A stretch of 64,000 nucleotides of DNA, taken from NCBI RefSeq assembly GCF_014874065.1, contig NZ_JADBEE010000001.1:930001-994000 (forward strand), read 5' to 3'. Under the pieces are notes generated by a model that searched no databases, was not told where the DNA came from, and saw only the letters and a program-made list of their open reading frames with translations. A program made the position numbers and the translations under genes. The DNA is from Nesterenkonia halotolerans (GTDB lineage Bacteria > Actinomycetota > Actinomycetes > Actinomycetales > Micrococcaceae). Of the stretch, positions 1 through 64,000 are shown piece by piece. Position 1 is the stretch's first letter. Every line of letters starts with the position of its first letter.

Positions 1-425
1 AGACAGCGCTGCTCTCGGTGACGCTCGCGAACATCTGGCTGGGCATCCCCTTCAACCTGGTCATCCTCTACTCAGGGCTGCAGAACATTCCAGACGATGT
101 CTATGAAGCGGCCTCGCTGGATGGTGCCGGCGCGTGGCGCCAATTCTGGAGCATCACGTTCCCGCTGCTTCGTCCGGTCTCCGCCATCACACTGCTGCTC
201 GGACTCGTCTACACCTTGAAGGTCGTGGACGTGATCTGGGTGATGACAGCTGGCGGGCCCGGCAGCTCTACGACCACCCTGGCCATCTGGTCCTACCGCG
301 AGGCATTCGGCACCGGACAGCCCGATTTCTCCCCGGCCGCTGCAGTGGGCAACATCCTCATCCTTGTTGCCCTCCTCTTCGGAGTGCTCCATCTTCAGCT
401 GCAACGACGTCAGGAGGCCCGATGA
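1..425 (+). CDS. Sugar ABC transporter permease, MalF-type (5' truncated by window edge)
   Basis: Inner-membrane permease of a binding-protein-dependent carbohydrate importer; only the last ~140 residues are present, and the frame is open to the left edge. The EAA loop that docks on the ATPase is visible (YEAASLDGAGAW, then a PLL segment), followed by two hydrophobic segments and a basic C-terminus (QRRQEAR). The stop overlaps the start of the next permease (ATGA), so the two are translationally coupled. The solute-binding protein is probably just outside the window. The sugar cannot be read from the permease; the downstream GH127 enzyme suggests arabinofuranosides. Confidence 0.9.
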   Translation, partial: TALLSVTLANIWLGIPFNLVILYSGLQNIPDDVYEAASLDGAGAWRQFWSITFPLLRPVSAITLLLGLVYTLKVVDVIWVMTAGGPGSSTTTLAIWSYREAFGTGQPDFSPAAAVGNILILVALLFGVLHLQLQRRQEAR

Positions 426-1240
426 CAGCCCGCCGCGCCTGGTGGAAGACAGTCCTGGGACTGGTCTTCACCGGCATCATGCTCTTCCCCGTGTACTGGA
501 TGTTCAATGTCTCGCTGACGCAGACAAGCGACCTCCGCTCCTCACCGCCCCACTGGTTCCCCTGGGCGCCGACGTTCGAGGGCTATGCGACAGCCCTTGA
601 CCAGCAGCTGCCGGCGCTGGGCACCAGCCTGCTCATCGGACTCAGCACCGTGGTGCTCACGGTGCTCATCGCGGCGCCGGCGGGTTACGCGATCGCCCTG
701 CTCAATCTGCGCGGCGGACGGGTGCTCAGCTTCGGCCTGATCGTGGCGCAGATGATCCCCGCCGTGGTGATGGCGATGGGCTTCTACGCCATCTATGTCA
801 GGCTCGGCCTGCTCAACACCGTCGGAGGCCTGATCCTGGCCAACTCGACGATCGCGGTCCCCTTCGGCGTGCTGCTCTACACCGCCTTCATGGCAGGCAT
901 GCCCAAGGAACTGCTGCAGGCAGCTCGCGTGGACGGCGCGGGAGCCTGGCGCACCTTCATCTCGGTCGTGCTCCCCGTCAGCAGGAACTCCACGATCACT
1001 GTCGCGCTGTTCGCCTTCCTCTGGGCCTGGTCCGACTTCATCTTCGCGTCCACGTTGAATCGCAACGGTGACATGATCCCGATCACCTTGAGCATCTACC
1101 AATACATCGGCAACAACACGACGCAGTGGAACGCCATCATGGCAACAGCCGTGGTCGCCTCGATCCCCGCCACCGTCCTGCTTGTGCTCGCGCAGCGCTA
1201 CGTCGCTGCAGGCGTGACAGCCGGCTCGGTCAAAGACTAG
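422..1240 (+). CDS. Carbohydrate ABC transporter permease, MalG-type
   Basis: Second permease of the importer, 272 residues, the usual size for this family. The start is the ATG that overlaps the previous stop; longer upstream reading lies inside the MalF-type gene in another frame and is not used. It has six predicted membrane segments and the EAA loop near residues 160-180 (QAARVDGAGAWRTF followed by VVLPVS). It forms the channel with the MalF-type partner. No ATPase gene is nearby, so the pair may use a shared MsmX-like ATPase encoded elsewhere, as is common in Actinobacteria (inference). Confidence 0.92.
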   Translation: MTARRAWWKTVLGLVFTGIMLFPVYWMFNVSLTQTSDLRSSPPHWFPWAPTFEGYATALDQQLPALGTSLLIGLSTVVLTVLIAAPAGYAIALLNLRGGRVLSFGLIVAQMIPAVVMAMGFYAIYVRLGLLNTVGGLILANSTIAVPFGVLLYTAFMAGMPKELLQAARVDGAGAWRTFISVVLPVSRNSTITVALFAFLWAWSDFIFASTLNRNGDMIPITLSIYQYIGNNTTQWNAIMATAVVASIPATVLLVLAQRYVAAGVTAGSVKD

Positions 1241-1253
1241 TGAAGGAACACCT

Positions 1254-3284
1254 GTGACCACCTCCCCTCCCCAGTCCTCCGGGTCCGTGACAGATGACCG
1301 CCGAGCTGTCACACCAGTCGACCCCGCCCGCGGGACGCGGCACGGTCTCGGCATCGACCAGGTCTCCCTCGAGACGGGTTTCTGGAAGACCCTCCAGGAC
1401 GCGAACTCCACCGGTACGCTGCGACACTGCATCGATTGGATGGAACGTCTCGGCTGGCTCGCCAACTTCGACCGCGTCGCCGCGGGCACCATGGACGAGA
1501 ATCGGCCCGGGTGGCAGTTCTCAGACTCCGAGGTGTACAAGCTTCTCGAGGCCCTGGCCTGGGAATATGGACGAACTCGCGACACGGAGATCGACGAGAT
1601 CTTCGAATCGCTGGTGGACCGCGTCGCCGCGGCAGAGGACGACGACGGATACCTCAACACCTGCTTCGGGCACCCCGGACGTCCCGAACGCTACAGCGAC
1701 CTTTCCATGGGGCATGAGCTCTACTGTGCGGGGCATCTCCTGCAGGCTGTCGTTGCCAGGCTGCGCACGAAGGGGGAGGATCGTTTCGTGGCGCTGGGGC
1801 GACGTGTGGCGGACCACGTGCTGCGCGAGTTCGGACCAGAGGGCCGGGACGGTGTCTGCGGGCACCCCGAGATCGAGGTGGCGCTGGCCGAGTTCGCCCG
1901 CGCCACGGGCGAGACCAGGTACCGGGATCAGGCCCAGCTCTTCGTGGAGCGTCGAGGGCACGGCACCCTCTCCCCCATCCCCCTGCTCAGCCGCGAGTAC
2001 TTTCAGGACGAGATTCCTGTCCGTGACACTGAATCATGGCACGGGCACGCAGTGCGTGCCCTCTACCTCGCGGCCGGAGCGGTGGACATCGCCGTGGACG
2101 CAGGAGACGCGGAACTGCTCGCGGCGCTCGAGGACCAGTGGCACCACACCGTGGCACGCCGGACCTACCTGACCGGGGGAATGGGTTCCCGTCACCAGGA
2201 CGAGGGCTTCGGGGAGGACTGGGAGCTGCCAACGGACCGCGCCTACTGTGAGACCTGCGCGGGCGTCGCCTCCTTGATGGTCTCCTGGCGCCTCTACCTG
2301 GCCACCGGCAGGTCCGAGTATGTCGACCTCATGGAACGGACGCTCTTCAACGTGATCGCCACGTCGCCGAGCCCCGATGGTACGGCCTTCTTCTACGCCA
2401 ACCCCCTGCAGCAGCGTTCCGAGAGCTCCGACGTGCTCCCCGATGCCGTCAACTCCCGGGCCGAGGGAGGAGTGCGTGCTCCCTGGTTCGACGTGTCCTG
2501 CTGCCCGACCAACCTCGCCCGAACTCTGGCCTCCTGGCAGTCCTACTCAGCCGCCATCGACGCTGGGAATGACGACGAGGGCGACGTCGCCGTGGTGCTG
2601 CAATACGCCGCAGGCGAGTACCGGTTCGAGCTCAGCTCAGGTCTCCTGCGAGTGCAGGTGCACACTGAGTACCCCCATGCCTCGGAGGTCCACCTCAAGG
2701 TCCACGACGCCCCTCCTGGCGGTGCGCCCTTGAGACTCCGTGTTCCGTACTGGGCCATCGACGCCCAGGTCACTGTCAACGCAGGACCCGCCGAGCAGAT
2801 CGAGCCGGGATGGTTCGACCTCCGGCAGCCCGTGTCCGAAGGCGATGAGATCCGCCTGGTGCTGCCGGTGGAACCGCGACTGACCTGGCCCGACGCACGG
2901 ATCGATGCGATGCGCGGAACTGTTGCCGTGGAACGCGGCCCTCTCGTGCTATGCATCGAGTCACACGATGTTCCCGGCGGCATCGTGCTGGACGCCATCA
3001 CGCTGGACACCTCGGCCTCGCTGGAGAACGAGGGCGACGGCGCCCGGGGCCGCGCCAGGGTCCTTGACGTGGTCGGTCCGGCCGATGGCACCCCGCCCTT
3101 CGGACGCGCGCCGAGCGGTCGAACCACATCCGAGGACTTCGACCTCATCTTCGTGCCGTACCACCGGTGGGCCGAACGTGGTCCCTCCACGATGCGCGTC
3201 TTCGTACCCGTGGCGCCGCATGTCAGGCTGTCGGGAGAGGACCCCAGCGCTGCCAATGTGGAAGGACCAACAGATGAGCCATGA
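1254..3284 (+). CDS. GH127 family glycoside hydrolase (beta-L-arabinofuranosidase-like, DUF1680)
   Basis: 676 residues, full length for GH127. Family knowledge: these enzymes release beta-L-arabinofuranose using a catalytic cysteine held with a Glu/Cys cluster around zinc. The matching residues are visible: Glu333 and Cys335 in CETCA, and Cys416-Cys417 in SCCPTN. There is no signal peptide, so it acts in the cytoplasm on imported oligosaccharides, which fits the upstream importer. The start is GTG with GAAGGA about 8 bases before it. The 3' end overlaps the kinase start. Other DUF1680 activities (for example GH146-like) cannot be excluded from sequence alone. Confidence 0.9.
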   Translation: MTTSPPQSSGSVTDDRRAVTPVDPARGTRHGLGIDQVSLETGFWKTLQDANSTGTLRHCIDWMERLGWLANFDRVAAGTMDENRPGWQFSDSEVYKLLEALAWEYGRTRDTEIDEIFESLVDRVAAAEDDDGYLNTCFGHPGRPERYSDLSMGHELYCAGHLLQAVVARLRTKGEDRFVALGRRVADHVLREFGPEGRDGVCGHPEIEVALAEFARATGETRYRDQAQLFVERRGHGTLSPIPLLSREYFQDEIPVRDTESWHGHAVRALYLAAGAVDIAVDAGDAELLAALEDQWHHTVARRTYLTGGMGSRHQDEGFGEDWELPTDRAYCETCAGVASLMVSWRLYLATGRSEYVDLMERTLFNVIATSPSPDGTAFFYANPLQQRSESSDVLPDAVNSRAEGGVRAPWFDVSCCPTNLARTLASWQSYSAAIDAGNDDEGDVAVVLQYAAGEYRFELSSGLLRVQVHTEYPHASEVHLKVHDAPPGGAPLRLRVPYWAIDAQVTVNAGPAEQIEPGWFDLRQPVSEGDEIRLVLPVEPRLTWPDARIDAMRGTVAVERGPLVLCIESHDVPGGIVLDAITLDTSASLENEGDGARGRARVLDVVGPADGTPPFGRAPSGRTTSEDFDLIFVPYHRWAERGPSTMRVFVPVAPHVRLSGEDPSAANVEGPTDEP

Positions 3285-4872
3285 ACAGATCCACCAGGAG
3301 CACACCACCCTGGGCATCGAACTCGGATCCACCCGGATCAAGGCCTGTCTGGTCGGTGAAGCGGGCCAGACCCTCGCCACGGGGTCCAGCTCCTGGGAGA
3401 GCCAGCTTTTCGATGGGGTCTGGACCTACTCCCTGGACGCAGTCCACGAAGGCCTGGCCGCGGCCTATGCCGACCTTGCTGCCACCGTCCGCCGACTCCA
3501 CGGCATCGAGCTGCGCGCCGTCGGTACGATCGGCATCTCGGCCATGATGCATGGATACCTGGCCCTGGACTCAGCAGGAGACCTGCTGACCCCGTTCAGA
3601 ACCTGGCGCAACACCACGACGACGCCGGCCGCCGCCCGTCTCACTGAGGAATTCGGGCAGAACATCCCGCTGCGCTGGACCATCGCGCACCACTACCAGG
3701 CCATCATCGACGCCGAACCGCACGTGCCCAGGGCCCACACGTTGACCACGCTGGCCGGATACGTCCATCACCTGCTCACCGGCACCCATGTTCTCGGAGT
3801 CGGGGACGCCTCGGGAATGTTCCCGATCGACCCGGCCACGGGAAACTACGACGCCGAGCTGCTCGAGCGGTTCAGCCAGCTGACCGCTGAGCAGGACACC
3901 GGCCGGCCCCTGGACCAGCTGCTGCCACCGGTGGCCTCTGCCGGGGCACAGGCAGGCTTCCTCACCCCCGAGGGTGCCCAGCTGCTGGATCCCACCGGGG
4001 CCCTGGAACCAGGGATCATGTTCTGCCCGCCCGAGGGCGACGCCGGCACCGGCATGGTCGCGACCAATGCGGTGCGAGCCAGGACCGGCAATGTCAGTGT
4101 GGGCACCAGCATCTTCGCGATGCTCGTGCTCCAGGACTCGCTGCGCACCACGCGCAGTGAGATCGACATCGTAGCCACCCCGGACGCGAAGCTGGTCGCG
4201 ATGGTGCACTGCAACAACGGTGCCAGTGAGCTCGGGGCATGGGCCGGACTCTTCGGTGAATTCCTCACGAACATGGGTCACGCTGCTGATCCAGACCAGG
4301 TCTTCCAGGCGATGCTCGGCGGCGCCCTGGAGGCCGACGCTGATCAGAATGGACTGCTGGCCTATAACCTGCTGGCCGCTGAACCGATCATCGGAGTGGA
4401 CGCCGGCAGGCCCATGATCGTGCGCACCCCCGAGACCCCGCTCACCCTGGCGGGACTCGCCCGAGCCCAGCTGCTGGGCGTGTTCGCCGCACTCAGCGTC
4501 GGAATGGGAGTGCTGGCCGAGGAGGGCGTGAGCGTGGACCGGTTCTCCGCCCACGGCGGGCTGCTGCGCACCGGCGGCGTGGCCCAGCAGGCCCTGGCGG
4601 CCGCCCTCGGGACGCCTGTGGCGGTGACCAAGGACTCCACCGAGGGCGGCGCGTGGGGCATTGCGGTGCTGGCCAGCTATGCCAGGGCCGCGGCCACCGG
4701 GGCCTCCTCAGGTCGGGCCCTGCCGGACTGGCTGGATGAGGAGGTCTTTGCTGCCTCTGAGGTCGAGACCGTGACACCCACAGATGCCGAGGTCGCTGAC
4801 TACGCCCGGTTCTTGGACCGGTGGGTCGCCGGGCTGGCGGCGGAACGCGCAGCGGGGCAAGCCCTCGAATGA
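3274..4872 (+). CDS. FGGY-family carbohydrate kinase
   Basis: 532-residue sugar kinase of the ribulokinase/xylulokinase superfamily, with the N-terminal ATPase-fold phosphate loop (GIELGSTRIKA) and the C-terminal FGGY half. The start chosen is ATG 3274, which has GAAGG upstream and overlaps the 3' end of the GH127 gene by 11 bases; the open frame continues far upstream but only as an out-of-frame shadow. It probably phosphorylates the pentose or pentulose released by the hydrolase. The specific sugar (L-ribulose, D-xylulose or other) is not resolved, and no araA/araD-type genes follow in the window. Confidence 0.88.
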   Translation: MSHEQIHQEHTTLGIELGSTRIKACLVGEAGQTLATGSSSWESQLFDGVWTYSLDAVHEGLAAAYADLAATVRRLHGIELRAVGTIGISAMMHGYLALDSAGDLLTPFRTWRNTTTTPAAARLTEEFGQNIPLRWTIAHHYQAIIDAEPHVPRAHTLTTLAGYVHHLLTGTHVLGVGDASGMFPIDPATGNYDAELLERFSQLTAEQDTGRPLDQLLPPVASAGAQAGFLTPEGAQLLDPTGALEPGIMFCPPEGDAGTGMVATNAVRARTGNVSVGTSIFAMLVLQDSLRTTRSEIDIVATPDAKLVAMVHCNNGASELGAWAGLFGEFLTNMGHAADPDQVFQAMLGGALEADADQNGLLAYNLLAAEPIIGVDAGRPMIVRTPETPLTLAGLARAQLLGVFAALSVGMGVLAEEGVSVDRFSAHGGLLRTGGVAQQALAAALGTPVAVTKDSTEGGAWGIAVLASYARAAATGASSGRALPDWLDEEVFAASEVETVTPTDAEVADYARFLDRWVAGLAAERAAGQALE

Positions 4873-4938
4873 ACAACAGGTGAGAGCTCAGCCGGGCACA
4901 CAGCCCACCACCCAGTTCCTCTGATGAAGGATTCTTCC

Positions 4939-5724
4939 ATGACACAGACTCACAGTTCGCGCCCACTCAGTGTTCTGGTGTGGGGCGAGAACCGGCACGA
5001 ACAGCTGGAACAGAACGTCGCCGACCTGTACCCAGACGGCATGCACACCACGATCCGCGAAGCGATCGAGGAGCATCTGGGCCAGGCAGTCTCCGCAGAG
5101 ACCGCGACGCTGGATGACCCAGAGCATGGACTGACCGAGGAGGTTCTCGCGCGGACCGATGTGCTGGTCTGGTGGGGCCACGCGGCGCATGAGGAGGTCA
5201 GCGACGACGTCGTCGACCGCGTGCACCGGCATGTCCTGGCGGGCATGGGACTCGTCGTCCTGCATTCAGGTCACTGGTCGAAGATCTTCGTCAAGCTCAT
5301 GGGCACCAGCTGCACGCTGCGCTGGCGTGCGGAACAGGACCGCGAGGTCGTGTGGACAGTGAACCCCACCCACCCCATCGCGCAGGGGGTGCCGCACCCG
5401 TTCATCATTCCCCAGCAGGAGATGTACGGAGAGTACTTCGACATCCCTGTTCCAGAGGAGCTGGTGTTCATCAGCACCTTCAGCGGCGGTGAGGCCTTCC
5501 GCAGCGGCTGCACCTTCCGGCGAGGCTTCGGAAAGATCTTCTTCTTCAGCCCCGGTGATCAGGACTACCCGGTCTATCACCACAAGGACGTCCGTCGCGT
5601 GGTCGCGAACGGCGTCGCCTGGGCCCAAACCCTCCGACCCGAGCGCACAGACCCGCAGCTGCTGCGGTACGAGACCGACGACTTCTACAACGGCCACGAC
5701 TACCAGGGGGCGATGGAGAATTGA
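4939..5724 (+). CDS. ThuA domain-containing protein (trehalose-utilisation-like)
   Basis: 261-residue single-domain ThuA protein with a glutamine-amidotransferase-like fold (early strand SVLVWGENRHEQ, and VLVWWGHAAHEE in the middle). ThuA proteins recur beside Gfo/Idh/MocA dehydrogenases in sugar operons, but their reaction is poorly defined. ATG 4939 is preferred over ATG 4924 because GAAGGA lies 7 bases before it. The stop overlaps the start of the next gene by four bases. It probably takes part in keto-sugar processing with its neighbour (inference from context). Confidence 0.88.
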   Translation: MTQTHSSRPLSVLVWGENRHEQLEQNVADLYPDGMHTTIREAIEEHLGQAVSAETATLDDPEHGLTEEVLARTDVLVWWGHAAHEEVSDDVVDRVHRHVLAGMGLVVLHSGHWSKIFVKLMGTSCTLRWRAEQDREVVWTVNPTHPIAQGVPHPFIIPQQEMYGEYFDIPVPEELVFISTFSGGEAFRSGCTFRRGFGKIFFFSPGDQDYPVYHHKDVRRVVANGVAWAQTLRPERTDPQLLRYETDDFYNGHDYQGAMEN

Positions 5725-6854
5725 GTCTCAGTCCAGAGCACAGCAATCACCCGCCCGTCAGGATCGTGCAGGTCGGCGCCGGGGGCATGGGGAGGCAGTG
5801 GATCTCCGCCATCGACCAGTCCGATGAGACACAGCTGGTGGGACTCGTCGACCTGGATATCAACGTCGCCCAGGCCGCACTCGCCGAAGCGGAACTGACC
5901 GGCGTACACGTTGGCCTCAGTGTGGAAGAGGTGCTGCAGAGCACCGACGCCGATGCTGTCGTGAACGTGACCATCCCGGAGGCGCATCACGCGGTGAACG
6001 TGGATGCGCTCTTCCGGGGCCTGCCGGTTCTGTGTGAGAAGCCCATCGCCCCGACGCTCAGCCAAGCACTCTCCCTGGCCGCCGCCGCAGAGGCCAGCGG
6101 ACAGCTCCTGATGACCAGTCAGTCGCGTCGCTACTTCAACCACCTGTCTGCACTCAAGGCAGGACTTCCAACACTCGGGGACCTGGGGGTGATCACCACC
6201 GAGTTCTTCAAGGCGCCCCATTTCGGCGGGTTCCGCGAGGACATGCGGCACGTGCTGCTGGTGGACATGGCCATTCATGCCTTCGACGTCGCACGGTTCC
6301 TGCTCGAGGACGACCCGGTGTCCGTGTATTGCGAGGAGTTCAACCCGAAGTGGAGCTGGTACGCCCACGGAGCCGCAGCCAACGCCTTGTTCGAGTTCGA
6401 AGGAGGAGCCCGTTACTCCTACTCGGGCAGCTGGTGCAGCGACGGGCACGAGACCTCCTGGAACGGTCACTGGCGCATCAACGGTGAACACGGGACAGCT
6501 CTCTGGGACGGTGAGAACCAGCCATCATTCGAGCTCACCGCGGATGCCATGAACACAGCAACGACGGGCGCAGAAGTCGCCCCCATGCCGGAAGAGATTC
6601 ATGGATCGCTGGCCGAATTCGTCGACGCTCTGCGCACGGGGGCTGTCCCCTCGGGCGAGGTGCACAGCAATATCCTCACCCTGGCTATGGTGGAGGCATC
6701 GGTCCGCTCCGCAGAGACGGGGCAACGGGTCGCGATCGACGAGATGCTCGAAGAGGCATCCGCCGTGGCCGTGAAGAACGAAACGCTGCAAGCTGTTGCT
6801 GAAGCACTGAAGGCCTGGCCTCATCCCAGGACTGTCCTGGGTCAGGGCGGGTAG
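5721..6854 (+). CDS. Gfo/Idh/MocA family NAD(P)-dependent oxidoreductase
   Basis: 377 residues. It has an N-terminal Rossmann fold (VQVGAGGMGRQW, the GxGxxG nucleotide loop) and the family motif CEKPIA near residue 100. The C-terminal alpha/beta domain binds the sugar. It starts at TTG inside the ThuA stop (ATTGA overlap, GGAG just upstream), so it is coupled to ThuA. It probably oxidises or reduces a sugar or sugar acid from the GH127 pathway. This is the last gene of the carbohydrate operon; 62 bases separate it from ligD. Confidence 0.9.
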   Translation: MSLSPEHSNHPPVRIVQVGAGGMGRQWISAIDQSDETQLVGLVDLDINVAQAALAEAELTGVHVGLSVEEVLQSTDADAVVNVTIPEAHHAVNVDALFRGLPVLCEKPIAPTLSQALSLAAAAEASGQLLMTSQSRRYFNHLSALKAGLPTLGDLGVITTEFFKAPHFGGFREDMRHVLLVDMAIHAFDVARFLLEDDPVSVYCEEFNPKWSWYAHGAAANALFEFEGGARYSYSGSWCSDGHETSWNGHWRINGEHGTALWDGENQPSFELTADAMNTATTGAEVAPMPEEIHGSLAEFVDALRTGAVPSGEVHSNILTLAMVEASVRSAETGQRVAIDEMLEEASAVAVKNETLQAVAEALKAWPHPRTVLGQGG

Positions 6855-6916
6855 CCGTTCGGACATACACAACCAACACTCAGCCAACGCCCAGCCTCCC
6901 CCACCAGGGTTGAACC

Positions 6917-9379
6917 ATGGCAAGCAAGAAGCAGCAGACCGTCACTGTCGGCGGTCATAAGCTCCGGCTCTCCAACCTGGACAAGGTCCTCTTCCCCGCC
7001 TCGGGCACCACCAAGGGCGAGGTCGTCCACTACTTCCAGACCGTCGCAGACGTGATGCTCCCGCACACCAGGAACCGGCCCGCCACCCGCAAGCGCTGGC
7101 CCGACGGCGTCGGCCCCGCAGACAAGCCGAATGAGCCGTTCTTCCGCAAGAACCTCGAAGACTCCGCCCCGGCCTGGGTCCCGCGTCAGGAGCTGGAGCA
7201 CTCCGATCACAGCAACACCTACCCGCTCGCCAATGAACCCGCCGTCCTGGCTTGGTTCGGGCAGGTCGGCGCCCTGGAGATTCACGTCCCGCAGTGGCGC
7301 TTCAACAACAACGGAGAGCCGCAGAACCCGGACCGGCTCGTCCTGGACCTGGACCCCGGCCCCGGCGCTGACCTCACAGACTGCGCGCAGGTGGCCCGCT
7401 GGTGCCGCGAGATCCTCGATGAGATGAACCTGCCCTCGGTCCCGGTCACCTCCGGTTCCAAGGGCATCCACCTCTACGCCGGGCTCAACGGCAGTTACAC
7501 CTCGGAGCAGGTCTCCCAGGTGGCCCACGAGCTGGCCAAGGCACTGGAGGCCGATCACCCAGACGCGGTGGTCAGCGATATGAAGAAGTCTCTGCGCCAG
7601 GGCAAGGTGCTCATCGACTGGTCGCAGAACAACCGCAACAAGACCACCATCGCCCCCTACTCGCTGCGCGGCCGTCCCGGATCCGCCGAGGGTCCCCATG
7701 TCGCCGCCCCGCGGACCTGGGAGGAGCTCGAGGATCCCGACCTCGGCCAGCTGGACATGCACCAGGTCATGGAGCGGATCTCCGAGGGCACAGACCCGCT
7801 GGTGGACTTCACCGCCGACGACGACGCCGCGGACGCCCTGCCGCACACGCAGGATGCGCTGAGCACGTACCGGTCGATGCGCGATGCCGCGAAGACCCCC
7901 GAGCCGGTCCCCTCCGACTCCCCTGCCTCTAGAACCGCGGATCCGATCTTCGTGGTCCAGGAGCACCACGCCACCGCGCTGCACTATGACACCCGGCTGG
8001 AGCGCAACGGGGTGCTGGTCTCCTGGGCGGTACCCAAGGGCCCTCCACTGAAGGTCGGTCAGCAGCGGCTGGCGGTGATGACCGAGAACCATCCGATCGA
8101 GTACGCCGAGTTCGAGGGCACCATCCCCAAGAACGAATACGGCGGCGGCGAGGTGACCATCTGGGACACCGGCACCGTGGAGATCGAGAAATGGGAGCAG
8201 GCCGAGGGCTCAGGGAAGGTGGTCTTCGTCCTGCACGGGGCACCGGACGGCGGCCTCGGCGGCGTCCCCCGCCGCTACGCGCTGGTGCAGACCGACGAGG
8301 CCGGCAAGAACTGGCTCATCCGGATGACCAAGGACCAGCCGAAGGCCGAGGAATCATCGAAGGCCGCGTCGACGCCGAAGAAGTCCACGAAGAGGCCTAG
8401 CAAGAACGCCACGGCCAAAGAGGACTCCGAGTTCCCCGACCCGCTGCCCTCCCCCATGCTCGCCTCCCCCGGCAAGCCCACCGACATCCGCGGCAAGGGC
8501 TGGGTGCTGGAGGGCAAGTGGGACGGCTACCGCGCCATCGCCGCCGTCCACGCCGACGGCCGCGTGGAGATCCGCAGCCGCAACGGCAAGGACTTCACCC
8601 AGACCTTCCCCGAACTCGCCGAGATCGCAGACCTCGTCCCCGCCGGCACCATGGTCGACGGCGAGATCGTCGCCCTGAACTCCGCCAGCCGCCCGGACTT
8701 CGGTCTCCTGCAGCGCCGCGGCAAACTGACCAAGAGCCGCGAGATCGAACAGACCGCGAAGAAGATTCCCGTGCACCTGATGCTCTTCGACGTGCTGCAC
8801 ACCGCCGAGCACGGCGACCTCACCGGTGAGCCCTACTCGCGGCGCCGAGAGATCCTGGAGGAGCTGGCCGGCAGCGGCAAGCACGTGCAGGTCCCGGCGG
8901 ACATGGGCGACTCGCTGCAGGAAGCCATGGACGGCAGCCTCGAGCTCAAGCTTGAGGGGCTGGTGGCCAAGCGCACCGACAGCCCGTACCGGCCCGGCCG
9001 CCGGTCCGAGGACTGGGTGAAGATCAAGCATGAGAACCACGCCGATGTGGTGATCATCGGCTGGCGCCAGGGCAAGGGCGGCCGCGCCAAGACCTTCGGT
9101 TCCCTGTTGCTGGGCATGACCGACGACGACGGCGAACTCCGCTACGCCGGACGGGTCGGCACCGGCTTCAGCGACGTCGAACTGACGGATCTCTGCGCCC
9201 AGCTGGAGAAGCTGATCCGCAAGACCGCCCCGGTGGAGGACGTCCCCGCCGAGGATTCCTCGGACGCCACCTGGGTCACGCCGAAGCTGACGGCCGAGGT
9301 GCGTCATTCCGGGGTGACCAGGGACAACCGGCTGCGCCACCCCACGTGGCGGGGCATTCGGATGAACAACGGGCCCTGA
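6917..9379 (+). CDS. ligD: Multifunctional non-homologous end-joining DNA ligase LigD
   Basis: 820 residues in the order polymerase-phosphoesterase-ligase, as in mycobacterial LigD. The Pol/primase domain (about 1-300) carries the metal-binding pair Asp144/Asp146 in DLDPGPG. The 3'-phosphoesterase domain starts near residue 340 with EHHATALHYDTRLE (His350/His351, His356, Asp358). The ATP-dependent ligase domain has the adenylated lysine Lys534 in EGKWDGYR and a C-terminal OB fold. It repairs double-strand breaks with Ku; no ku gene is present in this window. All catalytic motifs are intact. A lysine/serine-rich linker (about residues 475-505) joins PE and ligase. Confidence 0.96.
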   Translation: MASKKQQTVTVGGHKLRLSNLDKVLFPASGTTKGEVVHYFQTVADVMLPHTRNRPATRKRWPDGVGPADKPNEPFFRKNLEDSAPAWVPRQELEHSDHSNTYPLANEPAVLAWFGQVGALEIHVPQWRFNNNGEPQNPDRLVLDLDPGPGADLTDCAQVARWCREILDEMNLPSVPVTSGSKGIHLYAGLNGSYTSEQVSQVAHELAKALEADHPDAVVSDMKKSLRQGKVLIDWSQNNRNKTTIAPYSLRGRPGSAEGPHVAAPRTWEELEDPDLGQLDMHQVMERISEGTDPLVDFTADDDAADALPHTQDALSTYRSMRDAAKTPEPVPSDSPASRTADPIFVVQEHHATALHYDTRLERNGVLVSWAVPKGPPLKVGQQRLAVMTENHPIEYAEFEGTIPKNEYGGGEVTIWDTGTVEIEKWEQAEGSGKVVFVLHGAPDGGLGGVPRRYALVQTDEAGKNWLIRMTKDQPKAEESSKAASTPKKSTKRPSKNATAKEDSEFPDPLPSPMLASPGKPTDIRGKGWVLEGKWDGYRAIAAVHADGRVEIRSRNGKDFTQTFPELAEIADLVPAGTMVDGEIVALNSASRPDFGLLQRRGKLTKSREIEQTAKKIPVHLMLFDVLHTAEHGDLTGEPYSRRREILEELAGSGKHVQVPADMGDSLQEAMDGSLELKLEGLVAKRTDSPYRPGRRSEDWVKIKHENHADVVIIGWRQGKGGRAKTFGSLLLGMTDDDGELRYAGRVGTGFSDVELTDLCAQLEKLIRKTAPVEDVPAEDSSDATWVTPKLTAEVRHSGVTRDNRLRHPTWRGIRMNNGP

Positions 9380-9467
9380 ACTTTGCTCAGCGCGTACGCG
9401 CTGTACTCAAAACCTCTGATCCGTAGACTGCGAACCAAGACGCACAGACCCAACACAGGAGAACGAT

Positions 9468-9944
9468 ATGACTGATATGACTGCCAACGAGCTCATTAAA
9501 AAGCTGAACAACATCGGCACCTGCATGTTCACCACGGTGGATCAGAACCACCGGATCGTCTCCCGCCCCATGGGCGTCACCGAGATCGATGACCAGCACA
9601 AGTTCTGGTTCTTCACCCCGCTGAACTCTGACAAGGTCGAGGACATCATCGGGGAGGGCGAGGTCAACCTCGGCTTCGTGGATGACCACAGCTGGGTCTC
9701 CATCGCGGGCAGCGCTCAGGTGATCGCCGATCTCGAGCGCAAGAAGGAGCTGTGGGACCTTGGCCCGAAGGCCTACTTCGAGGGCGGGCCTGAGGACCCC
9801 AACGCGGTGCTGATCGAGGTGACCCCGGAGACCGCCCAGTACTGGGAGGGCCCGGGCAAGGCCGCGGCACTCGTGAAGATGGCGAAGGCGTCGTTCTCCT
9901 CCGAGACCCCAAACATGGGGGACCAGGGGCGCGTGGAGCTGTAA
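9468..9944 (+). CDS. Pyridoxamine 5'-phosphate oxidase-fold protein (general stress protein 26-like)
   Basis: 158 residues, a split-barrel flavin-binding fold of the GsiB/YdaG (general stress protein 26) type. Typical segments are visible: MFTTVDQNHRIVSRPM, KFWFFTPLNSDKVEDI and VNLGFVDDHSWVSIAGSA. AGGAGA is placed 6 bases before ATG 9468. Members bind FMN, FAD or F420, but the substrate is unknown. It is monocistronic, between ligD and a strong hairpin. Confidence 0.88.
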   Translation: MTDMTANELIKKLNNIGTCMFTTVDQNHRIVSRPMGVTEIDDQHKFWFFTPLNSDKVEDIIGEGEVNLGFVDDHSWVSIAGSAQVIADLERKKELWDLGPKAYFEGGPEDPNAVLIEVTPETAQYWEGPGKAAALVKMAKASFSSETPNMGDQGRVEL

Positions 9945-9960
9945 TCAGCTCAGACTCCGA

Positions 9961-9998
9961 AGCAGGGGCGGGTCACGTTGGTGGCCCGCCCCTGCTTT
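9961..9998. terminator. Bidirectional hairpin between convergent genes
   Basis: A perfect 12-bp inverted repeat, AGCAGGGGCGGG (9961-9972) and CCCGCCCCTGCT (9985-9996), has a 12-base loop and is followed by TTT. It sits exactly between the plus-strand PNPOx gene and the minus-strand DUF2075 gene, as expected of a shared terminator. Confidence 0.8.
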
Positions 9999-11845
9999 CA
10001 CTGTTGCCCTGAACTCTCCTGGACCACCTTCCGGTCCTGCCCTCCGGACTCGGGGACATCCACTGTCCTCGCAGGTGCGACTCCTACGTCAGTCCTCGAC
10101 TGACTCGTCCCAGCCGCCATGAAATATGGAGCCAGGTATTCACGCAGGTCCGGATCGCAGACGTAGACGTAGGTTCCCTTGATACCTCGGGTCAGTAGAA
10201 CCCCGTAGATGTTCGTGACGTACTCCAGAAGACCCTCATCGCTGAACTTGAGGCCCAGCCGCGGATTATTTTCTTTCCCCTTGGAGTCGAAATAATTGGC
10301 GCGGTCGAACACAATCCGCCGCTGGCGGGTGTCGAACCTCAAGTCGGGCCCGATGACCACGCCCGCGTAGTTCAAGTCGTATCCCTGAACCGTGTGGATT
10401 GAGCCGACTTCCTCCAGGGACGTCCTTGAATTGATCCAGTCTTTGGCCGTGCGGTTCCACTGAAGGCCATAGCCATCGAGGACTATGTCAGCAAGGTTCT
10501 CGTCCTTCTTGCTTATCCACTTCCACGCGTAGCCCGCCACCAATCGAGCGAGCCCGTGCTCTGCGTCCCGTTCACGAATCTTCTCGTGCATCGACTCGAA
10601 GTCTCGGAACATGTCGACCTCATACCCGGCGAAAGTCTCCCGCTCCGGGGCTTCGGATCTCAGTATCGACCGAACGTAGTCGATATAGCCTCGCCCCGCT
10701 CGTACTCGCATCTGCGAGCGCAACTCGTGGTGCCGACCCCCATCTTTGGCGGCATCCAACAGCGATTCCCAAGTAGAACTCGGAATATCGGCCGGTCTCA
10801 CGCTCTGAGCGCCATCCAAGAATAGAATCTGATGGTCGCTCTTTGCTTTGATCCAGTCCAACTGGGTGTAGTGGTGCTCGTCGCTGCCAAACAACTTGCG
10901 GTTGATCTCGGTGAAGCGTGAGTTCTGGTTGGCGGAGGGTTGGTTGGCGCGCTGGTTCAACCGATGGGCTTCATCTACAACGAGTACATCGAAATGCTGA
11001 TCAGATTCGCCGACCGCAAACGGGTCGAGCACCATGGAACGCTCGAGGTACGGAGTTCGATTGAAAACGTCGGCGACGGAAGCACGCAAGGACTGCTGAG
11101 GGACTGCGAACCCGATGGCCAGCGGACTCAGGCGATCTCGGTTCTCGGCCGTGAAGAACTCCGTGAAGCGGGCATCTGACTCATCGAGCGAAGTGTCTAG
11201 TTCTGCGTCCTCAGCGGTCGCGATGTCAGCAAGAAGCTTCATGAGATAAATCGCGACAACGGTCTTACCTGTGCCCGGATTGCCTTGAACGACGATCGGA
11301 ACATCGTGATCCCGAACGGGCCCGCGCTGGAAGAAGTCACGAAGGATGTCTTCGACAGCCATCGCCTGCTCACTCGTGAGCGCTTTAAACGGAGACAGTT
11401 TGAAAAGATCGTTGTTCTCTATCTCGGGGAGCGTACGCTCGAAAATGCCTTCCGTGCGAAGTGCTTGGAATATCTCCCGGAACGTCTTCTGGTACTCGTG
11501 TCTGCCGAAGTACTCGCTATCAACTATGCCTTTATTCCGGTTGCGCACTGCGTAGCGCCCGTCGCCACCTAGACGTTCGATTAAGTATGCCTCTAGATCC
11601 AACGCCGCGGATTTATTGAAAGTTTCGTCGAGGATTATCTGCACTCGATGTAGATCGCTCTTATTGTCCGTGGCAAGGTGTTGCCTAATCCGGGAGGCGA
11701 CGTTTCGGGACTCCCCCACGTAGATCGAGGTGTCATTGCGCAACGTGTAGACGGCAGGCCAGTTTGTATACCGCACATCGCGCTCGGTGAGAATAGATAC
11801 GGCATCCTTCTCGAACCGCGATCCCGAGATCTCATAACTGGTCAT
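9998..11845 (-). CDS. GIY-YIG nuclease domain / DUF2075 superfamily helicase fusion protein
   Basis: 615 residues. The N-terminus is a GIY-YIG nuclease-like domain (VYTL near 32-35, IYVGESRNVASRIRQH at 41-56, conserved Glu85 in LDLEAYLIER). The rest is a DUF2075 (COG3410) SF1-type ATPase: Walker A QGNPGTGKT at 187-195, DEAH 291-294, and a QGYDLNYAG motif late in the protein. The start overlaps the MazG-like gene by 14 bases. The gene is clearly AT-richer than its neighbours and uses AT-ending codons, which suggests horizontal transfer. A role in restricting or processing foreign nucleic acid is inference; the family function is not established. Confidence 0.88.
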   Translation of the reverse strand: MTSYEISGSRFEKDAVSILTERDVRYTNWPAVYTLRNDTSIYVGESRNVASRIRQHLATDNKSDLHRVQIILDETFNKSAALDLEAYLIERLGGDGRYAVRNRNKGIVDSEYFGRHEYQKTFREIFQALRTEGIFERTLPEIENNDLFKLSPFKALTSEQAMAVEDILRDFFQRGPVRDHDVPIVVQGNPGTGKTVVAIYLMKLLADIATAEDAELDTSLDESDARFTEFFTAENRDRLSPLAIGFAVPQQSLRASVADVFNRTPYLERSMVLDPFAVGESDQHFDVLVVDEAHRLNQRANQPSANQNSRFTEINRKLFGSDEHHYTQLDWIKAKSDHQILFLDGAQSVRPADIPSSTWESLLDAAKDGGRHHELRSQMRVRAGRGYIDYVRSILRSEAPERETFAGYEVDMFRDFESMHEKIRERDAEHGLARLVAGYAWKWISKKDENLADIVLDGYGLQWNRTAKDWINSRTSLEEVGSIHTVQGYDLNYAGVVIGPDLRFDTRQRRIVFDRANYFDSKGKENNPRLGLKFSDEGLLEYVTNIYGVLLTRGIKGTYVYVCDPDLREYLAPYFMAAGTSQSRTDVGVAPARTVDVPESGGQDRKVVQESSGQQ

Positions 11846-12152
11846 ATTTGGCGCTCGTACCCTTCGCTTTGTCTACGGGATACTTCTCACGAGTCGTCTG
11901 AAGCTTCTCAAGGACGATCTCGTCCGGTTCCCAGCCCATCCGATCCGCCAACAAATATGCGTACGTCAAAACATCCGCAAGTTCCGAACGAATTTCCTCG
12001 GAGTCACTTTGCCCACCCCATTGCACACGCTCAAGCAGCTCGCCTGACTCAATCGCGATGCTCTTAATCAAGTTCTCGGGGCTATGGAACTGTCCCCAAT
12101 CACGTTCTGCGACGAAACTTCTCAGCGCCAATTTGGTTTCTTGAGACGACAT
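11832..12152 (-). CDS. MazG-like nucleotide pyrophosphohydrolase
   Basis: 106-residue single-domain all-alpha NTP pyrophosphatase. The metal-binding acidic residues are visible as ESGELLE (Glu35, Glu38, Glu41) and ELADVLTYAYLLAD (Glu57, Asp60, Asp70). Family knowledge: it hydrolyses (d)NTPs to NMP and pyrophosphate. It is the first gene of a two-gene AT-rich unit with the GIY-YIG/DUF2075 helicase, overlapping its start, so the two are co-translated. The pairing suggests a joint role in nucleotide depletion or defence (inference). Confidence 0.88.
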   Translation of the reverse strand: MSSQETKLALRSFVAERDWGQFHSPENLIKSIAIESGELLERVQWGGQSDSEEIRSELADVLTYAYLLADRMGWEPDEIVLEKLQTTREKYPVDKAKGTSAKYDQL

Positions 12153-12269
12153 AGGGACACGCTACCGCGCCAAAGTCACGGACGCTCGGTCCGCTGAAAC
12201 GCGGGTGGGTCTTAGACGTGGATGCCCTTGTAGTGCGTAGCCCTACCATCCAGATGTAGCGCCTATCAA

Positions 12270-12298
12270 TTGACTATCGATAGATCTTCATCGATACT
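12270..12298 (+). promoter_or_regulatory. Promoter of the DUF2975/HTH pair with TATCGATA operator-like repeats
   Basis: A -35 TTGACT (12270-12275), a 17-base spacer and a -10 GATACT (12293-12298) put the predicted start of transcription at about 12305, the A of the ATG, so the mRNA is probably leaderless. The palindrome TATCGATA (12275-12282) recurs as ATCGATA (12290-12296), flanking the spacer and overlapping the -10. This would suit binding of the small HTH repressor encoded two genes downstream. Confidence 0.55.
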
Positions 12299-12304
12299 CA
12301 ATTC

Positions 12305-12784
12305 ATGACAGGTCAACGCTGGGTAGTTGCCACCCTCAAGGCATCACTGGTCCTGCTTTTCGGGCTGCTGCTCATATTTCAGACGATGTCTCTGCCAGGA
12401 CAGTTCGCGCACATGGCTCAGGAATCGCCTGACATGGCATTCCTGCGTTGGCCAGCTACGGTCATCACGATCTTCTGGGTGCTGTGTGTCCAGGTGGTGA
12501 TCATCTGCATTTGGCAGCTGCTCACCCTCGTCCAGAAGGACCGCATTTTCAGCTCCACCTCCATGCGGTGGGTGAACCTGGTGCTTGGCGCTATCGGTGC
12601 CGCCTGGCTCACCCTCGTGGGAGTCTTCCTCTACATCGGATTCCACGCCACTGACCCCGGGATGCCGCTGGTGCTCGCGCTGATGGTGGCAGTGGGCGCC
12701 GTCGTCGGTCTTGTGGTTGTGGTGATGCGTGCATTGCTGAAGCAGGCGACGACGCTGCGCACTGACATGGAAGCCGTGATCTGA
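12305..12784 (+). CDS. DUF2975 domain-containing membrane protein
   Basis: 159 residues with four predicted membrane helices (about 10-30, 50-75, 90-110 and 120-145). The pattern TVLQ-like loop then FSSTSMRWVN between helices 2 and 3 is typical of DUF2975. Members are nearly always encoded with a YozG-type HTH regulator, as here (TGATG overlap). The function is unknown; the pair may be a membrane-linked regulatory switch. No Shine-Dalgarno sequence precedes the ATG, consistent with leaderless translation. Confidence 0.85.
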   Translation: MTGQRWVVATLKASLVLLFGLLLIFQTMSLPGQFAHMAQESPDMAFLRWPATVITIFWVLCVQVVIICIWQLLTLVQKDRIFSSTSMRWVNLVLGAIGAAWLTLVGVFLYIGFHATDPGMPLVLALMVAVGAVVGLVVVVMRALLKQATTLRTDMEAVI

Positions 12785-12990
12785 TGCCGATCGTCGTGCG
12801 GATTGATGTGGAGCTGGCCAAGCGGAAGATGAGCGTAGGTGAGTTCGCGGAACGGGTGGGAATCACCCCGGCGAATGTGGCGGTGCTGAAGAACGGCCGT
12901 GCCAAGGCGATCCGGTTCAGCACGCTGGAAGCCATGTGCGAGGTGCTGGAATGCCAGCCGGGCGACCTCATCGAGTGGGTAGAGGAATGA
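12784..12990 (+). CDS. YozG-like HTH (Xre/Cro) transcriptional regulator
   Basis: 68-residue single HTH domain protein with the typical run LAKRKMSVGEFAERVGITPANVAVLKNGRAK split over helices 1-3, then a tail ending DLIEWVEE. It starts inside the DUF2975 stop (TGATG). It probably binds its own promoter at the TATCGATA sites. The 3' end overlaps the next start (ATGA), so the flavoprotein gene may belong to the same transcript. Confidence 0.88.
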   Translation: MPIVVRIDVELAKRKMSVGEFAERVGITPANVAVLKNGRAKAIRFSTLEAMCEVLECQPGDLIEWVEE

Positions 12991-14162
12991 GCGCCCAAGT
13001 GCGACACACCGATGTGCTTGTGGTCGGAGCGGGGCTCGCCGGGCTGCGCGTCGCGACCCTGCTGGCGGAGAACGGGCACTCAGTGGTGGTCATCGACCGG
13101 CGCCGGGACCTGACCACCTCCATCAGGACCACCGGGATCTTCGTCCGACGCACTCTGGACGACTACGACCTGCCCGATCACCTGCTGGGACCGGCGATAC
13201 GCCGCGTGGTGCTCTACCCGCCGAGCCTGCAGGATCCCGTGGAGTTGGTGAGCGAGCGCGATGAATACCGCGTCGGTGAGATGGGTGCGCTCTACGCTGC
13301 GGGCGCGCGGGCCGCTGCGAAGGCTGGCGCAGAGCTTCGGCTGGGAACCAGATACTTAGGCGGTTCCAATGGCCGATATGAAGTGTCCGGACCTGAGGGG
13401 TCGGTGGCAGTGAACGCGCGGTTTGTGGTGGGAGCGGACGGAGCGCGATCGAGGGTGGCGCGTGACCTGGGGCTGGACCGCAACACGCACCTCCTGGTCG
13501 GCGCCGAAGACGTCTTCAACGTCTCGGAGCCGGTGGACTCCCCCGCCTTCCACTGCGTACTGGACCCGCGGCTGGCACCCGGGTACATCGGGTGGGTGAT
13601 CAACGATGGCAAGCACGCCCATGTAGGGACGGCCGGGTACTCCCGACGATTCCGCGGCGGGGTGCGCGGGACGCTGGACGAGTTCGCTGCCCGCGCTCCA
13701 GGACTGGCCGAGGCCGACCGCTCCCCCGCTGACGTAGAACGTCGCGGCGGTCCCATCCCCGTGGGCGGGCTGCTCCGGCGAATCAGCTCACCGGACGGGC
13801 TGCTGGTCGGTGACGCAGCCGGTGCGGTGTCACCGCTGACCGCCGGCGGGTTGGATCCTTGTCTGCGGCTCTCCGACTACGCGGCCGTCGCCGTGGATGA
13901 GGCACTGCGCACCGGACAGAGAAACGCGTTGCGGGAATACGACGGCGTTGCGCTGCGCCGGAAGTTCACCGGACGGTTGATGATGCGCCACGCGCTGGCG
14001 CAGGTGAAGCATCCGACGATGGCGAGCGCCGGGTTCGGGGTACTCCGGACCCCGTTCGGGAGGGCCGCGGCACGGAAGGTTCTGTTCGGCGACCGCTCCT
14101 TCCCGGACCCTCCCGAGACACAGTCAACTGCGCCGGTGGCTCAAAGACGTACGGGTGTGTGA
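12987..14162 (+). CDS. NAD(P)/FAD-dependent oxidoreductase, geranylgeranyl-reductase-like
   Basis: 391 residues. The FAD-binding dinucleotide fold opens with VVGAGLAGLRVA. The second motif GADGARSR is near 150, and the GD motif GLLVGDAAGAVSPLTAGG near 270 is typical of the geranylgeranyl reductase/UbiH-like group. ATG 12987 overlaps the HTH stop and has GAGG before it; an upstream in-frame ATG lies inside the HTH gene. The substrate is unknown. The 3' end overlaps the convergent ABC ATPase gene by 22 bases. Confidence 0.85.
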   Translation: MSAQVRHTDVLVVGAGLAGLRVATLLAENGHSVVVIDRRRDLTTSIRTTGIFVRRTLDDYDLPDHLLGPAIRRVVLYPPSLQDPVELVSERDEYRVGEMGALYAAGARAAAKAGAELRLGTRYLGGSNGRYEVSGPEGSVAVNARFVVGADGARSRVARDLGLDRNTHLLVGAEDVFNVSEPVDSPAFHCVLDPRLAPGYIGWVINDGKHAHVGTAGYSRRFRGGVRGTLDEFAARAPGLAEADRSPADVERRGGPIPVGGLLRRISSPDGLLVGDAAGAVSPLTAGGLDPCLRLSDYAAVAVDEALRTGQRNALREYDGVALRRKFTGRLMMRHALAQVKHPTMASAGFGVLRTPFGRAAARKVLFGDRSFPDPPETQSTAPVAQRRTGV

Positions 14163-15913
14163 GCCGTCGGCATCTGCAGCGAGCGCAGCAGCTCCTGCGT
14201 GTACGGATGCGCCGGTGAGTGGAAGATCTGCTCGGCATTCCCGTACTCCACCGCTTCGCCGTCCTTCATGACCAGGATGTGATCACTCATGTGGTGGATC
14301 ACGCCCAGGTCATGGGAGATGAAGACGTACGTGGTGCCAAGCCGCTGCTGCAGCTCGGTGAGCAGGTCGAGGACCTGGGCCTGTACAGACACGTCCAGCG
14401 CTGACACCGCCTCATCCAACACCACCACATCAGGCTCTGGAGCCAGCGCCCGGGCGATGGAAAGCCGCTGACGCTGCCCGCCGGAGAGCTGCAGCGGGTG
14501 CTTGGACAGATGCTGCGGGTCCAGCCCCACCAGGCGCACCAGCTCCTCGGCTCGTTCCCGCAACGAGACTCGTTGCCTCCGGCGAGCGCCGAACGCGATG
14601 CCACCGGTGGCTGGTTCCAGCGCATCGGTGAGGATCTGTTCTGCGGTCCAGCGAGGATCAAAGGAACTCAGCGGGTCCTGATACACCACGGTGACTTCAC
14701 GTCGTCGGCTGCGCCGGCCTGCCACTCCCAGTTCGCTCCACGGCTTGCCGTTCAGCAGCACCGTGCCGGAATCGGGCTGCAGGAAGCCCAGGGCCATGGA
14801 GGCCGTGGTGGATTTTCCTGAACCGGACTCCCCCACGATCCCCAAGGTCTGACCGCCTCGGACCTCGAAGGAGACGTCCTTGACTACAGTCCGGGTGACC
14901 CCGTCGGGGCCGCGGAAGGACTTCGTCAGTCCTGTCGCCTGCAAAACCGGCGGCGCATCTCCTGATTCCGTGACCCGCACCGGGGAGAGCTTAGGGGCCT
15001 CCAGGGCCTCGGCGCGCTTCGCTGAGGTCAGGTACTCGCCCTTGGTAGTTCCGGAGGGCACGGCGTCCAGCAACTGCCGGGTGTACTCGTGGCGCGGATT
15101 CTTGAGGATCTGTTCTGCGGTGCCCTGTTCCACGATGTGTCCGCCCTGCATGACCAGGACCCGGTCGGCCAGCCTGCCCACCACGGAGAAGTCGTGACTG
15201 ATCAGCAGGATCGCCGAGCCGGCCGCCTTGCGCTGCGCCAACAGGTCCAGCACCTGGGCTTGGACCGTGACGTCCAGCGCGGTGGTGGGTTCATCGGCGA
15301 CCAGCAGCGGGGGGTCATTGGCGATCGCGGAGGCGATCAGCGCGCGCTGCCGCAGGCCTCCGGAGAGCTCCCCGGAACGCTGCCGGGCTCGCAGTTCGGG
15401 TTCCGGCACACCCACGGCTTCCAACAGCTCGATGACCCGGTCCCGCCGTTGGGAGGCCTTGGTTACCCCGTGCAGCCGCAGCGACTCCCCGATCTCCGCG
15501 CCGATAGTCCGCAGCGGGTCCAGGGAGACCAGCGCATCCTGGAGGATGAATCCGATCTTCGTTCCACGGATCCTGCGCCACTGGGCGTCGGTGGTCTGCT
15601 GGATATCGCGTCCGCCCACCGTGGCGCGGGTGGCCTGGATACGGGAGTTGGATCCGGTCAGACCGATCAGCGTCCGGGCGGTCACGGACTTTCCGGACCC
15701 GGATTCCCCGATCACCGCCACGCATTCCCCAGGATTGATCTCGAGGGAGAGGTCATGCACCACATGGTGTGCCACGCCGGCAGCGTCGGTGAACCAGACA
15801 TTGAGGTCCTCCAGCGTCACCAGGGAGGTGGCTGCGGCGGTCAGTGCTGACATGGGTTCAGTGCGTGCCGGGGTCGCGGTGTCGAGGGTGGGGTTCGTGA
15901 TGGTGGTGGTCAT
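14141..15913 (-). CDS. Dipeptide/nickel-type ABC transporter, fused double ATPase (DppD-DppF)
   Basis: 590 residues with two complete ABC ATPase domains in tandem. Domain 1 has Walker A GESGSGKS, signature LSGGLRQR and Walker B LLVADEPTTALD. Domain 2 has GESGSGKS, LSGGQRQR and VVLDEAVSALD. This replaces the separate DppD and DppF subunits. The start is the ATG overlapping the DppC-type stop (ATGA); the open frame extends upstream but only inside that gene. It energises the importer formed with the two permeases and lipoprotein upstream. The substrate is not known; the SAM-type riboswitch points to sulfur metabolism. Confidence 0.93.
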   Translation of the reverse strand: MTTTITNPTLDTATPARTEPMSALTAAATSLVTLEDLNVWFTDAAGVAHHVVHDLSLEINPGECVAVIGESGSGKSVTARTLIGLTGSNSRIQATRATVGGRDIQQTTDAQWRRIRGTKIGFILQDALVSLDPLRTIGAEIGESLRLHGVTKASQRRDRVIELLEAVGVPEPELRARQRSGELSGGLRQRALIASAIANDPPLLVADEPTTALDVTVQAQVLDLLAQRKAAGSAILLISHDFSVVGRLADRVLVMQGGHIVEQGTAEQILKNPRHEYTRQLLDAVPSGTTKGEYLTSAKRAEALEAPKLSPVRVTESGDAPPVLQATGLTKSFRGPDGVTRTVVKDVSFEVRGGQTLGIVGESGSGKSTTASMALGFLQPDSGTVLLNGKPWSELGVAGRRSRRREVTVVYQDPLSSFDPRWTAEQILTDALEPATGGIAFGARRRQRVSLRERAEELVRLVGLDPQHLSKHPLQLSGGQRQRLSIARALAPEPDVVVLDEAVSALDVSVQAQVLDLLTELQQRLGTTYVFISHDLGVIHHMSDHILVMKDGEAVEYGNAEQIFHSPAHPYTQELLRSLQMPTAHTPVRL

Positions 15914-16830
15914 GACTGTGATCCTTCCAAGGCGGTTTCGAGGTGTTTGCCCAGAACCGTGGCGGTCAGTGCGGTGGCGAGTACGGCCAGGCCTGGCAAG
16001 ATTTCGAGCCACCAGGCTTCGGTGATGTAGGGGCGGCCGGCTTCCAGCAGCGCGCCCCATTCCGGTGAAGGCGGGGCGACGCCAAAGCCGAGGAAAGCCA
16101 GGCCGGAGGCCCAGACGATCGACTGTCCGATGCCCAGGGTCAGGATCGCCAGCAGCGGGCGCAGCGCATTGGGCAGGATGTGTCGGCTCAGGATCCGCCA
16201 GGGTGAATGCCCCAGCGCCTCAGCAGCCTGGACGTAGCCGGAGTGGCGCACCGCGAGGATCTGTCCGCGCACCATGCGGGTGTAGCCAGGGGCGGTCCCC
16301 AACCCCACGGCCAGGATCAGCGTGGGCGCCGAGGGCCCGTAGATGGTGATGAAGACCATGGCCAGCAGCAGGGTCGGGAAGGCGAAGAACACTTCGAGTC
16401 CCCGGCCGATGAGCGCATCCGCCCATCGTCCGCCGAGCCCGGCCCAGGCACCGAAGAGCAGGGCCAGTCCGACGCCGATGCCGGTGGCCCCCAGTCCGAT
16501 CAGCAGAGACTCTCCCGTGCCGTGGACCATCCGGGAGTAGAGGTCACGTCCGGACTGATCCGTGCCGAACCAGTGCTCCCCGTTCGGCGCTGCCAGCGGT
16601 GACTCGAGCTGGATGGCGCGGGGATCGTGAGTGGCCAGCAGCGAGGGCGCGAGGCTGGCGGTCAGCAGGAGCAGCGCGACGATTCCGGCGATCCAGACGG
16701 TCAGCGGGACCTGACGGAGTCTGCTCTTGGGTCTGCGGGACTGCAGCGAGGAGTGCAGCTGAGAGGCCGCCGTCGTCGGCTGGCTTGTGCTCGGCTTGGT
16801 GTCTGACGCTGGGTTCAGGGTGGTGGTCAT
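15910..16830 (-). CDS. Peptide/nickel-type ABC transporter permease, DppC-like
   Basis: 306 residues. The N-terminus is Thr/Ser-rich, followed by a membrane helix and the DppC-type segment WFGTDQSGRDLYSRM. The EAA-like loop is QAAEALGHSPWRILSRHILPN. It pairs with the DppB-like permease, 19 bases upstream, and is coupled to the ATPase by a four-base overlap. Confidence 0.93.
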   Translation of the reverse strand: MTTTLNPASDTKPSTSQPTTAASQLHSSLQSRRPKSRLRQVPLTVWIAGIVALLLLTASLAPSLLATHDPRAIQLESPLAAPNGEHWFGTDQSGRDLYSRMVHGTGESLLIGLGATGIGVGLALLFGAWAGLGGRWADALIGRGLEVFFAFPTLLLAMVFITIYGPSAPTLILAVGLGTAPGYTRMVRGQILAVRHSGYVQAAEALGHSPWRILSRHILPNALRPLLAILTLGIGQSIVWASGLAFLGFGVAPPSPEWGALLEAGRPYITEAWWLEILPGLAVLATALTATVLGKHLETALEGSQS

Positions 16831-16849
16831 GGGTTTCTCCAGTTCTGAC

Positions 16850-17887
16850 TCAGTGAGTCAGTTTCAGGCGCGGATCGACAAGGACATAGGCGGTGTCCAC
16901 CACCAGGTTCGCGATGACGTAGATGAGCGCCACCAGCATCACGACGCCGCAGACCACCGGCAGGTCGCGCCCGTTGACCGCGTCGACCAGCACCCCGCCG
17001 AGGCCTGGCCGGGAGAAGACGTTCTCCGCGATCACGGCCCCGGAGAACAGCGACCCGATGGCCCAGCCGGTCAGCGTGAGTCCGGGCAGCAGCGCGTGGC
17101 GCAGCACGTGTCTGATCCGCACGGCGGTGTCGCTCATGCCGCGGGCCCGCGCGGTGAGGACGAAGGGCTCGTCCAGGGTGCGTTCGAACTCGGTGCGCAT
17201 GGTCTGGCCCAGGAAGCCGGCCAGCGGGATGCCCAGGGTCAGCGCGGGAAGCACGAGCCCGATGAGCCCCTCTCCCCCGACCACCGGGAACAGTCCCAAG
17301 CCGAGAGCGAAGACCACCAGCAGGATGATTCCCAGCCAGTACTGCGGCAGCGCGGCGGCGGCGGCTTCGAACCCTGAGAACAGCCGGGACACCCAGCCCA
17401 CGCGGCGTGCGGTGAGCACCAGCAGGACCAGTGCCACGGCCCAGGCGACTGCCAGGGAGGAGAAGGTCAGGATGACGGTCGGGGCGATCTGGTCCCCGAT
17501 GACGGTGGTGACCGGCTGCAGCAGCTGGTAGGAGACGCCGAGGTCTCCGCGGAGCAGGCCGCCCAGGAAGCTCAGGTACTGGACGAGCAGCGGGTCGGTG
17601 AAGCCGAACATCTCATTGATCGGCGCGAGCTCCTCGGCGGAGCGTTCCTGGACCTGGCCGGTCTGCTGGTTCAACAACATGGTCGCCCGGTCCCCCGGAA
17701 GCAGCGCCTGCATCAGGAAGGTCAGCGAGGCGGCGGCCCAGACGACGACGGCGGCCGCTCCGAGTTTGCGCAGAAGCAGGCTGAGGATCAGCGCCGGTCG
17801 GGTGCGCTGCCGCGGGGACTGTGATGGTGGTGGCGCGGGTGTGGCCTGGAGGGGCTCGGTGAGCACGGTGGAGGGGGTCAGAGTCAT
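16850..17887 (-). CDS. Peptide/nickel-type ABC transporter permease, DppB-like
   Basis: 345 residues with six membrane segments and the EAA loop TARARGMSDTAVRIRHVLRHAL. The typical DppB periplasmic stretch (FGFTDPLLVQYLSFLGGLLRGDLG, split around residues 95-118) is present. It lies 3 bases after the lipoprotein gene in the same operon. Confidence 0.93.
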   Translation of the reverse strand: MTLTPSTVLTEPLQATPAPPPSQSPRQRTRPALILSLLLRKLGAAAVVVWAAASLTFLMQALLPGDRATMLLNQQTGQVQERSAEELAPINEMFGFTDPLLVQYLSFLGGLLRGDLGVSYQLLQPVTTVIGDQIAPTVILTFSSLAVAWAVALVLLVLTARRVGWVSRLFSGFEAAAAALPQYWLGIILLVVFALGLGLFPVVGGEGLIGLVLPALTLGIPLAGFLGQTMRTEFERTLDEPFVLTARARGMSDTAVRIRHVLRHALLPGLTLTGWAIGSLFSGAVIAENVFSRPGLGGVLVDAVNGRDLPVVCGVVMLVALIYVIANLVVDTAYVLVDPRLKLTH

Positions 17888-17890
17888 GGG

Positions 17891-19633
17891 TCAGCCCTCT
17901 TCTTCTGTGGATTCTTCGGCGTCGGATTTATCAGCACCGGATTCATCGGTGACGAAGTAGGCGTCGTGGAAGACCGGTGAGCCTTGGGACTCCTCGAGCC
18001 AGACGCCGGCGAGTGAATCCGAGACGGCGATGGTGTTGGTCTGGGTGTAGAGCCCGATCGCCGGGGCGAGTTCGCTGAGCTGGTGCTGCGCGTCGGAGAA
18101 GTGCTCGGCGACCTCCTCCGAGGTCGGGGCCTGCAGCGCCTGCTGGATGGTCTCGTAGACGCCCTCATTCACCAGGAACGTGGTGTTCGCACCGTTGGGC
18201 GCCTCTTCGGTCCCCGGGCGATAGTTGATGTTCAGGATCCCGGCATGGGGTGAGGTCCAATAGCCGACCTGGGCGTCGTAGGCATCCGGGCCGGAGAAGG
18301 CCCCGGAGGAGTTCTCCGAGGGGGTCAGCGGGCGCAGCTGAATGTCGAAGCCGGCGGCGCGCGCCTGTTCCTGGAAGTTCTGGATCGCGGTGTTCCCGTC
18401 GGGGGTGACGATGGTGTTCAACCCGTAGGTGAAAAGCACCTCCAGGCGTTCGCCGTCCTTGATCCGGGTGCCGTCCTCGGCGCGCTCGGTCCAGCCGGCC
18501 TCGTCCAGGAGCTCATTGGCGCGGTCCAGATCGAAGGGATACTCGCTGGCCGCCTCGGCGTCGTAGGCGGGGGTGCTCTGCGAGAGATACCCGCTGGGCT
18601 CGAAGGGGACGGTGCCCAGGAAGGCGGATTCGATGTTGGCTTCCCGGTCGGTGGCGAAGCTGAGGGCCTGGCGGACCTGCTGATCGGTGAAGACGCCCTT
18701 CTCGGTGTTCAGGTTGATCACCACGGGACGGCCCGGGGTGATGTACTGCTCGAAGTCGAACCGCTCCTTGGCCTCGGCAATGTTCACCGCAGGGATCTCG
18801 CCCACGGCGTCGCTCTCTTCGGAGAGCAGCGAGCCGTAGCGCGAGGTGTTGTCCGGGATGAAGCTCCAGCGGATGCCCTCCACGTAGGCCGGGCCCTGGT
18901 GCTTGGCGTTCTCGGGGGCGGAGTTGTAGTCCTCATTGCGGGCGAACTCGAGGTACTGCCCGCTCTCCCAGGCCTGCACGGTGAAGGGCCCGGAGCCGAT
19001 GGGGGCGCGGCAGTTCTCCTCTGCGCTGCGGTTCTCCAGCGCGGTGGGTGACTGGATGCCGAAGTAGGACTGGGAGAGCGTGGAGAGGAAGGGCGAGAAC
19101 GGCGCGGAGAGCTGGATCTCCACGGTGTGCTCGTTCACGGCAGTCGCGTCTTCGTAGAACCCGCCCAGGTGGGCGGCGGCGGTGCCGTTGCCGCCGTCGA
19201 GCCAGGAGTCGAAGTTGTACGCCACGGCCTCGGCGTCGACCGGGGTGCCGTCGGTGAAGGAGACGTCTTCGCGCAGGTCCAGGGTCCAGACGAGCTGGTC
19301 CTCGGAGACCTCCCAGTCGGTGGCGAGCCAGGGGACGATCTCGCCGTCGTTGTCCTGAGAGACCAGTGAGTCCAGGATCTGGCGCGCGGTGAAGTTCTCC
19401 TGAATCCAGCCTCCGTAGACGCATTTGGGCTCTTGGAGGTGGCCGTATTCGATGATGCCGCCGGACTGGGGTTCACCGGTGGGCTGCCGCTCGGCGACCT
19501 GTTCGGTGCTTACCAGGCCGGAGGCGCTGCCGCAGCTGGTGAGGACGGCGGCGCTGAGCAGTGCTGCTGCACCCATGGGAAGTCTGGATCTCCACTTGTT
19601 TATGGGTGCGTTCGGGGAGGGCGGGGTGGTCAT
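17891..19633 (-). CDS. ABC transporter solute-binding lipoprotein, family 5 (DppA/OppA-like)
   Basis: 580 residues. The signal peptide ends in lipobox LTSC, with the lipidated Cys34. The mature family-5 binding protein has typical segments such as SFTDGTPVDAEAVAYNF and RQALSFATDREANI. The C-terminus is unusually acidic (ESGADKSDAEESTEEEG). It sits on the outer face of the membrane and delivers substrate to the permeases encoded downstream. Family 5 covers peptides, nickel, glutathione and other compounds; nothing here settles which. Confidence 0.92.
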   Translation of the reverse strand: MTTPPSPNAPINKWRSRLPMGAAALLSAAVLTSCGSASGLVSTEQVAERQPTGEPQSGGIIEYGHLQEPKCVYGGWIQENFTARQILDSLVSQDNDGEIVPWLATDWEVSEDQLVWTLDLREDVSFTDGTPVDAEAVAYNFDSWLDGGNGTAAAHLGGFYEDATAVNEHTVEIQLSAPFSPFLSTLSQSYFGIQSPTALENRSAEENCRAPIGSGPFTVQAWESGQYLEFARNEDYNSAPENAKHQGPAYVEGIRWSFIPDNTSRYGSLLSEESDAVGEIPAVNIAEAKERFDFEQYITPGRPVVINLNTEKGVFTDQQVRQALSFATDREANIESAFLGTVPFEPSGYLSQSTPAYDAEAASEYPFDLDRANELLDEAGWTERAEDGTRIKDGERLEVLFTYGLNTIVTPDGNTAIQNFQEQARAAGFDIQLRPLTPSENSSGAFSGPDAYDAQVGYWTSPHAGILNINYRPGTEEAPNGANTTFLVNEGVYETIQQALQAPTSEEVAEHFSDAQHQLSELAPAIGLYTQTNTIAVSDSLAGVWLEESQGSPVFHDAYFVTDESGADKSDAEESTEEEG

Positions 19634-19684
19634 GGGGCTCCTTCTCGGAGTGGTTCAGAGGGGAAGAATGGTGGCGCGCAGCGC

Positions 19685-21073
19685 TCAGACGGTGGCAGGG
19701 ACCTGGGCGAATGCGCCGCGGTAGCGCGCACCGGGGTGGGTCTCCGGCAGGCGGTCGCGGCCGAACAGTTTCTGCCGCAGCGTGCCTGGGGTGTATTCGC
19801 GCTGGGCCAGTCCGCGCTCGCGCAGGACGGGCAGCACCTTGTCGGCGAACTCCTGGAAGGAGCCCGGGATCACCCAGTTGACGACGTTGACCCCGTCCAC
19901 CCCGGCGTCCTGCCATTGCTGGAGCTGATCCGCGATCTGTTCCGGGGTGCCGACGATCCGGTTGTTGCGGTTGGAGCGCCAGGCGATGTCGGCCACCAGC
20001 GGCTCTCGGTCCGTGATGGTCTTGGACGCCCATTCGGTGAACCCGCGCCGGGTGTTGGTCTGCACGTCCTTCAGCGGAGTCTCCGGCGGGTAGACGCGAC
20101 CCTCTGGGTCCACCAGCGCCGAGTGCGCGAGGTAGCCGTCCAGCGAGGCGAACTCTTCGGCTTCGGTGAGCTTGCGCTGCCCCTCTTCCTCGGTGTCCCC
20201 GATGATGAAGCTCAGCCCCTGGAAGAACTTGATGTCCTCAGGGGCCCGTCCGGCTTCGACGGCGCGGGCGCGGGTGTCTTGGATCTGCGCTCTGGCGACT
20301 TCTGGGTTCGGTGCTGCAAGGAAGACCGCTTCGGCGTTGCGGGCGGCGAAGTCGCGACCGGAGGCGGAGGAGCCGGCCTGGAAGAGGACCGGGGTGCGCT
20401 GCGGGGAGGGTGAGGGAAGGTGGGGGCCCTCCACCGAGTAGCGTTCGCCCTGGTGGTAGATCTTATGCACCTTGGCGGGGTCCGAGTACTGGGAGCCGGA
20501 ACGGTCCTTGATGACCGCACCTTCGTCCCAGGAGCCTTCCCAGAGCTTGTAGGTCACGTCGACGTACTCTTCGGCCCAGCGGTAGCGCTCGGAGTGTTCG
20601 GTCAGTCGTGGCATTCCGTAGTTGCGGGAGCCGTTGTCCTGCATGCCGGTGACGATGTTCCAGGCGATCCGCCCCTTGGAGATGTGATCCAGTGTGGAGA
20701 TCTGCCGGGCGAACTGGAACGGGTGCGACTGGAAGACGTTGGAGGTGGTGGCCAGGCCGATGTTCTCCGTGACCACTGCGAGGGCACCGAGGAGCACCGT
20801 CGGGTCGTTGGAGGGGATCTGGAGCCCCTCGTTGAGGTAGACCGAGTAGTCGGCATCGGAGTCTCCGTAGTGGCCGGAGACATCGGCGAAGAACATGGCG
20901 TCGAACTTGGCGTCCTCGAGGATCTTGGCCAGGTTGATCCACGTGGCCACATCCGTGAACTCGGTCTGCTGGGCGTCCTCTCGGCGCCACTGACCGTGGT
21001 GGATGTGGCTGTTCGTGTTCATCACGAAGGCGTTGAAGTGCAGCGGGGTGCGTGCGGAGTTCTGCTCAGGCAT
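19685..21073 (-). CDS. LLM-class flavin-dependent monooxygenase, NtaA/SnaA/DszA family
   Basis: 462 residues from ATG 21073 (MPEQN...). An open frame extends 31 codons upstream from a GTG, but that part overlaps the riboswitch and lacks family similarity. The N-terminal FVMNTNSHIHHGQWR, and later GRIAWNIVTGMQDNGSRNYG, are hallmarks of the FMNH2-using NtaA/SnaA/DszA monooxygenases. These oxidise nitrilotriacetate, sulfur heterocycles and similar compounds. It is first in a five-gene unit with a peptide-type importer, under a SAM-sensing leader, so an organosulfur salvage role is likely (inference). Confidence 0.9.
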   Translation of the reverse strand: MPEQNSARTPLHFNAFVMNTNSHIHHGQWRREDAQQTEFTDVATWINLAKILEDAKFDAMFFADVSGHYGDSDADYSVYLNEGLQIPSNDPTVLLGALAVVTENIGLATTSNVFQSHPFQFARQISTLDHISKGRIAWNIVTGMQDNGSRNYGMPRLTEHSERYRWAEEYVDVTYKLWEGSWDEGAVIKDRSGSQYSDPAKVHKIYHQGERYSVEGPHLPSPSPQRTPVLFQAGSSASGRDFAARNAEAVFLAAPNPEVARAQIQDTRARAVEAGRAPEDIKFFQGLSFIIGDTEEEGQRKLTEAEEFASLDGYLAHSALVDPEGRVYPPETPLKDVQTNTRRGFTEWASKTITDREPLVADIAWRSNRNNRIVGTPEQIADQLQQWQDAGVDGVNVVNWVIPGSFQEFADKVLPVLRERGLAQREYTPGTLRQKLFGRDRLPETHPGARYRGAFAQVPATV

Positions 21074-21134
21074 GAGGTATCCACGTCTCTCTTTGACCGT
21101 GGCACTCCTGCGTACTCCGAGGGAGCTGGCGCAG

Positions 21135-21253
21135 GGGCACCGTACTTGCCCGGGCGGTTGCGACACCGGGCCGAATCATCACCTGGAGCACCCCACTACG
21201 GTGAGAGGGTTGCTGTCCGGACAGCCAGGGCTGTGGTCCGGAACTCGTGATTC
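21135..21253 (-). ncRNA. SAM-type riboswitch (SAM-IV / SAM-I-IV-like) in the leader of the monooxygenase operon
   Basis: Read on the minus strand, the leader begins GAATCACGAGT (from 21253). It continues through CTGGCTGTCC..ACAGCAACCCTC and then GTGGGGTGCTCC, and closes with AGGTGATGATTC (to 21173). This order (P1 with the GAG turn, CAGCAACCCTC, GGGGTGCTCC, then the 3' P1 strand) matches the actinobacterial SAM-IV/SAM-I-IV core. GGCCCGG and CCGGGC after P1 could form the extra P5-type helix. The core is 81 nt; the downstream part to about 21135 is less certain. Expected behaviour: expression off when S-adenosylmethionine is abundant. Confidence 0.78.
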
Positions 21254-21261
21254 TGTGGTTC

Positions 21262-21290
21262 AGCTTAGAGCGCTACAGAGCTGAACACAA
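21262..21290 (-). promoter_or_regulatory. Predicted promoter of the riboswitch-controlled operon
   Basis: On the minus strand, -35 TTGTGT (21290-21285), a 17-base spacer and -10 TAAGCT (21267-21262). The start of transcription would fall at about 21255, just before the first strand of the riboswitch P1 helix. This agreement of position supports both calls. Confidence 0.5.
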
Positions 21291-21358
21291 GTGATGAACA
21301 TAGTGATTGACATAAATGGAAACGCGTCATCAGTGTTGGGCTCGAGCCGGCGAGACGG

Positions 21359-22399
21359 CTACACAGGACGGTTGAGTCCGTCACCGTCCCACGTCAGGTC
21401 AGCGTTTGTCCGGATGAGGAGCACTTCGAGGCCGGGTGTCTGCATCAGCTCGCCGATGAGTTCGCTGGTTCCCGCCACCAGCGTCGAGTCGCAATCGATC
21501 TCTGTGGCGAGCACCCAGGAGTGATCGTCTGGCCACAGGAGGCTGGGCGACTGGACCCACTGGGGGTGCTCGGCCCACGGCGCCCGTGCAGGCCAATCAG
21601 GGTCGGAGAAGTGCTCTGCACCGGCCTGAAAGAGGAAATAGTGCCGCCCGGTCTCTCCATGGAGGTCGAACCGCGGACCGGTCGCGATCTCAGGGGGAAG
21701 CACGCCAGAGCCTGGTTTCGGCGTATTCCAAGCGATCGTCGGGAGAGTCCGCTTCACCAACCGGAGGATCCTCCTGCTGAACCTGCGGGCGGCAGCAGCC
21801 CTCCTACGAAACGACACCGCGGCGCGCCACACAACTGCCTCGGCGTGGTGGTCAGCCGAAGAGCCGTCACCCGTTTCGACCACCATGAACTGCACCCCAG
21901 CCGAGCTCACGAGGCCACCCCATCCTTCCCAGACAGCAGCAATACCGGCATCGGGGGTCGCAGTATGCCGGGCAAGCACGCGGGCGAGGACCGAGAGCGA
22001 CCTCGCCTCGAGGCTTCCCATAGATGGAACACCGTAGCGCCACCCATCAGGAGCGACAGCCTCCTGCGCGTCATCGTGGAGGGACCGCTGCAGGCGTGCG
22101 TACTGGGCTTCTGAGTGCATGGTGGTGCCGAACGCTTCCGCGACGCTTGCCCAGGTGGTGCGCTCCGTTTCAAGTGAAGCGTCGATGTCCGAGGTGCCTT
22201 CAAAGTAGGTCGCCTCGTCAACGCCGAGCCATGTCTTGGCAGCCACCGGGCGGTCACGCTCGAGAGGGTGAAACACTCGCGCATACATCTCGTAGCCGCG
22301 AGGCACTATCGACAGAACACTGCCGAAGGGCTCAGCCTCCATGGGACGAAGCCATTCACCGCGTCCTACATCAGGCACGTACCGGAACTCCCCCGACAT
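21359..22399 (-). CDS. Hypothetical protein
   Basis: 346 residues, no family recognised. It contains Trp-rich stretches (WEGWGGL near 150; DWPARAPWAEHPQWVQSP near 290) and a C-terminal LLWPDDHSWVLATEIDCDSTLVAG-type segment seen in uncharacterised actinobacterial proteins. No signal peptide or membrane helix. ATG 22399 lies two bases after the stop of the lipoprotein gene. It is the last gene of the long minus-strand chain that begins at 31507. Confidence 0.75.
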   Translation of the reverse strand: MSGEFRYVPDVGRGEWLRPMEAEPFGSVLSIVPRGYEMYARVFHPLERDRPVAAKTWLGVDEATYFEGTSDIDASLETERTTWASVAEAFGTTMHSEAQYARLQRSLHDDAQEAVAPDGWRYGVPSMGSLEARSLSVLARVLARHTATPDAGIAAVWEGWGGLVSSAGVQFMVVETGDGSSADHHAEAVVWRAAVSFRRRAAAARRFSRRILRLVKRTLPTIAWNTPKPGSGVLPPEIATGPRFDLHGETGRHYFLFQAGAEHFSDPDWPARAPWAEHPQWVQSPSLLWPDDHSWVLATEIDCDSTLVAGTSELIGELMQTPGLEVLLIRTNADLTWDGDGLNRPV

Positions 22400-22401
22400 G
22401 C

Positions 22402-22734
22402 TCAGTTTCCCTGCGGAGGTTGTGAGACCTCGACGTGGATCTGGACGTCCACGCCATCCGTCGCGTCTTCTGCAGCCTCCGTGTACTCGCGAACCTCGTC
22501 TTCGCTGATCTCCTCCTCCGGGTCCCAGATCGTCACCTCCAAGACGCCATCCTGGGAGGAATACGCGGCACCTTTGACCTGCGGGAGATGACTCATCGAC
22601 TGCAGCGCCTCCTCTTCCACGCTCTGCGGTTCCGGCGGCCCGCCTGAGCACGCGGTGAGCAGCCCGGCAGCGGTGGCGGTAAAGATCGCTAGTGGCGCGA
22701 CTCGCCGTCGCATTCGTGTTGACCGTGCACTCAT
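22402..22734 (-). CDS. Small lipoprotein of unknown function
   Basis: 110 residues. An arginine-rich n-region, a hydrophobic stretch and the lipobox LTAC (Cys29) mark it as an exported lipoprotein. The mature part is acidic (EEEISEDEVREYTEAAEDATDG) and reads as a short two-strand/one-helix domain. It lies three bases after the EEP nuclease stop and two bases before the next start. Its link to the nuclease/helicase genes may be only transcriptional. Confidence 0.78.
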   Translation of the reverse strand: MSARSTRMRRRVAPLAIFTATAAGLLTACSGGPPEPQSVEEEALQSMSHLPQVKGAAYSSQDGVLEVTIWDPEEEISEDEVREYTEAAEDATDGVDVQIHVEVSQPPQGN

Positions 22735-22737
22735 GCT

Positions 22738-23577
22738 TCAGAATTCCTCCGTCTTCTGGGGAGGCCTCGAACCAAACTCATACAGCAGCGGCGCGTGATC
22801 GCTCAGCTCGTCGGCCGGCGCTCCCTCGATCACATCGGCGCGGGTCAAGGACTCGTATAGAACATCATCGAGAAAAGCATGATCCAGCTCAAAGGGTGCT
22901 GTTCCCGACGACAGATAGGTCCGGACTTCATCGGAATGGAATCTGCGCATCGCGTCTCGCCAGCCGTGACTGTCTCTCATCTGGAAGAACTCCCTGTTGC
23001 CCGGGGCCGTTTTGGGCGCCGTGTTATCGAAGAGTCGGGCAACGTTCCAGTCCCCGGCGAAGATGAAACGGTCGCTCTGCACCTCTTGAAGCATGAGGGC
23101 AGCCAGATCATTGTGACCAGCGCGATCCCTGGATGGCCGACGCGCTGCAGCACTGTCCGTGTCAGTCACCGTGGAGGGCGTATCCGAACCGGCCAACGCA
23201 TGCACGGAGGCGAGAGTCAGGAGGCCGTAATTCTCCAGATCGACTACGCCAGTCGTGACATAGCCTCTAAACGCTTCCCAGAGATGCTCATGCTGGGCGG
23301 GAACCTCCGGTCCAGAACGCAGCCCGAACTCCTTCTTGGCCAGAATCGAGCTTCCCCCTACCCGGCTGCTGCGCGGTACACCGTTGATGTCGTAGCGACC
23401 GGACATCCATTGCGGAGCCAGAACATTCAGGTCTGCAGGTTGGCATTCCTGCAGCAATGCGAGGTCAGGGGCAAGCGCCGCCAAGAGAGCCCACTGACGA
23501 CGTCGGTTCTCCCGTCCTCGAAACTTCCCCGGCTTCATGTACGCCATGTTCCACGAGACCACGCGCGTCTCTTTCAC
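22738..23577 (-). CDS. Endonuclease/exonuclease/phosphatase (EEP) family protein
   Basis: 279 residues with all main EEP motifs: VSWNMA (Asn10), LLQEC (Glu44), AGDWNVARLF in the middle, FELDHAFLDD and LSDHAPL near the C-terminus. Family members are Mg2+-dependent nucleases or phosphodiesterases (DNase I/ExoIII-like). The start overlaps the helicase stop by four bases, so it is coupled to the helicase-PLD-DUF6361 genes. It is a plausible nuclease arm of that module. No signal peptide, so cytoplasmic. Confidence 0.87.
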   Translation of the reverse strand: MKETRVVSWNMAYMKPGKFRGRENRRRQWALLAALAPDLALLQECQPADLNVLAPQWMSGRYDINGVPRSSRVGGSSILAKKEFGLRSGPEVPAQHEHLWEAFRGYVTTGVVDLENYGLLTLASVHALAGSDTPSTVTDTDSAAARRPSRDRAGHNDLAALMLQEVQSDRFIFAGDWNVARLFDNTAPKTAPGNREFFQMRDSHGWRDAMRRFHSDEVRTYLSSGTAPFELDHAFLDDVLYESLTRADVIEGAPADELSDHAPLLYEFGSRPPQKTEEF

Positions 23578-26153
23578 CTCTCATCTGCTGCCGGGTCACG
23601 TCGACTGCTTTGCGTCCCCGGTGGGCTCAGGTCGACCTTCATCCAGGCGAGCTCTTCGTGCCGATCCGCCACCACACTGATGAAATCGTCCTGTCGCGGT
23701 TGGCCGAACGCCAGGCGGTACACCCCCACTGTCCTGGTGAGTCGCCGCTGGTGTCCGACCTCGCGACTGAACGGGATCGCGGGGATATACCGCTCCACCG
23801 TCGCCCCACCTGGAGTGGTGTGCAGCCAGTACGGCACCAGCTCGGAGATGCCCTGCGCGGTGGACTGCACCACGGCGGCGTCGAACGCTCCCTGCCATGG
23901 ATCTTCCGACTCCCCCAGCACCGCCAGATCACCGAAGTCTTCGGCAATGTTCTTCCGGACCGCGTGGCCCTTGTACCGGTGCACTCGACCTTCTCGTTGT
24001 TCCATGTCCACGGGATTCGAAGGAAGATTCCAGTGCACCACCGCATGACTGTAGGGATGGAAGTCCAGCCCCTCCTGCCCCACGGACGTTGACGCCAGGA
24101 CAAAGGGCCTAAACGGCGAGTTGAACGCTCTGCGGACCGAGGACTCACGGTGGAAGGTCTTGTCATCAGCTGCTCTGCGACCCCCATACCGTGCGGCAAA
24201 ATGTGTGCTCATACGGTGCTGATGCGAGTAGATGCGGGGCCCGTCTACCTCGAAGGTCTCAATCTCATTGACGGTGCTGCGCAGACCAAGCGCCTCGATG
24301 ACAGCCATGGAAACTCCGGCCACTCGTTCGGCAGGATCCTTGTTGGACAGTCCTTCTGACTCGACCAGCACATGGACGAACTCGTCTAACACTGATTGCA
24401 GGCCCCCATCGAGAGCATGTTGGAGCGCATCACGCCAGTAGGCCCGGTCTCCGGAAGACCGGACGACTGGGACGACCTCAGGCCGGTTGAACAGCAACCT
24501 CAAGGCCCGGGCGATGCTGAACGCAGCCACGCTACGGTCTTTCACCTCTTCGGCCGAGTGATCTCCTGCGATGCGCGTCAAGGCGCGCATCGCACTGGTT
24601 CCAAACCCTCCCACGCCGAGCTCCGCCATCCGCCTTGGCAGATCCACAGGGGGACGTCCCAGATTGTCCGGCAATCTCTGCGTCTCATCGAGGTGAAGCC
24701 GAGCCGCACGGGAACTGGCGGCCTGCCCGGCATGCTCCTCTCCCTCGAGCAAGCCTTTAGGCAGTCCCCAGAGGAACTCACGCATCGCTCGCGCGAGCGC
24801 GTCAGCTGCCGCCGGATCTCGACGCCGGTCCAGCAGCATCGGAGCCGCCCAGTACCAGCGGGGGTCTTCGGCGCCCAAGTCGTCTACCGTCGCCAAAGAT
24901 TCCGGGAGGAGTTCAGCCAGAAGGCTTCGGACTCCCTGCTCGGCGATGTCGAGTACCTCCTGCTGGGGAAGGTCGCGTCGGCGCACGTGCCTCGCGACCG
25001 CCAAGGGGTCAGTGACGCGGGTCAGCTCAGCGAACGGATACGTCAACGACCAGGTCGGCATCGACATGGGACGGTCCTCGGTGATCTTCAAGGTGAGCGG
25101 CGCAACGGCTCGGAGCTGATCGTCGTACCTCCGTGGATCCGATGCTGAACTCGTGAGAGCGGCTGACGCGAGCTCCTTCTCGCGGCTGCGCCGGTCTGCT
25201 TCGTAGCTGAGCAGGGTCGAAATGGCTTTAGGCACCACCGTCCACGCAGAGAACACCAGCCGTTTGGTGAAGGACCCGAGTCCCGTATGGGAGAACGGCC
25301 CGCTGGGGCGGTAATAGGACAACGACGGCGGCAGCCAGAGGACATCGGCAGCGCCTGACTTGAATACATCTTCCTCGAGTGATCTCAGCTTCGCGTTCCC
25401 AGGGTCGAGTTTCCTGTAGTCCCGGATGACGCGCCAGTCCAGCAGTCCTGAGGCACTGGACAGGGTTCGAGCCAGGGTGGGGTCGCCCATATCGACGCGA
25501 TCATGAAAGTTCTTGCGGAGCATGTACGAGTCGCGCTCCATGAGGTTGAGCGGATATGGACTGGAGCGCCAGTACTCAAGGGCGTCGCGTGAACCGACAT
25601 GTTTGGCCACGCGATCCAGAGTGACCCAGGAACGCAGGTCTTGTGGCGTGACCTGCGGCTCCGGCAGGTGACGCAGCTTCACCATCGCGTCGGCCTCGGT
25701 GGTGAATGCGGTCCGCTCGGTGCGACACATGACCCGGCGCAGCTCGCTCTCCACTGCATCCTTGGCCTCCGCGGCCAACGCCGTCTCCGCCGGATCCGAG
25801 GTAAGCCGCTCCATCGCTCGGCCCATCGTCTTCAGTTGTGACTCCACCCGAACCGCTCGGGGTGGCCCGGCAAGGAATTCAACGGTCTTGATGAAGTCGC
25901 GGTAGTGGTCATCGCCGTCCTCGTCGTCGTGCAGCGTATACATCTTGTAGGGGGTGGCGGAGAGCATCAAGATCTTGGCCTTCTCCTGGTTGAACATGCG
26001 TTGCGCCAGCTTCGCCCCGGGAACGTCCGTCTCTGCGGGCGCGTCGAGAAGATCTTTGAAGCGTTGAAACTCATCAAGGATCACGAGATCCGGCGACAAG
26101 AGGTCCAGGGCTATCTCGGACACTGTTGCTCGGAGGCGCGCTATGACGCGCAT
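23574..26153 (-). CDS. Helicase C-terminal fragment (DEFQ to motif VI)
   Basis: 859 residues if started at ATG 26153, which has GGGAG six bases upstream, so independent translation is possible. Visible motifs are DLVILDEFQRF (motif II), LMLSATPYKMY (motif III), VGQEGLDFHPY and QREGRVHRYKGH (motif VI) near the C-terminal third. It has a long middle insertion (about 300-550) with no recognised domain. Without the N-terminal fragment it has no Walker A. Confidence 0.6.
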   Translation of the reverse strand: MRVIARLRATVSEIALDLLSPDLVILDEFQRFKDLLDAPAETDVPGAKLAQRMFNQEKAKILMLSATPYKMYTLHDDEDGDDHYRDFIKTVEFLAGPPRAVRVESQLKTMGRAMERLTSDPAETALAAEAKDAVESELRRVMCRTERTAFTTEADAMVKLRHLPEPQVTPQDLRSWVTLDRVAKHVGSRDALEYWRSSPYPLNLMERDSYMLRKNFHDRVDMGDPTLARTLSSASGLLDWRVIRDYRKLDPGNAKLRSLEEDVFKSGAADVLWLPPSLSYYRPSGPFSHTGLGSFTKRLVFSAWTVVPKAISTLLSYEADRRSREKELASAALTSSASDPRRYDDQLRAVAPLTLKITEDRPMSMPTWSLTYPFAELTRVTDPLAVARHVRRRDLPQQEVLDIAEQGVRSLLAELLPESLATVDDLGAEDPRWYWAAPMLLDRRRDPAAADALARAMREFLWGLPKGLLEGEEHAGQAASSRAARLHLDETQRLPDNLGRPPVDLPRRMAELGVGGFGTSAMRALTRIAGDHSAEEVKDRSVAAFSIARALRLLFNRPEVVPVVRSSGDRAYWRDALQHALDGGLQSVLDEFVHVLVESEGLSNKDPAERVAGVSMAVIEALGLRSTVNEIETFEVDGPRIYSHQHRMSTHFAARYGGRRAADDKTFHRESSVRRAFNSPFRPFVLASTSVGQEGLDFHPYSHAVVHWNLPSNPVDMEQREGRVHRYKGHAVRKNIAEDFGDLAVLGESEDPWQGAFDAAVVQSTAQGISELVPYWLHTTPGGATVERYIPAIPFSREVGHQRRLTRTVGVYRLAFGQPRQDDFISVVADRHEELAWMKVDLSPPGTQSSRRDPAADER

Positions 26154-26175
26154 GCGCCGCTCCCGTAGGAGCGCA

Positions 26176-26865
26176 TCAGGGTACCATGCCGTCGAGCGCC
26201 TCAAACTCTGCGGCACACTCCGTGACCTCGTCCAACAGCCCTCTGCCGTCTGGCCCTCGGCGCACCCGGCATTCCTGGATAAAGGTGTCACAGGTGCCTC
26301 TGTCCAATTCCTGGACGCTGAAGGTGTCGAATTCTCGGTCGAAGTTGTCCCGTCTCATCTCGCCGCGGAACATCTCTCGCCACGAATGATTTTCCGCTGC
26401 TTCAGGCACTCCACCTTGGACGAGCATATGCAGAATCAAGAGTCGTTCATCGCCGCGTCCGAGCCGGTCTCCCTGGGTGAACGACGTCCCAGTGGTGAGG
26501 GCAATGAAGTTGACCTTATTGCGGCTGAGGGGACCGGTGACGCTGGGTAGCAAAGTAAGTCGGTCAGCGTGACGGACCTGGTGGGCTCCGACTGAATTGA
26601 GCCGGGCGAGGTTTTGCGCAGCGATCTGTGCATTAGTACAGATGTAAACCACGTCGATGCGATCCTTCTTCTTCCAGAGGTGGTCGACGGTTCGAGCCAC
26701 CACGCCGCGCGCCACCATGGTCTTCCCGAGTCCAGTTTCATCGGCGACTAGGAACCTCTGGACCGGGTCGTGTTCACCCCATAGCCGGTTGAAGGCGTAG
26801 TCCACGGTGCTTCGTTGGAAGTCTTTGAGCCCGCTCAGCGTGGAGGAGACGTCAGGTCGCTCCAT
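26176..26865 (-). CDS. Helicase N-terminal fragment (Walker A half)
   Basis: 229 residues. It begins FQRSTVDYAFNRLW and has Walker A ADETGLGKT, then NFIALTTGTSF. It ends in VTECAAEFEALDGMVP at a stop just after the frame change. It lacks the DEAD-box-like and RecA-2 motifs, so alone it could not be a working helicase. The start ATG lies within the PLD stop codon (TGATG), behind a good GGAGG. Confidence 0.6.
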   Translation of the reverse strand: MERPDVSSTLSGLKDFQRSTVDYAFNRLWGEHDPVQRFLVADETGLGKTMVARGVVARTVDHLWKKKDRIDVVYICTNAQIAAQNLARLNSVGAHQVRHADRLTLLPSVTGPLSRNKVNFIALTTGTSFTQGDRLGRGDERLLILHMLVQGGVPEAAENHSWREMFRGEMRRDNFDREFDTFSVQELDRGTCDTFIQECRVRRGPDGRGLLDEVTECAAEFEALDGMVP

Positions 26866-28724
26866 CAAGACACCTCCGCGTGGATCGCCCACACCGTAGA
26901 CCAGAGCTCATCGAGACCGGCCGGGACCAGGTCTTCGGCCTCGGGCGCAGCGCGGAGCTGTTCCATGAGAGTGCTGATGCGCACGAGCGTCTCCGGATCG
27001 CGTCCGATGGCTCGGACCAGGGGTTCGAAGAGGGCGAAGTCCTCAAAGATCCGTCCCGGATCAACCGCCGCAAGCCCAGTGCTCGAGGAGTCCACCAGAT
27101 CCATCTCGGCGACCAACTCGGCGTAGGAGGCTTCATTGAGCAGCAGCATGAGGTACTTCAGCACGTCTGCTTTGTCCTTGATGATCTCCCGAAACGCGGC
27201 GTGCTTTCTGCCTTCGATTTCCCCCGAGAGCTCAGCGATGATGACTCGGCGCCGGGTCACCCGCGTCGCTCCGGACCCCAGCGTGGTCTCTACAGCCAAA
27301 AAGGGCGTGACGTTGAGTCTCGAGAGACGCGACCACTGCACCCGAGAGCTGAGGGTCTTGGCGTGGTGTGTCAATGAGATCGGCCAGATCATGGTGGTGC
27401 CGATCTCAGCGCGCGGCATGTCAAGCCTCAGCGTGGCTTCCACTGTGGTCTCCCCTGTGGCGCGCACATCTAGGACAGGGCGGGCTGATGCAAGTGCAAG
27501 ATGCCACTGTTCGATCTTGCGCTCCGCCTCGTGCTCCTGCTGCGCGGCAGTCTCCTCCAGAGCAGGCGCATAGCTCTCCCACAGATCTTCCAGGCCGGGC
27601 TTACCTGCACCGGTGCCGAGCATGGCTTGCACGCCACACTCGCGGGTCGGGCCGGTGAGCAGGACGTTGAACTCCACGCTGCGGCCCCAGGCCGGGTGCC
27701 CGGTCAGGTTGGCGCTTCCGGTCACGATCACGGATCGCCGTTTGGGCAGGTCCAGCACCACTGTCTTGGCATGGAGACCGTTGGAGGTCTCGAGCTCGAC
27801 GTGCGGCTGTTCCTGTTCCCGGTCTGTGAGGTCAGGGGTATCAGTAGAGGTCATCGGCAGCACGCGCAGCTGCCAACCCTCGGTGATCGCAGGGCCGAGC
27901 ATATCCAGGGCCACCGGTGAGGAGAGCAACGTCCGCTTGTTCGAGGAGGTTCCCGGTGTCATGTCCTTCAGGGCAGTGACCGCCCGGGGCGAGAGGAAGG
28001 GACTCACCGCCAGGAGCTTCGTCGCCTTCATATCAGCGAAGGGCCAGGTGTCGGAGCCGTCGAGTCCGATCGGTAAGAGCTCTCCGTCGCTGAATGGCTC
28101 GGGCAGCATCAGGTCAACCTGGCTCAAGGTCGCGGCGAGGTCTTCGACCTGCCGGGATCGTTGTCGGTCGAGGCCTCGTGTGGTCAAGCCAGGAAGCGCC
28201 CGCAGGAATTCCGCGGCGGGAGCCGCGTCCAGACATGGTTGGTCCTCGTCAGCTGAATCTGGCATCTCATCCAGAACCAGCGCCGTGTCCCAGGCCTGGT
28301 CTTGCGTGATGTTGCGGCTCAGCACAATCAGCCGGTGGTGCAGCGCGCCGTCGTCGTCGGTGAAGCGCAACGCCCAGATCTTGGGATGAAAGATGCCCTC
28401 AGGGTTGGGGGCGGCCACTTCGTGGATGCTGTCTTCTATGAAGGTCAGCACGGTCCGGTACTTGGAGGGCACGTAGATCCCGCCCGCCTGCGTGAAGATG
28501 AGTGTCTTCTCGGCGCAGCGCTGGACGGCCTCGAGCAGCTGGACGGGATCACTCTGGTCACCCACTGCCTCTGCGGCGTCGTGCGAGGCGAAGGAGAGTG
28601 ACGCGGCAAGAAGCGACACCAAGTCCAAGGAGTACGTCGTGCCCACAGCGAGATCGACCCTGTAGCCAGGTGGCGGCTGCAGAAAATGCTGCAGCAAAAT
28701 CCTGTTCTGCGGGTTCAACGTCAT
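26865..28724 (-). CDS. Phospholipase D-like nuclease-family protein
   Basis: 619 residues with two PLD half-sites. The first is FHPKIWALRF with IVLSRNIT (His113, Lys115, Asn138), and the second is GLHAKTVVLD with TGSANLTG (His318, Lys320, Asp325, Asn339). Family members with helicase partners act as nucleases (for example DrmC in DISARM). The C-terminal ~250 residues carry no motif that I recognise. The start overlaps the DUF6361 stop (ATGA), and the stop overlaps the helicase start (TGATG). Confidence 0.88.
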   Translation of the reverse strand: MTLNPQNRILLQHFLQPPPGYRVDLAVGTTYSLDLVSLLAASLSFASHDAAEAVGDQSDPVQLLEAVQRCAEKTLIFTQAGGIYVPSKYRTVLTFIEDSIHEVAAPNPEGIFHPKIWALRFTDDDGALHHRLIVLSRNITQDQAWDTALVLDEMPDSADEDQPCLDAAPAAEFLRALPGLTTRGLDRQRSRQVEDLAATLSQVDLMLPEPFSDGELLPIGLDGSDTWPFADMKATKLLAVSPFLSPRAVTALKDMTPGTSSNKRTLLSSPVALDMLGPAITEGWQLRVLPMTSTDTPDLTDREQEQPHVELETSNGLHAKTVVLDLPKRRSVIVTGSANLTGHPAWGRSVEFNVLLTGPTRECGVQAMLGTGAGKPGLEDLWESYAPALEETAAQQEHEAERKIEQWHLALASARPVLDVRATGETTVEATLRLDMPRAEIGTTMIWPISLTHHAKTLSSRVQWSRLSRLNVTPFLAVETTLGSGATRVTRRRVIIAELSGEIEGRKHAAFREIIKDKADVLKYLMLLLNEASYAELVAEMDLVDSSSTGLAAVDPGRIFEDFALFEPLVRAIGRDPETLVRISTLMEQLRAAPEAEDLVPAGLDELWSTVWAIHAEVS

Positions 28725-29929
28725 GCCTCTGCTCCCGCCTCATAAAGATCCTCCAGGTGCTGACGCACGACGGGCCAGCGAAAGGTCAACCGGGCCGTGC
28801 CGCTGGCCCCTGACCATTGGTCCAAAGCGGCAGGGTTGTGCAGGCGGGCCCGTTTGCCCTTCATCCGGCGTTCTCGATGACTGATCAGTTGGCGAACCTC
28901 CCGGCTGCCAGAGAGGGATTCCGCTGAATCGGCGGTGCGTACATGTCCGGTCCATTCGGCGAGGAAGGCTCGCGAGGACTCGATGCGCTGAATGTCTGCC
29001 GCCGAGAGAACAGTGTTCAACTCCCCCTGGCGGAAGGAGGGAAGCGGATCGTCTGCTTCAGGATCGCTGAACCATCCGCTGAGCGCGGCCCGATAGTGAT
29101 CGACCCGCTCCTCATCTTCGCGCAGCTCGGCCAGCAGGAGGTTGTACAACAGGGACGCACCAAGGATGCTGAAGGAGACTCCGCGGGAGGCTTCGACCAG
29201 ATGGCGCAGCTTTTTGGGCAGCTCCACCAGGGGAGTGATGTCCCACGGTGCACGGCTGCCGGTGAGGTCCACCGCTTCGTGATCGGCCAGCCAGGCGAAG
29301 ATCGAATGGGGGTGTGATCGTCGGATCCGCTCCCTCAGGTATTCGGCTTCCTCCCTGCGCAGTGCGAAGCTCGCCTCGCGAAGCACACCAGCTGGGGCTG
29401 CGGGCAGGTTGGGATCCAGAGCTGAGGTGAGCGCACTCGGCGCGCCCAACTCGCCCGCCCCCGGGTCCTGGTGCCTGGCCCCCAGGTGGCAGAGCTGGAA
29501 GTAGGCGCCGATAGTGGAGGACTTCCGTATGCCCCAGCTCTTCAGTGCTGAGGAGTAGATGCTGCTGGGCATGCGCTGGAGCGTCTTCTGCGCGCGGCTG
29601 CCGATGACACCCTGCTCCTCGCCACCCTTCTGAAGACTTGCGAGAGTTCGCCACTCGTGATGACGCAGCTCAGCCCACATCTGATCCACCGTGGGCTGCT
29701 GTCCGGCCTGCCGCAGGCCCCAGGCGACCAGCAGCACATACCGCAGACGGGTGTGCAACACCGAGGTGCCGGGGAACATGGTGTCGGCGAGCGCGTCGCG
29801 CATAGTGCCGATTCCGAGGTCATCCACTGTGGTCTTGTCTACGAAGCTGTCGAGAACTTCAAGCATATGTCGCCGACGTTCAGGGTCGGCGTCGAGCCAG
29901 CCGAACGAGGAACGGGTCACCTCAGACAT
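28721..29929 (-). CDS. DUF6361 family protein
   Basis: 402 residues. The N-terminus is characteristic of DUF6361: SSFGWLDADPERRRHMLEV, then DDLGIGTMRDALADTMFPGTSVLHTRLRY. The function is unknown. DUF6361 genes are found next to PLD-like and helicase genes, as here, which supports a functional unit. The C-terminus is basic (RRMKGKRARLHN), suggesting nucleic-acid contact (inference). The start overlaps the preceding membrane-protein gene by eight bases. Confidence 0.85.
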   Translation of the reverse strand: MSEVTRSSFGWLDADPERRRHMLEVLDSFVDKTTVDDLGIGTMRDALADTMFPGTSVLHTRLRYVLLVAWGLRQAGQQPTVDQMWAELRHHEWRTLASLQKGGEEQGVIGSRAQKTLQRMPSSIYSSALKSWGIRKSSTIGAYFQLCHLGARHQDPGAGELGAPSALTSALDPNLPAAPAGVLREASFALRREEAEYLRERIRRSHPHSIFAWLADHEAVDLTGSRAPWDITPLVELPKKLRHLVEASRGVSFSILGASLLYNLLLAELREDEERVDHYRAALSGWFSDPEADDPLPSFRQGELNTVLSAADIQRIESSRAFLAEWTGHVRTADSAESLSGSREVRQLISHRERRMKGKRARLHNPAALDQWSGASGTARLTFRWPVVRQHLEDLYEAGAEA

Positions 29930-30449
29930 GGGGATTTCGACTCATACCCGAACAGAAACGTCGTCTTCGGCTCCCCCGCAACAGGAGCTGGTGCTTCAGC
30001 TCGTCAGCGAGGCTCTCGGACTCCCGCACCTGGATTCGAACGTCGCGTCCCGTGTCCTTCATCTCCAGAACGAGCACCTGGTCTCCACGGACTGCGAGCG
30101 TCCGGCCGCGGAGCGTCAGACGCAGGCCCCCTCCGCCTCCCCACCCCGGCGAGGCGACCTGCTCCACACGCACTCTGAGGATTCCTTCAAGCCGCGCACG
30201 CAGCAGCGGCAGGCCCAGGAACCACGAGCGAACGCGCAGGTCCTCGTGATCAGCAATCACGTGCACCCGAGCGCAGGCCAGCAAGACCAGCGACAAGGCC
30301 ACTCCGACCCAGGCGCAGATGATCACCACGATGCTGCCGGATTCCAGGGACAAGCTCATCGAGGCTCCGGCGATCAGAAGCGCCGCCGCAGCGGAGATCA
30401 TCATGGCCGGTGAACTCTCCTGGACTGTCACCGTCGCACCGTTGTACAT
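29922..30449 (-). CDS. Membrane protein with a PH-like domain
   Basis: 175 residues. Two predicted N-terminal membrane helices (about 15-35 and 43-62) are followed by a beta-rich region (VRSWFLGLPLLRARLEGI onward) resembling bacterial PH-domain proteins. The C-terminus is very basic (LLRGSRRRRF). ATG 30449 sits in the PPK2 stop (TGATG); a GTG three bases earlier is the alternative. The function is unknown. It links PPK2 and DUF6361 into one overlapping chain. Confidence 0.7.
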   Translation of the reverse strand: MYNGATVTVQESSPAMMISAAAALLIAGASMSLSLESGSIVVIICAWVGVALSLVLLACARVHVIADHEDLRVRSWFLGLPLLRARLEGILRVRVEQVASPGWGGGGGLRLTLRGRTLAVRGDQVLVLEMKDTGRDVRIQVRESESLADELKHQLLLRGSRRRRFCSGMSRNPHV

Positions 30450-31507
30450 CACGATTCCAGCAGCCGCTTCCGTTCGGCCTCCATGTCATAGTCGGCCGCG
30501 GGCCAGCGCAGCTTCAGATCTGAGAAGGCCGCGATGAGCAGCTCCTGGACCGCCAGGCGGGAGTACCACTTCCGGTCGGCGCCGATCACATGCCAGGGCG
30601 CGTGGTCGGCGTCGGTGGCTTCCACCAGGTACGCGTAGACCGACTGATAGAGGGAGAACTGGGCACGCGAGCCGGCATCGGAGGGGTCGTACTTCCAGTG
30701 CTTCTCCTCGCGGTCCAACCGGGAGACCAGCCGGTCCAGCTGCTCCTCCGGGGAGACGTGGAGCATGACCTTGATGATGACGAAGCCCTGCCGGACCAGT
30801 TCGCGCTCGAAGAGGACCAGCGCCTCGGTGCGGCGCTCCAGCTCCTCGGGGCCCTCGGTGCCGGTGATGGTGGGGACCAGCACATCCTCGTAATGGGAGC
30901 GGTCAAAGACGCCCACATGACCGGGCCGCGGAAGATTGCGGATCACACGCTCGAGGTAGTGCTCGCGCTTCTCCTCCGCGGTGGGTGCGCCGAACCCGGC
31001 CACCTCCACACCCATGGGGTCCATCGAGCTGACCACCTGCTTGACCACCCCGCCCTTGCCGGCGGCGTCCATACCCTGCAGGATCAGCAGCACCCGGGGC
31101 CCGCGGGCCAGATTGCTCAGCGCGGTCTCCACCTCAGGGGAGAACAGCTCCTCGCGACGGGTCTTCTCCTGTGGGGAGCGGCGCGGCACCCGGGCGGCGA
31201 TGGCCTTGGCGACCTCGCGCTGCTCGGCCTCCGGAGCCGAGACCACATGGGCCCACATCAGTTCCTGCAGATCGGCGAGCATCTCGGCACGTTCGGCGAG
31301 CGCATCCTCGCCGTCGTCCTTCTTTCCCTTGAACCCGACCTTCTTGCGGGTAGGTGCATCGGAGAGGCTGAACGGGGAGGCGAACTGGCTGACTCGCCAG
31401 AGACTGCGCGGGTCGCCGTCGAACGGGGTCTTCTTCGCGCCCTTGGGGCCGGGAACACCTGCTAGCGGCACATCGAGCGGGGCGAGGTTCTGGTCATCTT
31501 GGGGCAC
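30449..31507 (-). CDS. Polyphosphate kinase 2 family protein
   Basis: 352 residues. The PPK2 core has Walker A GMDAAGKGG, lid residues around ERVIRNLPRPGHVGVFDRSHYEDVL (split; Walker B is FDRS) and the C-terminal WHVIGADRKWYSRL. Family reaction: transfer of phosphate between polyphosphate and nucleoside (mono/di)phosphates. An insertion near residues 105-125 (RRSPQEKTRREE) is unusual. It starts with GTG 31507. It is the first gene of the ten-kilobase minus-strand chain; the 212-base gap upstream should hold the promoter. Confidence 0.92.
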   Translation of the reverse strand: MPQDDQNLAPLDVPLAGVPGPKGAKKTPFDGDPRSLWRVSQFASPFSLSDAPTRKKVGFKGKKDDGEDALAERAEMLADLQELMWAHVVSAPEAEQREVAKAIAARVPRRSPQEKTRREELFSPEVETALSNLARGPRVLLILQGMDAAGKGGVVKQVVSSMDPMGVEVAGFGAPTAEEKREHYLERVIRNLPRPGHVGVFDRSHYEDVLVPTITGTEGPEELERRTEALVLFERELVRQGFVIIKVMLHVSPEEQLDRLVSRLDREEKHWKYDPSDAGSRAQFSLYQSVYAYLVEATDADHAPWHVIGADRKWYSRLAVQELLIAAFSDLKLRWPAADYDMEAERKRLLES

Positions 31508-31719
31508 GGCGTCTCCTTGGGGCGGGTGGCTCGCCCGCAGGCGGGGCCGTTGATTCTTGGTCCACTCTCATGCCTACCAGAGTTCGTCCCGCCGGGGAAC
31601 CGGTCTGCCGCGGGCCTCCCTTTTCAGCGTCGCGCAGAGTCGATAGCCTCGATGGACGAATTCCAGCGGGTGCCGAACTCCTTGGCGCCAGTCAGACGTC
31701 ACCATCACCGGAGGACGAA

Positions 31720-31908
31720 ATGCAGACCAACTTGAGGAAATCCCTCCTCGCCGCCTGGGCAGCTTTCGTCCTTTCCGGGGTCATCACGCTGACGCTGGGG
31801 GCAGGAGGAATCCTGCTCGTCATGACCGGGATGATCGCCCTGAGCCTCACCGCGATGGTCGTGACTCAGCGAGGATCGACCTCCGGGACCGGGATCAGAC
31901 CTCGGTGA
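31720..31908 (+). CDS. Small membrane protein (62 residues)
   Basis: It has two hydrophobic segments (AWAAFVLSGVITLTLGAGG and LLVMTGMIALSLTAMVV) in a 62-residue protein. GGAGGA is five bases before ATG 31720, a strong ribosome-binding site. The 3' end overlaps the convergent TIGR03085 gene by 14 bases. The function is unknown. Confidence 0.68.
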   Translation: MQTNLRKSLLAAWAAFVLSGVITLTLGAGGILLVMTGMIALSLTAMVVTQRGSTSGTGIRPR

Positions 31909-32497
31909 TCTCGACCTGTGCCTTCTCTTTGCGGCCGAATGCCCAGAGCAGCAGCTCTTCAGGTGCACCCTTGATCTGGAGTTGCGGGGCTGAGGCCGGC
32001 CCGGCCGTCCTCGTGCCGTAGCCGGGGCTGATGAAGGTGATGCGCTGCTTCGCGCCGCGCGCCGCCATCGGGAACATCATGCCGCCCTGTCCCCAGAGGC
32101 GTTTGCGCAGCTTCTCGGAGATCACGCGTGGGCTGTTCGGATCGAACTCGGGCTGCGCGCGCAGAACGTCCTCGGTGTGGATGTAGAACTCCGCGGTGTT
32201 CATCATGTCATTCAGCGGCGGGAAGGACTGCGGGAAATACGGCGGAGGTCCGGCCTCCGCGCGCTTGACCAGCTCGGCGTACCCGGTGTTGCGCAGATTC
32301 TTCAGGGCGTTGCTCGCCCAATCCCCGACCAGCGGCAGCTGCGGGCCGACCATCAGATCCGGGCGGGAATCACGGATCACGATGTGCAGCGCGAGGTCCT
32401 CGGCAGCCCACCCTTCACAGAGCGTCGGCGCATCGGCAGTCACGCCGCGCAGGGCGGTGACCAGGGCTTGGCGTTGCTCGGAAGCTGTAGAGGTCAT
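31895..32497 (-). CDS. TIGR03085 family DinB-like metal-binding protein
   Basis: 200 residues from ATG 32497 (MTSTASEQRQAL). The sequence LCEGWAAEDLALHIVIRDSRPD near residues 35-55 is typical of the actinobacterial TIGR03085 group. These are four-helix DinB/mycothiol-dependent maleylpyruvate isomerase-fold proteins that bind a divalent metal. The reaction is unknown; a mycothiol-linked transferase is likely from the fold. Confidence 0.88.
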   Translation of the reverse strand: MTSTASEQRQALVTALRGVTADAPTLCEGWAAEDLALHIVIRDSRPDLMVGPQLPLVGDWASNALKNLRNTGYAELVKRAEAGPPPYFPQSFPPLNDMMNTAEFYIHTEDVLRAQPEFDPNSPRVISEKLRKRLWGQGGMMFPMAARGAKQRITFISPGYGTRTAGPASAPQLQIKGAPEELLLWAFGRKEKAQVEITEV

Positions 32498-32550
32498 AGG
32501 CCCAAGTGTAAGGTCGAGGGCATCAGTTGGGTACGGGAAGGACCACAATC

Positions 32551-33114
32551 ATGACGCAGTACACGCCCTCCGCCGCCAGCCCGGACACCCCGGTCGACAC
32601 CGGCACCACGTGCAGCCCGGACTCCTCACTCAGGCAGATCACTGCTCTGATCCTCTTCGTGGTCATCCCGCAGGCGGTGGGTCTGCTCGGGAGCCTGCTG
32701 ACCCAAGATCAGGTCGACGGGTGGTACGCCGAAGCGGACAAAGCGGCGTGGACTCCCCCGGATGCGGTCTTCGGTCCGGTCTGGACTGTGCTGTATCTGC
32801 TCATGGGGGTGGGCGCGTGGCTGATCTGGCGCCAGCGGCACTGGCTCAACGCCCGGCCGGCGCTGAGCATCTTCGTGACCCAGCTGGTCCTGAACAGCAT
32901 CTGGTCCCCGCTGTTCTTCGGCGGCTACCCCTGGTTCGGCGCCGCCGCGCTGTGGATGGCCCTGGCGCTGATTCTGGTGCTGATCCTCGCCATCATCGAG
33001 ACGATGCGCAGGTTCTGGCCGATCTCCCGGGTGGCCGCGCTGCTGCTGAGCCCGTACCTGGCGTGGACGATCTATGCCTCCACGCTGAACCTCTACATCG
33101 CGCTGACCGACTGA
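32551..33114 (+). CDS. TspO/MBR family protein
   Basis: 187 residues with five membrane helices and the TspO pattern: DKAAWTPPDAVFGPVWTVLYLLMGVGAW (split around 60-88), WSPLFFGG, and a final helix PYLAWTIYASTLN. Family members bind tetrapyrroles and act in stress and porphyrin handling. ATG 32551 follows GGAAGG; an in-frame ATG eight codons upstream lacks a good ribosome-binding site. Divergent from the TIGR03085 gene. Confidence 0.9.
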   Translation: MTQYTPSAASPDTPVDTGTTCSPDSSLRQITALILFVVIPQAVGLLGSLLTQDQVDGWYAEADKAAWTPPDAVFGPVWTVLYLLMGVGAWLIWRQRHWLNARPALSIFVTQLVLNSIWSPLFFGGYPWFGAAALWMALALILVLILAIIETMRRFWPISRVAALLLSPYLAWTIYASTLNLYIALTD

Positions 33115-33173
33115 GCACCTGACCTACGGCAAGCCTCACGGCGACAGGACTGCCACGGACCCGCGGCTGCAGC

Positions 33174-33434
33174 TCAGTCGGAGAGCAGCAGCTCGCGGAC
33201 CTTCGCCTCGACGTCGGCGTTGGAGGGTTCCACCTGGTGGGACCCGTCCGGGTACAGCACCACCGGGATGCGGGTGCGCCCGGAGATCTCCTCCGCCACC
33301 TTCGCGGCGGCGGGATCGGCCTCCAGGTCGATGTACTCGTAGTCCAGCTCCAGCTCATCGAGCTGCGCCTTGGTGCGGCGGCAGTCGCGGCACCACTGCG
33401 CGCCGAACATGCGGATCTGTGAAGGTGATGTCAT
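33174..33434 (-). CDS. Glutaredoxin-like (mycoredoxin-type) protein
   Basis: 86-residue thioredoxin-fold protein with the redox motif WCRDC (near residues 14-18) and the cis-proline TRIPVVLYPDGS. In mycothiol-using Actinobacteria such proteins act as mycoredoxins or related thiol exchangers. AGGAG lies nine bases before ATG 33434, which is preferred over a start 12 codons earlier. Confidence 0.87.
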   Translation of the reverse strand: MTSPSQIRMFGAQWCRDCRRTKAQLDELELDYEYIDLEADPAAAKVAEEISGRTRIPVVLYPDGSHQVEPSNADVEAKVRELLLSD

Positions 33435-33466
33435 CGCTCTATTCTCCTCTCGACTGCTCAGCACTC

Positions 33467-34984
33467 TCAACTGCCCAGCACGTGTTCCAGGGCCTCTTTC
33501 AGCGTGTGGTGACGGAACGCGTAGCCCAGGGTCTGCGCCTTCTCGGCACTGACCTGCTGATCCGCGCCGACGATCTCCTTGGCGCCCTGTTCGCCGAGCA
33601 CCAGCTTCGGACCGAAGGCGGGCACCGGGATCGCGGACGGGCGGCGCATGACCGAGGCGAGGATCTTCGAGTACTGCTTGGCCGTGACCGGTTCCGGGCC
33701 GACGCCGTTGACCGGGCCTTCGGCCTCGGGGTTGAACACCAGGTGCACGATCATCGCGGCGATGTCATCGATGCTGATCCAGCTCTGCCATTCCTTGTCC
33801 CCCAGCGGCCCGCCCGCGCCCACCGTGTAGAGCGGCAGCAGCTGGGAGAGAGCGCCACCGGCAGGAGTCTGCACGATTCCGGTGCGGATCATCGCGGTGC
33901 GCACTCCGGCGTTCTTCGCCGGTGCGGTGCTCTCCTCCCACTTCTCGCAGACCTCGGCGAGGAAGTCGGAGCCGGCAGGTGAGTCCTCGGTCAGCGGGCC
34001 TGAGATGCCGGAGCGGTCGGCCGGCGTCGCGCCGTAGTAGCCGATGGCTGAACCGCTGATGAGCACTCGGCCACGCTGGTCGGCGGATTCCAGGCTGGCC
34101 AGGGTGGTGGCGATCAGCGCGGTGCCCTCCACGCGGGAGTCCAGGACCTTCTTCTTGTGCTCCTCGGTGAAGCGGGAGGCCAGCGGGTGTCCGGCCAGGT
34201 GGATGACCGCGTCCACCTCGCGCAGGGATTCCGGGTCCAGGGTTCCGGCGTCGGGATCCCAGGCGATCTCGCCGGCCTGGGGATCGGCGGATCCGCGGAC
34301 CATGCGGCGGACCTCGATGCCCGCGCCGCCGAGCAGCGCGCAGACCTGCCGCCCGATCAGTCCGGTGGCTCCGCTGACCGCGACCACCTTCACCGGTGCC
34401 GCCCCGGGCACGTGGTGCGGATCCAGCGCCAGCTGGGAGGCAAGCCGGCCGTGGGCCTGATGGAAGGCCAGGTCGTCGCTGCTCTGCCGGCCGCGGAACG
34501 CGAAGATGCGGGTCAGCTCCGCCTCGAATTGACGCGACACCAGCTTCTGCACCGCGGAGGGGAGCTTGCCGACCACCGGGAGCTCGTAGGTGACCTTCTC
34601 GCGCAGCACCATGCTGGTGCCGTCGTCCTCGAAGCTGCGGTCGTGCCGCCAGGACTTGGCCGGGCCGGAGATCATCTCATCGGCGAAACCCCGTCCGGGC
34701 CTGAAATCTGTGTGCCGCGCGCGCCATTTGGTGTAGCCGCGCACCGGCAGTGGAGTTGCGGATCCGGCGATATCGGCGACGGCGGCCAGCGTGGTGCCGA
34801 AGATGCTGGGCAGGTTGATCCCGAGCACCGACTCGGAGCCGTCCTTCAGGCCGTTGCTCGGCTCCTCGATCACCCGTCCGGCGAAGGGCGGATGCAGTCG
34901 CACCAGGGCGCCTGGGCGGGAGTACCAGTCGAAGACATCTTCGCGGGAAAAGGGCAGGTGGGTCTCGTACTCGAAGATCGGCAT
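33467..34984 (-). CDS. TIGR01777 family NAD-dependent epimerase with N-terminal SRPBCC domain
   Basis: 505 residues. Residues 1-150 form an SRPBCC/START-like ligand-binding domain (YETHLPFSREDVFDWYSRPGAL). From about 190, a Rossmann-type SDR domain (VVAVSGATGLIGRQV) contains the YYGATPADR-type active-site Tyr, and it ends with a DUF1731-like tail. Members are YfcH-like; the physiological substrate is unknown. The fusion is the common actinobacterial form. Confidence 0.92.
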   Translation of the reverse strand: MPIFEYETHLPFSREDVFDWYSRPGALVRLHPPFAGRVIEEPSNGLKDGSESVLGINLPSIFGTTLAAVADIAGSATPLPVRGYTKWRARHTDFRPGRGFADEMISGPAKSWRHDRSFEDDGTSMVLREKVTYELPVVGKLPSAVQKLVSRQFEAELTRIFAFRGRQSSDDLAFHQAHGRLASQLALDPHHVPGAAPVKVVAVSGATGLIGRQVCALLGGAGIEVRRMVRGSADPQAGEIAWDPDAGTLDPESLREVDAVIHLAGHPLASRFTEEHKKKVLDSRVEGTALIATTLASLESADQRGRVLISGSAIGYYGATPADRSGISGPLTEDSPAGSDFLAEVCEKWEESTAPAKNAGVRTAMIRTGIVQTPAGGALSQLLPLYTVGAGGPLGDKEWQSWISIDDIAAMIVHLVFNPEAEGPVNGVGPEPVTAKQYSKILASVMRRPSAIPVPAFGPKLVLGEQGAKEIVGADQQVSAEKAQTLGYAFRHHTLKEALEHVLGS

Positions 34985-35106
34985 AATGCCTCCTGGTCGA
35001 CTCAGCGCGGCAGCTTAGCCGGAACGCTACCAGGCAGTGCTCACCAGCGGCTGGGAGGTGCGCGGGTCCTCCACGGTCGTGACTGGCCCGGTGCTAACCT
35101 CAGCCC

Positions 35107-35475
35107 ATGCCTGCTGCCACTTCCCGTCGCGCCCGCGCCGCGCGGAAGCGGACCAAGCGCGTCGCGGCCTCCGGAAGCGACCTGACCGCGGACCAGTGGT
35201 TCAGCATCCTGGAGGCATGGGCCTGCTGCGCCTATTGCGGGGCCGACGGCGCCGCGCTGCAGAAGGACTGCGTCTCCCCCATCTCCCGGGGCGGCCGCTA
35301 CACGATCGACAACGTTGTACCCGCCTGCGGATCCTGCAACGCCAGCAAGTCCAATGCAGAGGTCACGTCTTGGATGCGACGACGGCGACTCGACGAGCCG
35401 GCGTTCCTGCGGCGGTGGGTCGAAGTCACCCGGGAACTGCGGGCGAGCGAGCCTGTCCCGGAATCCTCGGCCTGA
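35107..35475 (+). CDS. HNH endonuclease
   Basis: 122 residues. Zinc-binding pairs CAYCG and CGSCN flank the HNH core (ISRGGRYTIDNVVPAC, with Asn-Val-Val-Pro-Ala). The N-terminus is strongly basic (RRARAARKRTKR), suiting DNA contact. The first His of the canonical motif is replaced by Ser-Arg-Gly-Gly, so activity is not certain. It lies 42 bases upstream of the RecQ-like helicase gene on the same strand. Confidence 0.85.
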   Translation: MPAATSRRARAARKRTKRVAASGSDLTADQWFSILEAWACCAYCGADGAALQKDCVSPISRGGRYTIDNVVPACGSCNASKSNAEVTSWMRRRRLDEPAFLRRWVEVTRELRASEPVPESSA

Positions 35476-35517
35476 GTGACCTCCGCTCGTGTCCGAGGGC
35501 TGTGACAGAGTAAACGT

Positions 35518-37713
35518 GTGAGCACATCCAGCACGGACGCAGCCAACCTTTCACCCTCCGATGTCGAGGCACACCTGGTCGAACAGGACCCGGCCTTCCA
35601 CGCAGAGGCTCGCGAGCGCCTGGCCGCCCTTGCCGGATCCGAGGTGGACTTCCGGCAGGGTCAGTTCGAGGCGATCTCCGCGCTGGTCCAGCAACGACGC
35701 CGGGTGCTGGTGGTGCAGAAGACGGGCTGGGGCAAGTCTGCGGTCTACTTCCTCGCCGCGCACCTGCTGCGCAGTCGCGGCCGCGGCGTCAGCCTGATCG
35801 TCTCCCCGCTGATCGCGCTGATGCGTGATCAGATCGCCGCCGCCACCCGCGCCGGAGTGCGCGCCCAGGCGGTCAGCTCCGCCAACGCCCATGAATGGGA
35901 CACCATCATGGAGTCCCTGCGCAATGACGAGCTCGACGTGCTGCTGATCTCCCCCGAACGCCTCGCCAATCCCCGCTTCCGCGACGAGGTGCTGCCCGGG
36001 CTGCTGCAGCGCATGGGCATGCTCGTGGTGGATGAGGCGCACTGCATCTCCGACTGGGGGCACGACTTCCGGCCCGACTACCGGCGCATCGCGGAGATCG
36101 TGCGCAACCTCCCCACCGAGGTCCCCGTGCTGGCCACCACTGCCACGGCGAACTCGCGGGTGGTCGATGACATCGCCGCCCAGCTGACCCCCGCAGGTGA
36201 AGCCGGTCATGTCGGCGACCATGCGGACAAAGAGGTCCTCGTCCTGCGCGGCACGCTCAGCCGCGAGTCGCTGCGCCTGGGCGTCCTCTCGCTCCCGGAT
36301 TCCGAGCAGCGCATCGCCTGGCTGACCCAGCACCTAGAGGACCTCACCGGAAGCGGAATCGTCTATGCGCTGACCATCTCCCAGGCCACCGACCTCGCCG
36401 CGCACCTGAACGCGCATGGCTACAAGGTTGCCGCCTATACGGGCCAGACCGACCCGGACGAGCGCCAGCAGCTGGAGCAGGCGCTGAAGGACAACACGGT
36501 CAAGGCCCTGATCGCCACCAGCGCGCTGGGCATGGGCTTCGACAAGCCCGACCTCGGGTTCGTGGTCCATCTCGGCGCCCCCTCCTCCCCGGTCTCCTAC
36601 TACCAGCAGATCGGCCGTGCGGGCCGCGCCGTGGACAGCGCCGACGTGCTGCTCATGCCGGGCAAGGAGGACGTCCGCATCTGGGAGTACTTCGCCCAGG
36701 CCTCCATGCCCACCCAGGAACGCGCCGACGCCGTGCTGAATGCCCTCTCCCCGGAGACCACGCTCTCCGTGGCGAAGCTCGAGGCCATGGTGGAGATCCG
36801 CCGCTCCCCGCTCGAGCTGCTGCTCAAGGTCCTCGAGGTCGACGGCAGCGTCCGCCGCGTCTCGGGTGGCTGGCTCTCCACCGGGGTGCCCTGGACCTAT
36901 GACGCCGAGCGCTATGACACCATTCTGGCGATGCGCCGCGCCGAGCAGCAGCTCATGCTCGATTACGAGCGTCTCCCCCAGGGACAGTGCCGGATGGTCT
37001 TCCTGGCCCACGCCCTCGACGACGACGCCGCCCAGCCCTGCGGCCGCTGTGACACCTGCGCAGAACCCTGGTTCCCGCAGGACGTCTCCCAGCCCGCCCT
37101 GGCGGAGGCCAAGGCCAGCCTGGATCGGGTCGGACTGGAGATCGCTCCGCGCAAGCAATGGCCCACCGGTCTGGGCGCGCTGGGCCTCTCGCTCAAGGGC
37201 AAGCTTCCCACCGAAGCGCTGGCCGAGCCCGGACGAGCGCTGGCCCGGCTGAGCGATCTCGGCTGGGGCACCCCCGTGCGCGAGGCCCTGCAGGGTGAAG
37301 ACGCCGAGGTCAGCGAGCAGCTGGTGCGCGGAGCGATCCGGGTGCTCGCCGAATGGGGATGGGCGCGGCGCCCCGACGTCGTCGTGTCCATGCCTTCACG
37401 GCAGCATCCGGTGCTCGTGGACTCGCTGGCCCAGTCCCTGGCGCGGGTCGGGCAGCTGCCCTATGCCGGCGCGCTGGAATGGGCCGACGGCGGTCCCACC
37501 AGCACCCCGGACACCAACAGCGCCTTCCGCCTGGCCGGCCTGCTGGGAAAGTTCGGGGTCTCTTCAGAACTTGCCGGCCGGATCGAGGGCGCCTCGGTGC
37601 TGCTGGTCGATGACGAGGTGGTCTCCCGCTGGACGCTCACTGTGGCGGCGCGAGAGCTGCGCGGCGCCGGTGCTGCACAGGTGCTTCCCTTCACGCTGGG
37701 GATGCGCGGATAG
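35518..37713 (+). CDS. RecQ-like ATP-dependent DNA helicase with C-terminal phosphoribosyltransferase-like domain
   Basis: 731 residues. Walker A is QKTGWGKS (67-74), with the usual A/G-x-G replaced by GWG. DEAH is at 172-175, followed by the RecQ-type CISDWGHDFRPDYRR loop. Motif VI is QQIGRAGRA. The zinc ligands Cys491, Cys508, Cys511 and Cys514 lie in the RecQ-Ct region. The last ~90 residues (SVLLVDDEVVSRWTLTVAA) look like a ComF-type PRTase fold, a known actinobacterial variant. It starts at GTG. Role: 3'-5' unwinding in repair or recombination; the tail's role is unknown. Confidence 0.9.
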   Translation: MSTSSTDAANLSPSDVEAHLVEQDPAFHAEARERLAALAGSEVDFRQGQFEAISALVQQRRRVLVVQKTGWGKSAVYFLAAHLLRSRGRGVSLIVSPLIALMRDQIAAATRAGVRAQAVSSANAHEWDTIMESLRNDELDVLLISPERLANPRFRDEVLPGLLQRMGMLVVDEAHCISDWGHDFRPDYRRIAEIVRNLPTEVPVLATTATANSRVVDDIAAQLTPAGEAGHVGDHADKEVLVLRGTLSRESLRLGVLSLPDSEQRIAWLTQHLEDLTGSGIVYALTISQATDLAAHLNAHGYKVAAYTGQTDPDERQQLEQALKDNTVKALIATSALGMGFDKPDLGFVVHLGAPSSPVSYYQQIGRAGRAVDSADVLLMPGKEDVRIWEYFAQASMPTQERADAVLNALSPETTLSVAKLEAMVEIRRSPLELLLKVLEVDGSVRRVSGGWLSTGVPWTYDAERYDTILAMRRAEQQLMLDYERLPQGQCRMVFLAHALDDDAAQPCGRCDTCAEPWFPQDVSQPALAEAKASLDRVGLEIAPRKQWPTGLGALGLSLKGKLPTEALAEPGRALARLSDLGWGTPVREALQGEDAEVSEQLVRGAIRVLAEWGWARRPDVVVSMPSRQHPVLVDSLAQSLARVGQLPYAGALEWADGGPTSTPDTNSAFRLAGLLGKFGVSSELAGRIEGASVLLVDDEVVSRWTLTVAARELRGAGAAQVLPFTLGMRG

Positions 37714-37836
37714 GTGCGCTGACCGGCACCCATGGGCGCCAATGCTGGATACTCCCAGCTCCAGCCCCCAGGATGAGGAACGAAGCCGCACAGTTCTCAC
37801 GACTCGCAACATCCTGAGGAAGGACGATCCGTCACG

Positions 37837-39459
37837 ATGAACTCCCAGACGACGCACTCCACTTACGAGCCGGCCGATACTCATCGTTCCCTCTGGTTGG
37901 ACACCCACACCCCCGAGTCGATTCCCACGGATACCTTCACCGAGGGCGCCCATTACGACACCGTGGTGGCCGGCGCGGGACTGACCGGTCTCACCACGGC
38001 GGTGCTTCTCGCAAGGTCAGGGCACAAGGTGGCAGTCCTGGAGGCCCGCTCGGTCGGCGTCGTCGCCACCGGCAACACCACGGCGAAGCTGTCCCTGCTG
38101 CAGGGCACCAATCTCTCCAGCATCCGGAAGCACCACTCCGACGAGATCCTGCAGGCCTATGTGGACGGCAACCAGGAGGGGCAGTCCTGGCTGGTCCGCT
38201 ACCTGGAGGAACACGGCGTCCCGTATCAGCGGCGCACCGCCTATACCTATGCGGCCACCGGATCTGGACTCTCCTCGCTGCGGGAGGAGCTCGCGGCCTG
38301 CCAGAACGCGGGCCTGCCGGTGGAATGGACCGAGAGGACCGATCTTCCGTTCCCGGTCAGCGGGGCGATCGCGCTGAAGGACCAGATCCAGTTCCACCCC
38401 ATGGAGGTCCTCGGAGCGCTTGCCGCGGAGCTGCGTCATCGCGGCGGTGAGCTGATCGAGGGTGTGCGGGTCACCGGCGCGAGCTCCGGTGACGGCTCCT
38501 GGCGTGACACCGAGGAAGATGCGGCACGAAGCTCGACCGATGATGACACCGAGGGTTCACCGCTCATAGATTCAGCGCCGCTGACCGTGGAGACCAGTCA
38601 GGGCAGCGTCACGGCGTCTCGACTGATGCTGGCCACTGGTGTGCCCGTGCTGGATCGCGGCGGATACTTCGCCAAGCTCAAGCCGAACCGCTCCTACGCG
38701 ATGACCTACCGGGTGCCGGGCTCCCCCGCGAGCATCCCGGAGGGGATGTACCTCAGCGCGGATTCACCGGGGCGGACCCTGCGCACGGTGCCCGTCAATG
38801 GCGAGGAGCTGCTGCTGATCGGCGGCAATGACCACGTGGTGGGCCGCTCCCCGTCCGAGGCCGCCGCCGTGCAGGACCTCGAGGACTGGGCGCAGGAGCA
38901 CTTCCCCGGCGCAGAACGGACCCACGTCTGGTCCGCTCAGGATTACCGCACCTCCCAGTACGTGCCGTTCTTCGGGAAGCTGCCCCGCGGGGGCGGGAAG
39001 ATCTACCTGGCCACGGGATACAACAAATGGGGCATGTCCAATGCCGTGGCTGCCGCCCTAGCGATCTCCGCGCAGATCCTCGGCGGGCATATGGCCTGGG
39101 CCGAGACGCTCGGGGCGCGGATGACCTCGCCGTCAGATGTGCTCACCGGACTCAAGGACAACGCTGAGGTCGGCGCTACCATGGTCGCCGGCTGGGCCGC
39201 GGCGGAGGTTCACGCCCTGCCCAAGGAAGCACCCGCCGAGGGTGAGGGCGCAGTGGGCCGGGAGCACGGCAAGCCGGTGGCGGTCTCCACGGTGGAGGGC
39301 GAGACCTGCAAGGTCTCCGCGATCTGCCCCCACCTGGGCGGGGTCCTGAAGTGGAACGACGCCGCGCTGTCCTGGGACTGCCCGCTGCATGGTTCTCGAT
39401 TCGCTGCGGACGGCGAACTGCTGGAAGGGCCCGCCGTCACGAACCTGTCGAGGCTGTGA
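37837..39459 (+). CDS. FAD-dependent oxidoreductase with C-terminal Rieske [2Fe-2S] domain
   Basis: 540 residues. The N-terminal DAO-type FAD domain has VVAGAGLTGLTTAVLLARSG and LEARSVGVVATGNTTAK. The Rieske domain is at the end, with ligands Cys497/His499 (CPHLGG) and Cys515/His518 (CPLH). The combination is common in Actinobacteria and Bacillus, but the substrate is unknown. A Ser/Asp/Glu-rich insertion near 225-245 (TEEDAARSSTDDDTEGS) is poorly conserved. The start has GGAAGGA upstream. Confidence 0.92.
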   Translation: MNSQTTHSTYEPADTHRSLWLDTHTPESIPTDTFTEGAHYDTVVAGAGLTGLTTAVLLARSGHKVAVLEARSVGVVATGNTTAKLSLLQGTNLSSIRKHHSDEILQAYVDGNQEGQSWLVRYLEEHGVPYQRRTAYTYAATGSGLSSLREELAACQNAGLPVEWTERTDLPFPVSGAIALKDQIQFHPMEVLGALAAELRHRGGELIEGVRVTGASSGDGSWRDTEEDAARSSTDDDTEGSPLIDSAPLTVETSQGSVTASRLMLATGVPVLDRGGYFAKLKPNRSYAMTYRVPGSPASIPEGMYLSADSPGRTLRTVPVNGEELLLIGGNDHVVGRSPSEAAAVQDLEDWAQEHFPGAERTHVWSAQDYRTSQYVPFFGKLPRGGGKIYLATGYNKWGMSNAVAAALAISAQILGGHMAWAETLGARMTSPSDVLTGLKDNAEVGATMVAGWAAAEVHALPKEAPAEGEGAVGREHGKPVAVSTVEGETCKVSAICPHLGGVLKWNDAALSWDCPLHGSRFAADGELLEGPAVTNLSRL

Positions 39460-39475
39460 CGTCTCTTCAGGGCCG

Positions 39476-40414
39476 CTAGCGGACGGAGAAGTCCCGCGGG
39501 TAGGAGCTCTGCGCGCCGAAGCGGGTCGCCGCGTCTGCCGCGAATCGCGAGGCGGTGGCCGCTGCCGTCTCCAGGCTGTCTCCGCAGGTGAGGCGTCCCA
39601 CCAGTGCGCCCGCGAAGGCATCTCCGCAACCACTGGTATCCACGGCCTTCACCGGCACCCCGGGGACATCGACGGCCGGCTGCCCGCTGCGGTGCAGCAA
39701 CGCGCCCTCCCCACCGCGGGTGACGATGAGCGTCTCGACGCCGAGCTGGGCCGCCGGGTCAGCTAAGCCTGAGCGCGCGGGCTCTGAATAATCGGTCCGA
39801 CTCTCAGCCGGATGCTCGGCCCGATGCCCACCGCCGACTTGGGCCGCGCGCTCCAGCAGGTGCTGCGCCTCCCCCTCGTTGACGATGACCATGTCCACGT
39901 TCCGCAGATCCACGGCCTCGGTCGGCAGCGGTGAGGCGTTCAGGGCCACTTTCGTCCCGGTGGCGTGCGCCCGGGCGGCAGTCTCCAGGACCGCCTCCAG
40001 CGGAACCTCCAGGCTCAGCAGCACCCATTCGGCCTGGTCCAGCAGCGCCGGCGGGCAGTCGTCGGCGCTGAGCTCCGCGTTCGCGCCGGGGACCACGACG
40101 ATCGTGTTCTCCCCGTCCGCGCGCACCGTGATGAAAGCCGTCCCCTGCGCTCCGCGTCCCGGTGTGACCGCTTCGGCCTGGACACCGGCCTCCAACAGCG
40201 AGGCCACAGCCTCGGTACCGGCGGCATCGGCGCCACAGCGGGCGACCAGATGAGATTCCGCACCGACCAGCGCGGCCGCCACCGCCTGGTTGGCGGACTT
40301 GCCGCCGGTGGCCGTCTCCGCTGCATGGGCCAGCACGGTCTCCCCTGGCTGGGGGAACTCGGTCAGCTGTGCGGTGATGTCTCGGTTCACGGATCCCACG
40401 ACCAGTAGTGTCAC
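39476..40414 (-). CDS. rbsK: Ribokinase (PfkB family)
   Basis: 312 residues, full length. The N-terminal NRDITAQLTEFPQPGET and GGKSANQAVAAA are ribokinase signatures. The anion hole and catalytic base are in DTSGCGDAFAGAL. It phosphorylates D-ribose to ribose 5-phosphate. It starts at GTG 40414. It lies 31 bases after the cstR-like gene on the same strand, so read-through from the persulfide operon is possible, but the function is unrelated. No rbs transporter is nearby. Confidence 0.88.
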   Translation of the reverse strand: MTLLVVGSVNRDITAQLTEFPQPGETVLAHAAETATGGKSANQAVAAALVGAESHLVARCGADAAGTEAVASLLEAGVQAEAVTPGRGAQGTAFITVRADGENTIVVVPGANAELSADDCPPALLDQAEWVLLSLEVPLEAVLETAARAHATGTKVALNASPLPTEAVDLRNVDMVIVNEGEAQHLLERAAQVGGGHRAEHPAESRTDYSEPARSGLADPAAQLGVETLIVTRGGEGALLHRSGQPAVDVPGVPVKAVDTSGCGDAFAGALVGRLTCGDSLETAAATASRFAADAATRFGAQSSYPRDFSVR

Positions 40415-40445
40415 GCGCGATCTCCTTTGACGGTGGTCGAGCGGA

Positions 40446-40724
40446 TCAGGACAGTGAGAGGAACAGCTTCTCGAGCTCTTCCACGGTCAGTCCGTCCTCG
40501 GTCTCCGCAGCGGCTTCGGGATCGGTGATGCAGAACTGCATCGCGGAGGAGACCACGCTGAAGCCGGCCCGGTCCAGCGCGGTGGACACCGCGGAGAGCT
40601 GGGTGACCACGTCACGGCAGCTGCCGCCGTTCTCGACCGCGTTGATCACCGAGTCCAGCTGACCGCGGGCTCGCTTGAGCCGGTTCACGATCTTGCGCTG
40701 GGTCTCTGGATCGGCTTCTCTCAT
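40446..40724 (-). CDS. CsoR/CstR-family transcriptional repressor, probably persulfide-sensing CstR-like
   Basis: 92-residue all-alpha DUF156 repressor. Cys36 (GGSCRDVV) and Cys65 (MQFCI) match the two conserved cysteines. The copper-binding histidine of CsoR, four residues before the second Cys, is replaced by Ala61, so Cu(I) sensing is unlikely. Dithiol chemistry as in CstR fits better, as do the neighbours: TSUP exporter, rhodanese and MBL-rhodanese. It would bind the two palindromes upstream of the first operon gene. It is the distal gene, so it is autoregulated (inference). Confidence 0.85.
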   Translation of the reverse strand: MREADPETQRKIVNRLKRARGQLDSVINAVENGGSCRDVVTQLSAVSTALDRAGFSVVSSAMQFCITDPEAAAETEDGLTVEELEKLFLSLS

Positions 40725-40757
40725 GGTGCTCTCCCTGCTTCTCGCACTGTTATGTCT

Positions 40758-41600
40758 CTATGATGCCAGCAGTTGCCGGCGCCGCCTCAACACCAAGGTC
40801 CCCAGCAGCGTGAGGACCAGCACGGCTGCGGCCACCCCGTAGACCAGGGGCAACTCTTGGAAGAAGACGACGATTCCCATGATCAGCACCAGGTAGCCGA
40901 AGACCTTCTTGAGCGCCTTCTCGGGGACATGCTTGCCGAAGGCCGTGCCGATCAGCGCGCCCACCACTGTGATGATGGTGATCATCAACACCGGCACCCA
41001 GTCGATGCTCACTTCAGTCATGTACCCGGCCAGCCCGGTGAAGGACTTCATCGAGATGATCAGCAGCGAGGTCCCCACCGCTGCCGGCATGGACAGCCCG
41101 CCGAGCAGCACCAGGGCGGGGACCACGAGGAATCCGCCGCCGGCGCCGACCATGCCTGTGACCAGTCCGACGACGAGTCCCTCGGCGAGGATCTTGACCA
41201 ACGGCAGCTTCTTCCGGGCCTCGCCGCTGGTCTGCGGCCGGCGGTCCATGATCATGGCTAGCGCGGTGGCGACCATCATGATCCCGAAGGCCACCATGAG
41301 CACAACGCTGGGAAGCTGAGCCCCCAGTAGTCCGCCGCCGAACGCCCCGGCCATCGCGGCGGCGCCGAAGATGAATCCGGTCCGCCACTGCACGTTCCCG
41401 CGCCTGGCATGAGGGATCACGCTCACCAGGGAGGTCACCCCGATGATGAACATCGACGCGGCGATGGCCTCCTTGGGCGGGAAGCCCGCTACGTAGGTCA
41501 GCAGCGGGACGGCCAGGATGGTGCCCCCGCCGCCGAGCAGGCCCAGTGAGAGCCCGATCCCGACGGCGAGAACCATCGCGAGGATCAGCCCGCTGCTCAT
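40758..41600 (-). CDS. TSUP (TauE/SafE) family sulfite/sulfur-anion exporter
   Basis: 280 residues with about eight membrane helices and glycine-rich repeated halves (GLLGGGGTILAVPLL and GMVGAGGGFLVVPALV). The start ATG 41600 overlaps the rhodanese stop (ATGA); a longer frame upstream lies inside that gene. In persulfide operons these permeases export sulfite or related anions made by persulfide dioxygenase and rhodanese. This context makes that role likely here. Confidence 0.9.
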   Translation of the reverse strand: MSSGLILAMVLAVGIGLSLGLLGGGGTILAVPLLTYVAGFPPKEAIAASMFIIGVTSLVSVIPHARRGNVQWRTGFIFGAAAMAGAFGGGLLGAQLPSVVLMVAFGIMMVATALAMIMDRRPQTSGEARKKLPLVKILAEGLVVGLVTGMVGAGGGFLVVPALVLLGGLSMPAAVGTSLLIISMKSFTGLAGYMTEVSIDWVPVLMITIITVVGALIGTAFGKHVPEKALKKVFGYLVLIMGIVVFFQELPLVYGVAAAVLVLTLLGTLVLRRRRQLLAS

Positions 41601-42280
41601 GGCCGCGACCGCACCCGAGAGGCCCGCTGGGCATCCGCTGCCCGCTCGTTCTGTGCTTCGCGCTGGTCTTGGATCTGTGTCGAGCGCGGAATCTCGGCGA
41701 GCAGCTTCTCCACGCTCGGGTCCGCCTCGACCTTGTTCCACGGCATCTTGTTCAGCGCCGCGGCCATGGCGCAGGAATCGGTCAGCGCCGAGAAGGTCAG
41801 CCCCGCGCCGATCGCGCCAGCGAGGTATCCCACCTTCGGTGAGATCAGCTTGCTGCCGACGAATCCGGTGAGCACCAGGGAGCCCGCCACCATGCGCACC
41901 TGCCGGTCCATGGCCCAGCGCTGTCTGCCCCGCTGGGTGTGCTGCTGATGCGAGGCTTCGAGCGCGACGACGCCGCCGTCAAGCACTCGCGCCGAGTCCA
42001 CTCCTGCAGCGCGCAAGTGCTGCAGGGCCTGGTTGGCGCGGTTGCCGGTCTGGCAGATCAGCACGATGTCTCCGGTGAACTGCTCGGCCAGAGTCTCCTT
42101 GTGCTTCTGCAGCAGGTCCAGCGGCACGTTGTGCGAGCCCGGGACTCGCAGCGATTCATGTTCCGCGGGTGTACGCACGTCCACGAGCAGCGGGGCCCGC
42201 TGTGACTGGAGCTTCTCGGCGAGTTCGGTCGGGCTCATCGGGGCGGCGGGCGCCGTCGTCGTGGTGGTGGTGTTCGCCAT
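41597..42280 (-). CDS. Rhodanese domain / DUF2892 membrane protein (YgaP-like)
   Basis: 227 residues. The rhodanese domain is intact, with catalytic Cys76 in LICQTGNRA. Two membrane helices of the DUF2892 type follow (MVAGSLVLTGFVGSKL and VGYLAGAIGAGLTFSAL), then a short charged tail. It handles sulfane sulfur at the membrane. AAAGGA precedes the ATG by about 12 bases. It is coupled to the exporter gene. Confidence 0.9.
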   Translation of the reverse strand: MANTTTTTTAPAAPMSPTELAEKLQSQRAPLLVDVRTPAEHESLRVPGSHNVPLDLLQKHKETLAEQFTGDIVLICQTGNRANQALQHLRAAGVDSARVLDGGVVALEASHQQHTQRGRQRWAMDRQVRMVAGSLVLTGFVGSKLISPKVGYLAGAIGAGLTFSALTDSCAMAAALNKMPWNKVEADPSVEKLLAEIPRSTQIQDQREAQNERAADAQRASRVRSRP

Positions 42281-42355
42281 AGGGCTGGGTGTTCCTTTCA
42301 AGAAGTACGGGGTGCTGGCGCTGCTGACGCCGGTATTGATCTCAGTTCCACCGGT

Positions 42356-43747
42356 TCAGCGGGACTGCTTCCACTCGGACCAGCCGGCATAGCTGCCGAC
42401 CAGCTCACGGACATCGTGGCCTTCTCTGCGCAGCGCACTGGCGGCCACGGAGTTCCGGACCCCGGACTGGCAGTAGGTCACGATAGGCCCGCTGCCCGGC
42501 AGCTGGTCCTGGTGCCAGAGCACCCGCCCGGCGCTGAGCTGCTGAGAGCCGGGGATGTGGCCCGCAGCGTGCTCGGACTTGTTGCGCACATCCAGCAGCA
42601 GCGCGGGCTCGAAGTCCTGAAGCTCCTCAGGGGTGATGGTGGCCGGCTGGGTTGTGGGGAGATCGGCGAGGCTGATCGTGTAGCCCTTCACCCGGTCGAT
42701 GCCGACCCTCATGAGGTGAGCGCGCATGATCTCAGCCTGGTCCTGATCCTCAGCCAGGAGGATCAGCGGCTGGGTCTCGGTCTCCGGGTCGTAGGCCCAG
42801 GCGCCGAAGCTGGCGAACTTGCCGCCGGCGGGGATGTTCAGGGCACCGATGACGGTTCCCTGTTTGACCTCGGCGTTGGCGCGGGTGTCCACGAAGATCG
42901 CTCGGTCCTCTTCCAGGGCGCTGCGCACCTGGTCCGAGGTGAAGGCCTGAAGCGGAGACAGCGGGCCCAGCACGGCGGGGCCGTCCTTGTTCTCGCGCTT
43001 CATCCGCCCGAAGTAGGCGTGGGCGTCGGGCTGCCCGTCGAGGAGCTCGTCGATGAAGCCCTGCTCGTCATCGTTGGCCAGATGCTTGGACCACCAGGCG
43101 TTGGTCCGCTCGTAGCCGACCGTGGTGGCCGGCAGCGCGCCCAGGGCCTTGCCGCAGGCGCTGCCTGCGCCGTGGCCGGGGTAGACCAGGATGTGGTCGG
43201 GCAGGGCGAGGAACTCGTTCTTCAGGCTGCGGTAGAGCTGCCTGGCTCCCTCGAAGCGGGTGTCGACTCCCCCGGCGGCCTCATCGAGGAGGTCCGGGCG
43301 GCCGAGGTCTCCGGCGAAGACGAAGTCTCCGGAGATCATGTAGCCGGGATCATCGCTGAAGGCGCCGTCGGTGACCAGGAAGATCAGGTGCTCCGGGGTG
43401 TGGCCGGGAGTATGGCGGGCCTCCACACGGATGTTGCCCAGGGTGATCACGTCTCCGTGCTGGAGTCGGGTGGCGTCGAAGCCGTACTGCCAGTCCTCGC
43501 CACCCTCGCCGGAGATGAAGGCCTCGGCGTCTGCGGCGGCCGCGAGCTCGCGGGTGCCGGAGAGGTAGTCCGCGTGGATGTGGGTCTCGGCGACCTTGGT
43601 GATGCGCATCCCGTGGTTCGCGGCGAGGTCGAAGTACTCGCCGACGTCGCGGCGGGCGTCGATGACCATGCCTTCGCCGGTGGCCTGGCAGCCGATGAAG
43701 TAGCTGGCCTGGGCCAGGTCCTCGTCGTAGATCCGTTCCAGAAGCAT
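42356..43747 (-). CDS. MBL-fold persulfide dioxygenase-like protein with two rhodanese domains
   Basis: 463 residues. The metallo-beta-lactamase domain has THIHADYLSG (His56, His58, Asp60), HTPGHTPEH and SGDFVFAGDLGRPD, as in ETHE1/CstB-type persulfide dioxygenases. The first rhodanese domain (about 260-350) lacks the active-site Cys (ILLAEDQD), while the second has Cys in TYCQSGVRN. ATG 43747 has GGAAGGGAG seven bases upstream. It oxidises persulfide to sulfite/thiosulfate (family knowledge). First gene of the operon, directly after the operators. Confidence 0.92.
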   Translation of the reverse strand: MLLERIYDEDLAQASYFIGCQATGEGMVIDARRDVGEYFDLAANHGMRITKVAETHIHADYLSGTRELAAAADAEAFISGEGGEDWQYGFDATRLQHGDVITLGNIRVEARHTPGHTPEHLIFLVTDGAFSDDPGYMISGDFVFAGDLGRPDLLDEAAGGVDTRFEGARQLYRSLKNEFLALPDHILVYPGHGAGSACGKALGALPATTVGYERTNAWWSKHLANDDEQGFIDELLDGQPDAHAYFGRMKRENKDGPAVLGPLSPLQAFTSDQVRSALEEDRAIFVDTRANAEVKQGTVIGALNIPAGGKFASFGAWAYDPETETQPLILLAEDQDQAEIMRAHLMRVGIDRVKGYTISLADLPTTQPATITPEELQDFEPALLLDVRNKSEHAAGHIPGSQQLSAGRVLWHQDQLPGSGPIVTYCQSGVRNSVAASALRREGHDVRELVGSYAGWSEWKQSR

Positions 43748-43777
43748 GAGATCGCTCCCTTCCTTGACAGTCGTTGG

Positions 43778-43793
43778 ATACCCCATGGGGTAT
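43778..43793. promoter_or_regulatory. CstR/CsoR-type operator 1 (perfect 16-bp palindrome)
   Basis: ATACCCCATGGGGTAT is its own reverse complement. The C4-x2-G4 core with flanking A/T is the classic CsoR/CstR operator shape. It lies 31 bases before the MBL-rhodanese start codon. Confidence 0.75.
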
Positions 43794-43810
43794 ATGAACT
43801 ACTGTCGCAC

Positions 43811-43826
43811 ATACCCCCGGGGGTAT
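43811..43826. promoter_or_regulatory. CstR/CsoR-type operator 2 (perfect 16-bp palindrome)
   Basis: ATACCCCCGGGGGTAT is a perfect palindrome of the same type as operator 1. The two centres are 33 bp apart, about three helical turns, so both sites face the same side of the DNA. Paired sites are known for CstR. Confidence 0.75.
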
Positions 43827-43848
43827 ACAAGTTCGACGGAAAAAGATG

Positions 43849-44094
43849 AGTGAGCTGCTCCATTCGGGGTCGCCACGTGCTGCCGCGAATACCGCTCTGA
43901 GAGGCCGCGTTAACACTGCTGAAACGCGAGCCGGTAGGGTGGACAATCTGCCCTCCCCCAGCGCGCCCGCCCGGCGACCTGTGTGCGGACGCGAGCAGCA
44001 ATCGTGTGTATCTACCTGGCCTGCGCGGCATTCCCGCCGCAGCGGCCAAGGCGGCACTGAGTAAGACAGAGCCGACACCAAAGGACCTATCACC
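43849..44094 (+). promoter_or_regulatory. Intergenic region and predicted promoter of the MFS gene
   Basis: No convincing gene lies between the operators and the MFS start. A candidate plus-strand promoter has -35 TTAACA (43910-43915), a 19-base spacer and -10 TAGGGT (43935-43940), which gives a leader of about 150 bases. A 72-codon open frame beginning at 43846 looks non-coding (Arg/Ser-rich, no homology recognised). Confidence 0.4.
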
Positions 44095-45375
44095 ATGCCC
44101 GCGACCCAGCCCGACTTCGCGCCCAGCGAGGCTCCGAGCCACACCACGACTCCGACGCTGCGCGGCGCCGTCGGCCCCGCCTACTTCCCCGTGGCGCTGC
44201 TGGCCCGCTTCCCCTACGCCATGATGGTGGTCGGGGTGCTCACCCTGGTGGTCGCGGCGCGGGACTCGCTGACCCTGGGCGGTGTCACCTCCGCGATGGT
44301 GGGCCTGGGCACGGCGATCTTCGGGCCGCTCATCGGCGCCGGCGCGGACCGGTGGGGCCAGCGCCCGGTGCTGCTGATCGCTGGTCTTGCCAGCAGCCTC
44401 TCGCTCTTCGCCCTGGCTTGGGTGGTCTACAGCCCGCTGGGCACCTGGGCGGTGCTGGTCTCCGCCTTCCTGGTGGGCGCCACCGCACCGCAGGTTCCGC
44501 CGATGTCGCGCAGCCGCCTGGTGGGCGTCATCTTCCGGAAGCTCCCCGCGGCCCGGCAGCAAAAGACGATGAACTCGACGATGGCCTATGAGTCAGCTGC
44601 CGATGAGATCACCTTCGTCTTCGGCCCCGTGATCGTGGGCCTGCTTGCGGCCACCCTGGGCGGCGCGGCGCCGATCATCGGCGCGGCCGTGCTCACCCTG
44701 GTCTTCCTGCTCGCCTTCGCGATGCACCCCACCGCCGACGTCGTGCCCAAGAACACCGCGACCCACCGCGAACCCGCCCCGGTGGGCGAGCTCTTCGCGC
44801 CGCGACTGCTGGTGCTGCTGGCCGGCGCCCTGGGCATCGGTCTGATCTTCGGCTCCACGCTGACCGTGCTGACCTCGTTCATGGCCGATCTGGGCTTCGC
44901 CGAGCGCGCGGGCCTGGTCTATGGCGCCATGGGTGTGGGCTCTGCGATCTTCGCGCTGGCGGCGGCCCTGTTCCCCGCGAGCTTCAGCCTCGAGGCGCGC
45001 TGGCTGAGCTTCGGCGGGGTGCTGCTGCTGGGCACCATCGGGCTGCAGTTCGCCTCTGTGCTGCCGGTGCTGATCCTGGTGCTGCTGGTGATGGGCGTGG
45101 GCATCGGCCCGACCCTGGTCACGCAGTTCAGCCTGGTGGCCGAGCGCAGCCCGCATGGACGCTCCGCCACGGTGATGTCCATGCTCACCACGGCGATCGT
45201 GATCGGCCAGTCCTCCTCCACGGCGATCACCGGGTTCATCGCCGAGAACTTCGGCACGCAGATCTCCGCGATCGTTCCGCTGGTGGCGGCGCTGCTGATC
45301 ATCCTCGCGGCCGTCGGCAACGCGCTGGGCGTGAGCAACAGCCGGGACTACTCCCGGGAGGGATCCGAGGGCTGA
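44095..45375 (+). CDS. MFS transporter
   Basis: 426 residues with about twelve membrane helices. The family loop between helices 2 and 3 reads GPLIGAGADRWGQRPVL (GxxaDrxGrr). The substrate is unknown; drug or metabolite efflux is typical for this short type. It is divergent from the persulfide operon and convergent with the broken ltrA. Confidence 0.88.
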   Translation: MPATQPDFAPSEAPSHTTTPTLRGAVGPAYFPVALLARFPYAMMVVGVLTLVVAARDSLTLGGVTSAMVGLGTAIFGPLIGAGADRWGQRPVLLIAGLASSLSLFALAWVVYSPLGTWAVLVSAFLVGATAPQVPPMSRSRLVGVIFRKLPAARQQKTMNSTMAYESAADEITFVFGPVIVGLLAATLGGAAPIIGAAVLTLVFLLAFAMHPTADVVPKNTATHREPAPVGELFAPRLLVLLAGALGIGLIFGSTLTVLTSFMADLGFAERAGLVYGAMGVGSAIFALAAALFPASFSLEARWLSFGGVLLLGTIGLQFASVLPVLILVLLVMGVGIGPTLVTQFSLVAERSPHGRSATVMSMLTTAIVIGQSSSTAITGFIAENFGTQISAIVPLVAALLIILAAVGNALGVSNSRDYSREGSEG

Positions 45376-45391
45376 TCTCGGCCCGGCTCGC

Positions 45392-45427
45392 GGTGCTGAT
45401 CTGCCTCCCGGTCGTCAGGCCAGCACC
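45392..45427. terminator. Hairpin between convergent MFS and ltrA genes
   Basis: GGTGCTG (45392-45398) pairs with CAGCACC (45421-45427), with an inner GCCT/AGGC helix. No T-run follows, so termination strength is uncertain. Confidence 0.4.
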
Positions 45428-45435
45428 AACCAGCG

Positions 45436-46607
45436 TCACTCCGCCAGTGAGTCCACAACCGGTGGTCTGCGCAGCTCCAGCACGACCACCAGTGCGATGA
45501 CACCGGCGGCCGTGAGGACCAGACTCTGCGGGGCCAGCGCGCTGAGCGCGATCCCCACGGCGAGGGCTGGGATGAGCACGTTCTTGGCCCGGGTGAGGGA
45601 TTCCTTGAGCGTGAGGAACCAGATCCCCAGGATGAAGACCGCCACCGGGACCGTCAGCGTGGCCGCGGCCGCCTCGGGACTGAGGCTGGTGGCGCCCAAG
45701 TCGAGGTCGATCGCGACCTCGATCCCGGCGGAGAACGTCCCGGCCGCGGCGAAGATCGCGTAGTGGGCGTACCCGAAGATCAGCGAGTTCCGAAGTCGAT
45801 CGAACTTCTCGTGATGGCTGCGCGCGAAGTAGATCCACCACATCCCGGAGGCGAGGATGAGCCCGCAGACGGCGATCGTGATCAGTGCACCGAGGCGCTC
45901 GGCATCTTCTGCAGCGTCGATCACAGCATTGGCGGAGGCGAGGATCGATTCCCCGAGCAAGATGATGGTGAACAGCCCGTAGCGTTCGGCGATGTGGTGC
46001 GGATGCCAGGGCGTGGGGCGGGATCGCTCCGCCCAGATCGGCACTGAGATTTCGGCGAGCACCAGCAGCAGGAACCCTGGCACGGACCACTGCTCGGGGA
46101 GCAGCAGCCGTCCCACCCACAGCAGCTGCACCACGGAGATTCCCGCCGCATACCTCAGCGCCGTGCCGCGCAGCCGCGCATCTGCCTGCGCCGCACGCAG
46201 CCACTGCGCGACGACTGCGAGGCGCATGATCACGTACCCCAGCGTGGCCAGGCGGTAGTCCGTCTCGGTCACCGCGGGGTTCACACCGGCGGCGAGCACC
46301 AGCACACCGCCCATCTGGAAGAAAGTCAGGATCCGGTAGAGCCAGTCCTCCGTGCCGAAGGATGTGGCGAACCAGGTGAAGTTCATCCATGCCCACCAGA
46401 TCGCGAAGAACACCATGGGTACGCGCCGACTCCGCTGGCAATGTGCCCCGCAGACTCGGCGTGGTGCAGCTCGACAGCGGCCTGCGAGACAGCGACGACG
46501 AACACGAGGTCGAAGAAGAGCTCCAACGGGGAGGCCGCACGGTGCTCCTCCTGCGGGTCCCGCGGGCGCATGCGCCTCAAGCCCAGCCGAGCGTGCACAG
46601 TGGTCAT
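45436..46607 (-). pseudogene. ltrA: Low temperature requirement A (LtrA) family membrane protein, frameshifted
   Basis: The N-terminal part (ATG 46607; PRDPQEEHRAASPLELFFDLVFVVAVSQAA) and the rest (MVFFAIWWAWMNFTWFATSF to the stop at 45436) are both typical LtrA sequence but in different frames. The change is at 46417-46419: inserting one base in TACCCATG (for example to read Tyr-Ala-Met) restores one frame of about 390 residues. All other parts, including the WxPHHIAERYGLFTIILLGES region, are intact. So this is either a very recent mutation or a sequencing error. The function of LtrA proteins is unclear. Confidence 0.82.
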
Positions 46608-46749
46608 CGCGCTGATCCCTTGGTGTCGAAGGGGCGGGTCGAGGGGCCGGGCAACAGCGCCGACGACGGCGGCGCGGCAGCTGCTCGGCGCCAGAGTAGC
46701 CGCGGTGGGGACTCGGCCACAATGGCGCGGCACACAGGTCAGGGCACGC

Positions 46750-46795
46750 AAAAACGGCCGGTGAGGCCCCCCGAAGGGAAACCTCACCGGCCGTT
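46750..46795 (-). terminator. Rho-independent terminator of pnp
   Basis: A 14-bp perfect stem, AACGGCCGGTGAGG (46753-46766) with CCTCACCGGCCGTT (46782-46795), has a 15-base loop. On the minus strand it is followed by TTTTT. It lies 58 bases after the pnp stop. Confidence 0.85.
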
Positions 46796-46853
46796 GTGCG
46801 GCTCAAGCTGCTCAGCCGGGGCTGTTCAGCTGAAGCCGTTCAGCAGGAGCTGA

Positions 46854-49091
<2,238 letters not shown>

Positions 49092-49129
49092 AACAGGTGT
49101 CTCCTCTCAGTTGTCTTGCATTACTGGCG

Positions 49130-49262
49130 CGCCAGTGAGAGAGAAGGATCTGCGTACATATGGTCGGTCATCGATCGAAGCCCACGGGCCCGGCACGTGC
49201 TGTGCCTCCCGGAGGCTACTACCGAGGACCGGAACATATGAGTTCGATCCCTCTCACTGGCG
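49130..49262 (-). promoter_or_regulatory. pnp: pnp leader with long-range stem
   Basis: CGCCAGTGAGAG (49130-49141) is perfectly complementary to CTCTCACTGGCG (49251-49262). GGATC (49146-49150) pairs with GATCC (49246-49250) across a small bulge. This encloses about 95 bases, which include a further GC-rich palindromic part (GGGCCCGGCACGTGC region). In other bacteria pnp leaders form such stems for RNase cleavage and PNPase autoregulation; here that is inference. Confidence 0.6.
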
Positions 49263-49293
49263 GGAGCGCCACCCACTAGTCTCGCATACAAAG

Positions 49294-49337
49294 CAGGCGA
49301 CTCCTACGGCCGTGTTGACCGTGTAAGGAGCCGCCTG
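49294..49337 (-). terminator. Hairpin after rpsO
   Basis: On the minus strand CAGGCGGCTCCT pairs with AGGAGTCGCCTG (one mismatch), with a further CGG/CCG inside, and it is followed by CTTTGT. It is 36 bases past the rpsO stop. It may be a partial terminator or attenuator letting some transcription into pnp. Confidence 0.6.
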
Positions 49338-49373
49338 ATTCGTTGCTTGGTGATCAGCGTTTGACGCTGAAGC

Positions 49374-49643
49374 TCATCGGCGAATACCGAGACGCTTGAT
49401 CAGCGAACGGTAGCGCTCGATGTCCGTAGCAGCAAGGTACTTCAGCAGACGACGACGGCGACCCACCAGGATCATCAGACCGCGACGGGTGTGGTGATCA
49501 TGCTTGTGCACCTTGAGGTGCTCGGTGAGGTCGGAGATCCGACGTGTCAGAACCGCAACCTGAACCTCGGGTGAACCAGTGTCACCCTCGGAAGTTGCGT
49601 ACTCCTTGATGATCTCCTGTTTGACAACGGGATCTAAAGCCAT
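49374..49643 (-). CDS. rpsO: 30S ribosomal protein S15
   Basis: 89 residues, full length. The S15 signature runs [19 protein letters not shown] and ends [22 protein letters not shown]. It binds 16S rRNA in the central domain. It is preceded by GGAG and followed by a hairpin and pnp. Confidence 0.98.
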
Positions 49644-49790
49644 GGAAGAGCTCCTTCATTGTTGTACCGCGAACAAGACCGGGCTTTGCCCTTGCGGGCC
49701 AGGGACCAGTGTCAGCCACCGCGGACTGCAGCATGACGTTGCCGCCTAAGCGACCCGTCTACGATACAGGAGCCAGCCACAAGGGGCCAC

Positions 49791-49855
49791 CCACCCTGCG
49801 TTTACGCCCACCCACCCTGCGTTTTACCTCCCCCACCCTGACGTTTTACCTCCCC
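49791..49855 (+). repeat. Three tandem half-units of the palindromic repeat
   Basis: The motif ACCCTGCGTTTTACCTCCCC, or a close variant, occurs three times in a row at 21-22-base spacing (starting near 49793, 49814 and 49835). The first copy is degenerate (GCGTTTACGCC). They are extra left arms stacked in front of the full element at 49841, as if produced by slippage or nested insertion. Confidence 0.75.
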
Positions 49856-49915
49856 GTGCGAGTTCTACCGGGCAGACCGCCGGCGGGGTAGATCACGTAG
49901 GCCCAGGTAAAACGC
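49841..49915 (+). repeat. 75-bp palindromic repeat, copy A
   Basis: It begins ACGTTTTACCTCCCC and ends CCAGGTAAAACGC, with inner arms TCTACCGGG / GGGTAGA. The length is exactly 75 bases, as in copies B, C and D. It supplies the stop and last codons of the minus-strand methyltransferase gene (stop at 49893). Confidence 0.85.
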
Positions 49916-50738
49916 TGGTGTGCAGGACGGTGAGGTAGGGAAGCTGGACGGGCTCCCCCGGCGACAGCTCCAGGTGCTCATCGAGGTACCAGTCGAGGTT
50001 CGCTCGGCGGCGTTCCCGAGCCGGCCCATCGGCCGAGAGCCAGGAGCTCAGCGTGGTGGACAGCGTGCGAATCTCCTCCGGGGTGATCGCCCGTTCCCAG
50101 CGCGTCTCCTGCGTGGTCCAGGCACCGAAGAGCGCAGGGTCCACGGCCGGGGTCCAGCCGGGCCGGTAGACATCCCCGGCGCGCATGATCCGGGTCAGCC
50201 GGTGCACCCAGGGGACGGATGTATCGAGATAGTTGGCCACCACGGCCAACACTCCCCCGGGCCGAAGAATCCGGCGCACCTCCTGCTGGACCAGCGCGTC
50301 ATCGAACCAGTGCCAGGCCTGGGCCGCGACGACGACGTCGCAGCTCGCCTCCTCCAGACCGGTCGCCTCCGCCGTGGTCCGGTGCACCTGAAGGCGCGGG
50401 CTCGTCTGATTCCGGAGCAGCTCCGCGCTGCGTGCTGCGAGCACCTCGGTCATCGCGATCGAGGGCTCCACCGCATGGACGTCGGCCCCGTGCTCGAGCA
50501 GCGCTCGGGTGAGGATTCCGGTGCCGGCGCCGAGATCGGCGACCACGGGGTGGGCTGCGGGCGAGAGCGCCAACATCCTCGCCACCACCTCGCGCGGATA
50601 GCGCGGCCGGACGGCGTCATAACGCCAGGCCTCCTGCAGGGAGGTGTCCGTGGAGAAGGAGGCGCCGAGCCGTCGTCGTCGGTCGGGGTCGGTGATCAGC
50701 GCCGGCTGACCGGGACGTGACTTGGGACGGGATGGCAC
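49893..50738 (-). CDS. Class I SAM-dependent methyltransferase
   Basis: 281 residues. SAM-binding motif I is VVADLGAGTGILTRAL; the segment VEPSIAMTEVLAAR follows, and motif IV-like DVVVAAQAWHWFDD. The N-terminal FSTDTSLQEAWRYDAVRPRYPREV is typical of the YcgJ/Trans-aconitate-like group. The substrate is unknown. The last ~7 codons come from the palindromic repeat, so the native C-terminus may have been altered. It is 11 bases after ribF on the same strand. Confidence 0.88.
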   Translation of the reverse strand: MPSRPKSRPGQPALITDPDRRRRLGASFSTDTSLQEAWRYDAVRPRYPREVVARMLALSPAAHPVVADLGAGTGILTRALLEHGADVHAVEPSIAMTEVLAARSAELLRNQTSPRLQVHRTTAEATGLEEASCDVVVAAQAWHWFDDALVQQEVRRILRPGGVLAVVANYLDTSVPWVHRLTRIMRAGDVYRPGWTPAVDPALFGAWTTQETRWERAITPEEIRTLSTTLSSWLSADGPARERRRANLDWYLDEHLELSPGEPVQLPYLTVLHTSVLPGPT

Positions 50739-50749
50739 AGGAGCCGCCG

Positions 50750-51754
50750 CTAGTCGATGGGGAGCCCGGCGAGGACCTGGCGGGTCTGCGCCACGTCCTG
50801 GTGCATCTGCTCCACCAGTTTCGCCGCACCCTCATAGGCGACCATCCCGCGCAGCCGCTGAACGAACTCCACGCGCACGTGCTGGCCGTAGAGGTCGAAG
50901 TCTTCGACCGCCTCGGTGGGCCGGTCGATGACATGGGACTCCACCACGCGTTCGAGCCCGTGGAAGGTGGGGTTCGAGCCCACCGAGATGGCCGCGGGCC
51001 AGCGTGCTCCGGCGGCGTCCTCCAGCCAGCCGGCGTAGACGCCGTCGGCGGGGATCATGCCCTCGGAGGCACTGGCCAGGTTGGCGGTGGGGAAGCCCAG
51101 GTCGCGGCCGCGTGCTGCACCGTGGACCACTTCACCGAGCACGGCGTGGGGACGGCCGAGCACCTCTGCGGCGGCGGCCACGTCCCCGGCGTCGAGTGCC
51201 TCGCGCACCCAGGTGGATGAGCACCGGCGCGAGGTCTCGGCCACGGTGTGACCGGAGAGCGCGAAATCGTCCACGCCCAGCACGCTGAAGCCGTACCGCT
51301 CGCCGAGTTCGACCATGGTCTCGAAGTTGCCCGAGTTGCCGCGTCCGAAGCGGACATCATGACCGATCACGACCACGGAGACATTGAGCAGGTCCACGAA
51401 ATAGGTCTTCACGAACTCTTCGGCGGTGAGTCCTGCCAGGTCCAGGTTGTAGTGCAGCACGAGCAGCGCATCGATGCCGGACTCGGAGAGGCGCTGGACC
51501 TTCTCCGCGGTGCCGGTGAGCATCACCGGGCAGTCGTCGGGGCGGTGGACCTGCAGCGGGTGCGGGTCGAAGGTGATGGCCACGGCCTGCGTGTCTTCTT
51601 CGCTGTGGGCAGCGGCAACAAGCTGGGAGAGCACCTCCTGGTGACCCAGGTGGACGCCGTCGAAATTGCCGATGGTCACTGCGGTGGGTCCTAGTCCCTG
51701 GGGGACTTCTTCGCGACCGTTCCAGAACTGCACGTCCGAAAGCCTATCGCTCAT
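50750..51754 (-). CDS. ribF: Bifunctional riboflavin kinase/FAD synthetase
   Basis: 334 residues. The N-terminal FMN adenylyltransferase domain has GNFDGVHLGHQ (29-39), and the C-terminal riboflavin kinase domain has GRDLGFPTANL. It makes FMN then FAD. The start overlaps the stop of the upstream membrane-protein gene (ATGA), so it is part of the truB-ribF gene string. Confidence 0.96.
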   Translation of the reverse strand: MSDRLSDVQFWNGREEVPQGLGPTAVTIGNFDGVHLGHQEVLSQLVAAAHSEEDTQAVAITFDPHPLQVHRPDDCPVMLTGTAEKVQRLSESGIDALLVLHYNLDLAGLTAEEFVKTYFVDLLNVSVVVIGHDVRFGRGNSGNFETMVELGERYGFSVLGVDDFALSGHTVAETSRRCSSTWVREALDAGDVAAAAEVLGRPHAVLGEVVHGAARGRDLGFPTANLASASEGMIPADGVYAGWLEDAAGARWPAAISVGSNPTFHGLERVVESHVIDRPTEAVEDFDLYGQHVRVEFVQRLRGMVAYEGAAKLVEQMHQDVAQTRQVLAGLPID

Positions 51755-52281
51755 GCCTGGGTGCCGCGCGCGGCGGAGCGTCCGGGGCGGTGGCGCAGCA
51801 GCCAGAACAGTCCGATGAAGGGCAGCACCAGCGGCACGAAGGCGTAGCCCTCACCGAAGTGGGACCACACGGTCGCCTCGTTGAACAGCTCCGGCTGCAG
51901 GTAGGTCCAGAGTCCGACGCCGAGCACCCCGGTCAGTTCGACCAGGACGGCGATCAGCGCGATGAGCCAGGCGCGCGCACCGATGCGGGCCAGGGCCAGG
52001 GTGGCGACGATGTAGACCGCCGCGGCGAACCCGCTGAGCGCGTACGCCACCGGGGAGGCCTCGAAGTCTGTGAGGATCTGATAAAGCGCCCGGGCGAAGG
52101 AGGAGACGGCGAAGATGCCGTAGGCGGTGATGATGAGCATGCCGACACCGCGGTTGCGCGGCGTGGGGGTCTTAGCACCGGTGCTGGCGGGGCCGCCGTC
52201 GGTGCGGGCGGCGGTGGCCCGGTCGCCGTCGGTGCGGGCCTGGCCGCCGTCGGCCGTGGTACTGCTCAAGTTCTCGCTCAT
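51751..52281 (-). CDS. Conserved membrane protein
   Basis: 176 residues with four membrane helices after a disordered N-terminus containing the repeated unit ARTDG (Q/A-ARTDGDRATAARTDGG). It has no recognised domain. It overlaps its neighbours by four bases on both sides. It is conserved in position between truB and ribF only in related Micrococcales as far as I can judge; the function is unknown. Confidence 0.75.
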   Translation of the reverse strand: MSENLSSTTADGGQARTDGDRATAARTDGGPASTGAKTPTPRNRGVGMLIITAYGIFAVSSFARALYQILTDFEASPVAYALSGFAAAVYIVATLALARIGARAWLIALIAVLVELTGVLGVGLWTYLQPELFNEATVWSHFGEGYAFVPLVLPFIGLFWLLRHRPGRSAARGTQA

Positions 52282-52643
52282 AGCGCGCTTCCCCACCAGA
52301 TCTCCTCCAAGCGGTAGATCATCACGAATACGACGAGCCCGACGAAGCTCATCACCAGGTTGGACCAGCGGGTCTTGTCGATCATGGCCCAGACGAACAC
52401 TCCCACCGGGAGCATCAGTGCAGTGACAATATAGCCCCAGAACTCCCAGGCCTCTCCCGTGATCGAGGCGCCGGCGGCCTGCCGGATTCCGGCGTAGACC
52501 GCGTAGACGATCAGGTAGAGCTCGATCAGCCCCAGCGAGATGATCGAGGAATCAGCCGGGTGATCGCGCACCGCGGTCATGACCCAGCACACCACGACCG
52601 ACAGTGCGCAGACGAGGGTGCCTATGAGGAACATCACCGTCAT
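52278..52643 (-). CDS. Conserved small membrane protein
   Basis: 121 residues with four predicted helices (about 1-22, 33-52, 67-85 and 92-110). No domain recognised. It starts four bases inside the truB stop and ends inside the start of the next membrane-protein gene. The two small membrane proteins are probably a pair. Confidence 0.75.
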   Translation of the reverse strand: MTVMFLIGTLVCALSVVVCWVMTAVRDHPADSSIISLGLIELYLIVYAVYAGIRQAAGASITGEAWEFWGYIVTALMLPVGVFVWAMIDKTRWSNLVMSFVGLVVFVMIYRLEEIWWGSAL

Positions 52644-53704
52644 GCAGTGGATTCCTCGGACTGTGTCGGGGTCTCCGCGGGGGCGGTGGGCGCTGCTGCC
52701 GCGGTCGAACCTGACGCCGCAGCGGGGGCGGTGGCGGGGGCGAAGACCAGCTCGGGCTTGGCCTGGTAGCTGCTGGACTCGGCCGCGTCGGCGGCGTCGG
52801 GTGAGGCCGAGGCCCCCTTCTTGGCGGGGACGTCGCGCAGCAGAGCCACCAGATCACCCTCGGGGCTGAAGGCGGCCGTGAGCTGGGGGGCCTCACCCGT
52901 GCCGGAGGCCGTCACGCGCCGCCCGAAGCCGAGGTTCGCGGTCTCCTCGGCGGTGAGCTCGCGGGCGGGGAAGAGCTGAGCGGCCGCCTCGGCCAGACCG
53001 ATATAGCCGAAGTCCTCACCCAGCTGTTCCAAGGTGAGGGTCTGATCGATGCTGTAGGGACCCACGGCGGTGCGGCGCAGCGCGGTGAGATGGCCGCCCA
53101 CCTCGAGCGCTTCGCCCAGGTCTCGGGCCAGCGCGCGGACGTAGGTGCCGGAGGAGACCCGCACCTCGATGTCCACGTCGATCAGCTTGCCGCCCTCGAT
53201 CCGGCGGATGTCGAGAACCTCGAAGCTATGCACGGTGATCGCCCGGGAGTTCAGCTCCACCTCTTCACCGGCCCGCGCCCGGTCGTAGGCGCGCCGACCG
53301 TCCACCTTGATCGCAGAGACCGTCGCCGGGACCTGCTGGATCTCGCCGGTGAGTCGGGCCACCTCGGCGTGGATGTCCTCGGCGCCCACCGCATTGGCGA
53401 ACCGGGTCTGCAGAAGCTCGCCCTCGGCGTCGTCGGTGGTGGTGGACTGGCCCAGCCGCATGGTGGCGGTATAGGTCTTGTCCACCCCGACGATGTGGGT
53501 GAGCAGCCGCGTGGCGCGGTTGATGCCGACCACCAGCACGCCGGTGGCCATCGGGTCCAATGTCCCCGCGTGGCCGACCTTGCGCGTTCCCGCGAGCTTG
53601 CGGAGGCGCCCGACCACGTCGTGGCTGGTCCAGCCCGCAGGCTTGTCCACCAGGACGAGGCCGGAGCCGACCTCCAGCTCCTCGGGCTTCTGCTTCTTAC
53701 CCAT
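52640..53704 (-). CDS. truB: tRNA pseudouridine(55) synthase
   Basis: 354 residues. Catalytic Asp50 lies in GHAGTLDPMATG; the start VLVDKPAGWTSHDVV is typical. It makes pseudouridine-55 in the tRNA T loop. About 60 residues at the C-terminus are an Ala/Pro/Thr-rich tail (ATAPAAASGSTAAAAPTAP) beyond the usual ~290-residue length. It is six bases after rbfA. Confidence 0.96.
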   Translation of the reverse strand: MGKKQKPEELEVGSGLVLVDKPAGWTSHDVVGRLRKLAGTRKVGHAGTLDPMATGVLVVGINRATRLLTHIVGVDKTYTATMRLGQSTTTDDAEGELLQTRFANAVGAEDIHAEVARLTGEIQQVPATVSAIKVDGRRAYDRARAGEEVELNSRAITVHSFEVLDIRRIEGGKLIDVDIEVRVSSGTYVRALARDLGEALEVGGHLTALRRTAVGPYSIDQTLTLEQLGEDFGYIGLAEAAAQLFPARELTAEETANLGFGRRVTASGTGEAPQLTAAFSPEGDLVALLRDVPAKKGASASPDAADAAESSSYQAKPELVFAPATAPAAASGSTAAAAPTAPAETPTQSEESTA

Positions 53705-53710
53705 GGGTGC

Positions 53711-54196
53711 TCAGTTGGCCTCGGATGCGCGGCGAGTGCCGGACCCGTCGTCGTCCTCGGAGGACTCGTCCTCCTCGACCTGCCAGCGGTAGGGCTTCTC
53801 CTCGGAGGCGGGCTGGGCGTCCTTGCGGAGCGCGGCGACCTGCTCGTCCTGCTCACGGGCCTTGCGCAGCAGATCTTCCATGTGCGCCGCCGATTCGGGG
53901 ATCTCGTCGGCGACGAACTCGAGGGTGGGGGTCAGCCGGATGTTGAGGTTCTTGCCGAGCTCGTGGCGCAGCACGCCCTGGTTCGCGGCCAGGACCGCCT
54001 CGGCGCCGGCGCGGGAGTCCTCGTCCGGGGCCATCACCGTGTAATACACGGTGGAGTGCTGGAGATCGTTGGTCACGCGGGCGTCGGTGACGGTGATGAG
54101 CTCGGCGCGCTCATCCTTGACCCGGCGACGCAGCGCCTCGGCCACGATCACCTTGATGCGCTGCGCCAGTCGGGCGGCGCGTGCTGGATCTGCCAT
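53711..54196 (-). CDS. rbfA: 30S ribosome-binding factor A
   Basis: 161 residues. The KH-like fold has AARLAQRIKVIVAEALRR, then ITVTDARVTNDLQHSTVYYTVM and ELGKNLNIRLTPTLEFVADE. It is a late 16S maturation and cold-shock factor. There is an acidic C-terminal extension (EEDESSEDDDGSG). GAAAGGA lies before the ATG. Confidence 0.96.
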   Translation of the reverse strand: MADPARAARLAQRIKVIVAEALRRRVKDERAELITVTDARVTNDLQHSTVYYTVMAPDEDSRAGAEAVLAANQGVLRHELGKNLNIRLTPTLEFVADEIPESAAHMEDLLRKAREQDEQVAALRKDAQPASEEKPYRWQVEEDESSEDDDGSGTRRASEAN

Positions 54197-54223
54197 GGGA
54201 TGGTCCTTTCAAAAATTCTGTGT

Positions 54224-54307
54224 CCCAGCCTAGCCCCGGCGTGGGGCCCGGCTGGGCATGGGGTGCTGACAGGTCCGGGGACCCCGCCGTGTGGCAGAGT
54301 CCCCGGA
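54224..54307 (-). promoter_or_regulatory. Two hairpins between infB and rbfA
   Basis: TCCGGGGAC (54274-54282) pairs with GTCCCCGGA (54299-54307). CCCAGCC (54224-54230) pairs with GGCTGGG (54250-54256), with inner GCCCC/GGGGC. On the minus strand the second hairpin is followed, after seven bases, by ATTTTT just before the rbfA ribosome-binding site. It may attenuate transcription from infB into rbfA. Confidence 0.5.
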
Positions 54308-54336
54308 ACTGTCGCCGGGCGAACCGGCGGGCCTGG

Positions 54337-57198
<2,862 letters not shown>

Positions 57199-57359
57199 GC
57201 TTCCCCGCCGGCACCAGCGGGGCTGATGTCAGCGGTTCATCGGCGAAGGCCGTTTGAACTTCTCTGAAACCGTGACGGAGTTGCTCTGAAAAGTCATCGC
57301 GGCGAACTCATGCGTCGGTGTTCATCGGGGATCCATCTCTCTGAACCCGCTTTCTGGCC

Positions 57360-57677
57360 TCAGTCTCTTGATGTCTGCACCGAAGTGCTGACCGACGAGC
57401 TGGGGCCGTTGGTGCCGATAATGTCGTGCAGCTCAAGTGAGCTCGTATCCACAGGCCGGCGGAACGCCCGGTTGAAGGCCTTCCGCTTGACTGCGGTGTC
57501 GAAGCACTCGCGCTGCGGGTGCAGCCAGGCGCCCCGTCCGGGAAGAACCCGGGCGGCGTCCCACACCACCTGCTCAGGTGCGGATCCGGCGTCGTCGGCT
57601 GCGATGAGGACAAGCCTCACCACGTCGTCCTGGGCGACCTGACGGCGACAACCGATACAGGTACGCACTGGAACCAT
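57360..57677 (-). CDS. ylxR: YlxR family RNA-binding protein (DUF448)
   Basis: 105 residues. The signature is RTCIGCRRQV, then GRGAWLHPQRECFDTAVKRKAFNRAF. A nucleoid or RNase P-linked regulator in other bacteria. The place between nusA and infB is conserved. The last ~25 residues are a Ser/Thr-rich tail. Confidence 0.92.
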   Translation of the reverse strand: MVPVRTCIGCRRQVAQDDVVRLVLIAADDAGSAPEQVVWDAARVLPGRGAWLHPQRECFDTAVKRKAFNRAFRRPVDTSSLELHDIIGTNGPSSSVSTSVQTSRD

Positions 57678-57733
57678 GACAGTCTACCCCTTCTCACTGA
57701 TTCGAGCAGAACCCTCTGCCCGAACGAACCCGG

Positions 57734-58711
57734 TCAGGGAGCGGCCAGCGTGGCGTCGGAGACGATGTCGATCCGCCAGCCGGTGAGCTTCGCGGCAAGC
57801 CGGGCGTTCTGCCCCTCTTTCCCGATGGCCAGCGAGAGCTGATAGTCCGGGACGACCACGCGGGCGCTGCGGGTGGCCTCGTCCAGGATCGTCACCGATT
57901 TCACCTTAGAAGGCGACAGCGAGTGGGCGATGAACTCGGCGGCGTCGTCGGAGTGATCGATGATGTCGATCTTCTCGTCGTTGAGCTCGGTCATCACCGC
58001 GCGGACGCGGGAGCCCATGGAGCCGATGCAGGCACCCTTGGCGTTGATGCCCGACTGGTGGGCACGGACCGCGATCTTGGTGCGGTGCCCGGCCTCGCGG
58101 GCGATGGCGGTGATCTCCACGCTGCCGTCGGCGATCTCCGGGACCTCGTGCTCGAAGAGCTTCTTCACCAGGCCCGGGTGGGAGCGGGACAGTGTGATGG
58201 AGGGGCCGCGCATGCCGCGGTGGACGTCGACGACGAAGGCGCGGAGCCGCCGGCCGTGGATGTACTCCTCGCCGGGGACGTGCTCCTGCGGGGGAAGCAG
58301 CGCCTCGACGCTGCCCAGATCCACCTGGATCATGTTCGGGTTGCGACCCTGCTGGATGGTGCCGGAGATCAGCTCACCCTCGCGGCCGCGGAACTCACCC
58401 AGGACCTGATCGTCCTCGGCGTCGCGGATGCGCTGCATGATGACCTGGCGCGCCGTGGAGGCGGCCACGCGGCCGAAGTCGCGGGGAGTGTCGTCGAACT
58501 CGCCGATGACCGTGCCGTCCTCGTCGCGCTCCTTGGCCCAGACCGTGACGTGACCCGTGGACTGATCGATCTCTGCCCGAGCGTGCTGCAGCGCACCGGG
58601 TGATTTGTGATAAGCCAACACCAGCGCCTGCTCAATGGCGGGAATCAGCCGCTCCAGCGGGATCTCTCGCTCTTTGACGAGCATGCGCAGTGCGCTCATA
58701 TCGATATCCAC
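57734..58711 (-). CDS. nusA: Transcription termination/antitermination protein NusA
   Basis: 325 residues. The N-terminal RNAP-binding domain is followed by S1 and two KH domains (ACIGSMGSRVRAVMTEL; IGKEGQNARLAAKLTGWRIDI). It lacks the acidic repeats of proteobacterial NusA, as usual in Actinobacteria. It is 24 bases after rimP. Confidence 0.96.
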   Translation of the reverse strand: MDIDMSALRMLVKEREIPLERLIPAIEQALVLAYHKSPGALQHARAEIDQSTGHVTVWAKERDEDGTVIGEFDDTPRDFGRVAASTARQVIMQRIRDAEDDQVLGEFRGREGELISGTIQQGRNPNMIQVDLGSVEALLPPQEHVPGEEYIHGRRLRAFVVDVHRGMRGPSITLSRSHPGLVKKLFEHEVPEIADGSVEITAIAREAGHRTKIAVRAHQSGINAKGACIGSMGSRVRAVMTELNDEKIDIIDHSDDAAEFIAHSLSPSKVKSVTILDEATRSARVVVPDYQLSLAIGKEGQNARLAAKLTGWRIDIVSDATLAAP

Positions 58712-58735
58712 TTGTGCCTCCGGTTATGCCAGTAT

Positions 58736-59281
58736 CTACTCCGTGTGGGAAAACTCTACCTGCACTCGCGCCTGGGTGATCGACGCGAAACCGATCTCGG
58801 CGGGATCCGCGTACTTCACCGGCATGCCCTTCTTGGGTGCGGGCTTCTGCTCGGCCACCGTGATGGAGTCGTCGTGAACCGCAGTGAGCCGGGCCAGAAT
58901 CGGGCTGCCTCCGGTCGGGGTGATCTCCAGCAGCCGACCCAGGTTGCGCTCGAAGTGCCGGGGCTCGGTGAGCGGCCGGGTCGCACCCGGGGTGGAGACC
59001 TCCAGCTCGTAGCTGTCGAGCTCGGGGAGCACGTCCTCCTCGTCCAACCGCGCGGAGATCGCCTGGGACAGGGCGGCGACCGTGTCCAGGTCCACCTGGT
59101 CGGTGCCCGAGGGCTGGTCCACCGAGACCTTCAGCGTGGTGGTCCCGCCGCTGGGGCTGAGCTCGAGCTCCTCCAGGTAGAGGCCCTGGTCGGTGACCGT
59201 GGGGATGATCAGCTCGGCGATCTTCGCGGTGCGGGCATCTGTGAAGCGCTGCGCTCCGGTGGGGCGTGGGGCGATGGCCAT
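58736..59281 (-). CDS. rimP: Ribosome maturation factor RimP
   Basis: 181 residues. The N-terminal RimP domain is IIPTVTDQGLYLEELELS and LDTVAALSQAISARLDEED; ELEVSTPGATRPLTEPRHFERNLGR (split) is the hallmark. It is needed for 30S maturation. First gene of the rimP-nusA-ylxR-infB string; repeat copy B lies 56 bases upstream. Confidence 0.95.
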   Translation of the reverse strand: MAIAPRPTGAQRFTDARTAKIAELIIPTVTDQGLYLEELELSPSGGTTTLKVSVDQPSGTDQVDLDTVAALSQAISARLDEEDVLPELDSYELEVSTPGATRPLTEPRHFERNLGRLLEITPTGGSPILARLTAVHDDSITVAEQKPAPKKGMPVKYADPAEIGFASITQARVQVEFSHTE

Positions 59282-59336
59282 GACGGTCCTCTCAGTGGCG
59301 GGCGGTGCGTCTCCATTGTGCCTGAGACCTCCCTTC

Positions 59337-59411
59337 GCGTTTTACCTCCCCTTACGAGTTCTACCTGCCCGACGGTCGCCCTGGTAGAACGCGTCCGCGC
59401 CGGTAAAACGC
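59337..59411 (+). repeat. 75-bp palindromic repeat, copy B
   Basis: The arms GCGTTTTACC (59337-59346) and GGTAAAACGC (59402-59411) are perfectly complementary; inner TTCTACC and GGTAGAA also pair. It encodes the last ~23 codons and the TAA stop (59342) of the AbiEi/DUF559 gene. Confidence 0.88.
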
Positions 59412-60628
59412 TGGGAACAGGGGACGTCCGCCATGCTCAGCAGGCGTCGTAGGCGAGAAGGATCCTGCAGGTCGGCCCAGGTGAAACGCAGGACGGTCAG
59501 CCCGAGGGCGCGCAGCCCGTCCTCACGCTCCTTCTCTGCGATCACCACCTCCTCGGCGCTCCGGCCCGAGAGCGCCCTCGAGGTCCGGTACTTCATAAGC
59601 CCGTCGAACTCGCCGACAACTCCCGGGCCCTCCCAGAAGAAGTCGGTGATGCAGAACCGCCCGTTCGGCAGTTGAAACATGCGCTGCAGAATCGGGGCGG
59701 CGAATCCCAGTTCTGCGATGCGCACTCGCGCCCAGGACTCCCCCGCCGACTCCGCCCCACCGTCGGCGAAGTTCCATGCCGCGTCCCATCGCGCGCGACC
59801 TCGCGCCGATGCCACCTGACCCAACCAGGGCTCGACCAGGGAGAGCGGGCCCGCCGGATGCCGACGATCACCCACGCGGCCTGCCTTGTAGGCGTCGAGC
59901 ACCACCACCGCATCCGCAAAATCCAGCCTGGGCACGGTGTCGGCCAACACCAGACCCAGCGGCTCCACGCAGAGCTCACGCCCTGCGGAGCTCTCCGCGT
60001 CGAAGTTCTCCAGCCCCGGAAAGGGCTGCCGGAAGAGTGCCAGCTCATACCCAGGTTTCCATTCCTCTCCCAGTCCATCCCGCAACCGGTCCCGGAGGGC
60101 CCGCGGATACTGGTGATGACGGGTACCGATGGCGCGCAGCGCTGCGGGGCTCGGGGCGCCGCCGTCGTGCGCCTGCGTATGAGCCCGCAGGAGACGTTCG
60201 ATCGCGGTGGTGGAGGCTCGTCCGGTCAGCGCGGGCGCCGAGTGGAGGCCACTCTCCGAGTTGCGTGCGGTGCGCACAGTCACGGCATCGGGAGGGTGGA
60301 GCAGCCCGACACCATGCAGCGCCAGAGCAGTCGTCCGGCAGAAATGCGTCTGTGGTGCCAGCAGGTGCACGGCTGCTGCCGCAATCAGATGCCGGTCCCA
60401 GGGCGGTGACTCGAACCAGGTGGCGGGGTGGAGGTAAATGCCGCGGCGGATGCGCAACAGCTCTCCGGCATCGACCAGTGCGCTGAGCCTGCGCCCGATC
60501 TCCTCCACATCGCGGCCAGCTCCCGTTTCTATGCCGCGAGCAGCACCGGAGCTTTCCCAGAGGTCCCTGGCCCGGAGAAGTCGGCCGCGTGGCAGGGTGG
60601 CGGCAAGCGGGGCGAGGTGTGCAGTCAT
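59342..60628 (-). CDS. AbiEi-antitoxin-like / DUF559 (PD-(D/E)XK-like) protein
   Basis: 428 residues. The N-terminus (about 10-110) has a winged-helix plus AbiEi-type region (GELLRIRRGIYLHP, then HLLAPQTHFCRTTALALHG). The C-terminus (about 325-400) is DUF559/Vsr-like: CITDFFWEGPGVVGEFDG, then EKEREDGLRALGLTVLRFTWADL. The Asp/Glu residues of a PD-(D/E)XK nuclease are plausible in DFFWEG..GEFDG. No partner toxin is adjacent. It lies between repeat copies B and C and interrupts the conserved rimP-proS neighbourhood. Function unproven; nuclease or antitoxin. Confidence 0.85.
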   Translation of the reverse strand: MTAHLAPLAATLPRGRLLRARDLWESSGAARGIETGAGRDVEEIGRRLSALVDAGELLRIRRGIYLHPATWFESPPWDRHLIAAAAVHLLAPQTHFCRTTALALHGVGLLHPPDAVTVRTARNSESGLHSAPALTGRASTTAIERLLRAHTQAHDGGAPSPAALRAIGTRHHQYPRALRDRLRDGLGEEWKPGYELALFRQPFPGLENFDAESSAGRELCVEPLGLVLADTVPRLDFADAVVVLDAYKAGRVGDRRHPAGPLSLVEPWLGQVASARGRARWDAAWNFADGGAESAGESWARVRIAELGFAAPILQRMFQLPNGRFCITDFFWEGPGVVGEFDGLMKYRTSRALSGRSAEEVVIAEKEREDGLRALGLTVLRFTWADLQDPSRLRRLLSMADVPCSQRFTGADAFYQGDRRAGRTRKGR

Positions 60629-60701
60629 GGGAGAAGCCTGCTCCTGCGGCGGCCCTCCCCGAGTGAATTCGGCCGCACTGTGGATAACCCTCCCCGCCCC
60701 A

Positions 60702-60776
60702 GCGTTTTACCTCCCCTTCCGAGGAATACCGGGCGGACCGTCACCCCGGTAGAGCTCGCAAAGGGAGGTAAAACGC
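60702..60776 (+). repeat. 75-bp palindromic repeat, copy C
   Basis: The most regular copy: GCGTTTTACCTCCC (60702-60715) and GGGAGGTAAAACGC (60763-60776) form a perfect 14-bp stem, with inner TACCGGG / CCCGGTA. It lies in the divergent promoter region between the AbiEi/DUF559 gene and proS, so it is not a simple terminator. Confidence 0.9.
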
Positions 60777-60840
60777 CTAGGGACGGGTGCCCCTTAGACT
60801 TGGGCCGGTAGAAGATCCCTCACCGGAAACGAGAACACCT

Positions 60841-62664
60841 GTGCCGCTCCGCCTGTCCCACCTGTTCCTCCGCACGCTGCGCGACAACCCGGCCGACGCC
60901 GAGGTCGCCAGCCACCAGCTGCTGGTCCGCGCCGGCTACATCCGCCGCGCCGCGCCGGGCGTCTACACCTGGCTGCCGCTGGGGCTGACCGTGCTGCGGA
61001 AGATCGAGGAGATCGTCCGCGAGGAGATGCACCGGATCGGCGCCCAGGAGGTCCACTTCCCCGCACTGCTGCCCAAGGAGCCCTACGAGGCCACCGGCCG
61101 CTGGGACGACTACGGCGACGGCATCTTCCGGCTCAAGGACCGCAAAGAGGCGGACTACCTGCTCGCGCCCACCCATGAGGAGGTCTTCACCCTGCTGGTG
61201 AAGGACCTCTACAGCTCCTATAAGGACCTGCCGCTCTCGATCTACCAGATCCAGACCAAGTACCGCGACGAAGCACGCCCCCGGGCAGGCCTGCTCCGCG
61301 GACGCGAGTTCATCATGAAGGACTCCTACTCCTTCGCGCTCACCGAAGAGGACCAGCGCGCGGCCTACGACGACCACCGCGCGGCCTATCTGCGCATCTT
61401 CGACCGCCTGGGGCTGCCCGTGGTCCCTGTCAACGCCGTCTCCGGTGCGATGGGCGGCTCCGCCTCGGAGGAGTTCCTCTTCCCCTGCGACATCGGCGAG
61501 GACACCTTCGTCGAGTCCGACGGCGGCTTCCGCGCCAACGTCGAGGCCGTCACCACGCCGACGCCGGAGCCCATCGACCACACGAACCTGCCCGCCGCGC
61601 AGGTGCACCACACCCCCGGCACCGACACCATCGCCACCCTGGTCGACGCCGCGAACACCCACCAGCCCCGGGAAGACCGGGAATGGACCGCCGCGGACAC
61701 GTTGAAGAACGTGGTCGTCGCGGCCGTGCTGCCCGATGGTTCTCGGCGCATCGTGGTCCTGGGCGTGCCCGGCGACCGCGACGTGGACCTCAAGCGCGCG
61801 GAGGCCACCATCGGCGGAATCATCGGCGTCGGCGGCGAAGTGGCCCTGGAGGCGGCCAACGAGGCCGACCTGAAGAAGAACCCCGGACTGGTCCGCGGCT
61901 ACATCGGTCCCGGCCTGTCCCTGGACGCCCCCGTCCTCGGAGCTCAAGGCAGCACCGGGATCACCTACCTGGTGGATCCCCGTGTGGTGGCCGGCAGCAG
62001 CTGGATCACCGGCGCCAACGAGGCCGATCAGCACGTGTTCGGCCTGGTGGCCGGGCGCGACTTCGGCTGGGACGGGATCATCGAGGCCGTGGTCGTCCAA
62101 GAGGGCGATCCGGCCCCCGACGGCTCGGGCCCGCTGCGCACCCGTCGCGGCATCGAGATGGGACACATCTTCCACCTCGGCACCCGCTACGCCGAGGCGC
62201 TGGGCCTGCAAGTCCTCGACGTCAACGGCAAGCTCGCCACCGTCACCATGGGCTCCTACGGCTTCGGCGTCACCCGCGCGCTGGCCGCCATCGCCGAGGC
62301 CACGCATGACGAGAAAGGCCTGATCTGGCCCGCCGCCATCGCTCCGGCCGACGTGCACCTGGTCGCCACCGGCAAGGGTGACGAGGTCTACGCCGCCGCC
62401 GAGTCGCTGATCACCCAGCTCGAAGACGCCGGCCTCAGCGTGATCTACGACGATCGTCCGAAGGTCTCCCCCGGCGTGAAGTTCGGCGACGCCGAGCTGC
62501 TCGGAGTTCCGATGCTGGTCACCGTGGGCCGCGGTCTGAAGAACGGCACGATCGAGCTCAAGGATCGTCGCTCGGGCGAGTCTCATGAGGTCGCCGTGGA
62601 TGAAGCCGCAGCGGCGGTGCTCGAACACGTCAAGGGTCTGCAAAACCTCAAGGGCGCGCGCTGA
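60841..62664 (+). CDS. proS: Prolyl-tRNA synthetase
   Basis: 607 residues, bacterial type with the editing (INS) domain between motifs 2 and 3. Motif 2 is [20 protein letters not shown] (near residues 140-160), and motif 3 is [13 protein letters not shown]. An anticodon-binding domain ends the protein. It starts at GTG 60841 ([18 protein letters not shown] follows); an in-frame GTG 18 codons upstream gives a non-conserved extension. No T-box was seen in the 64 bases between repeat C and the start. Confidence 0.96.
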
Positions 62665-62723
62665 ACGAGGCCCTCGAGGCTGCCACTGATCTGCTGGTCG
62701 GGGGCAGCCTCGAGATCACCTGG

Positions 62724-63488
62724 GTGACCCTGCTGCTGCTCATCGCCGCAGGCTTCGCGGCCGGGTGGGTGGACGCCGTCGTCGGCGGGGGCGGTCTGCT
62801 ACAGCTGCCGGCGATGCTGATGATCCCGGGGATCACCCCGGTGCAGGCGCTGGCCACGAACAAGCTCGGCTCGATCTTCGGCACCACCACCTCAGCGATC
62901 ACCTACGCCCGGCGGGTGAAGCCGGCGATGGGCACGGCCCTTCCGATGGCTGTCGCCGCGCTGCTGGCAAGCTATTGCGGCGCCGTCGTCGCCGCCTCGC
63001 TGCCGGAGCGGATCATCCTGCCACTGATCCTGCTGGCGCTGATCGGCGTCGGCGTGTTCACCGCTGTCCGACCGCAGGTGGGCCAGCTGGAGAAGCTGCG
63101 ACACGTGGGCATGGGGCATCTGGCGCGCGCCGTCATGATCGGCATGATTCTGGGCTTCTACGACGGCGTGCTGGGTCCCGGCACCGGAACGTTCCTGGTC
63201 ATCGCCCTGGTCACCGTGCTGGGCTATAACTTCCTGAACTCCTCCGCGCAGGCCAAGGTGGTCAACGTGGCCACCAACCTGGGAGCGCTGCTCTACTTCG
63301 CGCCCGCCGGGCACGTGCTGCTGGGCCTGGGCCTGGTGCTCGGCGCCGCGAACATGGCCGGCGGCTACCTCGGAGCGCGGATGGCGATCGCCAAGGGCTC
63401 GAAGTTCATCCGGGTGGTGTTCCTGATCGTGGTCTTCGCCCTGGTGATCAAGCTGGGCTACGACGTCGCCGTCGACCTCTTCGGCTGA
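62724..63488 (+). CDS. TSUP (TauE/SafE) family permease
   Basis: 254 residues with about eight helices: GWVDAVVGGGGLLQLPAML in the first half and GFYDGVLGPGTGTFLVIAL in the second. It exports or imports small sulfur or organic anions; the substrate is unknown. The called GTG lacks a clear ribosome-binding site. The same frame is open to the proS stop and reads [20 protein letters not shown] after a CTG at 62661, so an earlier non-standard start overlapping proS is possible. Confidence 0.86.
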   Translation: MTLLLLIAAGFAAGWVDAVVGGGGLLQLPAMLMIPGITPVQALATNKLGSIFGTTTSAITYARRVKPAMGTALPMAVAALLASYCGAVVAASLPERIILPLILLALIGVGVFTAVRPQVGQLEKLRHVGMGHLARAVMIGMILGFYDGVLGPGTGTFLVIALVTVLGYNFLNSSAQAKVVNVATNLGALLYFAPAGHVLLGLGLVLGAANMAGGYLGARMAIAKGSKFIRVVFLIVVFALVIKLGYDVAVDLFG

Positions 63489-63515
63489 GCCCGCACCACC
63501 GCGACCCCGGCCCCC

Positions 63516-63590
63516 GCGTTTTACCCCCTCCTCCGAGGTCTACCGGCAAGACCGTCGCCGGGGTAAAGCACGCAAGGGGAGGTAAAACGC
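63516..63590 (+). repeat. 75-bp palindromic repeat, copy D
   Basis: GCGTTTTACC (63516-63525) pairs with GGTAAAACGC (63581-63590). Inner TCTACCGG and CCGGGGTAA are less regular. It lies between the convergent TSUP permease and the C-terminal part of the next gene. Confidence 0.88.
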
Positions 63591-63599
63591 CGAAAGGGG

Positions 63600-64000
63600 C
63601 TAGTCGAGGCTGGTCAGCAGGTCCGCCGCCTCTTCCTCCAGCTCGACGACGGCGACCTCCGCCTCCTCCTCGGACAGTGAGTCCTGCAGCGGGACCATCA
63701 CGGTGACGATGTGCGAGCCGGTGCGCAGCGTGACCGCCGCACTGTGCTCGTTCTCCCCCGCAGAGCTGATCCGCCGGGTGATCCCGTAGGCGGCGTCGGC
63801 GTCTGAGGAGAGGTCCACTCGATCGATCGAGGTCGAGGTCTCGACGGCGTCATCGGCGCTGCGCTGCGCGGTGTAGGAGTCACACTCATCCAAGCCATCC
63901 TGCTCGGCGGTGAAGTGGGAGTCCGCCGCGCGCCAGTCGGGGAAGGTGTAGATGACGGCCTGACGCTCGGCGGGAAGCTCCACGGTCACCGGTTCCGGCT
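63600..64000 (-). CDS. Exported or sensor-type protein, C-terminal part (cut by window edge)
   Basis: At least 129 residues; the frame is open to the right edge (PEP before VTVELPAERQ), so the true start is outside the window. The sequence (AVIYTFPDWRAADSHFTAEQDGLDECDSYT, split; then GENEHSAAVTLRTGSHIVTVMV) resembles the extracellular sensor-like domains of actinobacterial lipoproteins. The C-terminus is acidic and Leu-rich. Function unknown. Confidence 0.65.
   Translation of the reverse strand, partial: PEPVTVELPAERQAVIYTFPDWRAADSHFTAEQDGLDECDSYTAQRSADDAVETSTSIDRVDLSSDADAAYGITRRISSAGENEHSAAVTLRTGSHIVTVMVPLQDSLSEEEAEVAVVELEEEAADLLTSLD

Follow-up and report, generated by a model that had tools for sequence, protein, structure and literature searches.

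The DISARM defense system includes the DrmA and DrmD helicases and the PLD protein DrmC. Azaca, a second system that joins a helicase to a PLD protein, was reportedly first described by Millman et al. in 2022, together with its protection against phages. Azaca (ZacC) is placed among the defense helicases in the methods of the Hachiman paper (PMC12278908), and a domain table citing Millman et al. 2022 assigns a PLD-like domain to the system (PMC10952713). It is also named among the systems that are enriched in Actinobacteria and have an unknown mechanism (PMC10482375), and the entry in a 2026 review still gives this mechanism as unknown (PMC12926258).

The locus compared here with these systems lies in a window of 64,000 nucleotides, the whole stretch of DNA that was analyzed, from the Nesterenkonia halotolerans genome (2.97 Mb in 3 contigs). 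With a probability of about three in four, it is an Azaca (ZacABC) anti-phage operon, acquired horizontally along with an accessory ExoIII-like nuclease gene as its fourth member. The defense system itself is known; what is new is the accessory variant, and the frame break is odd. Read on the minus strand from 29929 to 22738, the operon consists of zacA, zacB, the helicase in two open reading frames (ORF1 and ORF2) and the EEP nuclease gene (Table 1). The first-pass annotation had described four genes on this strand joined by stop/start overlaps, which were all recovered: ATGA between ZacA and ZacB, TGATG between ZacB and ZacC, and GTGA between ZacC and EEP, the last being an overlap of 4 bases. 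Its DUF6361 protein (Pfam PF19888, E 3e-50), its two-site PLD protein (aligned PLD residues and the PADLOC ZacB model) and its EEP-type nuclease (PF03372, E 4e-10) were confirmed as well. The SF2 helicase of about 1,100 residues does carry the DEFQ and QREGRVHR motifs, but it does not form the single open frame that had been assumed, ORF1 and ORF2 lying in different frames.

Table 1. Genes of the Azaca locus, the frame-change site and the border genes, in window coordinates
Feature	Position	Strand	Size and motifs	Basis
zacA (DUF6361)	28721..29929	-	402 aa	PADLOC ZacA, Pfam PF19888
zacB	26865..28724	-	619 aa, PLD-type, two HxK...N sites	PADLOC ZacB
zacC part 1	26176..26892	-	238 aa, ORF1, Walker A DETGLGKT	PADLOC ZacC
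zacC part 2	23574..26291	-	905 aa, ORF2, DEFQ, SATPYKM, QEGLDF, QREGRVHR	PADLOC ZacC
zacC frame-change site	26176..26187	-	ATG GTA CCC TGA	ORF1/ORF2 junction compared with unbroken relatives
EEP (ExoIII-like) nuclease	22738..23577	-	279 aa	Pfam PF03372
Resident small lipoprotein-like gene, one insertion border	22402..22734	-		Translation; sister-genome nucleotide match
Resident small membrane-protein-like gene, other insertion border	29922..30452	-		Sister-genome nucleotide match

The same annotation had taken the gene set for a candidate undescribed module, not recognized as any named system, and had proposed a comparison with PADLOC models. This comparison was run and names Azaca: the DUF6361, PLD and helicase proteins are its ZacA, ZacB and ZacC, and the reading as an undescribed system is rejected. 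The three profile matches are near full-length, covering model positions 3-393 of 396 in ZacA (E 1.5e-111) and, in ZacC, positions 5-215 with ORF1 and 219-1016 with ORF2 (E 1.7e-251) out of 1019; the ZacB model was matched with an E of 4.9e-158. The ZacA/DUF6361 protein, the PLD-type ZacB and the SF2 helicase ZacC are all present in the A-B-C order on one strand, but zacC is not one unbroken gene.

The conserved residues of the nucleases fit their families. In the alignment of ZacB, which leaves out L033 and L067 as split or truncated copies, the two PLD half-sites (H113/K115/N138 and H318/K320/N339/E351) are invariant in 8/8 sequences. The EEP protein has 43 protein matches at E<=1e-3 and conserved motifs around N10, E44, G175-D-W-N178 and S259-D-H261. 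In the 32 of these matches that were aligned, E44, D176, N178, D260 and H261 are invariant and N10 is nearly so. From these features a course of action can be proposed, in which ZacC would load on invading DNA as an ATP-driven helicase or translocase. ZacA, almost all helical in its AlphaFold2 model (mean pLDDT 87.5) and without a recognized enzyme domain, might serve as an adaptor or recognition subunit, a role that is a guess because the model has no informative structural match in the PDB. ZacB would cut phage DNA with its paired PLD half-sites, and the EEP enzyme would then degrade or nick the exposed DNA as an end-processing add-on, which is missing from most Azaca systems examined. In this strain, the helicase would be made as two pieces, or in truncated form only. 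The earlier idea that two nuclease folds and one helicase serve the recognition and destruction of foreign or aberrant DNA is supported as far as the defense setting is concerned; the nuclease roles are presumed from sequence.

Five sister stretches around PPK2 were compared (G027, G022, G012, G011 and G021). In G027 (L075), the two border genes stand side by side, which represents the empty site. Window positions 22408-22707 match L075 8272-8577 with 79% nucleotide identity, and positions 29947-31529 match L075 8608-10190 with 87%. Between the two matches, L075 has about 30 bases in place of about 7.2 kb of the window, which puts the limits of the empty site no more than tens of bases away from 22738-29929. 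Because these borders enclose the EEP gene too, it is part of the inserted unit. The stop of the membrane-protein-like border gene, for which no Pfam or PADLOC match was found, overlaps the zacA start. The GC content of the inserted unit is 62.6% versus 66.7% in the rest of the window, and a GC content this low is reached in 10/114 sliding windows, among them the ones that overlap the unit. Restriction-type genes occur at the spot in 2/5 sister stretches. In G011 (L074 2506-9352), a gene matching the HEC-06/Orf5/SspE model, which reads as GmrSD-like, lies next to PPK2 with a type IV REase gene and PDC-M09A/B genes, and in G027 (L075 7182-8168) an Mrr gene adjoins the lipoprotein-like gene. No defense gene was recognized at the spot in the other three, where G022 and G012 have short gaps with the PPK2 and luciferase genes less than 1 kb apart and the G021 proteins were unscanned. 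The two stretches with restriction-type genes therefore support a defense hotspot.

Other features of the window were recorded along with this site. An ORF of 430 aa at 21359-22651 (minus strand) has no Pfam or PADLOC family, and the G022 and G012 alignments end just before it. A SAM-IV riboswitch (21137-21252, minus strand, 90 bits) lies upstream of the genes for a luciferase-like monooxygenase and a solute-binding protein. A low-GC stretch at 9998-12152 (minus strand) holds two overlapping genes, one for a Schlafen-group-3 helicase that includes a GIY-YIG domain and one that is MazG-like, a possible second defense pair.

ZacA was found in 26/396 genomes of the order sample, the source genome included. 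Of the other 25 loci 20 were fetched, and in all of them ZacA, ZacB and ZacC follow in the same order on one strand. In the phylum sample, ZacA occurs in 8/396 genomes, again with the source genome; of the seven other loci, three are complete for ZacABC, contig ends truncate two, and in the remaining two a ZacA fragment is all that was recognized. These fragments, L070 9093-9923 and L071 9505-9783, are remnants or very diverged copies. With its recurrence in 20/20 fetched order-level loci, the three-gene grouping is beyond chance. Of the four-gene set put forward originally, ZacABC travel together, but the EEP gene seldom joins them and the complete set is rare. At the genus level, ZacC is present in 5/30 genomes including the source, and the protein alignments of the four other copies are 28-44% identical to this one. 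One of the four is split in ZacB (in G028, the homology is spread over two ORFs, L033 5969-7859) and another is truncated at a contig end; no EEP gene was found in their fetched stretches. Because the copies are so diverged within one genus, the alignments point to horizontal spread of Azaca. Nesterenkonia sp. DZ6 has the closest ZacC (82%) along with a ZacA of 77% identity. ZacA relatives also occur on plasmids, in 34 records of which 19 are from Cronobacter, and one ZacC relative of 1241 aa (P0088) has a TerD domain (PF02342). In viral contigs, pattern-based scans turned up no EEP or ZacC relative that could be confirmed.

The surroundings of Azaca in other genomes were scanned with PADLOC at E<=1e-15, covering 137/169 predicted flank proteins from 16 of the 20 loci and, as a control, 125/125 proteins from 16 stretches of the same genomes. 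Matches fell into 96 families in the flanks versus 53 in the controls. Among the 25 families listed for the flanks, PDC-S02 has 4 proteins and type IV REase 3; type I REase, GajB and a reverse-transcriptase-associated helicase model have 2 each, and DrmA, DrmD and type II REase 1 each. The GajB and reverse-transcriptase-associated helicase matches, with a best E of about 1e-30, may simply reflect common UvrD-like helicases. The 25 families listed for the controls include mad3 (4 proteins) and single proteins of DpdE, ZorD, DrmD, PDC-S01, PD-T4-6 and mad6. The contrast, drawn from 25 listed families on each side with no formal test, is suggestive of an enrichment of defense genes around Azaca. 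Three loci at the phylum level agree with this, their neighbors including a type I restriction subunit (L065), PglZ and DarT with a macro-domain protein (L066), and a metallophosphoesterase gene (L069). The defense reading of the locus, put forward in the first-pass annotation, is supported by the identity of the three genes as Azaca, by the site being empty in a sister genome and by the restriction-type genes both at this spot and near Azaca elsewhere.

A helicase with two nucleases would also fit a housekeeping DNA-repair operon without a role in defense. This is highly improbable, and a core repair operon is rejected in view of the patchy presence of ZacC in the genus, in diverged copies, and of the empty site in one sister genome at a spot that holds restriction-type genes in two. 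The place of the EEP gene in the operon is a separate question. It could encode an integral fourth subunit of a four-gene Azaca subtype in which the PLD and EEP nucleases act in sequence, and its 4-base overlap with zacC and its position inside the inserted unit speak for such an arrangement. A 47%-identical relative also lies 2.2 kb upstream of zacA, on the same strand, in Cellulomonas sp. APG4, the one other genome with EEP beside Azaca, although a divergent SIR2 gene stands between the two there. A fixed fourth subunit is nevertheless doubtful, as the gene is present in 0/20 order-level Azaca loci within the fetched stretches, and the order sample has EEP in 2/396 genomes (best 6 or fewer candidates per genome scored) against the far more frequent ZacA, the two being the source genome and a genome lacking ZacA, where the match is weak and partial. 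Among 197 family genomes it was found in the source genome itself only (best 13 or fewer candidates per genome scored). None of the 43 EEP matches lies on the 1,257,455-base contig with ZacA and ZacC of Nesterenkonia sp. DZ6, the nearest named carrier, and no EEP gene turned up on plasmids. A pattern-based scan of the genome collection yielded 12 EEP loci, 4 of which are near Azaca or type I restriction genes; of the other eight, one neighbor protein was scanned (L040, VWA). Three relatives, two from Planctomycetota and one from an Akkermansia-named MAG, are located within about 0.7, 1.5 and 5 kb of type I RM genes (L037, L038 and L039, around 10,000), with Abi_C, GmrSD/Schlafen or DUF4062 genes alongside. 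Because the relatives lie near Azaca once and near type I RM genes three times, the EEP gene looks, from its neighborhoods, like a shared defense accessory rather than a fixed Azaca part. It may also be a passenger, since it is absent both from the 20 fetched loci and from the DZ6 Azaca contig.

The frame break in zacC allows for several explanations as well. ORF1 ends with DGMVP-stop at 26178, and from this very proline onward the homology is found in the +1 frame. ORF1 is homologous to residues 1-229 of the unbroken ZacC proteins P0002 and P0003, which are 80-82% identical in the second part, and the homology of ORF2 to them begins at its residue 38; the alignment to P0002 makes the ATG at 26865 the probable zacC start. 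The account which we consider probable is that of a decaying, non-functional Azaca copy, the helicase of which was split by an accidental one-base frameshift. The frame changes where P0002 and P0003 stay open, 19/20 fetched order-level loci encode ZacC in one full-length ORF, and broken Azaca genes occur elsewhere, namely the split ZacB of L033 and the ZacC of L090 (12097-14262), the exception among the 20, which ends after 721 aa, with 23 bases left to the contig end. On the other hand, the other operon genes are open, the break coincides with a published +1 slip sequence, and no net frame-disrupting indel inside genes was seen when the indels across about 13 kb of flanks aligned with relatives were inspected. 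Because of these intact flanks, the assembly is not generally noisy and no general decay is evident, although one sequencing error is possible. The slip site is the core of a different account, according to which a programmed +1 ribosomal frameshift at CCC UGA yields the full-length ZacC and limits its amount. CCC UGA is contained in a published table of +1 slippery sequences (PMC3500957), and a UACG-capped hairpin (CGCUCC-UACG-GGAGCG) begins two bases past the ORF1 stop; the 80 nt around it are, however, only 1.46 sd more stable than shuffles, 15/200 of which are as stable. Among 143,864 random single insertions simulated in 13 intact ZacC genes, only 148 (0.10%) produce CCC TGA no more than three codons away, which speaks for this account; for any of six listed stop-containing sites the number is 338 (0.23%). 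With no distance limit, the numbers rise to 260 (0.18%) for CCC TGA and to 4,114 (2.9%) for any of the six, the latter weighing against a special meaning of the site. Duplications reach CCC TGA within three codons in 30/35,915 cases (0.08%) and 2-nt deletions in 0.07%. The site is absent from every relative examined and was noticed after the fact in one genome, and the interrupted ZacC of L090 ends at CGA TAG, outside the listed slip sites. A programmed frameshift is therefore unlikely, and a lesion, or a single sequencing error, is likelier because the site comes from one genome and is not conserved. It is more unlikely still that Azaca is regulated here as a whole, the +1 slip keeping a dangerous complex of helicase and nuclease in check within an operon that has additionally acquired an ExoIII-like nuclease with relatives near type I restriction genes. 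As judged from its reading frames, the Azaca copy in this strain may be dead or impaired through the frame break.

An Azaca operon with a second nuclease offers a natural handle on the chemistry of a system listed with an unknown mechanism. The EEP coupling points to DNA ends or nicks, left by Azaca, that an ExoIII-like enzyme can use, and the small EEP family may serve several DNA-targeting systems as a common accessory. Should the CCC UGA site be used, the locus would present a defense helicase under frameshift control, of which we know no other case.

Among the known systems, DISARM resembles the locus in its large SF2 helicase and its PLD protein, and the C-terminal helicase motifs of ZacC match DrmA and DrmD weakly (E 3e-7 and 4e-9). 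The likeness noted in the first-pass annotation does not extend beyond these two components. The absence of DrmB and of a methyltransferase, observed there too, holds in the ten ORFs at 17.9-31.5 kb, in which Pfam and PADLOC scans gave no match to DrmB (DUF1998), to DrmC or to a DNA methyltransferase; ZacB matched the PADLOC ZacB model only and not DrmC. DISARM is rejected on these grounds. Hachiman (HamAB) shares the combination of a helicase with a nuclease, and its DNA-integrity sensing is a useful working model, but its proteins are different and the methods of the Hachiman paper count the Azaca ZacC as a separate defense helicase (PMC12278908). The EEP protein resembles the exodeoxyribonuclease III/EEP family in its conserved active-site motifs and in its PDB profile matches, which are exodeoxyribonucleases, and differs in forming a small separate family. 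The closest system is Azaca itself, with which the locus has in common all three core genes, their order and the near full-length profiles, and from which it differs by the fourth, ExoIII-like gene overlapping zacC and by the split zacC frame.
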